Source: Thermoplasmatota archaeon (GTDB lineage Archaea > Thermoplasmatota > Thermoplasmata > Thermoplasmatales > GCA-001856825). Taken from it: a stretch of DNA of 64,000 bases. Location: assembly GCA_023381415.1 (NCBI GenBank), contig JAMCUN010000007.1, positions 1-64,000 of the forward strand, in the 5' to 3' direction. Position numbers and translations under genes: made by a program. A model generated the notes under the pieces. That model had not been told where the DNA came from and searched no databases. It saw only the letters and a list, made by a program, of their open reading frames with translations. This document shows positions 1 to 64,000 of the stretch, one piece after another (within the stretch, counting starts at the first letter, position 1; the number at the start of each line of letters is the position of its first letter).

Positions 1-340
1 TCGCCCATTAAAAGGGATCCTGAGATGGGTTCACTACGTTGCGAGACAGTAGGGTTGCTTCTCCGTGGGAGTGCATTGATGCCTGAAGGGAAGGAGCCTT
101 TAGTACGAGAGGAACGGGGCTTCGTGGTCTCTAGTTTACCGGTTGTCTGACAAGGCATTCGCCGGGCAGCCACGTCATATGCGGATAAGAACTGAAAGCA
201 TCTAAGTTCGAAACCGTCCCTGAAAAGAGGCATCGTCATCAGATCTCTTGTAAAAGACAAGTTTGATAGGATCGGGATGTAAGCGTCAAGCCGCAAGGCG
301 AGACGTTAAGTCCGCGATTACTAACGATCGAAAACCTGTA
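1..340 (+). rRNA. 23S ribosomal RNA, 3' end (partial, truncated by window start)
   Basis: Conserved LSU segments: sarcin-ricin loop 'cctttagtacgagaggaacgg' near 95-115 and 3' domain 'gcattcgccgggcagccacgt...ggataagaactgaaagcatctaag'. 3' boundary approximate. Confidence 0.96.
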
Positions 341-462
341 AAATCCATCAACTAACCCTTGCTGATATATGAGCAATTTTTTTCTTTTGCGTATATTAGA
401 GGGGGCTTTTTGTGGCCATTACACCCATTATATTTATAGTGCATTTCTTCTTATTTATTCCA

Positions 463-885
463 ATGAAAATATTATTCATAGCCGGGTTTGGTCCCATTCC
501 AAACGATTTGGTTCCAAGTAAGAAGTTGTACTCCGAAGATTTAGAAATTAGGTTCAACGAGTATGAGGGCGGGTACATGCACGCTCGGAAAATTGAAGGA
601 TGCAAGGGATTTGCCATTTGGCCTCTTTCTCTGGCAGCTGAAGATTGCTTCGGAACGAAGACTTGGCCAGTAAATATTCCTGTACCTCAATCTTGGCTAG
701 AGTTTGAAGTGGAGGATGTGAAAGAAGCATCAGAAGAGATGAAGAGGAAGGGATATAGGCTTCTGCTTGATTCTTACAAAGAACCCTATGGCCAGATAGT
801 CTCTCGGTTCCTCAGTCCAGAGGGCATTTTATTAGGGCTTGTGTACACCCCTTGGTTGCGGGAACAGGGTATCGATCCACCGTAA
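463..885 (+). CDS. Glyoxalase/VOC-fold family protein
   Basis: ORF 412..885; internal ATG at 463 (MKILFIAGFGPIPND) is the likelier start. VOC-like ending 'GYRLLLDSYKEPYGQIVSRFLSPEGILLGLVYTP'. Confidence 0.7.
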   Translation: MKILFIAGFGPIPNDLVPSKKLYSEDLEIRFNEYEGGYMHARKIEGCKGFAIWPLSLAAEDCFGTKTWPVNIPVPQSWLEFEVEDVKEASEEMKRKGYRLLLDSYKEPYGQIVSRFLSPEGILLGLVYTPWLREQGIDPP

Positions 886-1067
886 CCGATACTTACCTTC
901 TCGGAGGCTCCAGGAATTACTGATTTGAACCACTTCTCTTAGTTCAGTTTCTTAAATAGAACCTACCGTTATGAAATGCTCTTACCAAGACGCTCCGTCA
1001 AGGGGTGCAGATCATTGTAGCTCTCAAGCACTCCGTCCAGAATCTATATCCTAGCTCTAGATCAGAA

Positions 1068-2069
1068 CTACTGGCTTTGGACTTTGAATAGGTTTGACAA
1101 CTCACTGATTTCGTCGTCTCCAAGAGTCACCTCTGTGGCTCTTATGTTTTCCTCTAGCTGATGTATTCTCGTTGCCCCAATGATCGGAAATAAATATTTT
1201 CCCTTGTGAATAAGCCAAGATAGTGCTAGCTGGGACATTGTTATTCCTTTTGAGTCGGCCTTATCCCTGAATATCTCCAATTCGTTCTTGTTGGTCGCAT
1301 GCAATTGATTCTTCTCGAACCATTTCTCATATTCCTTCCTTGAGTCTTTCTTGTCTTTCTCGAAGTACCTCCCTGCAAGTACTCCCTGTGCCAGCGGACT
1401 GTAAATCATGGATGCCAGCGAGTTGTCTTCAGCTACCTTTATGTTTGTCTTTTCCAGTCCCCGTTCCAAGAGATTGTATTTGTCCTGGATGAAATCGGGG
1501 GGCTCGAGGGGAGAGAAATACCTCAGGTTTAGGAATTTCACAAGGTCAAGGGCAGAGTGGTTTGAGATGCCGTAATGGAGTATCAACCCATCTTCCTCGA
1601 GCATGTTCATCGTCCTGGAAGTCTGCTCTATGCCGGTGCTTTCATCAGGTCCATGCACTATATAGAAATCAACATATTTCATCTGCAACCTTTCTAGGCT
1701 CCTTGATATTGCGTATCTCATGTGTTTCCTGTTTGAGCCTGAGTCATTGGCAAGGGGGCCCGTTCTTCCAACTACCTTGGTAGAGATTACAAAGCTCTCC
1801 CTATCGTATCCTTTCAATGCCTCTCCCACGATCTTCTCCGCGAGCCCCACATTTTCGTAACTGGCCTTGTCCCTCTCATACACCCCCCTGTACACATCCG
1901 CGGTATCGAAGAAGTTGATTCCCAGGTCGTATGCCTTCCTTATTAGCCTTATGGAATACTGCCTATTCACACTCCTCTTGCCATCAACTACAGAATTTGG
2001 TAGATACCAAGTACCAAGAATCAGTTCCGACACCTTGATTCCAGTCTTTCCAAAGCTCTTGTATTTCAT
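1068..2069 (-). CDS. Aldo/keto reductase
   Basis: 333 aa with AKR signatures: MKYKSFGKTGIKVSELILGTW, GINFFDTADVY, YVDFYIVHGPD, GISNHS, PIIGATRIHQLEEN. Confidence 0.93.
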   Translation of the reverse strand: MKYKSFGKTGIKVSELILGTWYLPNSVVDGKRSVNRQYSIRLIRKAYDLGINFFDTADVYRGVYERDKASYENVGLAEKIVGEALKGYDRESFVISTKVVGRTGPLANDSGSNRKHMRYAISRSLERLQMKYVDFYIVHGPDESTGIEQTSRTMNMLEEDGLILHYGISNHSALDLVKFLNLRYFSPLEPPDFIQDKYNLLERGLEKTNIKVAEDNSLASMIYSPLAQGVLAGRYFEKDKKDSRKEYEKWFEKNQLHATNKNELEIFRDKADSKGITMSQLALSWLIHKGKYLFPIIGATRIHQLEENIRATEVTLGDDEISELSNLFKVQSQ

Positions 2070-2209
2070 GAGGAAGTTAATCTCAGCTCGTTCATATTCT
2101 TTGAGGAATTATACGCTGACGTCCGTCCTGACAAACCATTAAACATTTTAAGCTGCAACGGGTTGACCCGACAAGGAATTAATAGCGCCTTGTTGATACG
2201 GAAAATCAG

Positions 2210-2294
2210 GCGGAGGTTGTCGAGCTTGGCCAAAGGCACCAGATTCAGGGTCTGGTCCCGCAGGGGTTCGCCGGTTCAAATCCGGCCCTCCGCA
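2210..2294 (+). tRNA. tRNA-Leu (anticodon CAG)
   Basis: Acceptor gcggagg/cctccgc; anticodon arm ccaga-ttCAGgg-tctgg; long variable arm; T arm gccgg-ttcaaat-ccggc; 85 nt. Confidence 0.94.
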
Positions 2295-2384
2295 TCTGGA
2301 ATTTTTTGCGAACGTGATTCATTCCAATTCACTTGGGGCTGGCTAATGCTGGGCGTTCTGGGACATAATGGTAGAGGGGTAACG

Positions 2385-3104
2385 TTAGAGCAAAAAATGT
2401 TCGATTTCAGGGAGCCTGGATATTGTAAGATATGGCTTCTCGTGCAGATAATTCGGTCTATTAAGTGGATTGATCCATACCCCCATTATGCCGATTGATT
2501 GTGGTGCAATCACATCCCATTCCAGGTTATCTCCTACCATCCATGCCTCTTCTGGAGATATTCCCAGTGCCTCAATAGCTCTGACATAAATTTCAGTCTC
2601 CGGCTTACCGACCTTCTGTTCTCCTTCTATAAGGACGTTGTCGAAAAGTTCGGTCAGTCCAAATTTCTCGATCTTATGCCTCTGGGATGAGGAACTTCCG
2701 TTTGTAACCAACGCCAGTTTGTATCCAGCTTCCCTCAGTTTCATTATTGTCTCTTTAGCTCCTGGAAATACGTAGAGCATTTCTTCCTTCATCTCGGAAT
2801 ATCTATCTGCGATTCTATTTGCAAATTCCACATCATCTACCCCGCAATCCTTAAGAGCAAGAGACACAATCTTTCTCCTGCTACTGACAAGGTCCCCCCG
2901 CCATTCCCTGTGTCTTTCCTTATCAGACCAGAACCATTTCGCCTTGGATGTTATGACTCTTTCAAGATCAGCTATCCCAAGATTTCTTGACTGAGCTGCG
3001 AATTCTTTTGCAGTCATCCTCCAGCACTTCTCGGTAAGCTCATCGAACGCGATAATCGTGTCGTCAAGGTCAAGAAGTATTCCTTTAGGTGATTTTGGTT
3101 TCAT
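2385..3104 (-). CDS. HAD superfamily hydrolase
   Basis: 239 aa; motif I 'GILLDLDDTI', 'LVTNGSSSSQRHKIEKFGL', 'MVGDNLEWDV'. Confidence 0.88.
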   Translation of the reverse strand: MKPKSPKGILLDLDDTIIAFDELTEKCWRMTAKEFAAQSRNLGIADLERVITSKAKWFWSDKERHREWRGDLVSSRRKIVSLALKDCGVDDVEFANRIADRYSEMKEEMLYVFPGAKETIMKLREAGYKLALVTNGSSSSQRHKIEKFGLTELFDNVLIEGEQKVGKPETEIYVRAIEALGISPEEAWMVGDNLEWDVIAPQSIGIMGVWINPLNRPNYLHEKPYLTISRLPEIEHFLL

Positions 3105-3110
3105 GAGAGG

Positions 3111-3488
3111 TTATAGATGTTCCTCCACATATTCCTTCAATGCAACCGCATTGTTCTTCTCGTCCACTTTTGACGAATAGAGGAATATCACATCCTTTTT
3201 TCTGCAGATATCCAGCAGCTGGTGAGTTAAGGGGTTGCGGTCAAGTTCGGAAAAATATCTAGACCGAAACTCACCCCACTTCTCCGGGTCGTGGGAATAC
3301 CACTTTCTGAGCTCATCTGATGGGGCAATTTCCTTCATCCATAAGTCAATCTCAAGTTGGTCCTTGGAAATGCCTCTCGGCCAGAGCCGGTCGACAAGTA
3401 ACCTGTATCCTTCTGCATTCTGTGCTTTGTCATAGACTCTAATAATGGTAATCGTGACAGATATATCTTCGATCGGAAGATAAAGGTT
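3111..3488 (-). CDS. DUF488 family protein (extended frame; start codon unclear)
   Basis: ORF track gives only 3111..3338, but the open frame continues upstream with conserved family sequence: [67 protein letters not shown]. No in-frame ATG/GTG/TTG before the Met at 3338; in-frame TGA at 3489-3491. Confidence 0.8.
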
Positions 3489-3567
3489 TCATATCTAAGC
3501 TGCTGTGGGTGAAGTGACACATTTTTAACAAGCGAAAATTTATTAAGTATACTTTAAATACTATCAA

Positions 3568-4308
3568 GTGGACTCGCAAATCTCCGTTAGCATCATTACA
3601 GCTACGCTAAACGAGAGAGGCAACGTGAAGCAGTTCGTAGAGAGGGTCCATAAAGTGATGGGAGGAAGCAAGTACGAGATAATTGTGGTTGACGATAACA
3701 GTACAGATGGAACAATAGAGCAACTTGAAAGTGTTGAGAGGGAATATCCATCTCTGACTGTAAAGGCAAATCCTCATAGGGTTGGCCTGCTGAAGTCAAA
3801 TCTCATGGGGATCAAGGAGTCAAGAGGAGAATACAAAATAGTTATGGATGCGGATCTACAGCACCCTCCAGAGAAGATCAAGGATGCCGTGGACAAGCTT
3901 TCTGGCGGTGTTGATTGCGTTGTCATGAGCAGATTCGTAGATGGTAGCAGGGTCGAGCGAAGGGAGCATTACAGGTCAGTTGCTACCTCCATGGCGATAG
4001 CCCTGTGCCACCTGCTTGTACCCCAGACAAAGGATTTCAGAGACCCGATATCAGGCTTCTTCGCCATGGGAAGAAATGTGGAGATACCTTACGATAGGCT
4101 GTTCTCCTGTTTCGGAGGGCATAGGGGGTACAAGGTTCTTGTACCAATAATAGCAAACAATGAAGGCAAAAAGTTCACAGAGCTGCCATACAGTTTCAAC
4201 AGCAGGTACTGGGGAGAATCTAAGATTGGGAGGGAGAATTTGTTGATTCCAAGATATATTACCGAGCTGAGGCAGTACAGGAGCATGTTCAAGGAGCCTG
4301 AGTTCTAA
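3568..4308 (+). CDS. GT2 family glycosyltransferase (dolichol-phosphate mannosyltransferase-like)
   Basis: 246 aa, GTG start; SIITATLNERGNVKQFVERV, IIVVDDNSTDGTIEQL, KIVMDADLQHPPE, DPISGFFAMGR. Confidence 0.92.
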   Translation: MDSQISVSIITATLNERGNVKQFVERVHKVMGGSKYEIIVVDDNSTDGTIEQLESVEREYPSLTVKANPHRVGLLKSNLMGIKESRGEYKIVMDADLQHPPEKIKDAVDKLSGGVDCVVMSRFVDGSRVERREHYRSVATSMAIALCHLLVPQTKDFRDPISGFFAMGRNVEIPYDRLFSCFGGHRGYKVLVPIIANNEGKKFTELPYSFNSRYWGESKIGRENLLIPRYITELRQYRSMFKEPEF

Positions 4309-4938
4309 ATGGAGTCTGTAAGGGACAGAAAGATAAGGGAAGCAAAGGAATTCTTTTCCAAAATCAACACAAGAAACTCCCTTTTCATTGGAGTGAGTGG
4401 GTCGGTTTCATACGAACCAAGGGACAATGATGATATCGACATTTTCCTCATTGCCAAAACAAACAGATTGTGGACTTCCATACTGGAGGTGCTCCTGTTC
4501 AGGAGGATATATCGTTTCAACGACCTCTGTCTCTCCCTCTGCATGGACGATTCTTATGCAGTCCCCTACTTCACAGACTTGAAGGAGGGCCTTGCAGTGC
4601 AAGATTCAGTAAGAGTGGTCCCAATATCAGGTGAAGAATACTTCAACGGTCTCATAAGGAGATCAAAACTTATACTCAAAGAGTTGAACGAAAATTATGA
4701 ACCAGCTCGGCAGGTGAATTCCCCAAAACGCTCCATATCAAGCCCGATCGAGTTTCTTGCGTTCATATTCGTGGCCTCTTGGATAAATTTCAAGGCTATA
4801 GTGGAAAGCAGGATTAACTCAAAGAGGGGTGAAGGGACTTTCAGCACGGTTTTCTCACTTCACACATGCTACTTCGACACAGAAAAATACAGGGTTCTGA
4901 ACGAGAGATATTTGAAGAATGAAGCGTATACAGAATGA
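4309..4938 (+). CDS. Nucleotidyltransferase-fold (Pol beta superfamily) domain protein
   Basis: Adjacent to the upstream GT2 stop; 'GVSGSVSYEPRDNDDIDIFLI' matches the GS...DxDhh nucleotidyltransferase motif. Confidence 0.65.
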   Translation: MESVRDRKIREAKEFFSKINTRNSLFIGVSGSVSYEPRDNDDIDIFLIAKTNRLWTSILEVLLFRRIYRFNDLCLSLCMDDSYAVPYFTDLKEGLAVQDSVRVVPISGEEYFNGLIRRSKLILKELNENYEPARQVNSPKRSISSPIEFLAFIFVASWINFKAIVESRINSKRGEGTFSTVFSLHTCYFDTEKYRVLNERYLKNEAYTE

Positions 4939-5000
4939 ATCTATAACCATCTTTCAAATGGATGTGGGGGTGGATCTTCCGCCTTTATTCACACTTCTCA

Positions 5001-6788
5001 TCAACCAGAAAATATGGAGCCGTTCAGAAAGTTGAACCTCTTGTTCTTTGCTATCATTACCATCGTAACTATCACGCTTATTGTGAATGCGCTGACCAGC
5101 GGGAAGATGAAGAGGTTTGAAGAAGTGATCCACGTCCTCAGGGCCTCCTGCTGACCAAGGGGTGATGCAAAATAATTGATAGAAAGTGAAGGGACAACGA
5201 AGTATGTGAAAGAATAATTCAGAAAAGTGAGGAGAAGGGGGTAGAGGGAGAATACCGTGTAGTTCCAAAGATCCCTGTTTATAAGGAAGAGGGGGACGAG
5301 GACGATGAGATACTGTGGGTCTACAAAATTGTAAGTAAGGAAGAAGAACAGGAATTCCATGATGACGTAATTCACCACATCCCCCCTCTTGTAATAGTAG
5401 ACTATGCACAGTGTAATCAGGAAAGGGATGAAGAGGTAGAGGAAGATGGGCGGGAAATGAGGGATCCCTAACCTAGAAATGATGACCTGCCATGACAACC
5501 CCTGAGCGAAAAAAACACCGTTAAATGTCGGCACTGACCTGCTGTAGATCATCACTTCTATCTCTGTCACAAAATTTCCGGAAAAAAGGTAGATCAAGGC
5601 AGCAGGAATGGATGATAACACTGCAATTCCTAGGTCTCGGAGCTTGTTTTTGCTGGAGATAAGAATGAAGGGGAATATGAACACAGGGAATATCTTCACC
5701 CAGAATCCGACCACGGATAGGAGAATCGCCAGATCTGTTCTTTCCTTTTTCATGAAATATATTGAAGAGAGGAGAAATAGAGAAGCAATTATGTCGAGCT
5801 GCCCCCAGACGACGCCTATCAGTATCACAAATGGGCTGAGGAGCCATATCTTTGTCAGGTTGTAGTGAAGTTTGAATTTCTTTAGAAGAAGGTAGTAAAT
5901 CCCGAACACGGACAACACCATGGGGACCTTCGCAAGAAGGTAATAAACAGGCAATGAGCTGGGTATAAAACCAAGCCAGGCATCGTAGTAGTTCCCTATT
6001 CTTACAGCCGGAAAGATCAATGAAGACGGGGACGGCAATGGGGTATGAGTGATCAGTCCGGACAAGAAGTCGGATACAGTGGACCAGACCAAATAATATG
6101 GAGGATAGGACCACTTTAGGGATCCGGGTATGTCAATTGATCTGATGAAGGGATTCACGCCAGAGAGTTTGTGCAAACCTCCTGAGATCATGAAGAACAT
6201 GTCGTATCTCTGCCCGAAGAATGCCGCTAGAACCAGATATGAGATGGCAATCGGCAATATCCACAACCTTGACCTGAAAGGTGCAAAGTATATTCCAGCC
6301 ATCAGAGATGCAAATGAGAGGAGGAGGGTGATCTCACTCCCCATTGGGTCTGGAGAATTCGTGAAAGAAACGGATATGTTCACCAATAGGCCATTGACCG
6401 CTATGTAGTATCTCTCCACCTGAGGGGTTCCAGGGACGCTAAGTCCGAAGTCAAATGAGAGGAAGGAAACATTGTGAAAAGTTTGACTGAATATTGGGTT
6501 TGAAATGTTATTAATCTGAAATACGGAGGCATTTACTGTGCTCACGTTCCTGTCCAGGAACACAGAGACAACTGCCGAAGGACTGTACCAGAGGAAACTG
6601 TGGATGTAAATAACTGAAGGGGATACGGTAAGAGAACCTCCATCGAATGAATAGGAATTCACTTCCTGAGTTTGTCCATTCAATGAGAAGTAGAAAGACA
6701 CGCTGAAAAGCACAATTGCTACTACAATCAGGGCATAGAAGAATTGCCTATGATTTATGTTTCTAGAATTACCGCTATTCATTTTCAC
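5001..6788 (-). CDS. Polytopic membrane protein, probable GT-C/GT87-type glycosyltransferase
   Basis: 595 aa with many hydrophobic helices; luminal-loop-like 'VNPFIRSIDIPGSLKWSYPPYYLVWS'; lies in a glycosyltransferase cluster. Confidence 0.6.
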   Translation of the reverse strand: MKMNSGNSRNINHRQFFYALIVVAIVLFSVSFYFSLNGQTQEVNSYSFDGGSLTVSPSVIYIHSFLWYSPSAVVSVFLDRNVSTVNASVFQINNISNPIFSQTFHNVSFLSFDFGLSVPGTPQVERYYIAVNGLLVNISVSFTNSPDPMGSEITLLLSFASLMAGIYFAPFRSRLWILPIAISYLVLAAFFGQRYDMFFMISGGLHKLSGVNPFIRSIDIPGSLKWSYPPYYLVWSTVSDFLSGLITHTPLPSPSSLIFPAVRIGNYYDAWLGFIPSSLPVYYLLAKVPMVLSVFGIYYLLLKKFKLHYNLTKIWLLSPFVILIGVVWGQLDIIASLFLLSSIYFMKKERTDLAILLSVVGFWVKIFPVFIFPFILISSKNKLRDLGIAVLSSIPAALIYLFSGNFVTEIEVMIYSRSVPTFNGVFFAQGLSWQVIISRLGIPHFPPIFLYLFIPFLITLCIVYYYKRGDVVNYVIMEFLFFFLTYNFVDPQYLIVLVPLFLINRDLWNYTVFSLYPLLLTFLNYSFTYFVVPSLSINYFASPLGQQEALRTWITSSNLFIFPLVSAFTISVIVTMVMIAKNKRFNFLNGSIFSG

Positions 6789-6984
6789 GTACTATAGTCC
6801 CTCTGAAATTCTGTTCAGGAATATGACTGCCATCTAAGATTGATGAAGTTGGACGGCCAGAAACGGAATAATCCGAATATGTTCTTCCATCTCCAATAGC
6901 ATTCAGCATATCGCCAATATTTCTTGGCATCTTCATTATGGAATGCTACAAAAGGAAGTTATTAATCTTTATCAATCTCGCACG

Positions 6985-8091
6985 CTACGACCTGAAGTTG
7001 ACTGCTCCCGTCTTCCTGTAAGCAAAGATGATGTAATCTGAACAGCTCCACAAAATTGGCAAATGTCCCACTGCGGAATCTATACGCTTGATGAAGTCGA
7101 GCTTCGAAGCCATGCTGATCAATTTCTTGTAGTTGTATGGCGGAATTATTGAACAAACACCTGCCATAGAAACCCTCTCCATTCCATCCAATGTATCAAA
7201 AAAGCCTGGTTCCCGGGGAAATGAAAGACTGTTATACCTGCTGTAGTTTGCGGTTAGTTTGCCAGATATCCTCTCACGTACATATCCTCCTCTCCCCTGA
7301 ACAAAATTGAGGAAGAGGTCAAGGAGGCCGTACTTGTTCAAAAACGATCCAATGAAATATCCTCCTTTCTTAAGGTTGTAATTAAGAATATTGACTATCT
7401 TCTTTGGGTCCTCCAAATTTAAGAAACCGTAGGATGAGAATACGATGTCATAAGTTTCGGAAAAGTTTTCATTTCCCTCAACAAGTATCCACTTCACATC
7501 GGCTTCCGCTTTCGGATGCATTTCCTTCGATCTCCTGAGAGAAACTTCAGACGCGTCCACTTCAGTCAGTCTCACCCTTTTACCCAAGGAAAATACCTCA
7601 GAATTTGGGCCGCATCCCAGGTCGATTATACTACAACCATCTGTTGCGTATTCATTCAATAGTCGGGTCGTCTGCTCTCTCATGTACCTCTGAACCCAGT
7701 TTGACTGAATCTCGACTATATAGTCGTCTACTACCCTATCAAATATCTTTCCAAGTATGTCTAGATTGTACTCAGGTTCACCGTCGGTTGGCTGAAAGAC
7801 GACTATGCTCTCGACGCCTTTAAAGTAGCGATCGAAATGCTCCTTCCCGTATTTATCCGTGAAAAGCTTGGCGTAATTTCCTATATTTTCAAAATATGCC
7901 CTCAGATATGTTGAACCAACCTTGGCGAAAGGGTAGATCTTCAGCTCATCTACCCATTCACCAGTTGGTATCACAATGATCTTCCCGTCAGATTCGACGA
8001 AATTCAATCGAAGTTCTCTTTGAAATGGCCCGCCAATGGTCAATCTTATACTACGATCATTATATTTTTCTGAATACAAATAGGGTCTCAT
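6985..8091 (-). CDS. Class I SAM-dependent methyltransferase
   Basis: ORF 6985..8130; likely start MRPYLYSEKYNDRS at 8091. Motif I 'CSIIDLGCGPNSEVF', then 'YDIVFSSYGFLNL'. Confidence 0.8.
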   Translation of the reverse strand: MRPYLYSEKYNDRSIRLTIGGPFQRELRLNFVESDGKIIVIPTGEWVDELKIYPFAKVGSTYLRAYFENIGNYAKLFTDKYGKEHFDRYFKGVESIVVFQPTDGEPEYNLDILGKIFDRVVDDYIVEIQSNWVQRYMREQTTRLLNEYATDGCSIIDLGCGPNSEVFSLGKRVRLTEVDASEVSLRRSKEMHPKAEADVKWILVEGNENFSETYDIVFSSYGFLNLEDPKKIVNILNYNLKKGGYFIGSFLNKYGLLDLFLNFVQGRGGYVRERISGKLTANYSRYNSLSFPREPGFFDTLDGMERVSMAGVCSIIPPYNYKKLISMASKLDFIKRIDSAVGHLPILWSCSDYIIFAYRKTGAVNFRS

Positions 8092-8881
8092 CTCCAAGTC
8101 GGTTAAACGGCGGAACACTCGTGAAAGCAACTTCCATCTTATTCAGGACGGCCCTTATTTCTGGAGCTTTGATCTTCTCACTAATCGAGGGTATGGCAAA
8201 TATCCCAAGCCCCTGAATGCGCTCAATCCTGAAAGATGGAGGAACGAGTCCTAGAAACTCATAGTTGTAGAAATAGTGAGATTCAATCTTTTGCCCAACA
8301 ACTTCAACAGCCAGGTCTCCACCTATCCTAGCGAAGAGTTTCCTAAACCTGAAGCGTATCAGGTCAACTAAAAACTCGGCAAAGGAAAGCCTATTCCTGA
8401 CGCTCGTGATAAAATACCCTCCAGACTCTACAACTCTTTCCAGGGAGCTAAAGAATTTTTCTAGTTGTGGTTCGTTGTTAAGGGCGCCATTGAATGAATA
8501 CACCATCCCAAACTTGCCGTCAAGAGACTCAACGGACGCTGCTGGCATCTTTACACCTCTGAACTTGTCTCCCAATCCAAATTTCTTAAGCTTCTCTGAG
8601 GAATAGTCTATCATCCCCTTGGAAACATCTATGCAAGTTAGATTACAACCTGTTGCGTTTATAACCTTCCTGGCCTCTTCTCCAGTGCCGCATCCAATTT
8701 CAAGGACGTTCCACCCCTCTTTGTAGCGGCTCACAACTGAATCGACCTCCTTTTCCCTTATACCTACATTTATGAAATTAGCCTGGATTTTCTCGTCGTA
8801 GATCGGAGCAGCAGAGGAAAATATCTTGTCAAGATTGTTGTAATAATCCTCCAGATTGCAATCCACGGAAATTCGAAACAA
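8060..8881 (-). CDS. Class I SAM-dependent methyltransferase
   Basis: 273 aa; 'WNVLEIGCGTGEEARKVI', 'FGMVYSFNGALNNEP', 'GGYFITSV'. Overlaps the next methyltransferase gene. Confidence 0.87.
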   Translation of the reverse strand: MFRISVDCNLEDYYNNLDKIFSSAAPIYDEKIQANFINVGIREKEVDSVVSRYKEGWNVLEIGCGTGEEARKVINATGCNLTCIDVSKGMIDYSSEKLKKFGLGDKFRGVKMPAASVESLDGKFGMVYSFNGALNNEPQLEKFFSSLERVVESGGYFITSVRNRLSFAEFLVDLIRFRFRKLFARIGGDLAVEVVGQKIESHYFYNYEFLGLVPPSFRIERIQGLGIFAIPSISEKIKAPEIRAVLNKMEVAFTSVPPFNRLGDETLFVFRKI

Positions 8882-8942
8882 AAGGCATTAATAAACATTC
8901 GGTCTGGAAATCATTTTTAACTGAGGCTCGCTTAATCATGTA

Positions 8943-9842
8943 GTGGCAAAAGAGACGATACCAGACTACGATTCCATTCAGTTTACGATCAACGAGAAGC
9001 ATGAAGACCTACTCGAGCGGAAGCTTATCTCCACTATTCTGGAAGATGGAAAGTTAGCCGTAGACCTGGGAGGTGGATATGGAAGGCTTACGAACATTCT
9101 CCTCGACCATTTTGACAAAGTGCTGCTCCTTGACTACTCAACCCGCAACCTAGAAAGGGCCTCAAAGAGCCTTGACAAGGATCGGGTACTGTTTGTAAGG
9201 GCAGACATAAGGAATCCTCCAATTCTTAACGGATCGGTAGATTTCATAATGTCAATAAGGGTATTACATCACTATGCGGACATCAGTTTCATAAATTCTA
9301 TCGTCAAAAAACTGAAGAAAGAGGGAAAGTTTCTGTTTAACTTCAATAACATCAGCTCACCAATGATTGCTCTCCACATGATTAGGAGCGCGTTTCTCGC
9401 TAGGAAGATTGAACTAAACATTTTCAATCCATCGGTACAGGGGGTTAAAGACAGTTCTGGTAACAGGGATATATATTTTGCAAGTATGAACAACATCTTG
9501 AGGAAGATCCCCGCGGGCTGCAGTATTGATAGAGTAGTAGGATCAGGTCTCTTCCACAACACGTTAGTTGAGAGAAAAGCGGAAAGCCTGAATCTCCAAA
9601 GGTTGACTGAGGTCGAACTGTTGATTTCAAAAGTGATCAGAAATCCAGAGCTCTATCCTGATGTGTTCTTGTTGTTGAGAAATGAGGTAAGTGCACCCTC
9701 GATTGAAGCCTCTAATCCTTTAGGCATAATCATCTGCACTAGTTGTGGAAACTCACTTCAACCAGCAGGAAACGGTGCGAACTGTTCAAAGTGCGGAAAG
9801 GAGTTCACGTTTTCAAACGGTATTCTGGATACGATAAGCTAG
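8943..9842 (+). CDS. SAM-dependent methyltransferase with C-terminal zinc ribbon
   Basis: 'KLAVDLGGGYGRLTNILLD', 'VDFIMSIRVLHHY'; C-terminal CTSCGNSLQPAGNGANCSKCGKEF (CxxC...CxxC). Confidence 0.88.
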   Translation: MAKETIPDYDSIQFTINEKHEDLLERKLISTILEDGKLAVDLGGGYGRLTNILLDHFDKVLLLDYSTRNLERASKSLDKDRVLFVRADIRNPPILNGSVDFIMSIRVLHHYADISFINSIVKKLKKEGKFLFNFNNISSPMIALHMIRSAFLARKIELNIFNPSVQGVKDSSGNRDIYFASMNNILRKIPAGCSIDRVVGSGLFHNTLVERKAESLNLQRLTEVELLISKVIRNPELYPDVFLLLRNEVSAPSIEASNPLGIIICTSCGNSLQPAGNGANCSKCGKEFTFSNGILDTIS

Positions 9843-9991
9843 CCATTGTTGAGAAATTTTCAAACTGTAAACATCTCCAAGTTTAGTGTGGTCTTGAAAT
9901 TAGTTGCCACCGGTAGTGTATTCCTTATGCAATAATTTCAAATGAAATGCGATGTTCACAAAACTTAAGAAAAGTGTTGGCGTGAAGATCC

Positions 9992-10960
9992 GTGGAAAGA
10001 AGGACTTCGGCAGGTTTCACGATAGTCATACCGACTCACAACAGGTATGAAAAGCTGATGAATCTGATTGCATCAATAAGCAGAATAAAACTAACAAATT
10101 TGGATGAAGTCATAGTCATAGATGACTCTGACGTGAAACGTGAACTGCCTTCCAAAATGGGAGAAATCAAGATAAGAACAGTCACATCTGACAGGAGGAT
10201 TTACATCAGTGAGGCAAAAAATATAGGAATTTACGAAGCAAAGTCCGAATTTATTTATTTTATTGATGACGATAACGAGGTTGACGAATCAACGTTCGCC
10301 TTTGCCATAAGAGTCCTTGAACATAATGAAGATGTTGGGGCGGTTCTTCCATCTGTACTCTACAAACAGAACAGGGATTTGGTCTGGGTATATGCAACTC
10401 CTTTCAAGAAGGGAAGGTGGGAGCACGAACTGATCGGAAGAAACAAGCCTAGGGACAGCAGTCTGGAAAACAGGGTGGTGGACACTGATGCCCTTCCAAA
10501 CGCATTCCTTGCCAGAAAAGCAGCGTTGCAGGAGGTAGGAGGATTCAGCAAAATTTTACCTATATACAACAGTGCCTATCTGGCTTATTCCCTTAAGACG
10601 AAGGGATGGAAAGTAGTAGCTCACACAGGTTCATTCATCTTTCACGATGTGCTTCTGCCTTCAAAGTTTGGCTACTGGGCAGAGCATCAGATTCCAGATA
10701 AAACGAGGGTGAAAATGGAGGTTAGGGACTGGTATATCTTCATGAAGATTATTCACAAGGATGAAAGACTGTTTACTCTAAAAGCTCTCTCAAGGTCCGC
10801 AAGGTTTCTAGTACCTAACTCAATTGTCTATCTTCTGAATGGCGGCAAACTAAGATTCGCTCTAATCAAGAGTGAAATGGAAGGGGTTGTTGATGGGTTG
10901 AAGGCAAGCCTAGACAAGGAAAGATTGGAACTTGATAGCCAAGTCACATCTTTCCCCTGA
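9992..10960 (+). CDS. GT2 family glycosyltransferase
   Basis: 'FTIVIPTHNRYEKLMNLIASI', 'EVIVIDDSD', 'FIYFIDDDNEVDE'. Confidence 0.9.
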   Translation: MERRTSAGFTIVIPTHNRYEKLMNLIASISRIKLTNLDEVIVIDDSDVKRELPSKMGEIKIRTVTSDRRIYISEAKNIGIYEAKSEFIYFIDDDNEVDESTFAFAIRVLEHNEDVGAVLPSVLYKQNRDLVWVYATPFKKGRWEHELIGRNKPRDSSLENRVVDTDALPNAFLARKAALQEVGGFSKILPIYNSAYLAYSLKTKGWKVVAHTGSFIFHDVLLPSKFGYWAEHQIPDKTRVKMEVRDWYIFMKIIHKDERLFTLKALSRSARFLVPNSIVYLLNGGKLRFALIKSEMEGVVDGLKASLDKERLELDSQVTSFP

Positions 10961-11126
10961 TGCGAAGAATTTCAAAAATACTGAGAGAGGGGTTGTTCCA
11001 GGGAGTATTCTGGAGTTATGAGATGTTTTAGCAAACTCCGGTCTATATCGATGCTATTCAACGGCCATTTAGATGGAGTTTAAGATGTTAGGAAACCTAT
11101 AAATATCAACATTCCAATAAGAAAAG

Positions 11127-11585
11127 ATGCCAGAAGTGAAGGAAAGTGGACATAACTTCAGGGCCCTAGGGCTGATTTTCATACTGGCGTTTCTGGTTGC
11201 TTTAACCATTCTTTTCACCGACAAGAATCTCCAAACGGATTTCGGAATTCAACATCCTTACTTTATTCATTGGTATGGAATGCTGACCATAGCGATTGTC
11301 TCATTGATTGCCGGAGCAGTGCTTCTGGTACAAGGGAGAAGAAGCCTCGGCCTTGCAGGTACAATTGGATCATCACTTCTTGCCCTATTCCTTATAGCTG
11401 ACTTGGCAACATATTCGCAGGTCGGGTTCAAATCTGTTTCCCAGTTCGCGACATATCTTTTTGGAGTTATGAAGTATCCTGGCTCGCTCTCCTATATCCC
11501 AGGACTTTATGACCTCCTATTCGCCCTGTTTGTAATAGGAGCAATAGTGGGTGCCATATCCTTGAGGAGTCATAAGAAGGCGTGA
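11127..11585 (+). CDS. Small polytopic membrane protein, function unknown
   Basis: 152 aa with about four hydrophobic segments; ATG start. Confidence 0.6.
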   Translation: MPEVKESGHNFRALGLIFILAFLVALTILFTDKNLQTDFGIQHPYFIHWYGMLTIAIVSLIAGAVLLVQGRRSLGLAGTIGSSLLALFLIADLATYSQVGFKSVSQFATYLFGVMKYPGSLSYIPGLYDLLFALFVIGAIVGAISLRSHKKA

Positions 11586-11867
11586 GAGCTACATACGTTC
11601 CATAAAAAGATTGAGCTAGGGTGGAAGAAATATTGACGCTGCGCTTGCGCTAGTGGAACCGGAATGGCGGGAATGACATCGAAACGAACGATTTCCATGG
11701 CTCAAATACTTTCGTTCAATTCTCAGCAGGATTCTTGGAATTCCCGGATGTAGCGAAGGCGAAATTTCTCTATTAAAATAAAGTCGTTTCGTTACTGAGT
11801 CTCAGTCAATGCTGGTTAGATGATAAGACGTGGGTAGAACAAATGAAGAAGCGAAAAATAAAAAAAT

Positions 11868-12380
11868 CTACTGACTCACGACGACCCCTATGTAAGGCGT
11901 GAATACCTTGGAGTTCAGGTTAAGGCACTGGTTCAGGTTGAATTCAAAAGTAAGGTGTGTCGTTGAAAATGCTCTTACGTTGAATGGATGGTTGAGGAAG
12001 GCTGAATGGGAAGATATGTTAAACGACTCGTTCGTGTCAGCAACAACAACAGATACCGCGGAAACGTAAACCCTGACCATCGTGTAGTTTCCAGCAGGGA
12101 TAGATAGCGATCCAAGGAAGGAAGAGTTGTTAAGAGTCACTCCGTAAATATCCACAGTCCTTGAAGGAATCGTGTAATTCGTCCATCCGGTGGATGTGCT
12201 GTGCAGCGAAATCTCCGAGAAAGTCAGGTAAACTGCGGAAACGTTAGCGTTCACAGGAACATCAGCAGCAGAGAGACTCAATGTGCCATGACCATATGTC
12301 GTAATAGCGGCGTAAGTTCCTGCTCCAGCTATGGCTACAATAGCGATAACAATTACCGCAACCGTGATTTTATTGACCAT
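11868..12380 (-). CDS. DUF4382-like secreted/membrane-anchored protein
   Basis: N-terminal hydrophobic anchor, then 'TLSLSAADVPVNANVSAVYLTFSEISLHSTSTGWTNYTI...VDIYGV...SLSIPAGNYTMVRVYVSAVSVV', typical of DUF4382. Confidence 0.75.
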   Translation of the reverse strand: MVNKITVAVIVIAIVAIAGAGTYAAITTYGHGTLSLSAADVPVNANVSAVYLTFSEISLHSTSTGWTNYTIPSRTVDIYGVTLNNSSFLGSLSIPAGNYTMVRVYVSAVSVVVADTNESFNISSHSAFLNHPFNVRAFSTTHLTFEFNLNQCLNLNSKVFTPYIGVVVSQ

Positions 12381-12473
12381 GATTCAAGCATCCCACCACA
12401 CATATCAATCATCTGGTACAATTATCTAATGAAGATTCATGATAACTATCAAAAAGTACTGTAGTTCCAGGAT

Positions 12474-14003
12474 TCAGTTTGCCTTGCTGCCAAGCATTCC
12501 ACGTGCTGCTCCTGGGGCATTTCTAGCCTCTTTCCCCCTGAGCACAGAGAGCACTATTGCAATCAACAGAAGAGCGATTGAAACAACGAGTGCAGTGTGC
12601 ATTCCCCTGATGTATGCCTGGGATAGTGTTCCGCTGATTTTCCCAACTCCAACAAAAATCTGGAATGCAGCAGCCCTTGGTATGGATACAGAAGCAATCA
12701 GCAGGGCTATCGCGAAACTGCTCAGCATTCCCACATTGGCCATTGTCCTCAACAACCCGTTTGTCACTCCATACGCCTTAGGGGGAGCACTCGCCATGAC
12801 TGCGCTGTTGTTCGGAGCAAAGAAAGCACTGTTGCCTGATCCGTATACAACCGCGCCCAGGACCACTACGAAAATAGAAGTACTCAGACCAAAGGTCAGG
12901 TAGATGAGTACTCCGATTATCTGGACAGAGAGACCCATGGTTGACAATACCCTCGCTCCAAACCTGTCTGATAGCCTGCCAGACAAAGGGGCGACCACTC
13001 CTCCCAGTATGTATCCAGGCACAAGAAGAATGGAAGAACTCCATGGAGTGAAACCTCTTGGTCCCTGAAGGTACATAATAATCAGGAAAAGCACAGCGAA
13101 AGTCGCAAGTGACTGGAAGAAGGCAGCGAATATGGATGCAGTGAGTATCCTGCTTCGCAGTATGGAAAGGTCAAGGAGGGGGTGATCTACTCTGCTTTCC
13201 ACGAAAACGAAAGATATGATAAGCAGGAATCCGATCAAAATCTCCAGGCCGAAGGTGTAATCCCATCCTGATCCAGTGATGTTTGAGGTGCCGTACAATA
13301 CGGCAAACAGGCCGGCGCCGAGGAGTACAAGACCTGCATAGTCAAGTTTTTCCTTTACCCTAGGTGACTTCTCCTTAAGCATGTAATATCCGATCAAAGT
13401 AGCTACTATGCCGATAGGGACGTTGATGAAAAATATGTACCTCCAGGTGAAGAAAGTGACGAATGCCCCTCCCACCAGTATCCCGAGAATGGCTCCAAGG
13501 GACCACCCTATGCCATTGTATCCAAATGCCTTCCCTCTCTCCTGTGGAGGGAAGGTATCGGCAAGAATTGCACCGCTGTTTGCAAATATGAACGCCCCTC
13601 CCAGTCCCTGAAATACCCTGAAGAGGATAAGTTCCGAACCGTTCTGGGAAAAACCGCAGAGCAGGGAGAACACAGTGAATAGAGCAAAACCAAGATTGTA
13701 CATCCTGACCCTGCCGAAGATATCACCGAGCCTTCCTACCTGCGTCGTAGCAATTGTCGTTACGAGAAGATAGGCCATTATCACCCAGACCATGCTTATG
13801 AGGTCAGAGTGGAGATCATTCTTCATAACAGGGAGTCCAAGAACGACAGCAGTGGTGTCAATTGCGCTCATTGTTACTCCGGTCATCACCACTGCAACTG
13901 CTACAATCCTGTTCACCTTTTCTTCCCTAGACAGCTGAGGACGGGGCTCAGTGGAATGAAACACAGAGCCCGTTATCGTAGCCGAATTGAAAACACTTTC
14001 CAA
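12474..14003 (-). CDS. MFS transporter, DHA2/EmrB-like drug-efflux family
   Basis: 509 aa; 'MTGVTMSAIDTTAVVLGLPVM', 'GRLGDIFGRVRMY', 'FRVFQGLGGAFIFANSGAILADTFPPQERGKAFG'. Confidence 0.93.
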   Translation of the reverse strand: MESVFNSATITGSVFHSTEPRPQLSREEKVNRIVAVAVVMTGVTMSAIDTTAVVLGLPVMKNDLHSDLISMVWVIMAYLLVTTIATTQVGRLGDIFGRVRMYNLGFALFTVFSLLCGFSQNGSELILFRVFQGLGGAFIFANSGAILADTFPPQERGKAFGYNGIGWSLGAILGILVGGAFVTFFTWRYIFFINVPIGIVATLIGYYMLKEKSPRVKEKLDYAGLVLLGAGLFAVLYGTSNITGSGWDYTFGLEILIGFLLIISFVFVESRVDHPLLDLSILRSRILTASIFAAFFQSLATFAVLFLIIMYLQGPRGFTPWSSSILLVPGYILGGVVAPLSGRLSDRFGARVLSTMGLSVQIIGVLIYLTFGLSTSIFVVVLGAVVYGSGNSAFFAPNNSAVMASAPPKAYGVTNGLLRTMANVGMLSSFAIALLIASVSIPRAAAFQIFVGVGKISGTLSQAYIRGMHTALVVSIALLLIAIVLSVLRGKEARNAPGAARGMLGSKAN

Positions 14004-14326
14004 ACAAGCGATATTCTTAGAATTGTTCCATGGAACAGGGATTTTGGATGGAGGTAATTAAATATAATTATGAAAATATATTAATATCGACCTTCAATAT
14101 TGAAACAGCGATCGAGGTGGATTAGATATTGCGTAAGGTACGTGAGGGGAGAAATGGGAAGGAAACGAATGGGAAGCACATGAGGCATCTGGTAGTCCTA
14201 TCTGAATTCCTGATGGAACTCTTCAGGGATTGAGTGCTCATATGACGAGATGAAACAGGCCACTTATAGCAATGAATCTGAGCTAATCCATATTAACAAG
14301 ATTGTATTTTGTTTCAGTAAAGGACA

Positions 14327-15121
14327 ATGCTGATAACTTCATTGGCAAGCGGTAGCTCTGGAAATTCCACCCTTATCTGCGGTGGAAATACGTGCGTGCT
14401 GGTAGACATGGGAATTTCAGTGAGGAAGACTCAGGCAGCCCTCCAGTTGAAGGGGGTTGATTCCAAGAAGATCTCAGCTCTTTTCATAACTCATGGGCAT
14501 TCAGATCACGCATCTGGCGTACACGCCTTCAAGCGAGCTTTCCAGGTCCCCGTTTACGGAACCTACGAAACATCTGATATTTATGTGGAGCAGAGGGGAG
14601 GATATGGGGGGTACCAGGAAATGGGCGTAGAACTGGATAACTTCATCAAAGAGGGGGAGTACAAAGAGATAGGCGACCTTTCCATCGAAGCCGTCAGGAT
14701 ATCTCATGATGCGAGGCATCCTGTTGCTTATTTCATACACAACGGGAACAGGAAGGTCTCTGTCATCACAGACCTGGGGGAATCCAATCCACTCCTTGAG
14801 AAAAGGCTGGGTGAGTGCGACGCCATCTTGATAGAGGCAAACCATGACCCTATCATGCTTCAGAAGGGTCCCTACCCAGATATGCTGAAGAGAAGGATAA
14901 GCGGGGCAAGGGGGCATCTTTCTAACCAGCAGACAGCAAAGGTGCTGAGGAGGGCAGTGAATGAGGAAACTCCAATACTGCTTGCCCATCTTTCCAAGGT
15001 GAACAACACACCTCAGCTGGCCATACAGGCAGTGCACGGAGCGTTGAGGGAAAGCGGTCTCAAGACAGAGAGGATTCACGCACTTTCTCCATACAATGAT
15101 TCTGCGGAGATCCGACTCTGA
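14327..15121 (+). CDS. MBL-fold metallohydrolase (YycJ/WalJ-like)
   Basis: 'ITSLASGSSGNSTLICGGNTCVLVDMG', 'FITHGHSDHASGV', 'ISHDARHPVAYFI', 'EANHD', 'GHLSNQQT'. Confidence 0.9.
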   Translation: MLITSLASGSSGNSTLICGGNTCVLVDMGISVRKTQAALQLKGVDSKKISALFITHGHSDHASGVHAFKRAFQVPVYGTYETSDIYVEQRGGYGGYQEMGVELDNFIKEGEYKEIGDLSIEAVRISHDARHPVAYFIHNGNRKVSVITDLGESNPLLEKRLGECDAILIEANHDPIMLQKGPYPDMLKRRISGARGHLSNQQTAKVLRRAVNEETPILLAHLSKVNNTPQLAIQAVHGALRESGLKTERIHALSPYNDSAEIRL

Positions 15122-16819
15122 ATGCCAGGTTCGATCTCCTTTGCGGAAATTATGTCCCTCGCCGGATACCTCTCGAGATATGAGGGGGGATTCATAGAGA
15201 AGAATTACCTAAGTGATGAAGGGATATCCTTAAAGTTCAGGAAATCTGGATTGGAATCATCATATCTTCACTTCATGGAAAACAAGTACCTCTTTGTCTC
15301 CCAGGAGAACCAGGTTGAAGGGAGGAAAAATGCACTCCCCATTGAAAACTTGCCTGTTAACAAGGTTAGGCAGCTGGGGACAGACAGGGTTCTCATCGTG
15401 GAAGGTCCAAGGACGATTGTGATTGAACTGATGGGAGGGGGGAACATCTTCATAATTCAGGATGGCCTGATAGTTTACTCCAGGAAACCTGGAAAGAGGG
15501 GCGGAAATACACTCAAGGTTGGGGAGAAGTACGAGTATCCACAGTACATAGATCTCAGGTCTGAAGGGTTCGACTTCGAGGGTGCCATCAGAACATCTTC
15601 CAGCGATCCGATAAGGACACTCGCTGTGAGACTGGGGTTATCGAAGTATGCCAATGAAATTGATTGTGCTCTCGGTCACAGGTTCAGGAGCAACTCGGAT
15701 ATCCTGGCAAGCATGGGGGAGCTAAAGGAAAAGATTTCGGAGATATATTCAGGAGCCAAGGAAGGGAAACTGTACATCTATGGAGACGAGTTCTATGTCT
15801 GGAGAAGTTTCTGCAGGAGCGAGGAGCCGGAGGTACTCGGTATAGAAGATGGCCTCATAAAAGCGTTAAGGAACAACGTCCCGGAGGGTACCGGGAAGAT
15901 AGAGGCGATGAAAAGGAACATGGAGAAGATGACCATTGAGATGGAGAGACTCAGGAATATCGGGGAGTTTATCATGGAGCATCTTGAGGAAATTGATCGC
16001 CTGATAAGAAAGGGTAAAGGCGCAGATCCGGAGAAGTACAAGATAGATTATGAGAAGGGGACCATCTCATTTGTTGAGAGCGGCATGAACATAGAATTGG
16101 ACATGAACAAAACTGCAGGGGAGAATGCCAACGATTACTTTGGCATGAGCAAGAGGATTAAAGACAAATTATCGAGGGTGAGGATAGAACCAGCGGTGGA
16201 AGAGAAGAAGGTTGAAATGAAGAGAGTGAAGAGGGTCTTCACGAACTACAGGTGGTTCATTACAAGTGACGGTAATTTGACTATTGCAGGGAAGGATGCA
16301 GAAACTAACGACTCTGTCGTGAAGAAGTATCTTGGAGATAAGGACATATACTTCCATGCGGATATACACGGAGCACCTTCAGTGGTAATGAAGGTAACCA
16401 ATCCAGTCACTGAAGAAGGGATTGGGGAGGCTGCATCGTTTGCCTGGTGCATGTCCAAGGCCTGGAACTCGAAATTTGAGAATGGCTCAGTCTATTACGT
16501 GACAAGGAGCCAGGTCAGCAAGACACCTGAATCAGGAGAATATCTGGCAAGGGGAGCCTGGATAATCAGGGGGAAGAAGAATTACGTGACTCATGTCAAT
16601 CTGGAGCTTGCAGTCGGCTTCCAGAAGTATGAGAACAGGGATTATGTAGTGGCAGCACCAATCTCATCGGTACATGGGAGAAGGGTAATAATAATCCCGG
16701 GAGAGGAGAAGGAAAGCGTTGTAAAGGAAATTTCCGATTTCCTTGGGGTGGAGAAGGAGTATATCTACCCAGTTTTGCCACCCGGTACCTGCTCGGTTCG
16801 CGAAAGGGTCGTTTCCTGA
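15122..16819 (+). CDS. rqcH: RqcH/NFACT family protein (archaeal Rqc2 homolog)
   Basis: 565 aa, start abuts the MBL stop; coiled-coil middle, NFACT-R 'YRWFITSDGNLTIAGKDAETNDSVVKKYLGDKDIYFHADIHGAPSVVMK', 'GSVYYVTRSQVSKTPESGEYLARGAWIIRGKKNY'. Confidence 0.92.
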   Translation: MPGSISFAEIMSLAGYLSRYEGGFIEKNYLSDEGISLKFRKSGLESSYLHFMENKYLFVSQENQVEGRKNALPIENLPVNKVRQLGTDRVLIVEGPRTIVIELMGGGNIFIIQDGLIVYSRKPGKRGGNTLKVGEKYEYPQYIDLRSEGFDFEGAIRTSSSDPIRTLAVRLGLSKYANEIDCALGHRFRSNSDILASMGELKEKISEIYSGAKEGKLYIYGDEFYVWRSFCRSEEPEVLGIEDGLIKALRNNVPEGTGKIEAMKRNMEKMTIEMERLRNIGEFIMEHLEEIDRLIRKGKGADPEKYKIDYEKGTISFVESGMNIELDMNKTAGENANDYFGMSKRIKDKLSRVRIEPAVEEKKVEMKRVKRVFTNYRWFITSDGNLTIAGKDAETNDSVVKKYLGDKDIYFHADIHGAPSVVMKVTNPVTEEGIGEAASFAWCMSKAWNSKFENGSVYYVTRSQVSKTPESGEYLARGAWIIRGKKNYVTHVNLELAVGFQKYENRDYVVAAPISSVHGRRVIIIPGEEKESVVKEISDFLGVEKEYIYPVLPPGTCSVRERVVS

Positions 16820-18018
16820 TAGTCCCATCTTCTCCTGGTCAACGGTATTGCAGCTGCCAGGGCAACGCAGATCATCCCTATGAGGCCCCAAAGAAGCAGC
16901 GGGCTATGGTAGAAAAAGGCAAGCATTGATGCATAGACTATTGGAGAGAAAGGGCTAACGAAGTTGCTCAGGAGGGAGAAACCCCCGTAGTATTCACCTC
17001 TTCTTCCCTCGGGTGCAATCCTTCCTATAACCGAGTTCATTGGGGGAGAGATCACATTTTCACCTATCGTGAGGAACACCACATCCAGGAACAGGAGGGG
17101 TATGTTCCTTGTAATCCCAAAAACAGCAAAAGTGGCTGCATATATCAGCAGGCCGATTGCGACCCTCTTCATGTCATCAGTCCTGTAGAAGAGCCTGTTC
17201 ACAGGAAGCTGCAATCCCACCACGACCGCCCCGTTAGTAGCGAACAGTAGCCCTATGACGAAATTGGGAATAAGGTCAATCTTTGACAGGAACTGATTTA
17301 GGATGTAGGCCCACGGGCCGGTTGCGAAGAAAGCGAGGGAAAGCAGAATTGATATCATCAGGAACCTATTATCTCCCCTGGGGAATGAAATAAGGCTTTT
17401 CTCTGCCTGAGGGGGAGCTTCATTGTAGTTTATGTACCTGTAGAACAGGTAGAATCCAATGCTCTCGGAAATCATAGGTATGAGGGGCAGGATTGCATAG
17501 TTGTAAGAAACAACGAAACCAGAGATCGCTGGACCAAGCGAGAACCCCACGTTTGCCCCTATCCTCGTAAGGCTGAATGCATCAATCCTGTCAATATCAT
17601 TGGTCGAATCAGTAACTATAACCATGTCAATTACCGACTGGAGAGATGCAACAGCAGCAAATAGAATGAAAGTGGCATAGATGTAGATGTCAGAAAGGTG
17701 ATAATTGATGCCCAGAAACATGACAAAGAACAGAACAGCAAGCGTAGGAGGCATGAGGAGCGCTATCTTCCTCCTGCCTATTTTGTCCACAAGGTTACCG
17801 CCGAATATGCTGAACGGTATGGAAGCTATGCCAGAAAGAACGAAGAGTATGCCAATTTCAACGTATTGAATGCCCCTGACCTCAAGCAGATATATGGGGA
17901 TGAATACCCATACTCCAGATCTGCCCATCAGCCGCAGCAGCTCAGCTACAGATATGGTGGTCACAATCTTGTTTTGAACGACTTCCCTCGAAATTGGCAG
18001 TTTCATCCTGTGAAGCAC
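16765..18018 (-). CDS. MFS transporter
   Basis: 417 aa; 'GNLVDKIGRRKIALLMPP', 'LTRIGANVGFSLGPAISGFVV', 'GRIAPEGRRGEYYG'. Convergent 3' overlap with rqcH (16765-16819). Confidence 0.9.
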   Translation of the reverse strand: MLHRMKLPISREVVQNKIVTTISVAELLRLMGRSGVWVFIPIYLLEVRGIQYVEIGILFVLSGIASIPFSIFGGNLVDKIGRRKIALLMPPTLAVLFFVMFLGINYHLSDIYIYATFILFAAVASLQSVIDMVIVTDSTNDIDRIDAFSLTRIGANVGFSLGPAISGFVVSYNYAILPLIPMISESIGFYLFYRYINYNEAPPQAEKSLISFPRGDNRFLMISILLSLAFFATGPWAYILNQFLSKIDLIPNFVIGLLFATNGAVVVGLQLPVNRLFYRTDDMKRVAIGLLIYAATFAVFGITRNIPLLFLDVVFLTIGENVISPPMNSVIGRIAPEGRRGEYYGGFSLLSNFVSPFSPIVYASMLAFFYHSPLLLWGLIGMICVALAAAIPLTRRRWDYQETTLSRTEQVPGGKTG

Positions 18019-18102
18019 TTGATTGTCGTCCAGATAAAAAGGTTGGGAAAAGATTCTATTGAACTGAATGAAAGACTGAAATAAAAAAGAAAAAATTTGA
18101 AG

Positions 18103-19506
18103 TTACTTCGAAGTCTCTTCCGTTCGCTTCGGGATGTTCTTGTCCAGGCCGGACAAGCTGAGCGCCTTTGTCTCAAATCCCTTTCTCTGCCATAGTATCG
18201 TCATTGCAAGAGAGATGACGAAGACGACCATCACTATAGCGGCAGAACCGTTGAAGGGGAAGCCGTTGTCCGCAAGAAATGTCAGTAAACCAGTTATTAC
18301 TCCCGCGCTTACCCAGACCACGAATCTGACGACGGATACGTAGGTACCTCTTTTGAGGGTGGGGAAGAGTTCAGGTTCAAGCATCCCCCTTGATGCCCAT
18401 GTGATCTCTCCAGGTATGAACAGGATGGTCATTATTGCCACAAGCAAGAATCCCGTCACCGCTCCAGTTACAGCCTCGTATATCCACAGTATAGCCCAGA
18501 ATCCTACAAGTATCCCGTAGGAGAATATAGTGAACGTCTTCCTGCTGACCCTGTCCACAAACAGCAGTCCAGCAACAACTCCCACAACTGCCATCGTTAG
18601 TCCTCCGATCAGGGGGATGGTCGCCGCCAAAATGCCATTAGTGCCGTAGAAATAGTCGTATCCCACCCCGTAGGAGAAGTAAACGAACGCAACGTCCTGA
18701 GCCACTCCTATGAGTATAAGGATGAGGAATCTCATTGGCAACCCTACTGATACCTTGACTTTTTCAGTATTACCGTCCTGTCCTACCCATGCATCTTCAA
18801 CATCGGAAGTGGTACCCCCCTTTATGGCGGTCCAAGGGGCAGACTCAGACATAAGTCTCCAGGCTATCGCTAGGGCGACCAAAGGGGCAAAGAACAAGAG
18901 TCCCAGTGCTATGTCGGTCGCAGTCATTGAAAAGCCTAGAAGAAGAGGTATGAACGTGATACCTACGCCGATATTTCCGAAATTCTGTACTATCACGAGC
19001 GAACGTCCTCTTTTTTTGGCTGGAACGGCTTCTGCCATCATAGAGAGTATTGGCGTTTCTAGCCCTATTGCCGCCATTCCTATCAGGATGAATGAAATGA
19101 TCAGTGTTACAAGGTAGACAAGTGAGGAATGGGAGGTCATCTGCCCTGCCAGATATATTGCTATGCCGACCACGATCATTGCAGATGTTATCATGAAGGA
19201 GCCCTTTCTTCCAATCCTGTCTGCGAGTCCGCCTGACAGCAAAGCTCCGACTCCTCCTGCGATGTATGGAAGACTCAACCCCAGGAAGGCATACTTAGAC
19301 GGAATTACCCCTCCAATAGCAAACACGGGACCGTAGCTTTCTGCCACGCCGTACACAAGCATTCCCATTGCCAGAGCTACAAAAACCGCCCAGGGGTATT
19401 TCATCCCGCTCTTTTCACCAGAACTCTCAGATAAATTTTGGTTGGATGATGACGTCAATGGTTCTATAGCGGGATTAGAATTATTTACGCTATTTGGTTG
19501 AACCAT
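18103..19506 (-). CDS. MFS transporter (sugar-porter-like)
   Basis: 467 aa; 'GGLADRIGRKGSFMITSAM', 'MMAEAVPAKKRGRSLVIVQNFGNIG', 'RGMLEPELFPTLKRGTYVSVVRF'. Confidence 0.9.
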   Translation of the reverse strand: MVQPNSVNNSNPAIEPLTSSSNQNLSESSGEKSGMKYPWAVFVALAMGMLVYGVAESYGPVFAIGGVIPSKYAFLGLSLPYIAGGVGALLSGGLADRIGRKGSFMITSAMIVVGIAIYLAGQMTSHSSLVYLVTLIISFILIGMAAIGLETPILSMMAEAVPAKKRGRSLVIVQNFGNIGVGITFIPLLLGFSMTATDIALGLLFFAPLVALAIAWRLMSESAPWTAIKGGTTSDVEDAWVGQDGNTEKVKVSVGLPMRFLILILIGVAQDVAFVYFSYGVGYDYFYGTNGILAATIPLIGGLTMAVVGVVAGLLFVDRVSRKTFTIFSYGILVGFWAILWIYEAVTGAVTGFLLVAIMTILFIPGEITWASRGMLEPELFPTLKRGTYVSVVRFVVWVSAGVITGLLTFLADNGFPFNGSAAIVMVVFVISLAMTILWQRKGFETKALSLSGLDKNIPKRTEETSK

Positions 19507-19710
19507 CGAGTGATGTATAAGTATAGTTATAAATACGTTTTCTCATACCAAGCATGTGGAAAAAGGAGACATGTTTTACTACCTAAATGACCTATCTAAA
19601 ACAATAATTATTTCAAGCTAAATATTCAATTAAAAAATAATGTTCTACATTTTGCAATCAGTCAATTATCTCGCACAATTTTAATTTAGTTTGTCGCTAT
19701 CCAAACATAG

Positions 19711-21972
19711 ATGAAGGAAGCGGTGAAAATCTCTGATCTTTCCTTTAGGTTTCCCACGATAACAGGCAAGGAGAAGGAGTATACGCTTAAGAAAGTGAAC
19801 CTGAAAGTCATGAGGGGGGAGGTATTTGGGATCACCGGAGGGACGGGTTCAGGGAAGAGCACGCTCTGTTATGTCATTGCAGGACTGATTCCGCATCAGC
19901 TTAAGATACCACAGGACCAGCTGGAGGACCATATAAAAGGGAGTGTCCAGATACTGGGGGAAAGAGTTGTTGGATATTCAGGATCAGGTAAGGAAAGAAG
20001 GATGGAAATCAGGAGCATAAGGGAGGGGACCGTCGGGTTTGTTAAGCAGGAGCCTGACAGTTATTTCTCGAAGAGGCCCGTGATCGAAGAACTCTCCTAC
20101 AATCTCGACAAACTGAATCTTACCCGAAGGCAGAAGGAGGAGAGGATAAAGGAGGCGTTGAGGGTGGTGAAGATGGAAGGAATTTTCAAGCTCGCATCCA
20201 GTCTCACCCCTTCAGAGCTGTCGAATGGGGAGCAGCAGAGGCTCGTAATAGCTAGTTACCTTGCGATGAAACCGGACATCCTAATACTGGATGAACCTAC
20301 GTCTGACCTTGACCCAGTTGGGAAGGGGGAGGTGGTTGACGCCATTCTTGCAATGAAAAAGGACAGCGGTATCACTATCATTTTGGTGGAACAAGACCCG
20401 GAGACACTGATAAAATTAGCAGACAGAGTGGCAGTGATCAATAAAGGGGAGGTAGTCGTCGTTGACGAGCCGTCCAAGGTATATTCCAGAGGGGATATCA
20501 AGAGATTCATAGACGTACCCGAACTGATGGAGCTTATAGGACCAACCGGGGAGATAGGGGAGAGGTTCGCACCAGAGCGAGTGAAAGGGTTCAAGGTCAG
20601 AAGGAGTGAAAAGGAGAAGGGGAAGGTTCAGCTTCAGATAGATGAGGTGGAATACACATACGAGGATGGTACAAAGGCACTGAACAAGATAAGCATGAAA
20701 ATACATGAGGGGGAGTTCCTTTCTCTGGTCGGGCCGAATGGTTCAGGCAAGAGCACATTCTCAAAGATAGTATCCGGAAACCTTTCCGGATGGAAGGGGA
20801 GCGTTAAGTTTGAAGGTCAGGACATATCGAGGAGAGGGAAGCGGGACAGAGGGAGCGATCACATTGGATACGTATTTCAAAACCCGGATCAGCAGGTCCT
20901 GCAGGGAACAGTCAGGGACGAGATATTCTCAAGACTGAGCATGACTAATTTCGAGAGAGGAAGCTTTCAGGAGATAGCAGAGGAGGCCTTGAGACGGGTG
21001 AACCTGAGGGATAGGATGAACGATGACATCAATGCGCTGAGCAGGGGAGAAAAGAGGAGGCTTGCACTTGCCAGCGTTATTGCCACAAAACCTAAGATGC
21101 TCATTGTGGACGAACCTGCGACCGGACAGGATTACAAGGGTTCGACGGAGATAATGGACCTTTTGGTCGAGCTCAACAACGGAGGGGTGACTGTAATGAT
21201 AATAACGCATGACATGAGGCTCGTAGCTGAGTATACAAGGAGAGCGATTGTCATGAAGGAGGGAAGCATAATATTCGACGGTACACCCGAGGAGCTCTTC
21301 CAGAATGACAGGCTGATGGAGGAATCGTCTCTTGCCCCCCCGCAGCTAGTGAGGATCTCGAGGAAGCTCAAGGACACAGGCGTACTTCAGGACATACTTC
21401 TCAATGCAAGAGAGTGGCTGGAGCTGTTCCGTTTCGAGAGCGAGAAAAAGAACTTCGTGGCACTTAAATTTGTGGACCTGAAGAGGTACGCGAGGGAACT
21501 TGCCGCTGACATCCTGAAACGCTTCGGAAGGCCAGAGAGCATAGTCTACATAGAGAGGGGCGGGATGGTCATCGGAAGACTGCTCAGCGATTTTCTATCG
21601 GTGAGGAAGGTATACCCTCTGAGGGCCAGTTATTACAACGACGACGGAATTCCAATGACGCACGTCAGGATAACGGACTTTGAATTCACTCTCTCAAAAA
21701 GCGACGGCTTCATCCTGCTGGTTGACGACATTGCGGATACCGGGAAGACTCTCAAGGCTGCAAGCGAAGAGCTTAAGAAAAGAGGCTCCGCAAAGATCGT
21801 CACTGCAACTGTTGTTTACAAGCCACAGTCCATATTCAAGCCCGATGCTTACGTCTACGAAGTAAGCAACAACACATGGATCGTTTTCGATTACGAAGAG
21901 ATAGAGACCCTCTCAAGGTTCATGAGGAAGAACAACAAGGAAGGTCTCAAGTTCATGCAGGAGAATTTCTAG
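19711..21972 (+). CDS. Tandem ABC ATPase (ECF/CbiO-like) fused to a C-terminal phosphoribosyltransferase domain
   Basis: 753 aa, one frame. NBD1: GGTGSGKST, LSNGEQQRL, ILILDEPTSDLDP. NBD2: GPNGSGKST, YVFQNPDQQ, LSRGEKRRL, MLIVDEPATGQD. C-terminus: PRTase 'FILLVDDIADTGKTLKAASEELKKRG' (PRPP loop) and 'YIERGGMVIGRLLSDFL'. Confidence 0.95.
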   Translation: MKEAVKISDLSFRFPTITGKEKEYTLKKVNLKVMRGEVFGITGGTGSGKSTLCYVIAGLIPHQLKIPQDQLEDHIKGSVQILGERVVGYSGSGKERRMEIRSIREGTVGFVKQEPDSYFSKRPVIEELSYNLDKLNLTRRQKEERIKEALRVVKMEGIFKLASSLTPSELSNGEQQRLVIASYLAMKPDILILDEPTSDLDPVGKGEVVDAILAMKKDSGITIILVEQDPETLIKLADRVAVINKGEVVVVDEPSKVYSRGDIKRFIDVPELMELIGPTGEIGERFAPERVKGFKVRRSEKEKGKVQLQIDEVEYTYEDGTKALNKISMKIHEGEFLSLVGPNGSGKSTFSKIVSGNLSGWKGSVKFEGQDISRRGKRDRGSDHIGYVFQNPDQQVLQGTVRDEIFSRLSMTNFERGSFQEIAEEALRRVNLRDRMNDDINALSRGEKRRLALASVIATKPKMLIVDEPATGQDYKGSTEIMDLLVELNNGGVTVMIITHDMRLVAEYTRRAIVMKEGSIIFDGTPEELFQNDRLMEESSLAPPQLVRISRKLKDTGVLQDILLNAREWLELFRFESEKKNFVALKFVDLKRYARELAADILKRFGRPESIVYIERGGMVIGRLLSDFLSVRKVYPLRASYYNDDGIPMTHVRITDFEFTLSKSDGFILLVDDIADTGKTLKAASEELKKRGSAKIVTATVVYKPQSIFKPDAYVYEVSNNTWIVFDYEEIETLSRFMRKNNKEGLKFMQENF

Positions 21973-22045
21973 TTCCGTTGATCCACAACCTTGCTTGGGC
22001 CAGAATGATACGTAAAAATAAAAGTAAAGGTATCAATTACGAAGT

Positions 22046-22936
22046 ATGCCAGAGTTAAAAGGAATAATCACGCCAACGGTGACACCGTGGAAGGGGGACA
22101 CAATTGACTATGATGCAGTTGATGCCCTGATGGATTTCCTCTCGAAGATAGGTGTGTCTGGGGTCTTTCCAATGGGATCGACGGGTGCCACTCCAATCAT
22201 ATCGGTTGAGCAGCACGTGAAGGTGCTTGAATATTTCATGGACAAGAAGAAACCGAACATGTTCTTCATGGGAGGAATAGGGAGGAATGCAGTTGAAGAT
22301 ACCCTCACGATGGGACTTTACGCAAAAGAACTCGGGGTTGATGCAGTCTCTATAGTGACACCATACTATCTCAGGATGTCGCAGGAGTCGATATACAGAT
22401 ACTACGAGAGGCTGCTATCCCAGATTGACATTCCAGTTCTGATATACAACATTCCCCAGAACACAAACAACAGCATTGAACCACAGACAGTCCTAAGACT
22501 GAAGAGACAGTTCAGCCAGGTGGCGGGCATCAAGGACAGCAGCGGGAACTTTTCAAATTTCATGACGATGATAGACGTGGTCGGCAGGGAGATAAAGGTG
22601 CTTCAGGGACAGGATGACCTTCTCCTTCCCTCACTCGCGATGGGAGCGGCCGGGGGAATAAACGGCACATCCAACTTCTCTGATCTGTCCGTGAGAGTGT
22701 TCAACGAATTCCAGAGCGGCAATTTCGCTTCAGCAAGGAAGATCCAGGCAGTTCTCTCGGAACTGAAGAAGCTGACCAATTCCCTGGAGTTCCCTCAGGG
22801 CCCGCTTGCTGGATTCATAGAGATGGTCTACCATAGGGAGACGGAGAGTCCGTACCCGCTGAAGGATATAGACCCGGAATCAAGGAAGAACTTCGGCGCA
22901 AAGGCAATGGAGATTTTGAAAAAGATAGAGACGTAA
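22046..22936 (+). CDS. DapA-family aldolase (dihydrodipicolinate synthase / KDG aldolase-like)
   Basis: 'GIITPTVTPWKGDTIDYDAVDALMDFL', 'GSTGATP', 'PYYLRMSQESIYRYYERL', 'IYNIPQNTNNSI', 'GIKDSSGN'. Confidence 0.92.
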   Translation: MPELKGIITPTVTPWKGDTIDYDAVDALMDFLSKIGVSGVFPMGSTGATPIISVEQHVKVLEYFMDKKKPNMFFMGGIGRNAVEDTLTMGLYAKELGVDAVSIVTPYYLRMSQESIYRYYERLLSQIDIPVLIYNIPQNTNNSIEPQTVLRLKRQFSQVAGIKDSSGNFSNFMTMIDVVGREIKVLQGQDDLLLPSLAMGAAGGINGTSNFSDLSVRVFNEFQSGNFASARKIQAVLSELKKLTNSLEFPQGPLAGFIEMVYHRETESPYPLKDIDPESRKNFGAKAMEILKKIET

Positions 22937-22967
22937 TCTATAAGTTTTAGGTGGGATATCAGAAGAC

Positions 22968-23225
22968 ATGGAATCATACGGCGAGGCAGACAGGGTGGAG
23001 GATCTGAGGACACTCAACTGCGGAGAGCCGTACATATACATAAAGGGCGCAATCAGGCTCGCTTCCAGGGAGCTGAAACCTGGCCAGATCCTGATGCTGA
23101 TTGTCCCAAAGGAAAAGTGGGTACTTCAGGATGAGACATTCAACACAATCTTGGAAACTAGCAAGTTCGAGGTAGTAGAGAGCAGATACGATCTCAATGT
23201 GGTCCATAAGCTGAGGAAGCAGTAG
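22968..23225 (+). CDS. TusA/SirA-like small protein
   Basis: 85 aa; 'EDLRTLNCGEPYIYIKGAIRLASRELKPGQILMLIV' aligns by eye with TusA 'DxRGLxCPxPxxxxKxALxxLKPGxxLxVxx', with a non-canonical CGEP core. Confidence 0.55.
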   Translation: MESYGEADRVEDLRTLNCGEPYIYIKGAIRLASRELKPGQILMLIVPKEKWVLQDETFNTILETSKFEVVESRYDLNVVHKLRKQ

Positions 23226-23227
23226 AG

Positions 23228-23542
23228 ATGAGATGCTATCTTTTCATGGTGAGTTTCACTGCGACTGACAGATCGACAATATGCGTGCTAGAGGACAAGA
23301 TAAAGCAGGCTCTCGAGGAGTTCATTGATGTGGACCCATCAGACAGGTGGACAGTAGAAGAGCTTATTTCCAGGTTTGCAAGAAAGGAAGCTGTTACGAA
23401 GGATGACGTGACTGTGGGATACGTGTTGCTATCGTCCCAGGAAAGGTCTGTGGAAGTGAGCCTCAAAGAGGAAGGGGCGGGCAACATCATTGGGGGACTG
23501 AAGGAAATTACTGAGAAGCACGGGTTCAAGTTCTTGAACTGA
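23228..23542 (+). CDS. Conserved hypothetical protein
   Basis: 104 aa, adjacent to the preceding gene in an apparent operon. Confidence 0.5.
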   Translation: MRCYLFMVSFTATDRSTICVLEDKIKQALEEFIDVDPSDRWTVEELISRFARKEAVTKDDVTVGYVLLSSQERSVEVSLKEEGAGNIIGGLKEITEKHGFKFLN

Positions 23543-24158
23543 ATAAATCTAGCAGGTCATCGAAGCTGTTAGCCACCTCATAATCGCCTTCAAAGTCGAA
23601 GTCACTCTTTTTTCCAAGCCCGAAGCTTACCCATACTGCCATTGTTCCAGCATCCATTGCGCTCCTGACATCGCTCGCTCTGTCCCCTATGTAATACACC
23701 TGATCAGGTTTCCTCCCGGATTCTGCAAGTATGTACTTCAATCCTTCAACCTTGTTCTCAATAGGGAGGTCTCCGCCCACTATGTACTTGAAATGAACAC
23801 CAGGGAAGAATCTCTTAACGATCTCCTCTGTGAGTCCCTTATTCTTAAGGGTAAGAATTCCGAGATCGTTATCCTTCTGCAGTTCTCTGAGGACGGTAGG
23901 GGAGTTGACGATCGGTTTGGTATCGAGTTCAAAGGTATTGAGATAGCAGTCAACGTACTGCCTCATAATGAGAGGCAAATCAGCCTCCTTTACTCCGCTT
24001 CTAACGAGAATCTGCGTCAGCTTTAGAACCCCTATGTACCTGGAAACATCAGATAGACCATAACCTAATTTCCCAGCAGATTCCTCGAGGCATCTGGTTA
24101 TGGACCTCTCGGAGTCTATGAGGGTACCGTCCATGTCAAATACCAGCAGGAATCGCAT
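23526..24158 (-). CDS. HAD hydrolase (phosphoglycolate phosphatase-like)
   Basis: 'MRFLLVFDMDGTLIDSERSI', 'VYYIGDRASDVRSAMDAGTMAVWVSFG'; start taken at the Met before RFLLVFDMD (24158). Confidence 0.85.
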   Translation of the reverse strand: MRFLLVFDMDGTLIDSERSITRCLEESAGKLGYGLSDVSRYIGVLKLTQILVRSGVKEADLPLIMRQYVDCYLNTFELDTKPIVNSPTVLRELQKDNDLGILTLKNKGLTEEIVKRFFPGVHFKYIVGGDLPIENKVEGLKYILAESGRKPDQVYYIGDRASDVRSAMDAGTMAVWVSFGLGKKSDFDFEGDYEVANSFDDLLDLFSSRT

Positions 24159-24258
24159 GAGACGCAATCCTATTCTATGATAAATCAATACTTGTATCGT
24201 AGAACTGTACTGAAAAGGTTATTAACTTTACTATAATAACCTAAGAAGGTGGAATAAG

Positions 24259-24918
24259 ATGGCTTTACTAAAGGACAAGGATAAGCAGTACCTGAAGGAC
24301 GAATTCGAGAAGAACCTCAAGAATGAGGTGAAATTATACGTGTTTACCTCGGAAGAGGATTGCCAATATTGCGATCAAACTGTAGAGATTGCCAGGGAAC
24401 TCCAGGAAACATCTGACCTGATAAAGGTGGAGAAACTTGGACTGGATTCGGAGAAGGCAAAAAAATGGGGAATAGAAAAGGCACCGACAACAGTCGTTAC
24501 TACAAATGGCGGAACGGAAAACGCGAGGATAAAGTACATTGGTATACCCATGGGCTACGAATTCTCGTCGCTGGTCGAGGACATAAGGAGGATTTCCAGG
24601 AACGATCCAGAACTGGAACCGGCGATCCAGAAAAAGCTGGAGGAGATAGACGAACCGGTTACAATCCGGGTTTTCGTGACTCCCACCTGCCCTTACTGTC
24701 CTAAAGCAGTAGGCACAGCCCACAGGTTTGCGCTTGCTAACAAGAATATAACGGGAGAGATGGTAGAGGCTACTGAGTTCCCCGCATGGGCAGACGAATG
24801 GGGCGTATCTTCAGTGCCACACATCGTGATAAACGGGGACGTCCAGTTCGTTGGAGCGTATCCGGACGAAAACTTCGTCGACTACGTTCTAGAGGCGTAC
24901 AAGAAAAAGAGCAACTGA
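24259..24918 (+). CDS. Protein disulfide oxidoreductase (glutaredoxin-like PDO)
   Basis: 219 aa with two thioredoxin-like folds: CQYC and CPYC active sites; 'GVSSVPHIVINGDVQFVGAYP'. Confidence 0.92.
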   Translation: MALLKDKDKQYLKDEFEKNLKNEVKLYVFTSEEDCQYCDQTVEIARELQETSDLIKVEKLGLDSEKAKKWGIEKAPTTVVTTNGGTENARIKYIGIPMGYEFSSLVEDIRRISRNDPELEPAIQKKLEEIDEPVTIRVFVTPTCPYCPKAVGTAHRFALANKNITGEMVEATEFPAWADEWGVSSVPHIVINGDVQFVGAYPDENFVDYVLEAYKKKSN

Positions 24919-24973
24919 ACGGACAGGCGAAAATCGCAAATTTTTAATCCTCCGGAGCATGGAGAGGAAGATA

Positions 24974-25047
24974 GGGGCCGTAGCTTAGCCCGGTAGAGCG
25001 CCTGGCTCATAACCAGGTGGTCATCGGTTCAAACCCGATCGGCCCCA
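24974..25047 (+). tRNA. tRNA-Met (anticodon CAT)
   Basis: Acceptor ggggccg/cggcccc; anticodon loop ctCATaa in cctgg/ccagg stem; T arm atcgg-ttcaaac-ccgat; 74 nt. Confidence 0.94.
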
Positions 25048-26174
25048 CTCCCTTTCTTTGCCCTTTTTTTGAAGATGAATATGTATTCGTGCTTGAAGAC
25101 GTAGAATCCCCCGGCAAGCGCACGGTACCTCCACAACTCTTTATTCTCCCTCTTGGCCCTGGTGTCTTCGAAATTCTTCACGACTATTCCAGTCAGGGTG
25201 TACCCTCTCTTCATGACTATTTCCATTGCATAGAAACCGAGAGGAATCCACTCTCCGTTCTGGTATTTGTCTCCCACCACCATAACAAGGAATCTTCCGT
25301 CTTGCAGGACAGGGTATGTGTTATCTACCACCCTTCCGAACCCCTCAAGGAACTCCTCCATTGACTTGGAACCGGAGAGGTCCCCCTTCTTCTTCCCAAA
25401 CCTTATGATGTCGAAATATGGCGGATGCATAATTATCAGTTGAACCTTGCCAGCACCAGCCCTTCTGCAGAGCCGGGAGAAATCTGTCTTGGTGCTGTCT
25501 CCCGGTTCAACCAGGTATTTAGCCCCAAGCGAATTGGGCTCTGTTCGGATAAGTGAAACAGCCTTTTTCAATGTCGTCTGATTAATCTCCACTCCAATCG
25601 AATTCCTTCCAAGTCGAATGCTCTCGATGATGGTAGTGCCACTACCTGAGAATGGGTCCAGTACCCAGTCTCCCATCTTGGTGAATCTTAGTATGACCTG
25701 GCGGGGAATCTGAGGCACAAAATTTCCCCAGTACCATCCAAGATGTGAGCCGGAAGAATCCCTCCTGTCAAATATCCATAAACTGTCAGTAAGTATTTCC
25801 CCGTATTCCTTCCACCTGTTAAGATTGATATCATTTATTCCATTTGTCCTGCTCTCCGTCAGGGATTTCACCAATCTCCTTGCATAATACTTCCCTCTTT
25901 CAAGCGTCTCCGATTCAAGAATCTGTCTCAGGTCATCCTTGAGGTAGGAGTATGGCGAACGTCCATAGGAGAGTGGAAAGGGGATACCGTCAACTTTCCT
26001 TGAGACATCCCTTATCTTCGCTCTGAAACTGTTCCTGTCGTCTAGGGAGAGCGCTTCCAAGAGCGCTTCTACAATGTAATTGCTACCCATTTGGACCCCA
26101 TATCCCTTCTGTTTGCTCTTTCGTCTTCCTTCTCTGGGCATATGAGGCCTCGTTACCATTGCAGGTTTCATCAT
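25029..26174 (-). CDS. DNA methyltransferase (N4-cytosine/N6-adenine type)
   Basis: 381 aa; 'WVLDPFSGSGTTIIESIRLGRNSIGVEI' (SAM motif) precedes 'LIIMHPPYFDIIRF' (catalytic HPPY). 3' end overlaps the tRNA-Met 3' end by 19 bp, antisense. Confidence 0.88.
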   Translation of the reverse strand: MMKPAMVTRPHMPREGRRKSKQKGYGVQMGSNYIVEALLEALSLDDRNSFRAKIRDVSRKVDGIPFPLSYGRSPYSYLKDDLRQILESETLERGKYYARRLVKSLTESRTNGINDINLNRWKEYGEILTDSLWIFDRRDSSGSHLGWYWGNFVPQIPRQVILRFTKMGDWVLDPFSGSGTTIIESIRLGRNSIGVEINQTTLKKAVSLIRTEPNSLGAKYLVEPGDSTKTDFSRLCRRAGAGKVQLIIMHPPYFDIIRFGKKKGDLSGSKSMEEFLEGFGRVVDNTYPVLQDGRFLVMVVGDKYQNGEWIPLGFYAMEIVMKRGYTLTGIVVKNFEDTRAKRENKELWRYRALAGGFYVFKHEYIFIFKKRAKKGSGADRV

Positions 26175-26263
26175 TTTCTTCTATTTTATAATATTCCGCT
26201 GTCTCAAACCTGACTGAACTGAAAGGGAGCAGCCTCTGGGATGAATATCATTATTTTCCACGT

Positions 26264-27103
26264 CTAAGGTAAAACCTGCGGGGACAGCGCTGTATCTTTC
26301 TGGTATCTTCCACGCCCGACAAACCTCAGATACCCCCTGTCTCTGAGGATCTGGAGCTGCTGCCTGATCTTTTCCTTTATGTGTCTGTTACCGGGATGGT
26401 TCCTCTCGAAAAAATGTTGAAACGAATAGGCATCTTCAAGTGAAAATGTTGATGGAAGTCTATCGATAACCAGCAGCATGTCTCCAATCCAGCTACGCCT
26501 CTCAAGATCACCTTTCAGTATCGATTCCACAGCTGCCCATCTATACATTACTTCTTCTTTCGGCAGTATTTCTGAGTCGCTTATCATCGGAATCTTTCCC
26601 AAATCAGGAACTGCATCAAGGATAATTTCGGAACCAACCCAGTTATTCCGTATTGCAAGTTGGCTCAATGCCTTTCTCCTAACGATGTTATTCCTGTTGA
26701 AAGACAATCTGTGGATAAACAGGCCGTCTTTCACTTCCTTCTCCCGAAGGCTGTAGTGGAGAAGGATCAGAGATGGAAATGCACCGAGTTCCAAGCTCCT
26801 GATAGTTGTGTAGTATTCTGCACCTATTATCCTATTAGGGAAGCGGTTTCGCGGAAACGACTTCATGCTTTTCAGCTGAAAATCATCCTTGTCATAAGAA
26901 AGCAGCAACAATCTTTTGCTCCTGTGGCTGCAGTAGAAGTCATAGACCTCGGTGTTGTCCTTGTAAGGATGAAGGTGGAGCCCGCACCTGGGGCAGTATA
27001 GATTGTCCCTCGCCCATGATTCAGTGACTTTCCTCGCGATCTGCGACGGACTTTTATAAGTCTCAATAGCCTTCGACAGGTAAGAGGAAATGTCTAGGTC
27101 CAC
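26264..27103 (-). CDS. DpnI-like restriction endonuclease (PD-(D/E)XK plus winged-helix C-terminus)
   Basis: N-term 'ETYKSPSQIARKVTESWARDNLYCPRCG...VYDFYCSH', middle 'NNWVGSEIILDAVPDLGKI', C-term 'HIKEKIRQQLQILRDRGYLRFVGRGRYQK' closely match recalled DpnI sequence (ETYKSNSQKARILTEDWV..YCPNCG; HIKEKIRQQLQILRDKEIIEFKGRGKYRK). Confidence 0.93.
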   Translation of the reverse strand: MDLDISSYLSKAIETYKSPSQIARKVTESWARDNLYCPRCGLHLHPYKDNTEVYDFYCSHRSKRLLLLSYDKDDFQLKSMKSFPRNRFPNRIIGAEYYTTIRSLELGAFPSLILLHYSLREKEVKDGLFIHRLSFNRNNIVRRKALSQLAIRNNWVGSEIILDAVPDLGKIPMISDSEILPKEEVMYRWAAVESILKGDLERRSWIGDMLLVIDRLPSTFSLEDAYSFQHFFERNHPGNRHIKEKIRQQLQILRDRGYLRFVGRGRYQKDTALSPQVLP

Positions 27104-27155
27104 ATTACCAAATCATACTTGGATCTAAATGTTTTTATCCACATTGCATGGAAAA

Positions 27156-27228
27156 CGCCGCTGACCGGGCTCGAACCGGTGACCTCCCGGTTAACAGCCG
27201 GGTGCTCTACCAACTAAGCTACAGCGGC
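27156..27228 (-). tRNA. tRNA-Asn (anticodon GTT)
   Basis: Minus strand gccgctg...cagcggc acceptor; anticodon arm cccgg-ctGTTaa-ccggg; T arm accgg-ttcgagc-ccggt. Confidence 0.94.
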
Positions 27229-27344
27229 TAGAAGCCTTATGAGTAGCTGATAATAATATTTTCCGATGTATCAGGACAGATTAGTAGGAACCAAACAGCA
27301 AAGTATTCACACAATATACACATAACAACTTCTGAGGAGATCTG

Positions 27345-27857
27345 ATGTCTGAGCAAACTATCGAGAATTTCCTTCTCGAGAACGGAAACATAAAGTTCGG
27401 CAAGTTCAAGCTTGCTTCGGGGAAGGAGTCTGATTACTACGTGGACGTGAAGAGCGCTCTTTTGAATCCTTCGTTCCTGAGGGAGATTTCGAAAAGGGCT
27501 GCCCAATTCATAACTGGCGAACGGATTGCCTGTGTAGAGCTTGGGGCGGTACCGCTGGGAGTGGCAGTCTCTCTCGAAACCGGAAAGGAACTGATAATCA
27601 TAAGGAAGGAGAAGAAGGAGCACGGGCTGGAAAAAGTCTACGAAGGAAAGGTGGAGATGGGAGAGACGATAACATTCGTGGAGGATGTTACAACCACTGG
27701 CGGAACATTGATCAGGGCAATAACGAAACTGAATGAGATGCACGTAAGGACGGACAGGGTCGTTGTAGTCGTTGACAGGAAGGAGGGTGCGAGGGAGGCT
27801 CTGGAGTATGAAGGGGTCGAACTGATAAGCCTAGTGGATATAGACAAGTTGCGATGA
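27345..27857 (+). CDS. pyrE: Orotate phosphoribosyltransferase
   Basis: 'IKFGKFKLASGKESDYYVDVKSAL', 'ELGAVPLGVAVSLETGKELIIIRKEKKEHG', 'ITFVEDVTTTGGTLIRAI'. Confidence 0.94.
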   Translation: MSEQTIENFLLENGNIKFGKFKLASGKESDYYVDVKSALLNPSFLREISKRAAQFITGERIACVELGAVPLGVAVSLETGKELIIIRKEKKEHGLEKVYEGKVEMGETITFVEDVTTTGGTLIRAITKLNEMHVRTDRVVVVVDRKEGAREALEYEGVELISLVDIDKLR

Positions 27858-27903
27858 GCAAGTACTTAAATATTTGGTTTTTCTTATTCTCTGAGGACAA
27901 GCA

Positions 27904-28848
27904 ATGGACAGGAGACAAGAAATCATTGCCTCAATAATAAGGACTGCCTCGCGAGCTGGCTACAGCACTATATATGCAGACGAGAGTCTATCCTACACTT
28001 TCGACCTGATCCTGCGGAACGAAAGCCAGATAATGGTGGTAAAGGTCATGAATAATGTAGGGGTTTTAACCGAGGAGACATCGAAGGCAGTACTGGCCAT
28101 TTCAAGATTTCTGGATGCCCATCCTCTGATAGTCGGTGTCAACAACAGGGAGGAAAAGATAGAGGATGGTGTTATCTACAGCAGGTATTCTCTGCCGATA
28201 ATCTCACACCAGACCCTGATATCGTATTTGAAGGAAGGGGAAGAGCCCAGGGTGAGGGCTGGGCCAGGAGGGTTCTATGTGGAGATAGACGCCGAGAAGC
28301 TCAAGAGGATAAGGGAATCAAGGGGGATCTCCCTCGGAGATATCGCGAGTGCTATAGGGACCACTAGAAGAACAGTCCTGATGTACCAGTCGGGGATGTC
28401 CGCATCGATAGACATCGCGCTCAAGATGGAAGAATTCCTTGGGGAGGAGGTAATGGACTATGTATCATTCCTGTGGAATGTGGAAGGAGGTCACCTTTCG
28501 ACAGGCTTCAGGAAGATGCGTGAATTCGAGAGGCTAGTAAATCAGGAGATCAGCAAGAAAGGATTTGAGATATACCCAATAAAAAGGTCAATAGTAAACT
28601 TCCTCATGGAAGATTCTGAATCATCGTATCTCGGCGGAATAGAAGAGGAGATTTCAAGAATAGAAAGGAAGATGGAATATCTCAGCGAACTCTCAGAGGT
28701 GTGCAACAAAGAGGGTCTGCTGATAGTCAAGAAGGCCCCCGAGAAACCAAAAGGATATAAGATTCCCGTAATTTCGTACTCAGAGCTCGAACAGTTCGAG
28801 GACAAGGACGAACTGAAGGGAGTGATCGAGGAGAGAAGAAACAGTTGA
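27904..28848 (+). CDS. Archaeal HTH (XRE-type) transcriptional regulator
   Basis: 314 aa; central HTH 'LKRIRESRGISLGDIASAIGTTRRTVLMYQSGMSASIDIALKMEEFLGEEV'. Confidence 0.85.
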   Translation: MDRRQEIIASIIRTASRAGYSTIYADESLSYTFDLILRNESQIMVVKVMNNVGVLTEETSKAVLAISRFLDAHPLIVGVNNREEKIEDGVIYSRYSLPIISHQTLISYLKEGEEPRVRAGPGGFYVEIDAEKLKRIRESRGISLGDIASAIGTTRRTVLMYQSGMSASIDIALKMEEFLGEEVMDYVSFLWNVEGGHLSTGFRKMREFERLVNQEISKKGFEIYPIKRSIVNFLMEDSESSYLGGIEEEISRIERKMEYLSELSEVCNKEGLLIVKKAPEKPKGYKIPVISYSELEQFEDKDELKGVIEERRNS

Positions 28849-29531
28849 GAGCTGATCTCGAAGGAACAGACCGGATAGTGATACTGGGAGTCAATAAGGC
28901 GCTGAGGGAATCCGGCAGGACAGTAGAAGAGGCATTTTCATCCGGGCATTTTGATATCATACTCATCTCCATCACGGAGGAGGAGGTAGATGGGTTGAGA
29001 AAATACATTGAGAACCCTGTAGAGGTGGAGATGGATGACGTTGAGATCATATACGAATATTTCATGAAAAATTTTGGTGATACTTCCATACCGCCCGAGG
29101 CATACATCACAGCGATAAAAATGGCGGACAAGAACGGGGTAGAAGTGAGAGGGATAGACATACCATCAGGGGAATATGAGGACGTCTTTATAGATAACGT
29201 GCAGCTCTCAGATATGCTACTGTTAAGCCTCAGGAGGAGGAGGCTGCTGAAGAAGAGATGGGACCTTTCCGACCTGGATAACTTCATCACCCAGTGGGAT
29301 TCCTATGTTAACAAGGGAGGATACCTCAAGGTGGAGAAGGAGCGTGCGAAGCACATGGCCGCAGAGATAGTGAACAGGAAGAGGGGGAATACCCTGGTTG
29401 TAGTGGAATCAGAGCGCTTCAACGATCTGCTTGAAAGCCTGAGTAGTACTCTCCAAGGATATACACTTCAGGAGAACGTGGGAGGGAAGAGGGCGGTTTC
29501 GTCAGGTGGACTCTCCCAAAGCGTTTCTTGA
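28845..29531 (+). CDS. Conserved hypothetical protein
   Basis: 228 aa, TTG start overlapping the upstream stop; 3' end overlaps antisense rlmE (29419-29531). Confidence 0.5.
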   Translation: MRADLEGTDRIVILGVNKALRESGRTVEEAFSSGHFDIILISITEEEVDGLRKYIENPVEVEMDDVEIIYEYFMKNFGDTSIPPEAYITAIKMADKNGVEVRGIDIPSGEYEDVFIDNVQLSDMLLLSLRRRRLLKKRWDLSDLDNFITQWDSYVNKGGYLKVEKERAKHMAAEIVNRKRGNTLVVVESERFNDLLESLSSTLQGYTLQENVGGKRAVSSGGLSQSVS

Positions 29532-30027
29532 ATTCTTTCTTCATCTCTTCCGTGAGGTCCCCCTGAAGGGTCTTGACTAGCGCCTTGCCGTTTCTTGTAA
29601 GAACTCTATCGCATATATCAAGGACTCTCTTCACGATGAAGTATGAATTCGCCTGGTCCCTTGACCTGTCGCCGCTTGTGTGCATAAGGATGTCTGAGAG
29701 CACGAGATCGAAGCCTTCTGGAGACAGCTCCAGTACTTTACTCCAGATGTCATCATGAAATATGTCTCCCCTCAGGAAATGGACGTCCTTTATCCTCCCC
29801 ATAAGGGTCAGGTCCAGTGCTACGTTTATCCCATCTCCATTAACCATAGAGCAGTACTGGCTCCACCCGCCTGGAGAAGAACCAAGGTCAAGTATCCTCA
29901 TTCCATTCTGTATGAGTTCGAATTTCTCGTCCATCTGCTTAAGTTTGTATATCGCCCTGCTCCTGAACCCCTCCGTTCTAGCTTTCTTATAATAAGGCTC
30001 TGATCTTCTCCTCTGAATCCACGACAT
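29419..30027 (-). CDS. rlmE: RrmJ/FtsJ-family RNA 2'-O-methyltransferase
   Basis: 'YKKARTEGFRSRAIYKLKQMDEKF', 'MRILDLGSSPGGWSQY', 'FDLVLSDILMHTSGDRSRDQANSY', 'NGKALVKTLQGD'. Confidence 0.93.
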   Translation of the reverse strand: MSWIQRRRSEPYYKKARTEGFRSRAIYKLKQMDEKFELIQNGMRILDLGSSPGGWSQYCSMVNGDGINVALDLTLMGRIKDVHFLRGDIFHDDIWSKVLELSPEGFDLVLSDILMHTSGDRSRDQANSYFIVKRVLDICDRVLTRNGKALVKTLQGDLTEEMKKEFKKRFGRVHLTKPPSSLPRSPEVYILGEYYSGFQADR

Positions 30028-30034
30028 CTGAAAT

Positions 30035-30409
30035 TTACTTTACCAGTTTTTCGTAAGCCTCTTTCTTCATCAGGCTGTTTACTTCGGAAGGCTTGCTCAT
30101 CTGGAGTTTAACGATCCAGGCATCGTAAGGATTCTTGTTAATCTCCTCAGGTGTCTTTTCAAGGGCCTTGTTAACTTCAATGACCTTGCCTGTAATTGGA
30201 GAATAGAAATCCTCTGCAGATTTCACGCTCTCGACAGTTCCTATTATTTCTCCTGCCTTTATGATTGCCCCAATCTTAGGGAAGTCAACGTATACTATAT
30301 CAGACATTTGATTCTGGGCAAAATCTGTGATACCGACCGATGCTATATCTCCGTCAATCTTGAGCCATTCGTGCGTTTTGGTGTAGTATAGACCGTCTTT
30401 AACGATCAT
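30035..30409 (-). CDS. gcvH: Glycine cleavage system H protein
   Basis: 'LYYTKTHEWLKIDGDIASVGITDFAQNQMSDIVYVDFPKIG', lipoyl site 'GTVESVKSAEDFYSPITGKVIEVN'. Confidence 0.96.
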   Translation of the reverse strand: MIVKDGLYYTKTHEWLKIDGDIASVGITDFAQNQMSDIVYVDFPKIGAIIKAGEIIGTVESVKSAEDFYSPITGKVIEVNKALEKTPEEINKNPYDAWIVKLQMSKPSEVNSLMKKEAYEKLVK

Positions 30410-30465
30410 AATCCACCGATGTCAAAGGAGGCAAAAAGTTTTGCGGAATAATCTATTTAAAGCAG

Positions 30466-30975
30466 GTGAGAAGTTTCGTTGCAATTAGTCTGAGGCCAAA
30501 CGATATACTTGAAAGTGCAATCCATCAGGTAGGGCAATCAGGAAAATCTGTAGAGGGAAGGAACCTGCACATCACCCTGAAGTTTCTCGGGGAGGTGAAA
30601 GAAATAGAGGAAATAAGAAAGAACCTAGGCAACATAAGGTTCGGCAAATTCACAGTCACACTCAAGGGAATGGGAGCTTTCCCAACGGTCCAGAATGGCA
30701 GGGTCCTTTTCGTCAAGGCGATTCCTGAGGATGTGCTGAAGTCACTTGCGAGAGAAGTTGATTCTATGACGGAGGATATACCTTTGGACCATCCCTTCAC
30801 CCCCCACATCACTCTGCTCAGAGCCAGGTATCGCAGGAATTTCTCGGATATCGTTTCAAGATACGAGAATACCAAGTTCCTGGAACAGGATGTTACCTCA
30901 TTCGCGCTTTTCGAATCTATACTGAAACCGACAGGCCCTATCTACAACGTGATAGAGGAATATCAGCTGATGTAG
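30466..30975 (+). CDS. thpR: RNA 2',3'-cyclic phosphodiesterase (LigT/ThpR family)
   Basis: Two HxT motifs: 'RNLHITLKFLGEV' and 'HPFTPHITLLRARY'; 'MRSFVAISL' start. Confidence 0.93.
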   Translation: MRSFVAISLRPNDILESAIHQVGQSGKSVEGRNLHITLKFLGEVKEIEEIRKNLGNIRFGKFTVTLKGMGAFPTVQNGRVLFVKAIPEDVLKSLAREVDSMTEDIPLDHPFTPHITLLRARYRRNFSDIVSRYENTKFLEQDVTSFALFESILKPTGPIYNVIEEYQLM

Positions 30976-31220
30976 TTAACGTCGCCCTTCTCCTGTTTCT
31001 CTTTCTCCTCTGTCTGCTCCAGGACGTCAACATACAGAATTGTGCTTACAGGAATGATCCTAAGTTTCTCGTTCTTCGATGTGCCTATGTTCAAGAGTAT
31101 GGCAGGTTCCTCCCCCATAGTCAGGAAACCTTCGAGTATTCCTTCAGAAACTACATTCTCCTCGGTTGAGCTAGCAGAAAATATCCTGTACCTTGATCCT
31201 TTCGTGAGATGCGTCATCAT
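30963..31220 (-). CDS. Hypothetical small protein, possibly Sm-like beta fold
   Basis: 85 aa; alternating beta pattern 'GSRYRIFSASSTEENVVSEGILEGFLTMGEEPAILLNIG...KLRIIPVSTILYVDVLE'. Fold call is speculative. Confidence 0.5.
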   Translation of the reverse strand: MMTHLTKGSRYRIFSASSTEENVVSEGILEGFLTMGEEPAILLNIGTSKNEKLRIIPVSTILYVDVLEQTEEKEKQEKGDVNYIS

Positions 31221-31222
31221 TT

Positions 31223-31648
31223 CTAGTCACCAACCATTGCCTGTATGCTTTCCACTCTCTTCCTGTAATTGTCCATCGCCATCTTGACGTTAGATTCCAC
31301 GAAGTTCCATGCAAGGGGGAGTGAATTGTACCTCATCACATACCCCTTCTCCTTCCCCAGCTGCACCTCCTGAATTATCTCAAGACCCTTCAGACGGTTG
31401 AGATGCCTGTATAGGGTCGGCTTCGTCGTATCTAGATACGTCATCATTTCGTTAACTGGCCAGGTCTTGTCCGCCCGTAAGAGGAAAACGTCCTTGAACA
31501 GCCTGAATGGAACGCTCTTCCTCACAGTTTCCAGGCTGAATTCCCCCCTTTCCTCTAAATAACCAATGTCGAAAAGGAACTCAGAAAGGAGTCTATCGAT
31601 GTCATTGCTAACTGAGGGATTTTTGAGTTTGACCTGGAGTTCAAACAT
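31223..31648 (-). CDS. Winged-helix transcriptional regulator
   Basis: 141 aa; 'VNEMMTYLDTTKPTLYRHLNRLKGLEIIQEVQLGKEKGYVMRYNSLPLAW'. Confidence 0.78.
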   Translation of the reverse strand: MFELQVKLKNPSVSNDIDRLLSEFLFDIGYLEERGEFSLETVRKSVPFRLFKDVFLLRADKTWPVNEMMTYLDTTKPTLYRHLNRLKGLEIIQEVQLGKEKGYVMRYNSLPLAWNFVESNVKMAMDNYRKRVESIQAMVGD

Positions 31649-31998
31649 GGAAACTCTATTTTCTTGATATTCTTATTCTTTTCTTGATTGAATGGGATAG
31701 CGATTTGCAGAGAGACGAGGACCGGATATGGCACAATTCTTAAATAATGCATTTTTCTTTCACAACTTGACCTCTGAGGAGGACTAGTTTAATTTGACCG
31801 AAGGAGAAAACGAAGATTCAGACCCAGGCGGCACGTCCGTTTTGCGTGTCACTTGTTTAGAGTACGTGTTCGGTCCAAGTTCTGTTTTTAAAGAATTAGC
31901 GGACACGAACACATTGAGCACTGTAGAGAGAACAGTCACGAGACAAAAGGGCTATGATGAGCCAGTAGACAGATCGCTGTATTCGGGGGCGGGCACAG

Positions 31999-33063
31999 GT
32001 GAGTGAAATGGACAGGGCTGTTATACTCGCGGAGAAGGTGTTTTCCTCCACCTACGGCAAGACGGCTCACGGGCTTGTGAGATATTCCACGCGTTTCAAG
32101 ATCGTCGCGGTTATAGATTCACAGCTTGTAGGGCTCGATGCAGGGGAGTATCTGGAGGGAAGGAACAAGGGGATACCCATTGTGGCTACTCTGGATGATT
32201 CACTCAAGTTCAATCCAAAGTATCTCATCGTTGGTGCGGCTACAGACGGAGGAGTCCTACCTGCAGAATACAGGGAAGTGATAAGGAGGGCGATCGGAAT
32301 GGGGATAGGGATAATCAATGGGCTCCATGATTTTGTTTCTGACGATCCTGAGCTCAACGGACTGGCCCGCGAAAAGAACGTAGAAATCATAGATGTCAGG
32401 AAGATGTTCAGGGACAGGAAAATTCCTTTCACGGGAGAGATTGAGAAAGTAAAATCCTTCAAGATCGCAGTCCTGGGAACTGACAGCGCAATCGGAAAGA
32501 GAACGACAACGATCATGCTCATGAACGAACTGAAGAGAAGGGGTTTCAGCGCCGAGATGGTCGGGACGGGGCAGACATCGTGGATGCAGGGCATAGAGCA
32601 CACTGCAGTCATAGACGCAACTATCAACGATTTTGTCGCAGGAGCAATAGAGAATGAAGTTGTTGGTGTGTGGAAGAAGTATGCCCCTGATTTCATACTT
32701 CTTGAGGGGCAGGGTTCGGTAGTTCATCCAGCATATCCTGGAAGTTTCGAGATTATAGCTGCAGGAAGACCGGATGCAATAATACTTCAGGATGCTCCTG
32801 GAAGAAAGTTCCTCGACGGATTCGAGCGCTATCCTATGCCAGAACCCGGGAAGGTCATTAAGATACTTGAACTGTTATCTGGAAAGAAGGTAATAGCCAT
32901 AACAATTAACACCCAGAATCTCACGGCGCAGGAGGCTCTGCAAGCATCACAGGAGTATGAAATGAAGTACCACATTCCCGCTATCATTCCAATGATAGAC
33001 ATTGAAAGACTAGGAGAACTGGTGGCTGAATTTGCAAGCCAGAAGCAAGTTGTTATCGATTGA
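31999..33063 (+). CDS. DUF1611 family protein (P-loop NTPase-like)
   Basis: 354 aa; 'FKIAVLGTDSAIGKRTTTIMLMNELKRRGFSAEMVGTGQTSWMQG', 'ILLEGQGSVVHPAYPGSFEIIAAGRPDAIILQDAPGRK'. Confidence 0.88.
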   Translation: MSEMDRAVILAEKVFSSTYGKTAHGLVRYSTRFKIVAVIDSQLVGLDAGEYLEGRNKGIPIVATLDDSLKFNPKYLIVGAATDGGVLPAEYREVIRRAIGMGIGIINGLHDFVSDDPELNGLAREKNVEIIDVRKMFRDRKIPFTGEIEKVKSFKIAVLGTDSAIGKRTTTIMLMNELKRRGFSAEMVGTGQTSWMQGIEHTAVIDATINDFVAGAIENEVVGVWKKYAPDFILLEGQGSVVHPAYPGSFEIIAAGRPDAIILQDAPGRKFLDGFERYPMPEPGKVIKILELLSGKKVIAITINTQNLTAQEALQASQEYEMKYHIPAIIPMIDIERLGELVAEFASQKQVVID

Positions 33064-34414
33064 AAAAGTAAGATTGCTTGAGCCTGAGCTCCGGAATGAT
33101 CTTATCTCATTGAAATACCTGGTTGACGGCGAAGATATTTCAATATCGTTCAAGTACGACTTCCCAATATCTATAGACAGGCAGGATATCAGACTGCTGT
33201 CCCTCATACCCCTGGTGAACTACTCCCTATTCACTGAGCGCATAGACGCCGAATTTCCTATAACTAAGGAAGACTATGATTTCATCAACAAAATGATGGT
33301 CATCAACAGCAGGGAGATATACGTCAACAAGTTGCTCAAGAGAGGGGAATTCTACAGGGATGAATTCATTCCGACTTCCCCGAACGAAGATGAGGCGAGC
33401 CACTCTCCCCAACTTGACGTAAGAATAGAACAGAATTCAAGGAGTCCTTACAAGAAGGATGGATCAGTTGCTATAATGTCAAGCGGAGGGAAGGACAGTC
33501 TTCTCACCTACGGCATAATGAAGGAGATAGGGGCGAACGTATATCCGATATTCATAAACGAATCCGGGGGGCACTGGAAGACAGCTAGCGTGGCATACGA
33601 CTATTTCAGAGCTAACAACAAGAATACGCTGAGGATATGGACGACAATAGACAGATTCTACAGGAAGATGAATTCAAAGGTAAAGGCGCTAAATGACAGA
33701 GCACTTTCAATGTGGTCTGACACTTATCCTGTGCAGTTGTTCATATTCCCCGTCTACCTGTTTTCCTCTCTTCCCTACTACACGAAATTCGGCATATCAG
33801 GGGTAATGAAGGGTGACGAATTTGATGATCCCAGAGCGTTCGTACCTGAGTTTGGGATCAACCACTATTACGCGATCTACGACCAGACGCAATCTTTCGA
33901 CGTTGCACTAAATGAATACTTCAGGAAGATAGGCTACGACATCAGGTTCTACTCGGCAGTCAGGAACATAACTGGGCTGGTGGAAGAGAGGATACTGTTC
34001 AACAGGTACCCGGAACTTGCGAGGTTACAGAGGTCCTGTCACAGCTGCCATGATGAGAACGGAGAGATAGTTCCGTGCGGCAGGTGCACCAAATGTGACG
34101 GAATACTCCTGTTCCTTACAGCCAATTCATTGGACCCTAGGTTGATCAACTATAAAGAACAGGACGTAAAGGATTTCGAAAACACCTACATGGAAAGAAA
34201 ATTCAGGCTGGACGAGGATGAGAGGGAGCATTGCAAGTATCTGATCTCTAAGGGGACAAGAGGAAGGTACAGCCGGCATATAGAAAAAATTCATGAAGAC
34301 CCGGGTTTCAGCGATAGCAGCCTGATAGACGAAGCGTGGCGCGAGAAGATTATGGCAATACTGAGGGAATATACTGAGGGCACCACTCATCTGGAAAACG
34401 GCGAGTGGGTCTAG
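33032..34414 (+). CDS. PP-loop (N-type ATP pyrophosphatase) family protein with Cys cluster
   Basis: 460 aa (TTG start); PP-loop 'VAIMSSGGKDSLLTYGIM'; 'SCHSCHDENGEIVPCGRCTKCDGIL' (possible metal site). 5' end overlaps the DUF1611 gene. Confidence 0.78.
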   Translation: MQARSKLLSIEKVRLLEPELRNDLISLKYLVDGEDISISFKYDFPISIDRQDIRLLSLIPLVNYSLFTERIDAEFPITKEDYDFINKMMVINSREIYVNKLLKRGEFYRDEFIPTSPNEDEASHSPQLDVRIEQNSRSPYKKDGSVAIMSSGGKDSLLTYGIMKEIGANVYPIFINESGGHWKTASVAYDYFRANNKNTLRIWTTIDRFYRKMNSKVKALNDRALSMWSDTYPVQLFIFPVYLFSSLPYYTKFGISGVMKGDEFDDPRAFVPEFGINHYYAIYDQTQSFDVALNEYFRKIGYDIRFYSAVRNITGLVEERILFNRYPELARLQRSCHSCHDENGEIVPCGRCTKCDGILLFLTANSLDPRLINYKEQDVKDFENTYMERKFRLDEDEREHCKYLISKGTRGRYSRHIEKIHEDPGFSDSSLIDEAWREKIMAILREYTEGTTHLENGEWV

Positions 34415-34899
34415 AAGTACAATTTCTCTATCTCCAGCACCTCGCCTGAATTTTTTGCCTTTGAGTAGTCATCCAGTGGATTCCTGTTTAGGTTCAGGAA
34501 CTGAATCCCCCAAGAGAATTTTTGGAGGAGTTTCTCCGCAGTTTCTCTCTGTCCTAGGATGTAATAGGACGCAGCGATTGCCTCGACTGTCGAGAGCTTA
34601 TACGGCTTTCCGTAATTCACCGGATTGGCCGCTAGCAAGAATGGCAAGGAACGTGTGGACTCTGGGGGAAAATGATAATTGCCGACGTTCTCCCAGGAAA
34701 CATCTATCGCAACAAGATGTCTGTATGCTGAGTCTGCCGGAGAAAGCCTGATCATGGAGTCAGAGTAGAGGATGACGCTTCTAGAAGGGATCCTGCCGAT
34801 GAAGGCTGCAAGTCCCAGTCTCCTGAGCTTCCTGGCTGAACACTTCTTCGGGTCGTCTTCGTTCTTGTAAAGGATCAGGGGCAGGGTATCCACCATCAC
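34411..34899 (-). CDS. tsr3: Tsr3/DUF367 family rRNA aminocarboxypropyltransferase
   Basis: 'DDPKKCSARKLRRLGLA', 'AIDVSWENV', 'RSLPFLLAANPVNYGKPYKLSTVEAIAASYYILG', 'FSWGIQFLNLNRNPLDDYSKA'. Confidence 0.93.
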   Translation of the reverse strand: MMVDTLPLILYKNEDDPKKCSARKLRRLGLAAFIGRIPSRSVILYSDSMIRLSPADSAYRHLVAIDVSWENVGNYHFPPESTRSLPFLLAANPVNYGKPYKLSTVEAIAASYYILGQRETAEKLLQKFSWGIQFLNLNRNPLDDYSKAKNSGEVLEIEKLYF

Positions 34900-34951
34900 G
34901 TTTGAAGTATGAATTAAGATAAATCTTTATTCGCATCCTCCATCATCACCC

Positions 34952-36214
34952 ATGTCCAGCTCTAGTATTTCTGGATTCTACAAGCTATCCGTAGAGGAGA
35001 GGAGGGATATTCTGAAAAAGATGGGGAACCTCAGTGAGGACGAGATGACCCTCTTGAGGAATATGGGTAGTCTGGGGGAATCCACAGCTGACCACATGAT
35101 AGAGAATGTAGTTTCAGTTATGGAGATCCCAGTGGGAATTGCAGTTAATTTCCTTGTCAACGATAGGGACTACCTTGTACCTATGGCTATTGAAGAACCA
35201 AGCGTGGTAGCTGCGGCATCAAATGCGGCAAGAATGGCCAGGGTAAAAGGGGGCTTCAGATCTGTTTCAACCGAACCCATTATGATCGGGCAGATTGAAA
35301 TGACAGGGACTTCAGACCCATTCGGAGCGAAGTTCAGAATACTTGAAAAGAAGAAGGAGCTTTTGGATCTGGCAAATTCTCAGGACCCGGTGCTCCTGAA
35401 GGTTGGCGGAGGGGCAAAGGACATTGAAGTGAGGGTCATAGACGAGAAGGAACCTATGGTGGTTGTTCATCTTATAGTCGACGTGAGGGACGCAATGGGC
35501 GCAAACGCTGTCAACACAATGGCGGAATACCTGGCCCCGCACATAGCAGAAATAGCTAAGGGAAACGTTAGATTGAGGATATTAAGCAACCTGGCAACTT
35601 ACAGAATGACAAGGTCGTATGCGGTGTTTGACAGGAAGACAATAGGAGGAGACGATGCAGTCAATGGTATTGTGGAAGCCTACAGGTTCGCAAGCATCGA
35701 CCCGTACAGGGCGACCACGCACAACAAAGGGATAATGAACGGAATAGATGCCGTGTTGATTGCAACAGCAAATGACTGGAGAGCCATAGAAGCCGGGGCG
35801 CATGCGTACGCCGCAATGAACAAGTACACTTCCCTATCAAAGTGGGAGATAAATGACGAAGGGGATCTTGTCGGTTACATAGAGCTTCCACTGGCGGTTG
35901 GAATAGTTGGCGGAGCAACGGCTACACATCCGAAGGCGAAGCTCATGAGGAAGATCCTCGGAATTACGTCTGCAAAGGAGTTTGCAAACGTTCTTGCATC
36001 AGTAGGGCTGGCACAGAACTTCGGGGCAATAAGGGCCCTTGCAATGGAGGGGATTCAGAAAGGCCACATGGAACTGCACGCAAGGAATGTTGCAGTGTCA
36101 GCAGGTGCGAAAGGGGAAGAGATTGATAAATTGGCAGAAATGATGGTCAGGGAGAGGAAAATCAGGGTGGATGTGGCAGGGGAGATGCTTAAGAAGTTGA
36201 GAGGCACTAACTAG
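34952..36214 (+). CDS. mvaA: Hydroxymethylglutaryl-CoA reductase (class II-like)
   Basis: 420 aa; 'ENVVSVMEIPVGIAVNFLVNDRDYLVPMAIEEPSVVAAASNAARM', 'DVRDAMGANAVNTMAE', 'ATHNKGIMNGIDAVLIATANDWRAIEAGAHAYA'. Confidence 0.95.
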   Translation: MSSSSISGFYKLSVEERRDILKKMGNLSEDEMTLLRNMGSLGESTADHMIENVVSVMEIPVGIAVNFLVNDRDYLVPMAIEEPSVVAAASNAARMARVKGGFRSVSTEPIMIGQIEMTGTSDPFGAKFRILEKKKELLDLANSQDPVLLKVGGGAKDIEVRVIDEKEPMVVVHLIVDVRDAMGANAVNTMAEYLAPHIAEIAKGNVRLRILSNLATYRMTRSYAVFDRKTIGGDDAVNGIVEAYRFASIDPYRATTHNKGIMNGIDAVLIATANDWRAIEAGAHAYAAMNKYTSLSKWEINDEGDLVGYIELPLAVGIVGGATATHPKAKLMRKILGITSAKEFANVLASVGLAQNFGAIRALAMEGIQKGHMELHARNVAVSAGAKGEEIDKLAEMMVRERKIRVDVAGEMLKKLRGTN

Positions 36215-36735
36215 GTACTGGAGCTGAAGGAATTCCCATCATTTTCATCCCAGACATTCCTTTCGGATTCTACATAGATCCCATCCTTTGAGTCGCCCCT
36301 GAACCTAGACGTGACGTTCCAGTACCTGTCCCATATCAGGAGGATGAAATGCTGACTGTCCACCTTCCTGTTTTCCGGATCTCCTCTTATCTTATTTAGA
36401 AAGGCAGTGTCCTCGATGGAGTCATCCGCTATCGTGTCAACGTACTTTTCCATCATAGCCCTCAAGGCTATCCTGCCAAATACCGGGTATTTCTTCAGAA
36501 GTTCAAGTTCCTGAGGTGTCTGGTCGACTATCTCATTCAGGTAAACCTTCCCACCCTCTATCCTCAGTGTCCCAACTTCCCTGTCAGATATGACTATGTT
36601 GACCAATCCATCCTTCTTTTCAGATTCTATTTTGCTCAATAATTCTGCAAACGACTCGTTTTCATACGGTACTTTCATTGAACTTGATATTCCCCTGTAC
36701 ACTACCTTACGTTCCTCATCTTCAGATCTTTCCAT
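36211..36735 (-). CDS. Conserved hypothetical protein
   Basis: 174 aa; 4-nt convergent overlap with the HMGR stop. Confidence 0.5.
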   Translation of the reverse strand: MERSEDEERKVVYRGISSSMKVPYENESFAELLSKIESEKKDGLVNIVISDREVGTLRIEGGKVYLNEIVDQTPQELELLKKYPVFGRIALRAMMEKYVDTIADDSIEDTAFLNKIRGDPENRKVDSQHFILLIWDRYWNVTSRFRGDSKDGIYVESERNVWDENDGNSFSSST

Positions 36736-36839
36736 TACTCTAAAGGAAACAGAATCAATAGATAAACATTAATGCAGCAAATGGAGCTAAATATTCAACA
36801 GAAAATGTTAATATAGAGCATTTATCACGTTTGATTGTG

Positions 36840-37010
36840 ATGCAGAAACTAGGAGAGGTCGATGTATATCACGACGGGGAGACATTTAGGGTAGTCATCT
36901 CATATTCGAACGGTGATGAGCTTGTACTGGAAGGTGAGGATCTAGAAGAGATTCTAGATCAACTGGCTACAGAAATGTCCGACAAGTATGGTAAGATACA
37001 GCGGGGATAG
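36840..37010 (+). CDS. Small 56-aa acidic protein; 3' end overlaps tRNA-Ser
   Basis: Read directly: MQKLGEVDVYHDGETFRVVISYSNGDELVLEGEDLEEILDQLATEMSDKYGKIQRG*. TATA-like 'ttaatatag' about 25-30 nt upstream of ATG. Below the ORF-track cutoff. Confidence 0.6.
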   Translation: MQKLGEVDVYHDGETFRVVISYSNGDELVLEGEDLEEILDQLATEMSDKYGKIQRG

Positions 37011-37081
37011 CCGAGCGGTAAGGCGACGGCCTGCTAAGCCGTTTCCCTTTGGGAGCGGGGGTTCGATTCCCCCTCCCCGCG
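37001..37081 (+). tRNA. tRNA-Ser (anticodon GCT)
   Basis: Acceptor gcgggga/tccccgc, anticodon loop ctGCTaa, long variable arm, T arm ggggg-ttcgatt-ccccc. Confidence 0.94.
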
Positions 37082-37339
37082 TTCAATTCGGTTCGATTAT
37101 TTCTTGTTCTCATGTTGTCTCACCCTGATTTTCAATACTTTCTTGAAGGACGGCGGAAGCAATCTGGTACTGCTCAGTGCTTCAACTTCCTTAGACCGTA
37201 CTACATACGAAATGGTGGACTTCGACCTCCTAAGCTTTATTCGATTCTATATCGTTGAGTTGGTCTGAGTAGTTACGACATTTTGGTATGTTCCAGGCGT
37301 GCGTTTAGAACTCAGAATCTATGTAAAAGTTGATTGCAA

Positions 37340-37734
37340 TTTCCCTTAGGATAGCTCTACTCCCGCACTTCAAAAAGACTTAAAGAAACTTCGAGTATCT
37401 CTCCAAGAGGGGAGTTGAGGCTGTGATTCCCACCATGAGCAACTCCAGATCCCTGTCGAGTGGAGGTTCTTCAGCGAGGGGGAGGATGGTCAGGAGGATA
37501 ATGGAAATTGGTCTGGAGGAATGGAAGAGGGAAGTGGATTATGGCAAGAGGTGGAGGGTGGAGATATTCTTTTCCGCTCTGAAGCGCACTGTGGGAGAGG
37601 TGATCACGGCCAACAAACTCCTCTACCAGATACAGGAGGCAATCATGAAGATATATGCATATTTCCTGATGAGAAAGAACACGGTGGTGAACTTAATGGT
37701 TGTTGTCCACATTTGTTCTTCCAGCTACTGCTAG
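37340..37734 (+). pseudogene. Degenerate IS4/IS5-like DDE transposase, C-terminal remnant
   Basis: 'GVEAVIPTMSNSRSLSSGGSSARGRMVRRIMEIGLEEWKREVDYGKRWRVEIFFSALKRTVGEVITANKLLYQIQEAIMKIYAYFLMRKNTVVN' is transposase C-terminal sequence; upstream part carries stops. Confidence 0.82.
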
Positions 37735-38321
37735 AACATAATTATAGGGAATGTAACAGTGGTCACATAACTGCTGCTCTGTTCATGATAAACCCATAGA
37801 GTTGGAGTGAGGGAGATTGCAACGTTGAAAGTTCCAGTGTAGTTTCCGGGGACGTATTCACCATCGTGGAATGAATTTGGAGGGATCGGGTACGTAAAAT
37901 TATACACAGCTACTATCACACTATTCTGATGATATTGCGATAAATGAAAGTTAATAATAGGGAGCTGGAAAGGTGACGATGAGTTCTCGATATATCCCGA
38001 GATCGCTACGACTCTAAGTCCAAGAGAGAATGGGTCCATGTTTTTGCTCTCACTTATCACGTTAATGTAGAAAAGGTAGGTATACGTAAGACCTGTATCG
38101 ACTACACCTATCCTAAAATTCTTAACCGTTTGTGTGTCACTGTAGATTATCACAGAGGACTTGACACCTGCAACAGTCTCGTTAATGTATGCAGGCGAAT
38201 ATAGTTCGGAGGTTGGATGCGAGATCCCGGGCACGTACGGAACACTGGAATAACTATAATAAGTGAAAATCAAGAAAAGGGAAACAGCAATAGTTGCTAT
38301 GAGTATTATGGCTCTTTTCAT
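37731..38321 (-). CDS. Hypothetical exported/membrane-anchored protein
   Basis: 196 aa; N-terminal anchor 'MKRAIILIATIAVSLFLIFTYYSY' and a beta-rich, Asn/Ser/Thr-rich ectodomain. Confidence 0.6.
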   Translation of the reverse strand: MKRAIILIATIAVSLFLIFTYYSYSSVPYVPGISHPTSELYSPAYINETVAGVKSSVIIYSDTQTVKNFRIGVVDTGLTYTYLFYINVISESKNMDPFSLGLRVVAISGYIENSSSPFQLPIINFHLSQYHQNSVIVAVYNFTYPIPPNSFHDGEYVPGNYTGTFNVAISLTPTLWVYHEQSSSYVTTVTFPIIMF

Positions 38322-38637
38322 CTCTCTTTACCACACCTCAATACTGTGCCAGATATATGGGTTCCGTTACTTACCATGACGACATCCCACGCAGCTGCGT
38401 ATTTTAGATTTCCAAATTCAGGGGTTACATTTGGACCGCTGAAAATTAATGAGACGATCCTTAACTAAAATAGCTTATACAGATCGTAGCCACTTTCAAA
38501 TTGTGTTCATCTTAAAGGTATTCTGTATGTGTTTTCACATCTCCAACGGTGGTCCATTGAAAGTTCGGACCATTCTTATTCTTAGAGTGTGACTGTGCAA
38601 TTCAGATTTTCAAATGAATGTTACTCAACAACCTTGA

Positions 38638-38979
38638 TCAATTTGCTTTTAGCCCTCTAAAAGCCTTATCCAGTGTTATAAGAACTTCGTCATTGGCAAC
38701 AGATACCCCAGAAATTAAGAGATCGTTAACACTAATCGTATTTCCATTTAGTGCTCAGTATGTTCTGGCAGATGTAATTGTTGACGGGTTATTCTATTGA
38801 TATATTCACAAGTTCTTGACTCCATCACCTAGTCTTTCTATATTTTTGTATTTCAGTAACCCATATTCATTGACAAAAGTACTCGACAACTAGTCATCAT
38901 TTAAGTCATTAACCATTTCCACGATCTTTTGCTTACCTATTAAGTGATATTTGATGATGTTGGTATCAAGTAACGCCAT
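38638..38979 (-). pseudogene. VapC-type PIN-domain toxin pseudogene with in-frame stops
   Basis: One continuous frame: MALLDTNIIKYHLIGKQKIVEMVNDLNDD*LSSTFVNEYGLLKYKNIERLGDGVKNL*IYQ*NNPSTITSARTY*ALNGNTISVNDLLISGVSVANDEVLITLDKAFRGLKAN*. PIN acidic motifs retained; four internal stops. Confidence 0.82.
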
Positions 38980-39273
38980 CTAATCAAGACCCTTCCACGT
39001 TTGCCAGTCTGTCCTATTAAATCTGACTCTTGAATTTCTCCAGTTCTTCGAAGTCTGAGCTAAACTCACTGTATAACTTTTAAAATTTCCAGTCCCTTTG
39101 GAATCCTTTACAATTTTAAGCACTGCATCCAAAGGTGACATGTTTTCGCCCTCTATTTTAACTAATGCGTTATATGCTGAATTGAAAGCTTGGCTGGTTC
39201 TGTCTATACCTACAGTATGCGTATCTATACCTTGATGTTCGGACTTATAGAGATGGAAATGAAGATCATTCAA
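38980..39273 (-). CDS. 97-aa protein directly upstream of the PIN pseudogene (candidate antitoxin-position gene)
   Basis: Stop TAG directly abuts the PIN ATG (GAT TAG ATG GCG TTA). No recognised family. Confidence 0.55.
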   Translation of the reverse strand: MNDLHFHLYKSEHQGIDTHTVGIDRTSQAFNSAYNALVKIEGENMSPLDAVLKIVKDSKGTGNFKSYTVSLAQTSKNWRNSRVRFNRTDWQTWKGLD

Positions 39274-39359
39274 ACTTTATAGAAAAATGAAAGAAAAAAA
39301 TAGAGCGCGCCTTGTTCAAGATTTCATCAGGCCTCTTATGAGGTCAAGATGTGCGTCTT

Positions 39360-39620
39360 TCAAAGAACCCTGCTGACTTCCGTTACTGTGTGTATTGTCG
39401 GGGGGTTAACCTTGGCGAGTAGCTCGGAGAGTGAGGATGAACTAGGGGCTTCCCAGTTGCATATTGCCTTGTTTCTTCCCTTAAGCAGCTGAACTCCCTT
39501 CAATGCAAATCCTGGAGGTAACGTTCCCTTCTTCTGCATCTCTATTATTCCACCGACTACCTTCATCACATTTTCTCCGTCTTCTTTCTTCCACTCATGT
39601 TCAATTATTACTTCAACCAT
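39360..39620 (-). CDS. Small hypothetical protein
   Basis: ORF 39360..39713; likely start MVEVIIEHEWKKEDGENVMKVVGGIIEMQKKGTLPPGFALKGVQLLKGRNKAICNWEAPS at 39620. Divergent from the HTH_10 regulator. Confidence 0.55.
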   Translation of the reverse strand: MVEVIIEHEWKKEDGENVMKVVGGIIEMQKKGTLPPGFALKGVQLLKGRNKAICNWEAPSSSSLSELLAKVNPPTIHTVTEVSRVL

Positions 39621-39659
39621 TTTTATCAACACTACATTCATGAAAAGGTAATATAATTG

Positions 39660-39679
39660 ATACCGTTCCAGACCGGTAT
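39660..39679. promoter_or_regulatory. Inverted repeat ATACCG-N8-CGGTAT immediately upstream of the regulator start
   Basis: 'ataccgttccagaccggtat' ends at the base before the ATG at 39680, in the divergent intergenic region. Confidence 0.5.
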
Positions 39680-40372
39680 ATGGATGAAATTGAGATAGAA
39701 TTGACAAACTCAACTCCTTTTACCCTTCTGTCTAAGGACTTTCCGGACCTGACAATCTTCAGATGGTGCAGTTCAGAAGTAGATTATGTTGAAATGTACG
39801 GACCGAAGGAGAGGGTTGATAGAGCATCGCGGAAGTTGAAGCAGATTACAAAAGAGATCCACAGCTTCGTCGTGATTTCTAATTCTCAGGAAAATCAATC
39901 GTCAACAGCAATATCATGTAGATGCAACATTCATAATTCCACAATCAGACTTGCTGAATCTACCAACCTGCTCTGGGAAGCGCCGGCGGTATACAAAGAA
40001 GGGAAAGAGAGGTTAAGGTTGGTTTCATTTTCCGACAGGGAACTTAGATCGTTCTTTGACAAAGCGTCAGCCTATGGTGAAGTGAATGTAATCAAGAAGA
40101 AGAGAATAGAACCAGGATCATTGAGGGATGTATATAACATTTCATTGAAGCAGCTATTTGGATCCTTATCAAACAAACAAGCGAAATATCTGAGCGAAGC
40201 AATAAGTAGAGGGTTCTTCGATTCTCCAAAGAAAGTGAAACTTGAAGAACTTGCCAGGACACAACGGATCAAGAAATCTACTATGCAGGAGCATGTGAAC
40301 AAAGCTAAGCTAAAACTTGCTACGTCTATTGAACCATATCTCAGTCTGTATATTCTATCGCTTAAAGAATAG
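39680..40372 (+). CDS. HTH_10 (bacterioopsin-activator-like) transcriptional regulator
   Basis: C-terminal 'FGSLSNKQAKYLSEAISRGFFDSPKKVKLEELARTQRIKKSTMQEHVNKAKLKL' matches the HTH_10 pattern. Confidence 0.87.
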   Translation: MDEIEIELTNSTPFTLLSKDFPDLTIFRWCSSEVDYVEMYGPKERVDRASRKLKQITKEIHSFVVISNSQENQSSTAISCRCNIHNSTIRLAESTNLLWEAPAVYKEGKERLRLVSFSDRELRSFFDKASAYGEVNVIKKKRIEPGSLRDVYNISLKQLFGSLSNKQAKYLSEAISRGFFDSPKKVKLEELARTQRIKKSTMQEHVNKAKLKLATSIEPYLSLYILSLKE

Positions 40373-40631
40373 GAAGCGATTAATTCAAACCGTAAGAGGA
40401 ATATATCCCCCCTCCGCTTAACTGATTCAATTGTCCTGGTCAAATTCTAATTGGGCCTTCTATTCAATCGAAATGCCACAGTTACGGATAGCATTTCAAG
40501 TTAAAATTGAATGAGAGTGTAACACAGTTCGCAAAAGTGATCGCAGTAATTTCGGTTATTCTTCCATTTCTTGAAAATGAACTGAGAGGAAGGGCACAAA
40601 ACTAAAGTATGATTAAATCTATATCTTCAGG

Positions 40632-40721
40632 ATGCCATCAAAAAAATCTGCGAAGAAGGAACCTAAGAAAAAGGTTGAAAAGAAGAAGGGCAGTGTAAAG
40701 AAGTCAAGCAAGAAGAAGTGA
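40632..40721 (+). CDS. 29-aa lysine-rich microprotein
   Basis: Read directly: MPSKKSAKKEPKKKVEKKKGSVKKSSKKK*. Upstream 'gattaaatctatatc' is TATA-like; hairpin plus T-rich tract follows at 40762. Confidence 0.5.
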   Translation: MPSKKSAKKEPKKKVEKKKGSVKKSSKKK

Positions 40722-40761
40722 ATGAAGAAAATAGCAGAAGCTTGCAGAATTTATCTATCAG

Positions 40762-40790
40762 GGTTCCCAAGGGGAACCTCCTTTTATTAG
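40762..40790 (+). terminator. Hairpin (GGTTCCC-AAG-GGGAACC) followed by T-rich tract
   Basis: Perfect 7-bp stem at 40762-40778, then 'tccttttatt'. About 40 nt downstream of the Lys-rich micro-ORF stop. Confidence 0.5.
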
Positions 40791-40943
40791 TTGCCTGATT
40801 GCGACAAGATAAGTATCGTTCTCTCCACATTAGTACCAAAAGCCCAAAGAATGAACATTAAAGCAATAATTTTCAGTTTTCAATTGAATTCGCATAATTG
40901 GTCATATCAGAAAAAACAAATAATCCGAACAAAATAGCTATCG

Positions 40944-41453
40944 ATGGCTAGTCTCAGCGAAATGATTGAACAGAAATTTTCTAAATTTCATTCCCAGAAA
41001 TTGGTGGTCCTCAAAATTCTCGAGTATGGGCTGAGGGTTGAAGGTGGTAGAGTTCTGTGCAATGATGTGGAAATAGAACTGCGATCTATTGCCAGGGAAT
41101 GTAAAGTCGATGCAAGGGCTGTAAAAGCAGCTATCAACAATATAGAGCAAGACAAGAAGTTGTCCAATATATTCAAGAACATGAAGTCGACTATCCACCT
41201 GGGCAGGGTCGCTCCTTTCCTTGGGATGGGAGAGATTGTCATAGAACCGTACGATGCCAGAGATTATGGAATAATCTACCAGACGGTGGAGGTCCTATGG
41301 AAGCATAAAGTAAGCATTAGGCAAGCAATAGGGGACGATCCGGAATTTGTAGAAGACCCTAAACTGTACATCATCACCGATTCACCGATTCCCGCTTCAA
41401 TAATACCTGAGCTTAAAAAGTCAAGCAAGATAAAGGGAGTGACGATTTACTGA
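40944..41453 (+). CDS. Predicted regulator with ACT-like domain (archaeal COG2150-type)
   Basis: 169 aa; N-terminal HTH-like 'SIARECKVDARAVKAAINNIEQDKKLSNIFKNM', C-terminal 'EVLWKHKVSIRQAIGDDPEFVEDPKLYIITDSPIPASIIPELKKSSKIKGVTIY'. Confidence 0.7.
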   Translation: MASLSEMIEQKFSKFHSQKLVVLKILEYGLRVEGGRVLCNDVEIELRSIARECKVDARAVKAAINNIEQDKKLSNIFKNMKSTIHLGRVAPFLGMGEIVIEPYDARDYGIIYQTVEVLWKHKVSIRQAIGDDPEFVEDPKLYIITDSPIPASIIPELKKSSKIKGVTIY

Positions 41454-41868
41454 CTAAACACTTTGAACCTACAAACCATATATCACGCATCAGATAGCAT
41501 CTTAGCGGACGAATTTTCTAAATCATCTCTTGAATTTGTTTTAAGGATTAACTTCATTTTCACCAAATCTGCTCCCAAAAAATACACAATTGAGGTTAGC
41601 CTCACCGTTTCAAAAACGCATCTTTCTATAATGGTAATAACAGCTGTTCCAGCAGCACGTATCCTCTGATCTCACCTGAATTTTGTTGCATCTTCTGAAT
41701 TCCCTGGTTGAATTTCCTTTGTATATTCGCTGGATAAGGTTAATATAGTACTATCATCTACCGTAAAGTACATATGACAACTGTAATGCTAAAATTGCTA
41801 CAATATTGTTACAGCCGAAGCATAAGTAGCGATGAAGCCCAGAAGGTGGGAGGATTGGAGATCATCAC

Positions 41869-43278
41869 ATGACGCAATCAAAGCTCCACATCGGTGCGAT
41901 TGGCCTGCGGAATTCTTTGCTGCAGGGTGTTGCAAGCGCTGCGCCTGCTGGCGCGGCAGTAGCAACATTCACCGGTGCTGCTTTCTTCGCAAGGGGGGCT
42001 CTTCCATTAACAGCTCTCCTAGCGTTCTTCGTAGTCCTGTTGAATGCATTCATAATAAGCCGGATATCACTGAAAGTTTCTGGCTCTGGAGGGTACTACG
42101 AATATGTGAAGGCAGGCCATGGTCCTTCTGTCGCCCTTTTCACTGGATATATGTACATCTTCTACCAGATCATGGCCATTGGTTTCGTGGCCCTGAGTAT
42201 AGCGGTGTTCGTACCAGCTGCTCTCTCCTATGTGTTCAATGTCAACATATCACCGATTTTTGTGGTACCCCTGCTTGCCGTATCTCTGGGATACGGTTTC
42301 GTGGTATCGGTCAGAGGGATCAGGATATCCACTTCTTATACCATGATTATGGCCCTCATAGAGATAGGAGTGATCATAGTGATGGGAATATATGTCCTGG
42401 TTACTCACCCTTCAATCAATACAGCATCCGTGTTCACTCTAAAATACTCATCAAGCGGTTTGACGGGTGTCGCGCTTGGTGTACTCCTGATGTATACGTC
42501 CTTCGCCGGATTTGGGGCTTCCACACCGCTGGGAGAAGAAACAACAAAACCCAAGGTGTCAATTAGCAAGTCTGTAATTTACTCTGTGATAATACTAGGA
42601 ATATTCTACGTCTTCACGGCATACGTTTTCACTGTTGCTTATGGCCCAACTAATATGGCAAGCTATGCAGGGGCCCTGGTCCCAGGAATCTCAATAATGG
42701 GAAGCTATCTCGGTATTGGAGCAGCAATAATAATCACAGTTCTATTCATAAATAGCCTGCTTACTGGACTCGTAGTGCTTACCAATGCCACTTCGCGTGT
42801 GCTCATGGCAATGGGAAGGGACGGTCTGGCGCCGAAACTACTGGCGAAGACCCACGAAAAGAGGATGACTCCTTATGTCGCTGCAGGCGTGATTGCAGTT
42901 TCAGCATTCTTGATATCTTCCGTGGCGGCAGAAATACTGGGTGGGTTTACAGCCTTCATATTTGCAGCCATTGGCGCGACTCTCGGAACTCTGTTCGTAC
43001 ACATTATAATTAACTCCGCATTCCCATCAATAAACAAAAAGTTCACAGGGAATTATGGAGTAAGGAACATAGCTCTGAGCGTGATTTCAATCACCATATT
43101 CCTGTTTATTCTGGGTTCAACGTTCATAGGGGTTAGCAGTCCCGTGGTAATAGGTACTGGCGCATTCATCGTATGGTCTGGTGTAATATTTGTGTTCATG
43201 TACGCCAAGCGCAGAAAGTTAAAGGAGATGAAAGCGGCAGCCCCAGCAGAGCTATCTATGGAAACCGTTGGGAAGTGA
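41869..43278 (+). CDS. APC-superfamily amino acid permease
   Basis: 469 aa, about 12 TM; 'SGSGGYYEYVKAGHGPSVALFTGYMYI', 'FAGFGASTPLGEETTKPKVSISKSVIYSV'. Confidence 0.92.
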   Translation: MTQSKLHIGAIGLRNSLLQGVASAAPAGAAVATFTGAAFFARGALPLTALLAFFVVLLNAFIISRISLKVSGSGGYYEYVKAGHGPSVALFTGYMYIFYQIMAIGFVALSIAVFVPAALSYVFNVNISPIFVVPLLAVSLGYGFVVSVRGIRISTSYTMIMALIEIGVIIVMGIYVLVTHPSINTASVFTLKYSSSGLTGVALGVLLMYTSFAGFGASTPLGEETTKPKVSISKSVIYSVIILGIFYVFTAYVFTVAYGPTNMASYAGALVPGISIMGSYLGIGAAIIITVLFINSLLTGLVVLTNATSRVLMAMGRDGLAPKLLAKTHEKRMTPYVAAGVIAVSAFLISSVAAEILGGFTAFIFAAIGATLGTLFVHIIINSAFPSINKKFTGNYGVRNIALSVISITIFLFILGSTFIGVSSPVVIGTGAFIVWSGVIFVFMYAKRRKLKEMKAAAPAELSMETVGK

Positions 43279-44886
43279 TTACAACCTCTTCCCAATTTTT
43301 TTCATTACTACTTCCGGGACTCTGGCGACAGATGGAACCTCCCTATTCGCCATGATGACTATCCTTTCTCTTTCAACCTTTATGTCTCTTTCTGGATTAC
43401 ATCTTGTCGCTAGTGCCCAACCAACCTGTTCTTCATCGCTGACTTCGATGTCACTCGCAAGTATCACGTTGACCTTCTGGTCTTCCCTGTATCTGTGGGT
43501 TATCACCACATTTCCTCCGGGGGATTTGAGATAAACTGAGCCATCATTCTCTTCAATCTCATAGGCTGAATCTTTTGCCTTCGTAAGGAAGGTCACTTTT
43601 CCTGTGTTTCCCTGCTCGTCTCTGGTAGGATCTGAGCTAATGACGAAAGATCCTGGCACAATAATGACATTCCTGGGAGAATATTCATCCAGTTTGGCCA
43701 GATTGCTTAATGCGGTGTTTATATCAAGTCTTGTTGTCCCCGCATTAATAAAAACGATCTTATTCCAAAGCGGGTCAAGTCCTAGAACCGATATACCCAG
43801 CTGTTTCGCCAACCCTATCTCGCAGTTCTCCGCATATCCCAGTGCAAGGAACCTGCCGCCATAATGTGGCCAGATGACCTGATATACAGGTCCTTTTGGG
43901 AGAGCCTCCCTGATCCTGTTCATGACTAACGATGATCTAGGTATCGAAAAGAGGTTCACGTGTTCCATCGAGTTAGATGGCTGGATGTCATAGTATATCG
44001 GATTCCTCTTCATCAGTATAGACTTCACTTCAGCTACAAAGTCAGTCGAATCATATCCCATGTATCCAATATACTCTGCGAATGGTCCCTCTTCAAAATG
44101 TTCTTCAGGCAGGAATTCGGCCTCTATCGCAATCTCCGTATCACTGGGGATGGGGATTGGATTTAGATAACCAGAATCAAAATGAACGTCCAATATCCTC
44201 TGAGCCTTTGCGAACTCGTTGTCTATGAAAGAAGCACCTAAGATGTAGAATATAGGATTGGTCCCGATTATGATTGTCATCTTAAGTCGCTCATTCCTCC
44301 TTCTAGAAATGTCAAGATACTTCCATAGATGACCGCGACTCCCGGCATCGAATGCAAACCTGTTCTTTTCAAAAGGCTGTATCCTGGAAAAACTCAAGTT
44401 AACAGTTTCCTCATTTTCTGGGTCGATGGTTGTCGTCAGGCCACCCGTGACATACCTACCATAACCCCTTCTTGATCCGTCCAGTTCATAGTGCGATGGG
44501 ATTGGAAGGTCGAACAAGTTGACCTTCTCACCAGTAAACGTCTTCTGGAACGAATCGTGGTTTCCAGATGTTGCTATCTTCTCAGATGGCAGGCTGCTGC
44601 TCACAGTAGTCCAATGATCAACAACTTCTCTGATAGAACTGAAGCCAGCGATTCTTGCAAACCTTTCATCGCTTCCGAAGATGTTTGTAACCAAAGAGAA
44701 TCCGCCATAACCCATTATTTTGTTAAACAGCAGAACCTGTTTTCTCTTCCTCAATTTGAGATAATATGCAGTAGTTTCGAATTCAACACTTACGTCATCG
44801 TCAATTTCAAGAATCTCTTCTTGATGATTCAACCTCAGGTCTTCAAGCAGCGACCTGATGGAATATGCACGGGGTTTTGTATTCAA
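43279..44886 (-). CDS. UbiD-family decarboxylase
   Basis: 535 aa; 'SFSRIQPFEKNRFAFDAGSRGHLWKYL', 'EEGPFAEYIGYMGY', 'VIWPHYGGRFLALGYAENCEIGLAKQLG', 'ATRCNPERDI'. Confidence 0.92.
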   Translation of the reverse strand: MNTKPRAYSIRSLLEDLRLNHQEEILEIDDDVSVEFETTAYYLKLRKRKQVLLFNKIMGYGGFSLVTNIFGSDERFARIAGFSSIREVVDHWTTVSSSLPSEKIATSGNHDSFQKTFTGEKVNLFDLPIPSHYELDGSRRGYGRYVTGGLTTTIDPENEETVNLSFSRIQPFEKNRFAFDAGSRGHLWKYLDISRRRNERLKMTIIIGTNPIFYILGASFIDNEFAKAQRILDVHFDSGYLNPIPIPSDTEIAIEAEFLPEEHFEEGPFAEYIGYMGYDSTDFVAEVKSILMKRNPIYYDIQPSNSMEHVNLFSIPRSSLVMNRIREALPKGPVYQVIWPHYGGRFLALGYAENCEIGLAKQLGISVLGLDPLWNKIVFINAGTTRLDINTALSNLAKLDEYSPRNVIIVPGSFVISSDPTRDEQGNTGKVTFLTKAKDSAYEIEENDGSVYLKSPGGNVVITHRYREDQKVNVILASDIEVSDEEQVGWALATRCNPERDIKVERERIVIMANREVPSVARVPEVVMKKIGKRL

Positions 44887-44966
44887 CTAGGGTTTAATCC
44901 ATTCTCAGGATTAAACCTTGTTGCGTCGAAATATCGGCGTCGATTTTGTGAAATAATATAAAAAAA

Positions 44967-45506
44967 TTAGGGATTTGTAAGTTCCATGTGGACATCAATC
45001 TTCACTGTGTCCCCGACCAGAATCCCTCCTCCTTCCAGTACCATGTTCCACGTTAATCCGAAATCCTTCCTTGCGATGGTAGCTGTGCCGTCGAATCCTA
45101 CCCTCTTCTTGCCATATGGATCCGTGATCGGCCCCTGAAGCTCCCCGGATATTGAGACGTCCCTGGTTACATCTCTGATGGTAAGCTTTCCGTCAATTTC
45201 GACCTTGTTGCCATTCTTCCTGATCCTGTCGCTGACGAACTTTACTAAGGGATACTTATCTACAGTCAGGAAGTCAGGGGACTTGAGATGTTTATCCCTG
45301 TCTTCCTCATTTGTGAAAATAGAGGCAGCCTCTATATCAAGCTTGACTGAAGAATTAGTCATGTTGCTAAAGTCCAGCCTGACGTCTCCATCAAATGATC
45401 TGAATCTTCCCCTCACGTTAGATATCATCATGTGCCTAACGGTAAATTCCAGATCACTGTGTGCTTTGTCTATCATCCATCTGTTTTGTGCATCTGCTGT
45501 TTGCAT
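44967..45506 (-). CDS. YceI family protein
   Basis: 'RWMIDKAHSDLEFTVRHMMISNVRGRFRSFDGDVRLD', 'LKSPDFLTVDKYPLVKFVSDRI', 'VGFDGTATIARKDFGLTWN'. Confidence 0.95.
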   Translation of the reverse strand: MQTADAQNRWMIDKAHSDLEFTVRHMMISNVRGRFRSFDGDVRLDFSNMTNSSVKLDIEAASIFTNEEDRDKHLKSPDFLTVDKYPLVKFVSDRIRKNGNKVEIDGKLTIRDVTRDVSISGELQGPITDPYGKKRVGFDGTATIARKDFGLTWNMVLEGGGILVGDTVKIDVHMELTNP

Positions 45507-45813
45507 AGATTCCTAATAGCTACTTAATATATAAAAATAACTTAAGAATCATACCTTGGCCTGCCAAATAGAAAAAGAAGGGGAAAGGAATATATTTGTT
45601 GACCCGCCAGAGTTGGTACTAATCACAGACTTCATTACGGACATCATTGCAGCGGTCGTTATGGGACCGGGATGTGTGGCAGCGCAATTGGTGGTTCAAA
45701 CTAATTGGCCTGATATTCACGCTGTTGGATGCAAGGTTTCAATAAGGTTAATTACCCGTTTCTACCCTTCTTGCAGAGGGGTGGAAATCCGGAGGTATAG
45801 ATGAGGTCTGAAT

Positions 45814-46470
45814 TCACTGTTTAGGAGCAGCTGGCGCTGATGAGGCAGGTGCCGGTTTCTGAAGAATGTAAACCTTGTTGTTTATTATCAAGTTGCTAGG
45901 TATTACGACCTTGCTTCCATCATCTTTCTTGACCTCGGTGAACAGAATGCCCACTTCAATCACCAGACCCGTGTCACCAAGTATTGTAACGTAATCGTTA
46001 ATTTTGAATGGCCTAGATATCAAGATGAATAGCCCGGAAATAGCTTGCCCAAGAGGCTGCTGCATCGAGAAACCTATAACTATCCCAAGGAAACCTCCGA
46101 CTGAAACTCCAGCAAGACCTCCTCCAACTTCCCCAGCTATGGTTGTAATGAGGGCACCCACGCCTATCAGGAGAAATATGTTCCTGAATGCTCTAGCTAC
46201 ATCCATAGGATACTTCAGCCTGAGGAATTCCTGGATCACATCAGCAAATGCCCTGACGACCAAGTAACCTAGAAGAAGTGTCAGGGATATGTTTACGTAA
46301 ATGTAGTATCTTGTCAGCACAATGCCGTATCTTGGAAGGAACGAGTCAAAAAGGTACTGAAGCACTGCTGATATTATGATGAAGAATGCAATGTAAATGA
46401 TCAGCTTGATGAGAGCATCGAGATATTTCGATTTTTCAGCGTTGGTTGACTGATTGCTCATAAGTAACAA
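45814..46470 (-). CDS. MscS-family mechanosensitive channel
   Basis: 'GFLGIVIGFSMQQPLGQAISGLFILISRPFKINDYVTI...GLVIEVGILFTEVKKDDGSKVVIPSNLIINNKV'. Confidence 0.92.
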   Translation of the reverse strand: MLLMSNQSTNAEKSKYLDALIKLIIYIAFFIIISAVLQYLFDSFLPRYGIVLTRYYIYVNISLTLLLGYLVVRAFADVIQEFLRLKYPMDVARAFRNIFLLIGVGALITTIAGEVGGGLAGVSVGGFLGIVIGFSMQQPLGQAISGLFILISRPFKINDYVTILGDTGLVIEVGILFTEVKKDDGSKVVIPSNLIINNKVYILQKPAPASSAPAAPKQ

Positions 46471-46726
46471 TATTGTCTGTGTATTTATCGATTCCTAAAG
46501 CTTGCAGGTGAAACCAGAGTTGATGGGCTGTTACAAAGAGTATTGTCACCTTGATAATTGAAATGAGAACAGACCACTACTCATTCCTTCCTTGTTCGTC
46601 TGTAGTTTCAAGATGTTTGCCTTAAGAACCACGTGAAAACACCGGAAAGAAACTGCAGAAATCTGGAAGAGCCCTCATCGAGCAGGTATGCGTCAGAGAA
46701 GGAGATTGGAAAATTCTGTTAACCCT

Positions 46727-48619
46727 CTATCCCCTGAATATAGGTCTCTTAGAAAGCATCATAGAAAGAGACAGAGGAGCCTTGGGCATCCCCGCAACTG
46801 CCCCAAGGATTTCCTGGGCAAGCTCATCACTTGACCTATCGCTCTGCCCTTGTTTCCCTCTTGTTCTGACTGAAAGTTTATTGGATTCCATCTCCCTGTC
46901 GCCAATAACGCATATGTACGGAACCCAGTTCTGTTCGGCGTTCCTGATCTTCTTGCTCAGGGACGAATCAGTGTCGTCGACATCTGCCCTTATTCCCTTC
47001 TCAGTCATGTATTTGGCCTCTTCTATGCACTTCTTCAGATGCCTGTCAGCCAAGGGGACGAACCTCACCTGAGTGGGGGACAGCCAAAGTGGGAGGGAAG
47101 GGGTCTTCCCTTTCTTCTCATCCTCGGCAGCCTGCTCAAGAAGCGCGTATATCACCCTTTCTATAGCACCACTCGGAGAATCGTGAAGTATGATTGGGAA
47201 CTGCCTGTTGCTGTTCGCATCGATGTAAGTCATATTGTATCTTTTTCCATTCTCGTGATCCATCTGAACAGTCGAAAGGGCGGTCGCCTTTCCCATGGTA
47301 TCGACAACGTTGAATTCGAATTTTGGGTCGAAGTAAGCATACCTGAAGTTCCACATCTCTATCAGGACAGGTTTCCCGAAGGTTTTCACCAGATACCTGA
47401 TGAAATCTCCGTTCTCCTTCCAGAATTCCTCTGTCATCCTTATAGCAGCTTCATAGGACCCTTGCTCTATGCCGATAGAGTCAAGAACATTCATGCAGAA
47501 ATCGAACTGTTTCTTGAATTCTTCCTTGGCCTGGTCTATTCCGGCGCACATAGTATGCATGTCCGGCATCGTGAACGCCCTGAGTCTCTTAAGTCCCGTT
47601 AGCTCTCCACTCAGCTCCCTCCTGAAACTGTATCTGGTAATCTCGTAGAACCTGAATGGCAGCTGCTTGTACGATACTGTGGCATCGCTCATCAACAGGA
47701 ACTGTCCGAAATCTGCTGAAAATCTTAGGAAGAACTCCTTGTCGTCAGATTTAACGATATAATGCCTGGACGGAAACCTGTTCAGGTATTCCTTGAGGGC
47801 GGGATGTCCGTAATCGTACATTATTGGAGTTTCCACCTCTATTGCTCCATAGCTGACTGTCTTCTCAGTGACATACCTCTCAAGCAGGCTCTTTATCAGT
47901 CTCCCGTTGGGATAGAACCGCATGTTCCCCTGGTCAGACCCAGGTTCATAATCCACCAGCTGCAACTTTTGCATTAACTTGATGTGCGGCGGAACTTGCT
48001 GGTATGTTCTGACTTTTGTGATCTCATAGTCGGCGAATTTCTTAAGATTCTCATATCCCTCCTTCCTGAATTCTGCCCTAGGTACGAGCTCCCCCTCCGG
48101 GGTGAGGATGTACCAGGTAGACCTTACCTTCTCCTCCTGCTTGATTGCATCTGATATCTCCTCCTTGGCTGGAGTTCCTCCAGATGAGGCACCCTGAATA
48201 CTCTCACCTACCTTGCCAGAATAGTTCTTTAGCTGCTCTGCAAGAGGATGCCCCTTTATCTTGATGCTCCACTTCTTGTTCCAGCCGAACGGGGCCTTCA
48301 CTACTTCGCAGCTTTCAGATGCAGTCTTCCTCATGAATTCCAGCAAGTCCCTTGCCTCTCTTGGTGATTCAAGCTCCCTGCTGAGGTGCGCAAACGGATA
48401 TATAAGAAGGAGCTTTCTTTTCTGCTTTTTCATGAAACCCAATGTTTCCTGGATGGCCTTTGAAGCGATTTCTTCATTATCCCCCTTTTCCACAGAGATT
48501 AGCATCACGACTGCGTCTTCCACAGAAAACTTCTTCTCTTCACTCTCGTCATACACACTAGTCTCAGGCTCGATCAGCTCATATGACATGTTCTCTACAT
48601 CGAGTTGCAGTACCTTCAT
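46727..48619 (-). CDS. thrS: Threonyl-tRNA synthetase (archaeal type with N-terminal editing domain)
   Basis: 630 aa; N-terminal 'MKVLQLDVENMSYELIEPE...IYPFAHLSRELESPREA', class II motifs 'FRFYEITRYSFRRELSGELTGLKRLRAFTMPDMHTMC', anticodon-binding 'LWLSPTQVRFVPLADRHL'. Confidence 0.96.
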   Translation of the reverse strand: MKVLQLDVENMSYELIEPETSVYDESEEKKFSVEDAVVMLISVEKGDNEEIASKAIQETLGFMKKQKRKLLLIYPFAHLSRELESPREARDLLEFMRKTASESCEVVKAPFGWNKKWSIKIKGHPLAEQLKNYSGKVGESIQGASSGGTPAKEEISDAIKQEEKVRSTWYILTPEGELVPRAEFRKEGYENLKKFADYEITKVRTYQQVPPHIKLMQKLQLVDYEPGSDQGNMRFYPNGRLIKSLLERYVTEKTVSYGAIEVETPIMYDYGHPALKEYLNRFPSRHYIVKSDDKEFFLRFSADFGQFLLMSDATVSYKQLPFRFYEITRYSFRRELSGELTGLKRLRAFTMPDMHTMCAGIDQAKEEFKKQFDFCMNVLDSIGIEQGSYEAAIRMTEEFWKENGDFIRYLVKTFGKPVLIEMWNFRYAYFDPKFEFNVVDTMGKATALSTVQMDHENGKRYNMTYIDANSNRQFPIILHDSPSGAIERVIYALLEQAAEDEKKGKTPSLPLWLSPTQVRFVPLADRHLKKCIEEAKYMTEKGIRADVDDTDSSLSKKIRNAEQNWVPYICVIGDREMESNKLSVRTRGKQGQSDRSSDELAQEILGAVAGMPKAPLSLSMMLSKRPIFRG

Positions 48620-48712
48620 CTCTTCACCTAGGTTTCAAATCCTATACTCCGAAGATATAAAAAAACTTAGCACTGGAACAATCATCTCCTGCCATGGCTT
48701 CACAATCCTACC

Positions 48713-48952
48713 CTAGAGCCTCCACTGTGATTCCTTCTGGAAGAGTAGAACATCCCCTGTGTTGGCGTTTATCTCAATCATAGCCTTACTCTGCTTTCCA
48801 CCTGAGGTGAATTCTATGTTGTATCTCCATACCTCTCTCTCGTTTGTCTGATCCTTCTCCTGTTTTGCCATAGTTATGTTAAAATCTTCTATGTTGAATG
48901 CAAGCTTCATATGCTTTTTGACCTTTTCAACGCCCTGAGCGAAATCTAGCAT
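48713..48952 (-). CDS. Small hypothetical, PepSY-like
   Basis: 79 aa; 'WRYNIEFTSGGKQSKAMIEINANTGDVLLFQKE' resembles PepSY/propeptide folds. Confidence 0.5.
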   Translation of the reverse strand: MLDFAQGVEKVKKHMKLAFNIEDFNITMAKQEKDQTNEREVWRYNIEFTSGGKQSKAMIEINANTGDVLLFQKESQWRL

Positions 48953-49102
48953 GATCTCCCAATTATGTCAATTATGCTAATTTCCTTTTCGATTGGTAGG
49001 ACGGTACAGGAATGGTGGAATAGAAGACGAAAAGAGGAACAATTTTTAATGCCCTTAGATAGTTAAGGTAAGTTAAAATACCAATTTTAGATTTATTTCT
49101 CA

Positions 49103-50188
49103 ATGTCAACTGATAATGCTTTCAACTCCATTGATTCAATAGAATTCTACGTTGGTTCTGCAAGACAGTGGGCGTATTTCCACGAGAAAGCGATGGGGTT
49201 CAGGATTATAGGTTATTCCGGGCCTGAAACTGGGGTAAGGGACAGATGCTCATACCTTATGGAACAAGGGGACATCAGGTTGATATTCACCGGATTCCTA
49301 TCAAGGGCCTCAGAGATTTCCAGGCAGGTAGAACTTCACGGTGATGGAGTGAAGGATGTGTCTATAGACGTGAACAACCTGGACGACACCCTCTCGTTCA
49401 TCAGGGATAACGGAGTTGTCAAGCCAGGGCAGATCCAAAAGACGAAGGGGGAAGGAGGGACTCTGTACAGCACAGAGCTGAAAACATTCGGGGAGACAGT
49501 TCACTCTCTGAAGGACTACGGAGAATGGGACTCGGACCTTCCGCCCGGATTTGTTGAAGTTGAATCTGGGGAAAGAAAGATTGTAGTGAGGAAGGTGGAC
49601 CATGTCGTGGGGAATGTCGAGGAGAATAAGATGGATCCCTGGGTGAACTTCTACGTTAAGGGGCTGGGTTTCAGGCAACTTTTGAGTTTTGATGACAAGG
49701 ACATAAGCACTAAGTACTCTGCGCTCAAGAGCAAGGTGGTAGAATATGGCGGACGGAAGATAGTTTTCCCCATAAACGAACCTGCGCTAGGTCTCAAGAA
49801 ATCACAGATCCAGGAGTACCTGGATTACTATGAGTCCCCCGGGGTGCAGCATATCGCTCTTTCTACAGACAACATCGTGGAAACTGTCAGAAAGCTGAAA
49901 CGGAACGGGATACAGTTCCTGGAGACTCCCGGCACTTACTATGACGAACTTGAGGACAGGGTTGGGAAGATAGACGAGGACATGGATGCACTGAGGGAAT
50001 TGAATATCCTCGTGGACAGGGACGATGACGGTTATCTCCTGCAGATATTCACCAAACCGATAGGAGACCGACCAACGTTCTTCTACGAGATAATCCAGAG
50101 AAAGGGTGCAACCTCGTTTGGAAAGGGAAATTTCAAGGCACTATTCGAGAGCATTGAGAAGGAACAGGAGAAGAGAGGAAACCTCTAG
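49103..50188 (+). CDS. hpd: 4-hydroxyphenylpyruvate dioxygenase
   Basis: 'SIEFYVGSARQWAYFHEKAMGFRIIGYSGPETGVRDRCSYLMEQGDIRLIFTG', 'VDHVVGNV', 'ESPGVQHIALSTDNIVETVRKL', 'DDGYLLQIFTKPIGDRPTFFYEIIQRKGATSFGKGNFKALFESIE'. Confidence 0.96.
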   Translation: MSTDNAFNSIDSIEFYVGSARQWAYFHEKAMGFRIIGYSGPETGVRDRCSYLMEQGDIRLIFTGFLSRASEISRQVELHGDGVKDVSIDVNNLDDTLSFIRDNGVVKPGQIQKTKGEGGTLYSTELKTFGETVHSLKDYGEWDSDLPPGFVEVESGERKIVVRKVDHVVGNVEENKMDPWVNFYVKGLGFRQLLSFDDKDISTKYSALKSKVVEYGGRKIVFPINEPALGLKKSQIQEYLDYYESPGVQHIALSTDNIVETVRKLKRNGIQFLETPGTYYDELEDRVGKIDEDMDALRELNILVDRDDDGYLLQIFTKPIGDRPTFFYEIIQRKGATSFGKGNFKALFESIEKEQEKRGNL

Positions 50189-50190
50189 TC

Positions 50191-51054
50191 ATGAAAATCG
50201 CTAGGATCGAAACTGACGGTAAGATACGGAATGCAGTCCTCACGGGGGAAGAGGAGTTCCTACCGATAGATGAATCGATAAACTTCTACGACATCAAAGA
50301 AACCAATCCAGAGGCACATGAGGATAAGCTCCAGAAGTTCGGGCCGAGCGACCTCAGGGTACCCCTCCCGGAAGTGAAGTCCATAAGGGATTTCTACGCA
50401 TTCGAGGATCATGTGAGGAAGGCTAGGGCCAGGAGGGGGCTGGAAATGGTCCAGGAATGGTACGATGTCCCGGCATATTACTACTCCGGCACCTCCATGC
50501 TTTATCCTTCAGGTTCTCAGATTCCACATCCTTCATTTTCAGCAGAGCTAGACTATGAGATGGAGGTGGCAGTCGTGATAGGGAAGGGGGGAATGAACAT
50601 TCGGAGGGAGGAAGCGTTCTCCCACATTCTTGGATTCATGCTTGCAAACGACTGGTCTGCCCGCGACATCCAGAGGAAGGAGATGAAGATCGGCCTTGGT
50701 CCATCGAAATCTAAAGATTTTGCTACCAGCCTGGGTCCTTACATCACCACAACGGACGATCTGGAGGAATTCAGGGAAACAGGGGACAGGTTTGACATGC
50801 CTGTGGAGGCATACGTGAACGGGAAGAGGTATTCCTCAGGAAACGTCAGGGATATGCACTGGTCTTTTTCGGAGCTGATTGAATATGCATCAAATGGGAC
50901 AATGCTGAGGGAAGGGGACGTGATAATGTCGGGCACAGTATCAACGGGATGCATACTGGAACTTGGACCTGAGGAGCATGGCTGGTTGAAGAAGGGAGAT
51001 AATGTATCAATAAGGAGCCCGGCACTCGGTGAGTTGACAAATGAGGTAATTTGA
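50191..51054 (+). CDS. Fumarylacetoacetate hydrolase family protein
   Basis: 'PSFSAELDYEMEVAVVIGKGG', 'ILGFMLANDWSARDIQRKEMKIGLGPSKSKDFATSLGPYI', 'GDVIMSGTVSTGCILELGPE'. Confidence 0.94.
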   Translation: MKIARIETDGKIRNAVLTGEEEFLPIDESINFYDIKETNPEAHEDKLQKFGPSDLRVPLPEVKSIRDFYAFEDHVRKARARRGLEMVQEWYDVPAYYYSGTSMLYPSGSQIPHPSFSAELDYEMEVAVVIGKGGMNIRREEAFSHILGFMLANDWSARDIQRKEMKIGLGPSKSKDFATSLGPYITTTDDLEEFRETGDRFDMPVEAYVNGKRYSSGNVRDMHWSFSELIEYASNGTMLREGDVIMSGTVSTGCILELGPEEHGWLKKGDNVSIRSPALGELTNEVI

Positions 51055-52194
51055 ATGGTTTACTATGTTAGGCAAGGCAGGATGCCCAGAACAAGGCACA
51101 CATACGAAAGCAGGAATAAATTGCTCAGAGAGGAACTATTTGGGGAGGAGAGCTTCGACGGCTCCTATTCTTTGCTGTACCACAGGAACGAGCCGACTAG
51201 GATCAAGTCTATCAGGGAAGCTAGGAAGGATGAGCCGAAATTTGAAACCCTGAAACTGCACAAGATGATAGATACGGACATACAGAAAAGGCAGGGGAAT
51301 TTCATCAACGGAAGGAAACCGCTGTTCGGCAACGAAACGCTGCACATATTGATTTTGAAACCATCCAGTCGCACGAGTGACCTTTTCAGACATGGGATCA
51401 GGGATCAGCTCTTCTTTGTGCATAGGGGTGACGGGAAATTCAAGACCATTATGGGAGAACTGCCATTCGGAGAGGGGGATTATATCTACGTGCCGAAGGG
51501 GACGATCTACAATCTTGAGCATTCCGAGGATGCTGAATTCCTGCTGATAGAGTCAAGGGACAATATATCTGTACCGCAGAGATATCTGAACAGGTACGGT
51601 CAGATAAAGGAGGGAGTGCCGTATTATTCAAGGGACTTCCGTCATCCTGTGCTGCGGAGGGGGAGGGAAGTGAAGAAAAATTGTGAGGTGTACGTGGATT
51701 TCGACGACAGGTATGTTGTTGAAACCAGGGACGACAGCCCGTTTGACCTAGAAGGTTGGGACGGCTACCATTTTCCGTTCGCTATAAACATCAGAGACAT
51801 TATGCCCATAGTGGGGAAGGTGCATCAGCCTCCACCCGTCCATGAGACGTTCTCTTCGAAGTCGTTTATGGTAGGTACGTTCCTGCCAAGAAAGTATGAC
51901 TTCCACGAGAGGGCAATTCCAATATCATATTACCACAGCAATGTCGACACGGATGAATTCCTCTACTATGCCTCTGGGAATTTCATGAGCAGGAAGGGCA
52001 TCAGGGAAGGGTCAATCACAATCCACGTCAGGGGGATGATCCACGGTCCTCAACCAGGAACTGTCGAGAAGTCACTGGGAAAGGAAGAGACGGACGAAAC
52101 AGGCATAATGGTCGAAAGTTATGAGAGGCTTGGCATATCGGAAGAAGGGAAAAGGTTAGAAAACAAAAATTACATGAAGACATGGTATGAATGA
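51055..52194 (+). CDS. hmgA: Homogentisate 1,2-dioxygenase
   Basis: 379 aa; 'LFFVHRGDGKFKTIMGELPFGEGDYIYVPKGTIYNLE', 'YHFPFAINIRDIMPIVGKVHQPPPVHETFSSKSFMVGTFLPRKYDFHERAIPISYYHSNVDTDEFLYYASG'. Confidence 0.95.
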   Translation: MVYYVRQGRMPRTRHTYESRNKLLREELFGEESFDGSYSLLYHRNEPTRIKSIREARKDEPKFETLKLHKMIDTDIQKRQGNFINGRKPLFGNETLHILILKPSSRTSDLFRHGIRDQLFFVHRGDGKFKTIMGELPFGEGDYIYVPKGTIYNLEHSEDAEFLLIESRDNISVPQRYLNRYGQIKEGVPYYSRDFRHPVLRRGREVKKNCEVYVDFDDRYVVETRDDSPFDLEGWDGYHFPFAINIRDIMPIVGKVHQPPPVHETFSSKSFMVGTFLPRKYDFHERAIPISYYHSNVDTDEFLYYASGNFMSRKGIREGSITIHVRGMIHGPQPGTVEKSLGKEETDETGIMVESYERLGISEEGKRLENKNYMKTWYE

Positions 52195-53216
52195 TGCAGT
52201 TTAATTTTCTGCCAATAGACATGGTATCAGTAGGAGAGAAGTCAATAGAGGAGATATCGGCACTGATCGGAAAGGATGACCTTAAGGATTCAGCGATAGT
52301 GACAAGCAGGTCAGTGGCCGGAAATGATTTCTTCAGGAGGGCTGTGGAAATGCTAGGAGACCCGAGGGTCTTCAGCGGCATATCGCAGCACTCCCCAATC
52401 GAGGAGATAGACTCAATCGCAGGGGAGATCAAGGGAAAGAATGTGAAGTACCTTATTTCAATTGGAGGTGGCAGCGTCATAGACTCTACCAAGGTGATAA
52501 GGTCAAAGACGGACACGGAGATAAAGCAGATAGCAGTTCCCACAACACTCTCCGCATCTGAATTCTCCCATATAGCTGGGTATACCGAAAACGGCGAGAA
52601 GAAGGGTATCAGGGGGAAGGAGCTGACACCAAGATACATCTTCCTGGATCCTAATGCGACACTTGAAACGCCAACAACGCTCTGGAGGTCTAGCGGAATA
52701 AGGGCGATCGATCACGCTATTGAAGGAACGCTGGGGGAGGGGATGGTCGACTTGAGGGTGGCCTTCTCCAGGCTTTCAGTTGAAAAGATGATGGCTAATC
52801 TTGAAGGGAACTGGACGGACAGGAGGCTTGAATGCCAGGTCGCCTCTTGGTATTCTTACATGGATGTCTATGACAGCCCCATGGGATACAGCCACAGGAT
52901 AGGGAAGATCATCGGTGCCAGGTGGAACATACCGCACGGGATGACATCGTGCATGACCCTTCCTGAGATATTGAGGTACTATTCTGCATCCCCTCCGCCT
53001 GGAATGGCGAAACTGGCATCCTCCATCACGGGAGAAGGGGATGGGTCAAAAGCAATTGAATCCCTTGCAGCCAGACTGGACTCATTCATCCAGGAACTTG
53101 GCTTAAAGAAGAGGTTCTCGGATTATGGAATGAAGGAGGAGGACCTGAAATATATCGAGGACAAGCTTGGAAGCGCAGATGACTTGCTCATAGACCATCT
53201 CCGGAATATGCTCTGA
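52191..53216 (+). CDS. Iron-containing alcohol dehydrogenase family (maleylacetate reductase-like)
   Basis: 'YLISIGGGSVIDSTKVI', 'AVPTTLSASEFSHIAGYTENGEKKGI', 'GIRAIDHAIEGT', 'GYSHRIGKIIGARWNIPHGMTSCMTLP'. 4-nt overlap with hmgA. Confidence 0.87.
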   Translation: MMQFNFLPIDMVSVGEKSIEEISALIGKDDLKDSAIVTSRSVAGNDFFRRAVEMLGDPRVFSGISQHSPIEEIDSIAGEIKGKNVKYLISIGGGSVIDSTKVIRSKTDTEIKQIAVPTTLSASEFSHIAGYTENGEKKGIRGKELTPRYIFLDPNATLETPTTLWRSSGIRAIDHAIEGTLGEGMVDLRVAFSRLSVEKMMANLEGNWTDRRLECQVASWYSYMDVYDSPMGYSHRIGKIIGARWNIPHGMTSCMTLPEILRYYSASPPPGMAKLASSITGEGDGSKAIESLAARLDSFIQELGLKKRFSDYGMKEEDLKYIEDKLGSADDLLIDHLRNML

Positions 53217-53227
53217 CCGGATGACGG

Positions 53228-54415
53228 TCACCTGACCGCCAATCTGCTGAGCCTGTTGTGAATGAAAAGCTCCAGATTATCTTCCACTGACTCCGAGTCA
53301 GCCTTCCACATATCGATGTGGTTTACGGTCATGAGAGAGGAAAGGAACTCCCCTGCATCGAGGACAATGGCATCAGTGACCTTGTTCTGCCTTGCCATGG
53401 CCAGGACCCTCTGAGCATTCTTCTCTCCAGTGATGGCCTGAGGGTCAACTTTCTCAGTCCGGGATGAGGTTCTTGCACCGTCAACGAACGTAACGAAGAG
53501 GTATTGGAGGGACTTTGACGTTGTGGTTGATATCCTCCCTGGCTCTCCGATGGGAAGCATCACTACCCTGTTTGGATCCTTGGATGGTTCTATATGGACG
53601 ACTACGTCCTTCACGTCCGGTATTTCACGTAGCACCCTCTCCTCAAGCCAGTCTGATACATCGTGCGCTTCTTCTATCGTAAGCCTGCTGTTCACAGTTA
53701 TGACAACTTCAACAAATATCACAGGGCCAGCCCAGCGGGCCTTGACAGATTTCACACTGGTGATCTCGCCGTTTTCCTTCGAGATATCTTCAATCTTGGG
53801 AACGACACTCCTATCCTTTGGGAGGTCCATGATGCTCGTGACGCTGTCCCTCCCTATCTTGAAGGCGGTGTAGAGAATTCCTATGGCTGCTATGACTATT
53901 GCTATGTAATAGAAGAGCGCGATCTTGGTGACGTAGCTGACCAGCAGACCGGCGCCTACACCCAGCCCGACATAGACATCAGAGTAGTTGTGGTAGCCGT
54001 CCGAAACAAGGGAAGGGGAGTTTACTGCCCTCCCGCCAACTATCTTTACTATCCCTGAGAACAGGAGGGGTACTACCGAAACGAGCTGGAGGATACCTGA
54101 TTGAAGGTTTGACTGGAGGTTGATGGATGGAACAGAGAGAAGAAGGTCCACAGCCGTGAATGCTATGATTATTGCAATAGAAAGCGACACAAGGTCTTCT
54201 ACTCTGAAGAGGCCGTAGGAATATCTCTTGCTGTATCTGCTGTTAGCCAGACGGATAGCGGCAAACACCACAACTGTAACAAGCAGATCCGTGAGGATGT
54301 GGAAACTTTCGAACAGTAGGGCGAAGTTTCTATAAAATACTGCACCCGCAACCCTGATGAAAAACACTGTTACTTGGAGTAACAGGGCTATCGCAATGTA
54401 GCCATTGAGTGTCAA
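53228..54415 (-). CDS. Cation diffusion facilitator (CDF) transporter
   Basis: 'FESFHILTDLLVTVVVFAAIRLANSRYSKRYSYGLFRVEDLVSL', 'SDGYHNYSDVYVGLGV', cytoplasmic domain 'HDVSDWLEERVLREIPDVKDVVVHIEP'. Confidence 0.9.
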   Translation of the reverse strand: MTLNGYIAIALLLQVTVFFIRVAGAVFYRNFALLFESFHILTDLLVTVVVFAAIRLANSRYSKRYSYGLFRVEDLVSLSIAIIIAFTAVDLLLSVPSINLQSNLQSGILQLVSVVPLLFSGIVKIVGGRAVNSPSLVSDGYHNYSDVYVGLGVGAGLLVSYVTKIALFYYIAIVIAAIGILYTAFKIGRDSVTSIMDLPKDRSVVPKIEDISKENGEITSVKSVKARWAGPVIFVEVVITVNSRLTIEEAHDVSDWLEERVLREIPDVKDVVVHIEPSKDPNRVVMLPIGEPGRISTTTSKSLQYLFVTFVDGARTSSRTEKVDPQAITGEKNAQRVLAMARQNKVTDAIVLDAGEFLSSLMTVNHIDMWKADSESVEDNLELFIHNRLSRLAVR

Positions 54416-54493
54416 TTTGGATGAATTTTTTTTCAGAATTGTTTATCAGGCGAAGAGATAAAAGAATTAGCCTACTTAAATCAGACTTAAAAC

Positions 54494-55087
54494 TCATTTG
54501 TGTAAAGTCAGGATGATGATACCTCGGCTGTGTTTTATCGATTTCTCCACCCCTTCTATATTTAGTGCCTCCCACTCCCCTTCCTCAACGCCGTGGGAAC
54601 TGTCGAAACGCCTTCCAGAATTGTCGTATTCGTATATTGAGATGAAGCCGTGGTCGCTGAGATGGGGAATTATCGATTTTAACGACTGATCTCTGTCAAC
54701 CCAGTGATGGTATGAGAAGGAAGATACGATTGCGTCAAACTTAGCTTCAAATGGGATCGACCTGCTGTTTCCGCTCTTCAGCTCCACCCTGTTAGATAGC
54801 CCCTTCCTGCTAACATTCTTCATGGCTCTCTGGAGCATGTGGGGAGAGGGATCGAGACCGTAGAATTTCTTCGTCTTGTATTTCTCCGCAAGCCTAACTA
54901 GAAGCGCTCCCGTCCCGCATCCGATGTCCAACAGGCTATCAAAATTCTTCGTCTCCAGGTCGTCCTTTATAACTTCATAATACCTGTTCAGGAAGATAGA
55001 CCCGATTCCGAAGAAGAATGACGTAACAGGTCCGAATCGCTCCTCTCCTTCCAGGTAAAGGTCTTCAGTTGTCACAGTTCTTCGCAC
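54494..55087 (-). CDS. Class I SAM-dependent methyltransferase
   Basis: 'FDSLLDIGCGTGALLVRLAEKY', 'FDAIVSSFSYHHWVDRDQSLKSIIPHL'. Confidence 0.9.
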   Translation of the reverse strand: MRRTVTTEDLYLEGEERFGPVTSFFFGIGSIFLNRYYEVIKDDLETKNFDSLLDIGCGTGALLVRLAEKYKTKKFYGLDPSPHMLQRAMKNVSRKGLSNRVELKSGNSRSIPFEAKFDAIVSSFSYHHWVDRDQSLKSIIPHLSDHGFISIYEYDNSGRRFDSSHGVEEGEWEALNIEGVEKSIKHSRGIIILTLHK

Positions 55088-55424
55088 TTTGGGCTATCCA
55101 GGTCTGCCCCCAGTTCCTCATCGAGTCCACGACGGCGCTCAGGGACTTGCCCTTCTCCGTCAGTGTGTAGGTTACCCTGACCGGTCTGGATTCGCTCACA
55201 TTCCTGTCAAGTATGTGTTCTTCTTCCAGGAACTTTAGCTTCTCCGATAGCATCCTCGAAGATATCCCTTCGACGGACTTCTTCAGTTGGTTGAATCCCT
55301 TGGATTCTGTACACAGGTCCCTAAGTATCATGAAGGTCCAGACATCTCTGAGGATGTATAACGTCCTTTCCACTGGACACGCAGAATTCTTTCTTGTTTC
55401 CATGTCATAGTGGCTGTGCTGCAC
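55065..55424 (-). CDS. HxlR-family transcriptional regulator
   Basis: 'CPVERTLYILRDVWTFMILRDLCTESKGFNQLKKSVEGISSRMLSEKLKFLEEEHILDRNV...RVTYTLTEKGKSL'. Confidence 0.94.
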   Translation of the reverse strand: MQHSHYDMETRKNSACPVERTLYILRDVWTFMILRDLCTESKGFNQLKKSVEGISSRMLSEKLKFLEEEHILDRNVSESRPVRVTYTLTEKGKSLSAVVDSMRNWGQTWIAQSAKNCDN

Positions 55425-55567
55425 ATACCTATATTTAAACTAAGTTAATATAATTAACCTACACACTTTCCGTGCTCGATAGCACCGCCTATTTCGAACG
55501 GTAGTGTTACGTTACCCTAGTTTTCTACCGCAAAAAACGATTTATGGTCGCACAGGATTAAAGGTAG

Positions 55568-56422
55568 GTGAATTACAGAGGATCCAAAACGATCGACGTC
55601 ATTCTATTTCTAGTTATGTCGTCATCGTGGGCCCTGAACTACTCTTTCCTGAAGTTTGCCCTTGTCTACGAACCTCCGATGGTGGCGCTCCTCTTCAGGG
55701 TCATATTTGCCGCCGTTTTCTCCATCCCGTTTTCATACTCGAGCCTTAGGCTGGTGAAGAGCATAGGCTTGTGGAAGCTGGTCGTAATGAGCCTTCTAAA
55801 CGTTTCTATCTTCATGGGTCTCTGGTTCATCGGGGAGAGGACGGAGAGCGCTTCGATCTCTTCAATACTAGTTTACACCTACCCAATAGTATCCGTATTC
55901 TTCTCCTGGCTCTTCCTGCAGGAAAAGCTGTCCAACTTGAAGATATTGGGCATAGTGGTGGGATTCGCTGGGATAGTAGTGATATTCCTAGACCAGCTAT
56001 CCATCAGTTTCAGCATTGGACTGTTCCTTCTTATTGGGTCCGCAATATCATGGGCAGCGGGGACAATCTACTACAAGAAGTACCTGAGGGAAGCGGACAT
56101 GGGGGTAGTAAATACGTTCCAGTTCCTCCTGGCTCTTCCCGTAGTCTTCATCGTTGCTCTATTTTATGGAGGAATGAGGCCGATCACAGTGAACTTCATC
56201 CTAGTGACCGTATACATGGGGGCCATAGGCTCAGCCGCTGCATACTTCATCTACTGGGGCCTCATCAAAAAATACAGAGTCTCCCACGTGTCACCGTACC
56301 TCTTTTCAGTACCTGCGCTTTCGATACTTTTCAGCGTCTTCCTGAACAACGACAGGCTGACGGCTCTCAGTCTAGGGGGGTTCGCTCTGGTTGCCGCTGG
56401 TATTTTCATAAGTTCAAGGTAG
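55568..56422 (+). CDS. EamA/DMT family transporter
   Basis: 284 aa, about 10 TM; 'SSSWALNYSFLKFALVYEPPMVALLFRVIFAAVF', 'ASISSILVYTYPIVSVFFSWLFLQEKLSNLKILGIVVGFAGIVVI'. Confidence 0.9.
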   Translation: MNYRGSKTIDVILFLVMSSSWALNYSFLKFALVYEPPMVALLFRVIFAAVFSIPFSYSSLRLVKSIGLWKLVVMSLLNVSIFMGLWFIGERTESASISSILVYTYPIVSVFFSWLFLQEKLSNLKILGIVVGFAGIVVIFLDQLSISFSIGLFLLIGSAISWAAGTIYYKKYLREADMGVVNTFQFLLALPVVFIVALFYGGMRPITVNFILVTVYMGAIGSAAAYFIYWGLIKKYRVSHVSPYLFSVPALSILFSVFLNNDRLTALSLGGFALVAAGIFISSR

Positions 56423-56465
56423 GAGCTCGTCACTTTCGTGTTAGACAAGGCATCCATCACTCCGT

Positions 56466-57596
56466 TCAGGTGGCTGTCTTACTTCTCCCATCCACGGGGA
56501 ATACGAAGAATGCAAGGTAAAGAGTGAACAGGAATGTGGCAAGCATACCTATCATTACAAGCAGGCCTGCGATAGGAAGGATATCAGGTATGTTGAAGAG
56601 AGGGTTTACCAGCGAGCTTGCAGGTATCCCCGTACTGTTGGTGACGACCAGGTACGGATATCTTGAAGTGTTGGAAGTCACCTCAAAGAACATAAAGAGC
56701 AGGTATGAAAGGAAAGCGCCTGCGGGCGCTGCATAACGGGCAGCATCTTCCAGGAGTGATATTATGGAAAGTAAGGCAACGACTGCAGCTAGAACAATGG
56801 AAATTAACACAAACCCCCTTGCGGACATCTGGTGATATACATACTGGGAATATCCGCGGAGCTCAAGCAGCGTCCAGACGATTGTTGCGAGGCTCAGGAA
56901 GGAGAATATCAACGAAAGCGCCCTAGAAGTCCTCATAGTGTGCTGGAACTCATCAGTGAAATCATTCTTCGACCTGAATATCGCAAACGCAAGAACTATG
57001 AACGAGACCAGAGAAATGGAAATGAACCAGGTGTAGAGTGCCAGCGGCAGGAATATTGGGTTGTTTAGCGGGTCAAGGCCGTTAGACCCAAAGAAGGTAA
57101 GTCCCATCGATGAAGTGGTGGAAACACCATAGGGGCAGTACATCATGGCGAGGATGCTGTTCATTCCGAAGGCAACTGCGAGTGCTCCCGCCGACATGAA
57201 CAGCCCAACAGCTATGTGAGTCCTCCTCTTCATGTAGTCCCAGGTATACCAGTAAAGTGCCATGCTTACGATTGCAACCATTATGCCACCCAGTGCAAGG
57301 GAGATAGGATAGAACAGCACGTTTGTGGCTATGTAGAGGAGGGACGGCCAGTAAGATGCAAGGAATACTGTCAGCCAGGTCGCCAGGACCCCAGCGAACA
57401 GGTCGACCCTTATGAGGTACGACGTAAGTCTTCTCGCAAATCTATAGAATTTCTCGTCCTTCCTGATATACCCGATGATTTCGAAAATTGGTATGATCAC
57501 CGAAAGCCCCAGGACAACAGTGACAAAGAAAATGTGGAGGAAGAATGTGGTGCCTATGGTCGCAATCCCCCAGAACACGTTATTGATAGTGAACAC
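56466..57596 (-). CDS. CydA'-like second subunit of a bd-type oxidase
   Basis: 376 aa; N-terminal 'FWGIATIGTTFFLHIFFVTVVLGLSVIIPIFEIIGYIRKDEKFYRFARRLTSYLIRVDLFAGVLATWLTVFLASYWPSL' is CydA-like rather than CydB-like; overlaps the cydA end. Confidence 0.72.
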   Translation of the reverse strand: MFTINNVFWGIATIGTTFFLHIFFVTVVLGLSVIIPIFEIIGYIRKDEKFYRFARRLTSYLIRVDLFAGVLATWLTVFLASYWPSLLYIATNVLFYPISLALGGIMVAIVSMALYWYTWDYMKRRTHIAVGLFMSAGALAVAFGMNSILAMMYCPYGVSTTSSMGLTFFGSNGLDPLNNPIFLPLALYTWFISISLVSFIVLAFAIFRSKNDFTDEFQHTMRTSRALSLIFSFLSLATIVWTLLELRGYSQYVYHQMSARGFVLISIVLAAVVALLSIISLLEDAARYAAPAGAFLSYLLFMFFEVTSNTSRYPYLVVTNSTGIPASSLVNPLFNIPDILPIAGLLVMIGMLATFLFTLYLAFFVFPVDGRSKTAT

Positions 57597-59127
57597 CCCC
57601 TCCGTGTTTTGCCTTAAGTTTCTTGAAGAATATCATGTAGATCCCCCAGAGGCCGGCCATCAGTATTCCAATCTCAAGAGCTATGATGGCAGCGGTGAAC
57701 AGGGGCGTTATTGAGTGGGAATTGACAACGTCGTTGTATGTGATGAGACCGTAAACTGTCCAGGGGTGCCTGCCCATCTCCCTGGTGGCCCACCCTGTCA
57801 CGCTTGCGACTATTGAGAGAATGGCCCCTGCAAATGAACCGTAGAGCACGAACGTCTCAACTTTAATCCTGAGTATTCCTTCAACTATCTTCCTCAGGAG
57901 CTTGGAGTAGAGGCCGAAATGCCCGACGGCTATAACTGCCAATATCACCCCTGAGACCACCATAGCATAATACATCAGGTGGAGTATCGGTCCGTAAAGA
58001 TTTGTCGCATTGAGCGTGAGTTGGCCGAGGGAATCATTCTGAGGCAGAAGCGAAGCCAGATAATCCGAGCCCGGAAAGAAATGGCTGGGGTTCCCGTATA
58101 GCAGTATGCTGACTATGGGATCATACCCGCCTCTGGGGGGTATCCCCTCCGTGGCGTTGAATATATTCCTCTGGTACATGTAAAGGAGGCGGCCCTGGTA
58201 ATCGCCGGCAACAGCCTGCAGGAATGTGGCTATTGACGCTATGAAGAAAGAGACCTTCAGTCCCTTCCAGTTGTATGCAGGAAGGCCGTAGCCTCTGATA
58301 ATTTTAAAGGAGAGGTAGGATGCGGCGAGGAATGATGTGACGATGAGCGCAGCAAGAAGGTTGTGGAAATAAGTTGCATTGGATTCCGGGTTGAAGAGTG
58401 CTATCCAGGGGTTAGATGTGAAGTTGGAAAGAAGCTGGAACGCTCCAGGTGAAGAGAGAAGGCTTGAGCCAACGATCGGTAGAACTGTTGCGAGTGTCTT
58501 CAGCTTCGAAGGGTCTATCACAAGAGGACCGAGTGTCGGTACCCAAGGCAGGAAAAACTGAGAGACCATATTCCCAGTTCCCCATGGCACCTGCATCCAT
58601 GCATTCACTGCAAGTATTGCATATGCAGAAAGGTTGCTGCCTATGAGAACTCCAACGCCAATCAGCACGTGGCCGTATCTCCACCTCTTAATCTTGCCGA
58701 ATGTGGTGAGGTAGGTCCCTATGAGGACTATCTCTATGATGAATGCGTAAAGTTCAATGATGAGAGGGGCGGCAGCCATGCTAGCCATCAATGCGATTGT
58801 ACCAGACCATACAACAACCAGACCAAACTCCACAAGGGTCCCTGTAACTGCCCCTGCTGCAAACGTGATGCCCCAGAGTTTGGAAGCATTCCTCGCAAGG
58901 TTGATGTAGTCATCGTCCTTCCTGGCAATTCCAATAGACTCAAGTGTCAGGGCGACGATCGGAAAGCCGACGGCAAAGATAAGGAAGAACGCATGAACGT
59001 AAATTCCAACGATTGTCATGAGCTCTGCCATGTTGGCTGAATTCCAGGTAGAATTGGTGGCAAGATAGCCATCGGCAATCTCATTCAAAAGAACGGAAAA
59101 TAGTATCATTTCTTTAGAATGATTCAA
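57580..59127 (-). CDS. cydA: Cytochrome bd-type oxidase subunit I (CydA)
   Basis: 515 aa; 'IVGIYVHAFFLIFAVGFPIVALTLESIGI...LWGITFAAGAVTGTLVEFGLVVVWSG', 'GWATREMGRHPWTVYGLITYNDVV' (CydA GRQPW-like motif). Confidence 0.9.
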   Translation of the reverse strand: MNHSKEMILFSVLLNEIADGYLATNSTWNSANMAELMTIVGIYVHAFFLIFAVGFPIVALTLESIGIARKDDDYINLARNASKLWGITFAAGAVTGTLVEFGLVVVWSGTIALMASMAAAPLIIELYAFIIEIVLIGTYLTTFGKIKRWRYGHVLIGVGVLIGSNLSAYAILAVNAWMQVPWGTGNMVSQFFLPWVPTLGPLVIDPSKLKTLATVLPIVGSSLLSSPGAFQLLSNFTSNPWIALFNPESNATYFHNLLAALIVTSFLAASYLSFKIIRGYGLPAYNWKGLKVSFFIASIATFLQAVAGDYQGRLLYMYQRNIFNATEGIPPRGGYDPIVSILLYGNPSHFFPGSDYLASLLPQNDSLGQLTLNATNLYGPILHLMYYAMVVSGVILAVIAVGHFGLYSKLLRKIVEGILRIKVETFVLYGSFAGAILSIVASVTGWATREMGRHPWTVYGLITYNDVVNSHSITPLFTAAIIALEIGILMAGLWGIYMIFFKKLKAKHGGGVHYQ

Positions 59128-59425
59128 CTATATTTAACAATTAATATTTTTTATTTGCCATAATTTAAAGAGTGCCTAATAATCTTAAGATAATTGAAGA
59201 ATATTTTCCAGTTAGATGATAGAAATCAGGCCATCTTTGTGGCGAAATAAGGAAGAGATGGTACCTTGACAATTCCACAGGAAGATGTTTCTCGCATCAA
59301 ACGGTCTTTCCGCTCTTGAGATAAGAGGAAAGAAATACTTACTGAATTGCTGTTCCAAAGTCGAAGCAGGTCCGCGATAGGACTATACGCAATACGGACC
59401 CATATCCTCAGTGGCCCTTTGTCCT

Positions 59426-59611
59426 CTATTTGATCTCCACTTTCTTTATCTTCGACTTTACCTCGGGTTTGACCATCACAGATTTGCCCGCCTTCATTAT
59501 CTCCTCCGATGCCTTGAGGAAATGATTGAGGGCGCTTCCGACACCGTGGCCCATCGAGGGGACAGTAATCTTTATCTCGATTGTTATCCTGTTTTCATCA
59601 TCTTCTGCCAT
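59426..59611 (-). CDS. Small 61-aa protein in the ArsA/Get3 operon
   Basis: 'MAEDDENRITIEIKITVPSMGHGVGSALNHFLKASEEIMKAGKSVMVKPEVKSKIKKVEIK'; starts 1 nt after the upstream stop. Confidence 0.6.
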   Translation of the reverse strand: MAEDDENRITIEIKITVPSMGHGVGSALNHFLKASEEIMKAGKSVMVKPEVKSKIKKVEIK

Positions 59612-59612
59612 G

Positions 59613-60776
59613 TCACTCCATCTCTATATCAAGAACGCCGTTATTAAATTCTGCCTTAACCGGATTCTTGTCTGAGTATACTGTAGGAAGGTAGAATACC
59701 CTCTTCCAGTTTCCAAGCTGGATTATCAGTTCCCCTCCCTTGTTGTATATATCCAGTTTTTCCTTATCGGCAAAGGGGAGCCTCAGCTTGACGACGTATT
59801 TATTCTTATCCTTAACGAACTGTATGCTCTTCTCCTTAGAGAAAGTGTCTAGGGGATCTGAACTGCCGTATATCAAGTCCGACATCTTCTGGAGTTTTTC
59901 TATACCGATTGGCTCCTCGCTAAGCATCGGTACCTTGAATATTCTCAGGTCTGTGAACGAATCGTGGACGTCCCTTATGATCTCCCCCTGGTTGTTCCTC
60001 CAACCTTCGAAGAAAGACCCAGTGCTCTCGTCGTATATCTTGTTTACGAACACCGAGTCAACCGGATAACCGTAAAGTAGCAGATATGTGAATGCCCTCT
60101 TCGTCTCGCTCAGAGACATCTTGTCGGGGTTCATGACGAGCCTGATTGTCGATATTTTCGGATCAGATAGGATTGACCTGATCCTTTTCAGGTACTCGTA
60201 GAGGCTCTCTACGCTCTTGAACACCTCGTCATCCGGAATGGATACGCTGGATACCGTATTCCATACCGGACGAACAAGCTTCGCTGCAAGCCTGCCCATG
60301 GGGAAAATCTTGTCCATGTACCATGTCATCGCCTCAGGAAATGATAGCAGCTTGAGCGACTCGCCCGTCGGAGCACTGTCTATGACCACGGCATCGTAGG
60401 ACTTCTCGTCGTAATATTGTCTCAGGTAGAGGAGCTGTGAAGCTTCATCGAATCCAGGAAGAGTTGCTATCTCTTCAGCAGATATGGGGTCAAGACCTTC
60501 CGTCTGGAAGAGACCTGTGAGATAACCCTTCAGCTCATTCCAGTGGGTATTGATTGCCTCGTTAACACTCACTTCCTGTGCGTATAGATTCTCCGACATC
60601 TTCCTGGGTTTAGGGCCTATTTCCGTGCCGAAGGCATCCCCAAGACTGTGGGCTGGGTCCGTTGAAATTACAAGAGTCTTCTTCTTCCTCTTGGCCAACG
60701 AACATGCAGTTGATGCAGCTATGCTTGTCTTTCCCACTCCTCCCTTTCCAGTGTACAGGAGAATCCTCTGGCCCAT
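59613..60776 (-). CDS. ArsA/Get3-type ATPase with C-terminal HSP20-like domain
   Basis: 'RILLYTGKGGVGKTSIAASTACSLAKRKKKTLVISTDPAHSLGDAF', 'VVIDSAPTGESLKLLSFPEAMTWYMDK'; C-terminal 'KYVVKLRLPFADKEKLDIYNKGGELIIQLGNWKRVFYLPTVYS'. Confidence 0.94.
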   Translation of the reverse strand: MGQRILLYTGKGGVGKTSIAASTACSLAKRKKKTLVISTDPAHSLGDAFGTEIGPKPRKMSENLYAQEVSVNEAINTHWNELKGYLTGLFQTEGLDPISAEEIATLPGFDEASQLLYLRQYYDEKSYDAVVIDSAPTGESLKLLSFPEAMTWYMDKIFPMGRLAAKLVRPVWNTVSSVSIPDDEVFKSVESLYEYLKRIRSILSDPKISTIRLVMNPDKMSLSETKRAFTYLLLYGYPVDSVFVNKIYDESTGSFFEGWRNNQGEIIRDVHDSFTDLRIFKVPMLSEEPIGIEKLQKMSDLIYGSSDPLDTFSKEKSIQFVKDKNKYVVKLRLPFADKEKLDIYNKGGELIIQLGNWKRVFYLPTVYSDKNPVKAEFNNGVLDIEME

Positions 60777-60897
60777 ACCAGGGTATTGCTTTTAACTAAA
60801 TTTATTCTTCTGATGGTGATGTGATAAAAAGAGGAAGCGTCCGGATTGCCAGTCTTCGAAGCATCTCCTCTGCGTCTTGTTTCCTCTATGGGATGAC

Positions 60898-61071
60898 TTA
60901 GAACACGTTGAAGAAGTTTATGAAATATTTGAAGAAGGCCAAAAAGTGATCCCTTGTGGTGAGCGCGAAATACTTTACTGAAAGGCCGGTCATGTACCAG
61001 ACTCCGAGTGTGACTATGAAAAAAGAGATCAGCAGGAGGAAAAATGACAACCTATTTAGCGAACTCACCAT
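60898..61071 (-). CDS. Small 57-aa membrane protein
   Basis: Read directly: MVSSLNRLSFFLLLISFFIVTLGVWYMTGLSVKYFALTTRDHFLAFFKYFINFFNVF*; N-terminal TM helix. Below the ORF-track cutoff. Confidence 0.45.
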   Translation of the reverse strand: MVSSLNRLSFFLLLISFFIVTLGVWYMTGLSVKYFALTTRDHFLAFFKYFINFFNVF

Positions 61072-61151
61072 TTGTCTTCAATCATCTATACGTAAGTATG
61101 TATTTAAAGCCTCCCAGTGTCTGGAGTAGGTATCTAAAGATTACCTTAGCC

Positions 61152-61760
61152 CTATTTGCTCTCCCTTATTTCCTTGAGCGCCTCCCTGTCCCTGCAGTAA
61201 AGATAAGGCGCGAGATCAAGGGATGGAGGAGACTTTTCAAGTTTGTTCCTGTAGACTAGGCGCAGGTTCTTGTCGACCTCATTGCAGTAGCCCTTCCAGG
61301 TAACTCCCTGTGACTCCACGTACTTCTTCTCTATTCCAGTTGCTATTTCATGTGCATGAGGGTATTCATACCCTATATCAGACATCCATTTTTCAGGCAA
61401 TTCATGATGCAGTCCAATGCTCTCCTCAGTGCTTATTGCCTTTCCTTCCACATTCAGGATCTTCGGAAAGTGTTCGTCAAGGTAAACAGTCTTTCCATCA
61501 AGGGAGTATCCTCCTGTATATTTGATGTCATACTTTGTGCTTACATTCACCTGACTTGCATCCTTTTTCTCGAGAACCGTTCCTATCTCTTTCCGTCCAT
61601 AATACACCTTGTTACCTTCCACACCTATTGATGTGTAATCCTTCGGTTCCTCACTTGCACGGAACCTGACATACTTTGGTTCTCTGAAATCTATACCGAC
61701 TACAAGGTATCCTCCTTCCTTTTTATCCGGGATATGCTCAACAACTTCGAATTCTTCCAT
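61152..61760 (-). CDS. Hypothetical protein
   Basis: ORF 61152..61838; likely start MEEFEVVEHIPDKKEGGYLVV at 61760. Contains 'HHELPEKWMSDIGYEYPHAHEIATGIEKKYVESQGVTWKGYC'. Confidence 0.6.
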   Translation of the reverse strand: MEEFEVVEHIPDKKEGGYLVVGIDFREPKYVRFRASEEPKDYTSIGVEGNKVYYGRKEIGTVLEKKDASQVNVSTKYDIKYTGGYSLDGKTVYLDEHFPKILNVEGKAISTEESIGLHHELPEKWMSDIGYEYPHAHEIATGIEKKYVESQGVTWKGYCNEVDKNLRLVYRNKLEKSPPSLDLAPYLYCRDREALKEIRESK

Positions 61761-62082
61761 AGAAATTCTAAATGAATCTCGAAGATAAAGTTGGTGATTT
61801 CCAACCTTGAATCTGGAGGGGTTATGGCTAAATAGCAACTGGAATAGAGAAGAAGTTGATATGCTTACTTATGGGGCGCATGGTTGCAGTATCATCAGTA
61901 ACATAACCACGGGATTCCAAGAAATAATATGGATTTTGCAGAAATCGCAGCAACAACCATGACAGATGATTCAACAACAGGTTAAGAAGAGATGATGAGT
62001 CACCAACAATTTATTCCATCTCACAATTACTGGTCCAGAGCTGAAGGGAAGAGAAAATGAGGATCTTGAAAGGGAAGGTGAG

Positions 62083-62832
62083 ATGAGTATGAAGATGGAA
62101 GGCAACACCGTCCTGATTACCGGAGGAGCGACGGGAATAGGTTTGGCCATTGCTGACAGGCTTGCTAAACTCGGCAACGAAGTGATCATATGTGGTAGAC
62201 GGAAAGATAAACTGGATGAAGCTCAGAAAGAGTCTAGCACTCTTCATGCAAGAATCGCGGACATCTCAGATCCACGGAGTAGAAAGGAACTTCTTGATTT
62301 CGTGGTGAATGATTACCCTGCTCTAAACATGCTGATAAACAATGCAGGCATTCAGAGAAAAATCGACCTGGCGTCAGGGGAGGACGCCATAAAGGAAGGG
62401 GACAGAGAGATCGAAATAAATTTCAAATCGCAGGTGCACCTGACGGCCATGTTCCTCCCGTTGCTGCAGAAGCAGGAGAACGCAGCAATAGTGAACGTAA
62501 CCTCTGGCCTGGGGTTGATACCGCTATCAACATTCCCCATATATTCCGCAACCAAGGCAGCAATGCACTCGTACACCCTGTCCCTCAGGCACCAATTGAG
62601 GAACAAAGGGGTGAAAGTATTTGAATTGATCCCTCCAACAGTCCACGACACTGAACTGAAGGGTAAGCCAACTGCGAGGACGGAGTATTCCATTTCTTCA
62701 TCAGAAGTTGCAGATGCACTGGTAGCAGGGATGGCAAAAGACAATCTGGAAATTGGAGCTGGTCCGTCTCTGGGATGGCTAAGAGCATCTGGAGATGAAA
62801 TACAGCAAATTTTCGGCAGGATGAACCATTGA
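62083..62832 (+). CDS. Short-chain dehydrogenase/reductase (DltE-like)
   Basis: 'VLITGGATGIGLAIADRLAKLGNEVIICGR', 'LINNAGIQ', 'IVNVTSGLGLIPLSTFPIYSATKAAMHSYTLSLRHQL'. Confidence 0.95.
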   Translation: MSMKMEGNTVLITGGATGIGLAIADRLAKLGNEVIICGRRKDKLDEAQKESSTLHARIADISDPRSRKELLDFVVNDYPALNMLINNAGIQRKIDLASGEDAIKEGDREIEINFKSQVHLTAMFLPLLQKQENAAIVNVTSGLGLIPLSTFPIYSATKAAMHSYTLSLRHQLRNKGVKVFELIPPTVHDTELKGKPTARTEYSISSSEVADALVAGMAKDNLEIGAGPSLGWLRASGDEIQQIFGRMNH

Positions 62833-63012
62833 AATCTAACTAGTGCCTTATACCTGCGCCATCAAACAGGAGTGCGAATAATACCCCTCCTCATTTCAGG
62901 GAATATGAACTATTCTGATTCACACCGCATTTGAAAAAGATGGTGGAGACTGGCTGACCACGGATTAATACGTAATTAAAATATTTATACATTAATTATC
63001 ATTACTTTAATT

Positions 63013-63471
63013 ATGTTGAAGATCAGAGACTCCTCACTAAGTTTCCAGGATCGAGGAACGGTTGAGGCGATAATGGGCGCTTACCGTGCGATGGACAGGA
63101 GACTGAATGATCTTCTCGCAAGGGACGGCCTCACTAGGCCTCAGTTCCTAGCACTGAAGGCGGTTGCAGAAAATGGAAGTACACCGATGAACAAGATAAG
63201 TGATTGCATGTCAGTAACACCTTCCAACGTCACAGGGATCATCGACAGGCTCGTATCAGTTGGTTATCTAAAACGTGGAGAGAGGGAAGGGGACAGAAGG
63301 AAAATTATGATGGAATTGACGGACAAGGGAATCAGCCTTTACAACAAGGTCTACACCACCTATGAGGAGTTCTTGGAGAGCATTCTCAATCAGATGACTC
63401 AGAAGGAAAGGCGAGAGATAAAGAAACATCTTGCTAAGCTTGAGAAAGCGATAACGAATGCTGACCTTTAG
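63013..63471 (+). CDS. MarR-family transcriptional regulator
   Basis: 'LTRPQFLALKAVAENGSTPMNKISDCMSVTPSNVTGIIDRLVSVGYLKRGEREGDRRKIMMELTDKG'. Confidence 0.95.
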   Translation: MLKIRDSSLSFQDRGTVEAIMGAYRAMDRRLNDLLARDGLTRPQFLALKAVAENGSTPMNKISDCMSVTPSNVTGIIDRLVSVGYLKRGEREGDRRKIMMELTDKGISLYNKVYTTYEEFLESILNQMTQKERREIKKHLAKLEKAITNADL

Positions 63472-63487
63472 GGGTTGGTGGTGAACA

Positions 63488-64000
63488 ATGAATGTAGTTT
63501 TCATAAGGCCATCCAACCCCTCCGGAAGCGCCTACCTGACCAAATTCGGGTTCTTGCCCATACCGCTGGGATTGCTGGATCTGGCAGGAGCAATGCTTAC
63601 CCTTGAGGACTCCAAAGTGAAGATAATCGACATGGAAGCGGACAGAAAGATGTCTGTAGAGGAAACGGTCGAGGATACCATGAAGTTTGACCCAGACATT
63701 GTAGGAATGACTATACATGCGACTGCAGCGCACCATACCTCTCTAAGAATCGCATCGAAGATAAAGGAGATGAAGCCAGACACGACAATAGTCGCAGGGG
63801 GGCACCAGGCGACATTCGTCCCTCTTGACCTGCTCAGGGGAGGGTTCGATGTAGTAGTACTCGGAGAAGGGGATAGAGCTATTGTCGAGATTGCTGAGGC
63901 CATCAGAGACAGGAAAAATTTTAGGGAAATCCCCGGAATACTTTTCAATGAGAGGACAGGGGGAAAAACGGAAATCGTTGAAACAAGGCACAGGGAGCTC
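63488..64000 (+). CDS. B12-binding-domain radical SAM-type protein, N-terminal part (runs off window)
   Basis: Read directly: MNVVFIRPSNPSGSAYLTKFGFLPIPLGLLDLAGAMLTLEDSKVKIIDME...DPDIVGMTIHATAAHHTSLRIASKIKEMKPDTTIVAGGHQATFVPLDLLRGGFDVVVLGEGDRAIVEI. The radical SAM CxxxCxxC motif is not in the window. Confidence 0.78.
   Translation, partial: MNVVFIRPSNPSGSAYLTKFGFLPIPLGLLDLAGAMLTLEDSKVKIIDMEADRKMSVEETVEDTMKFDPDIVGMTIHATAAHHTSLRIASKIKEMKPDTTIVAGGHQATFVPLDLLRGGFDVVVLGEGDRAIVEIAEAIRDRKNFREIPGILFNERTGGKTEIVETRHREL

What the first reader, a model, noticed from the sequence alone, without database searches (positions are those of the whole stretch)
19711..21972. Single-polypeptide fusion of a tandem ECF/CbiO-like ABC ATPase with a phosphoribosyltransferase
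One uninterrupted 753-codon frame has two full nucleotide-binding domains (Walker A, signature and Walker B in both) followed by a PRTase domain with a PRPP-binding loop (VDDIADTGKT), from about 21450 to 21972. The PRTase resembles the purine/xanthine class. No membrane T or S component lies next to it: neighbours are an MFS transporter on the other strand and a DapA-like aldolase. The fusion suggests uptake of a nucleobase coupled to trapping as the nucleotide, or ATPase control by nucleotide/PRPP. I cannot exclude that the architecture is already known in related archaea.
Basis: partly seen in the sequence, partly recalled or inferred. Interest (0 to 1): 0.85.

Follow-up and report, generated by a model that had tools for sequence, protein, structure and literature searches.

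The report
ECF transporter ATPase fused to phosphoribosyltransferase
This archaeal gene encodes the motor of a vitamin-type membrane importer joined to an enzyme that turns a purine base into a nucleotide; relatives in two archaeal phyla keep it beside the matching membrane parts, while the lineage read here has lost those parts and appears to use the fused protein free in the cell.

Summary
In detail: one 753-codon frame holds two ECF-type ABC ATPase domains and a type I phosphoribosyltransferase (PRT), and it is uninterrupted in about 30 genomes, so it is no assembly error.
In Thermoplasmatales family f3 and genus g17, and in Micrarchaeota, it is the third gene of an S-T-(A-A-PRT) operon. 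T is a CbiQ-family protein with both coupling motifs. S is a six-helix protein of no known family with the AxxxA docking motif of S components.
In the window's own family (f1, the I-plasma group) neither partner is detectable in 15 genomes. There NBD1 has lost its switch histidine or its signature, and the NBDs evolve faster than the PRT; in S/T-bearing lineages the reverse holds, without overlap.
The PRT keeps the lysine and tryptophan that read 6-oxopurines and is structurally closest to Sulfolobus HGXPRT.
Best reading: an ECF importer that hands a purine base to its own PRT for trapping, and in the window's lineage a derived soluble form without membrane parts. Substrate, activity and channelling are inferred. 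I found no description of this architecture in the literature held.

The parts
19711..21972 (+). ATPase-PRT fusion gene, 753 codons plus stop
   Evidence: about 30 orthologues
19711..20496 (+). NBD1 (residues 1-262), ECF-type ABC ATPase half
   Evidence: Pfam ABC_tran and TIGR04521/TIGR04520
19837..19863 (+). NBD1 Walker A GGTGSGKST (43-51)
   Evidence: lysine invariant in 20 of 20
20218..20238 (+). NBD1 signature LSNGEQQ (170-176)
   Evidence: LSGGQKQ in S/T-bearing relatives, lost in genus g3
20275..20295 (+). NBD1 Walker B DILILDE (189-195)
20392..20394 (+). NBD1 H-loop position, Gln228 (His in all S/T-bearing relatives)
20629..21435 (+). NBD2 with its ECF-type C-terminal stretch (307-575)
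   Evidence: TIGR04521 match 309-559
20731..20757 (+). NBD2 Walker A GPNGSGKST (341-349)
21037..21057 (+). NBD2 signature LSRGEKR (443-449)
21094..21114 (+). NBD2 Walker B KMLIVDE (462-468)
   Evidence: D467 and E468 invariant
21208..21210 (+). NBD2 H-loop His500, invariant
21436..21969 (+). Phosphoribosyltransferase domain (576-753)
   Evidence: PF00156 at 593-726; predicted fold matches Sulfolobus HGXPRT
21547..21570 (+). PRT loop I YIERGGMV (613-620)
   Evidence: invariant in the 20 fusions aligned
21721..21750 (+). PRPP-binding loop VDDIADTGKT (671-680)
21820..21822 (+). Lys704, aligned with the lysine of E. coli XGPRT that contacts the 6-oxo group
   Evidence: alignment; invariant; role of that lysine from general knowledge
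21877..21879 (+). Trp723, aligned with the base-stacking Trp of E. coli XGPRT
   Evidence: alignment; invariant; role of that Trp from general knowledge
18103..19506 (-). MFS transporter, divergent neighbour in genera g1 and g2; candidate replacement importer
22046..22936 (+). DHDPS-family aldolase, conserved downstream neighbour in family f1

Best explanation
The protein is the ATPase subunit of a variant ECF-type ABC importer in which a 6-oxopurine phosphoribosyltransferase is fused behind the tandem ATPase. In the intact system (family f3, genus g17 and Micrarchaeota) S binds the base, T couples S to the tandem ATPase, ATP drives release of the base into the cytosol, and the fused PRT converts it with PRPP to the nucleotide beside the exit, trapping it. 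The window's lineage descends from such a system but has lost S and T. There the protein most likely works in the cytosol as a purine PRT whose tandem ABC module still binds ATP and has one canonical ATP site, now serving as a scaffold or a nucleotide-dependent control of the PRT. Shown by sequence: the domains, the operon, the motifs, the absence of S/T and the shift of constraint. Inferred: substrate, transport, catalysis, trapping, and the present role of the ATPase.
For: The S-T-fusion gene order occurs in four f3 genomes, G041 and ten Micrarchaeota genomes, with gene overlaps or gaps of at most 84 bp, mostly under 20, except 436 bp between S and T in G041. The T gene matches CbiQ above cut-off and carries AQxAR[GS] and E[AS]RGF in 15 of 15. 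S is a five- or six-helix protein by hydropathy with A[IV]Q[IM]A in helix 1 in all 15, the AxxxA docking motif described for S components (PMC11109136, PMC4820897). S occurs in 4 of 394 genomes of the phylum, all with the fusion. S and this T are absent from all f1 genomes. The PRT tree places f1 inside f3, which polarises the change as a loss. NBD/PRT distance ratio: 1.27-3.32 between f1 genera, 0.35-0.87 between S/T-bearing lineages. Closely related f1 pairs show dN well below dS in the NBDs, so these are still selected. PRT residues K704 and W723 are invariant; the predicted fold is closest to S. solfataricus HGXPRT.
Against: No activity or substrate is known. The S family has no characterised member, so the link to purines rests on the PRT alone. 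The S sequence is far better conserved across phyla than the PRT (66-81% against about 37-59%), which could mean that the PRT is accessory. Seven Micrarchaeota and both g17 fusions have E for the second D of the PRPP loop. Thermoplasmatales carriers encode PurC, so they do not obviously need imported purines. Several f1 genomes are incomplete (52-93%), and a very divergent T or S could escape the profiles.
Confidence: 0.6

Rival explanations
1. In the window's lineage the fusion still powers import, with an unrecognised permease: the neighbouring MFS protein or a T/S pair too divergent to detect.
For: The MFS gene is present in all 14 f1 genomes that hold the fusion, and next to it in genera g1, g2 and g4; in g4 it is directly upstream in the same direction. 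All catalytic residues of NBD2 are kept and the NBDs are under purifying selection.
Against: MFS carriers are not known to use ABC ATPases (general knowledge). The MFS gene also occurs in four f6 genomes without the fusion and lies elsewhere in g3. The Q-loop region that faces T in ECF ATPases has changed in f1 (QNPDHQIFNR to QNPDQQVLQG and others).
Confidence: 0.2
2. In f1 the NBD module is only a structural remnant that dimerises the PRT; ATP has no role.
For: NBD1 lost its signature and the Walker B glutamate in genus g3, and the H-loop histidine in g1, g2 and g4. NBD divergence outpaces PRT divergence.
Against: Walker A lysines of both halves and Walker B, signature and H-loop of NBD2 are conserved in all f1 sequences. 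dN/dS in the NBDs is about 0.03-0.2 in close pairs.
Confidence: 0.2
3. The PRT is not a purine salvage enzyme but a sensor: PRPP or a nucleotide bound to it regulates the transporter ATPase.
For: Nine S/T-bearing fusions (two of g17 and seven of Micrarchaeota) have a changed PRPP loop (DE for DD) and a second, degenerate PRT-like half. The PRT is the fastest-evolving part of S/T-bearing fusions.
Against: The D676, K704 and W723 positions are intact in all fusions aligned, and loop I in nearly all. Three Micrarchaeota add a second complete PRT gene in the same operon.
Confidence: 0.2

Closest known systems
ECF transporters (CbiMNQO and EcfS-EcfT-EcfA-EcfA')
   Same: Tandem ECF ATPase above the NCBIfam cut-offs; in relatives a CbiQ-type T with two Ala/Ser-Arg coupling motifs and a six-helix S with AxxxA in helix 1.
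   Different: PRT fused to the ATPase; S belongs to no Pfam, NCBIfam or PDB sequence family; in the window's own lineage S and T are missing.
S. solfataricus hypoxanthine-guanine-xanthine PRT (GpT-2; 4z1o, 4zfn, 5bqo, 5bqp) and P. horikoshii purine PRT (1vdm)
   Same: Best sequence matches (E about 1e-13) and best fold matches of the PRT domain; similar loop I, PRPP loop, base-contacting Lys and Trp.
   Different: Those are free-standing enzymes of 150-180 residues.
HGPRT/adenylate kinase fusion of Zobellia galactanivorans (PMC7326950)
   Same: A purine PRT fused to a P-loop nucleotide-binding partner.
   Different: The partner is a soluble kinase, not a transporter ATPase, and there are no membrane subunits.

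Membership tests
ECF-type ABC importer | Two ECF-type ATPase domains | tested here: met
   TIGR04521 373 bits (cut-off 330), TIGR04520 361.5 (315)
ECF-type ABC importer | Complete ATPase motifs in both halves | tested here: not met
   In the window protein NBD1 has Gln for the H-loop His; S/T-bearing relatives are complete
ECF-type ABC importer | T component in the genome (window's family) | tested here: not met
   No orthologous T in 15 f1 genomes; CbiQ only in G000 and G004, in G000 within another ECF operon
ECF-type ABC importer | T component with coupling motifs (f3, g17, Micrarchaeota relatives) | tested here: met
   CbiQ above cut-off in f3 and g17, both motifs in 15 of 15
ECF-type ABC importer | S component: six helices, AxxxA in helix 1 (relatives) | tested here: met
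   helices by hydropathy count only
ECF-type ABC importer | S component belongs to a known S family or has the S fold | tested here: inconclusive
ECF-type ABC importer | ATP-driven uptake of a substrate | not testable with these tools
   needs transport assays
Type I 6-oxopurine phosphoribosyltransferase | PF00156 domain with loop I and PRPP loop | tested here: met
   74.2 bits, cut-off 26.3; loops
Type I 6-oxopurine phosphoribosyltransferase | Lys and aromatic residue that contact the 6-oxopurine | tested here: met
   K704 and W723 align with the AKP and TWI motifs of E. coli XGPRT
Type I 6-oxopurine phosphoribosyltransferase | Fold | tested here: met
   Foldseek E 2e-14 to HGXPRT 5bqo; model pLDDT 72 overall, about 90 in the core
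Type I 6-oxopurine phosphoribosyltransferase | Enzyme activity and base preference | not testable with these tools
   needs assays

The most novel reading that the evidence does not exclude
The S-T-(A-A-PRT) system is a primary importer that delivers its substrate straight to a fused enzyme, a physical form of the old idea of purine uptake by phosphoribosylation; and in the I-plasma family the ATPase-enzyme subunit has left the membrane and become a soluble, ATP-responsive PRT.
Probability: 0.35. Interest if true: 0.85.

Novelty: new variant of a known kind. Interest (0 to 1): 0.68.

Why it matters
ECF importers are known for vitamins and metals. An ECF motor fused to a purine-salvage enzyme, with a new S family, would add nucleobases to their range and give a clean test of whether import and trapping can be coupled in one complex. 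The operon occurs in Thermoplasmatales and in Micrarchaeota, groups that live together as hosts and symbionts in acidic habitats (PMC5498576, PMC12892359), and the ATPase tree puts one Thermoplasmatales genus inside the Micrarchaeota, so the system has probably crossed between them. The window's family offers a natural before-and-after comparison of an ABC ATPase that lost its membrane partners while its enzyme stayed under strong selection.

Tried and rejected
Assembly artefact or frame break: rejected, about 30 uninterrupted orthologues. Fusion limited to the window's species: rejected. Fusion limited to Thermoplasmatota: held after 9 of 394 genomes, then dropped when 11 of 296 genomes of a second phylum had it. 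Sharing of the T of another ECF operon: possible in G000 and G004 only, as the other f1 genomes have no CbiQ match at all. Purine auxotrophy as the reason for the system: not supported in Thermoplasmatales, which have PurC; Micrarchaeota carriers lack it (0 of 11) but so do most other Micrarchaeota (2 of 12 have it). MFS as a strict partner: weakened, as it occurs without the fusion. A specialised linker between NBD2 and PRT: not needed, since residues 537-559 and beyond match the normal ECF ATPase C-terminus. I first read the g3 H-loop as lost; the motif table shows His there, and the losses in g3 are the signature and the Walker B glutamate. The full-length structure model has too low a pTM (0.41) to judge domain arrangement. 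A weak S-profile hit in G014 (E 1.6e-4) contains four stop codons and is not a gene.

Full report
OBSERVATION. Window 19711-21972 (+) is one open frame of 753 codons. Pfam finds ABC_tran twice and Pribosyltran once, all far above cut-off, and NCBIfam places the ATPase halves in the energy-coupling factor families. All ABC motifs are present except that the H-loop of NBD1 carries glutamine. The window lies in G000, an incomplete genome (81%) of the genus that includes I-plasma.

SPREAD. The same fusion, in one frame, is in 9 of the 10 other genomes of the genus, in the four other genomes of the family (f1), in four genomes of family f3 and in one of genus g17 (family f6) among 61 relatives. In a sample of 394 genomes of the phylum it is in nine, all of this order. 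In a second phylum it is in 11 of 296 genomes at 43-46% identity, one of them a contig-end fragment. That phylum was reached from locus L069, whose public record is titled Marsarchaeota; its small genomes (0.5-1.2 Mb) and the gene block it shares with records titled Micrarchaeota (L071, L072) make it Micrarchaeota, which is my inference.

THE MISSING MEMBRANE PARTS. In f3 and g17 a CbiQ-family T gene lies directly upstream of the fusion and, upstream of it, a gene for a small, strongly hydrophobic protein. The ten Micrarchaeota loci have the same order (the S of G430 was found in another frame). In all 15 operons T carries AQxAR[GS] and E[AS]RGF and S carries A[IV]Q[IM]A in its first helix. 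The AxxxA motif of helix 1 docks S components to the ECF module, and arginines at the ends of the coupling helices meet aspartates of the ATPases (PMC11109136, PMC4820897). S matches no Pfam or NCBIfam family above cut-off and no PDB sequence; the other copies are 66-81% identical to the G016 copy across both phyla. Profiles of S and T find no orthologue in the 15 f1 genomes searched, G000 included; there are only weak hits to other T proteins in G000 and G004 and a stop-ridden S hit in G014. Three of these genomes are 92-93% complete, one of them in six contigs. In G000 the CbiQ gene belongs to another ECF operon with its own tandem ATPase (L081).

WHAT CHANGED IN THE WINDOW'S FAMILY. All S/T-bearing fusions keep the H-loop histidine, signature and Walker B in both halves. 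In f1, genera g1 and g2 have Gln and g4 has Lys at the NBD1 H-loop; g3 has lost the NBD1 signature and has Asp for the Walker B Glu. The Q-loop region that faces T has changed in every f1 genus. Corrected distances between lineages give an NBD/PRT ratio of 1.27-3.32 for the six f1 pairs and 0.35-0.87 for the fifteen S/T-bearing pairs, with no overlap; the pairs are not independent, so I quote no probability. In close f1 pairs dN is far below dS in the large domains (for example G006-G005: NBD1 0.017/0.256, NBD2 0.007/0.283, PRT 0.008/0.279), so the ATPase is still selected. In the PRT tree f1 nests inside f3 (support 96/89 and 95/92), which makes loss of S and T in f1 the simplest order of events, subject to the rooting. 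In the NBD tree g17 nests inside the Micrarchaeota clade (96/93), a sign of transfer between the phyla.

THE ENZYME. The PRT domain is closest in sequence to S. solfataricus GpT-2 and P. horikoshii purine PRT (E about 1e-13) and aligns with E. coli XGPRT through the PRPP loop, the AKP lysine and the TWI tryptophan. Its predicted fold best matches S. solfataricus HGXPRT, including GMP- and xanthosine-bound entries. A 6-oxopurine substrate is therefore likely; which base is unknown. Every genome searched also has other PRT genes. In seven Micrarchaeota and in g17 the fusion carries a further 110-130 residues that match the N-terminal half of a PRT (hhalign probability 97%, 51 columns) without loop I or PRPP motif; three other Micrarchaeota have a separate complete PRT gene next in the operon. 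Type I PRTs work as dimers (general knowledge), so a fused or adjacent second copy would fit.

NEIGHBOURS. In f1 the fusion is followed by a DapA-family aldolase and two small genes in all four genera, and an MFS gene is adjacent in g1, g2 and g4. The MFS gene is in all f1 carriers but also in four f6 genomes without the fusion. In one Micrarchaeota locus thymidine kinase, thymidylate synthase and DHFR genes are close by, a nucleotide-metabolism setting but not purine-specific.

MECHANISM. For S/T-bearing lineages: S takes up the base, T passes the ATPase stroke to S, the base is released next to the fused PRT, and PRPP turns it into a nucleotide that cannot leave. Every step after the gene order and motifs is inferred from what ECF transporters and PRTs do. 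For the window's lineage: with S and T gone, the enzyme is the part under strongest selection, and one ATP site (Walker A/B and H-loop of NBD2 with the signature of NBD1) is canonical in g1, g2 and g4, so ATP binding probably still matters to it.

NOVELTY. Literature searches for ECF with phosphoribosyltransferase, purine or nucleobase, and for ABC-PRT fusions, returned nothing that describes this; the library lacks most subscription journals, and the founding ECF survey (PMC2612444) was not held. I file the S/T-bearing system as a new variant of ECF transporters, with the S fold untested, and the window protein as a derived member of that lineage that does not meet the definition of a complete ECF transporter.

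Noticed in passing
L081:4358-7648 (G000 contig C15): The window's genome has a second ECF operon: a four-helix S-like protein of no Pfam family, a 532-aa tandem ECF ATPase and a CbiQ T. Similar T proteins occur in G004 and several f6 genomes.
   Followed up: partly
L079, L083 against L113-L119: Genus g17 of Thermoplasmatales carries a fusion whose ATPase part nests within Micrarchaeota, suggesting transfer between symbiont and host phyla.
   Followed up: partly
L069:5188-6936, L071:3823-5562, L072:5200-6918: Micrarchaeota proteins of 570-580 aa join a possible nucleotidyltransferase (weak NTP_transf_5 match) to the same PRT type, next to an amino acid permease and another conserved gene.
   Followed up: no
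window 31999-33063: DUF1611 protein, 58% identical to the DUF1611 gene that lies about 2.7 kb upstream of the S-T-fusion operon in G041 (L079:558-1619).
   Followed up: partly
window 22968-23542: Two small genes (85 aa of no family; 104 aa, TA0956 family) follow the aldolase in the same order throughout family f1.
   Followed up: no
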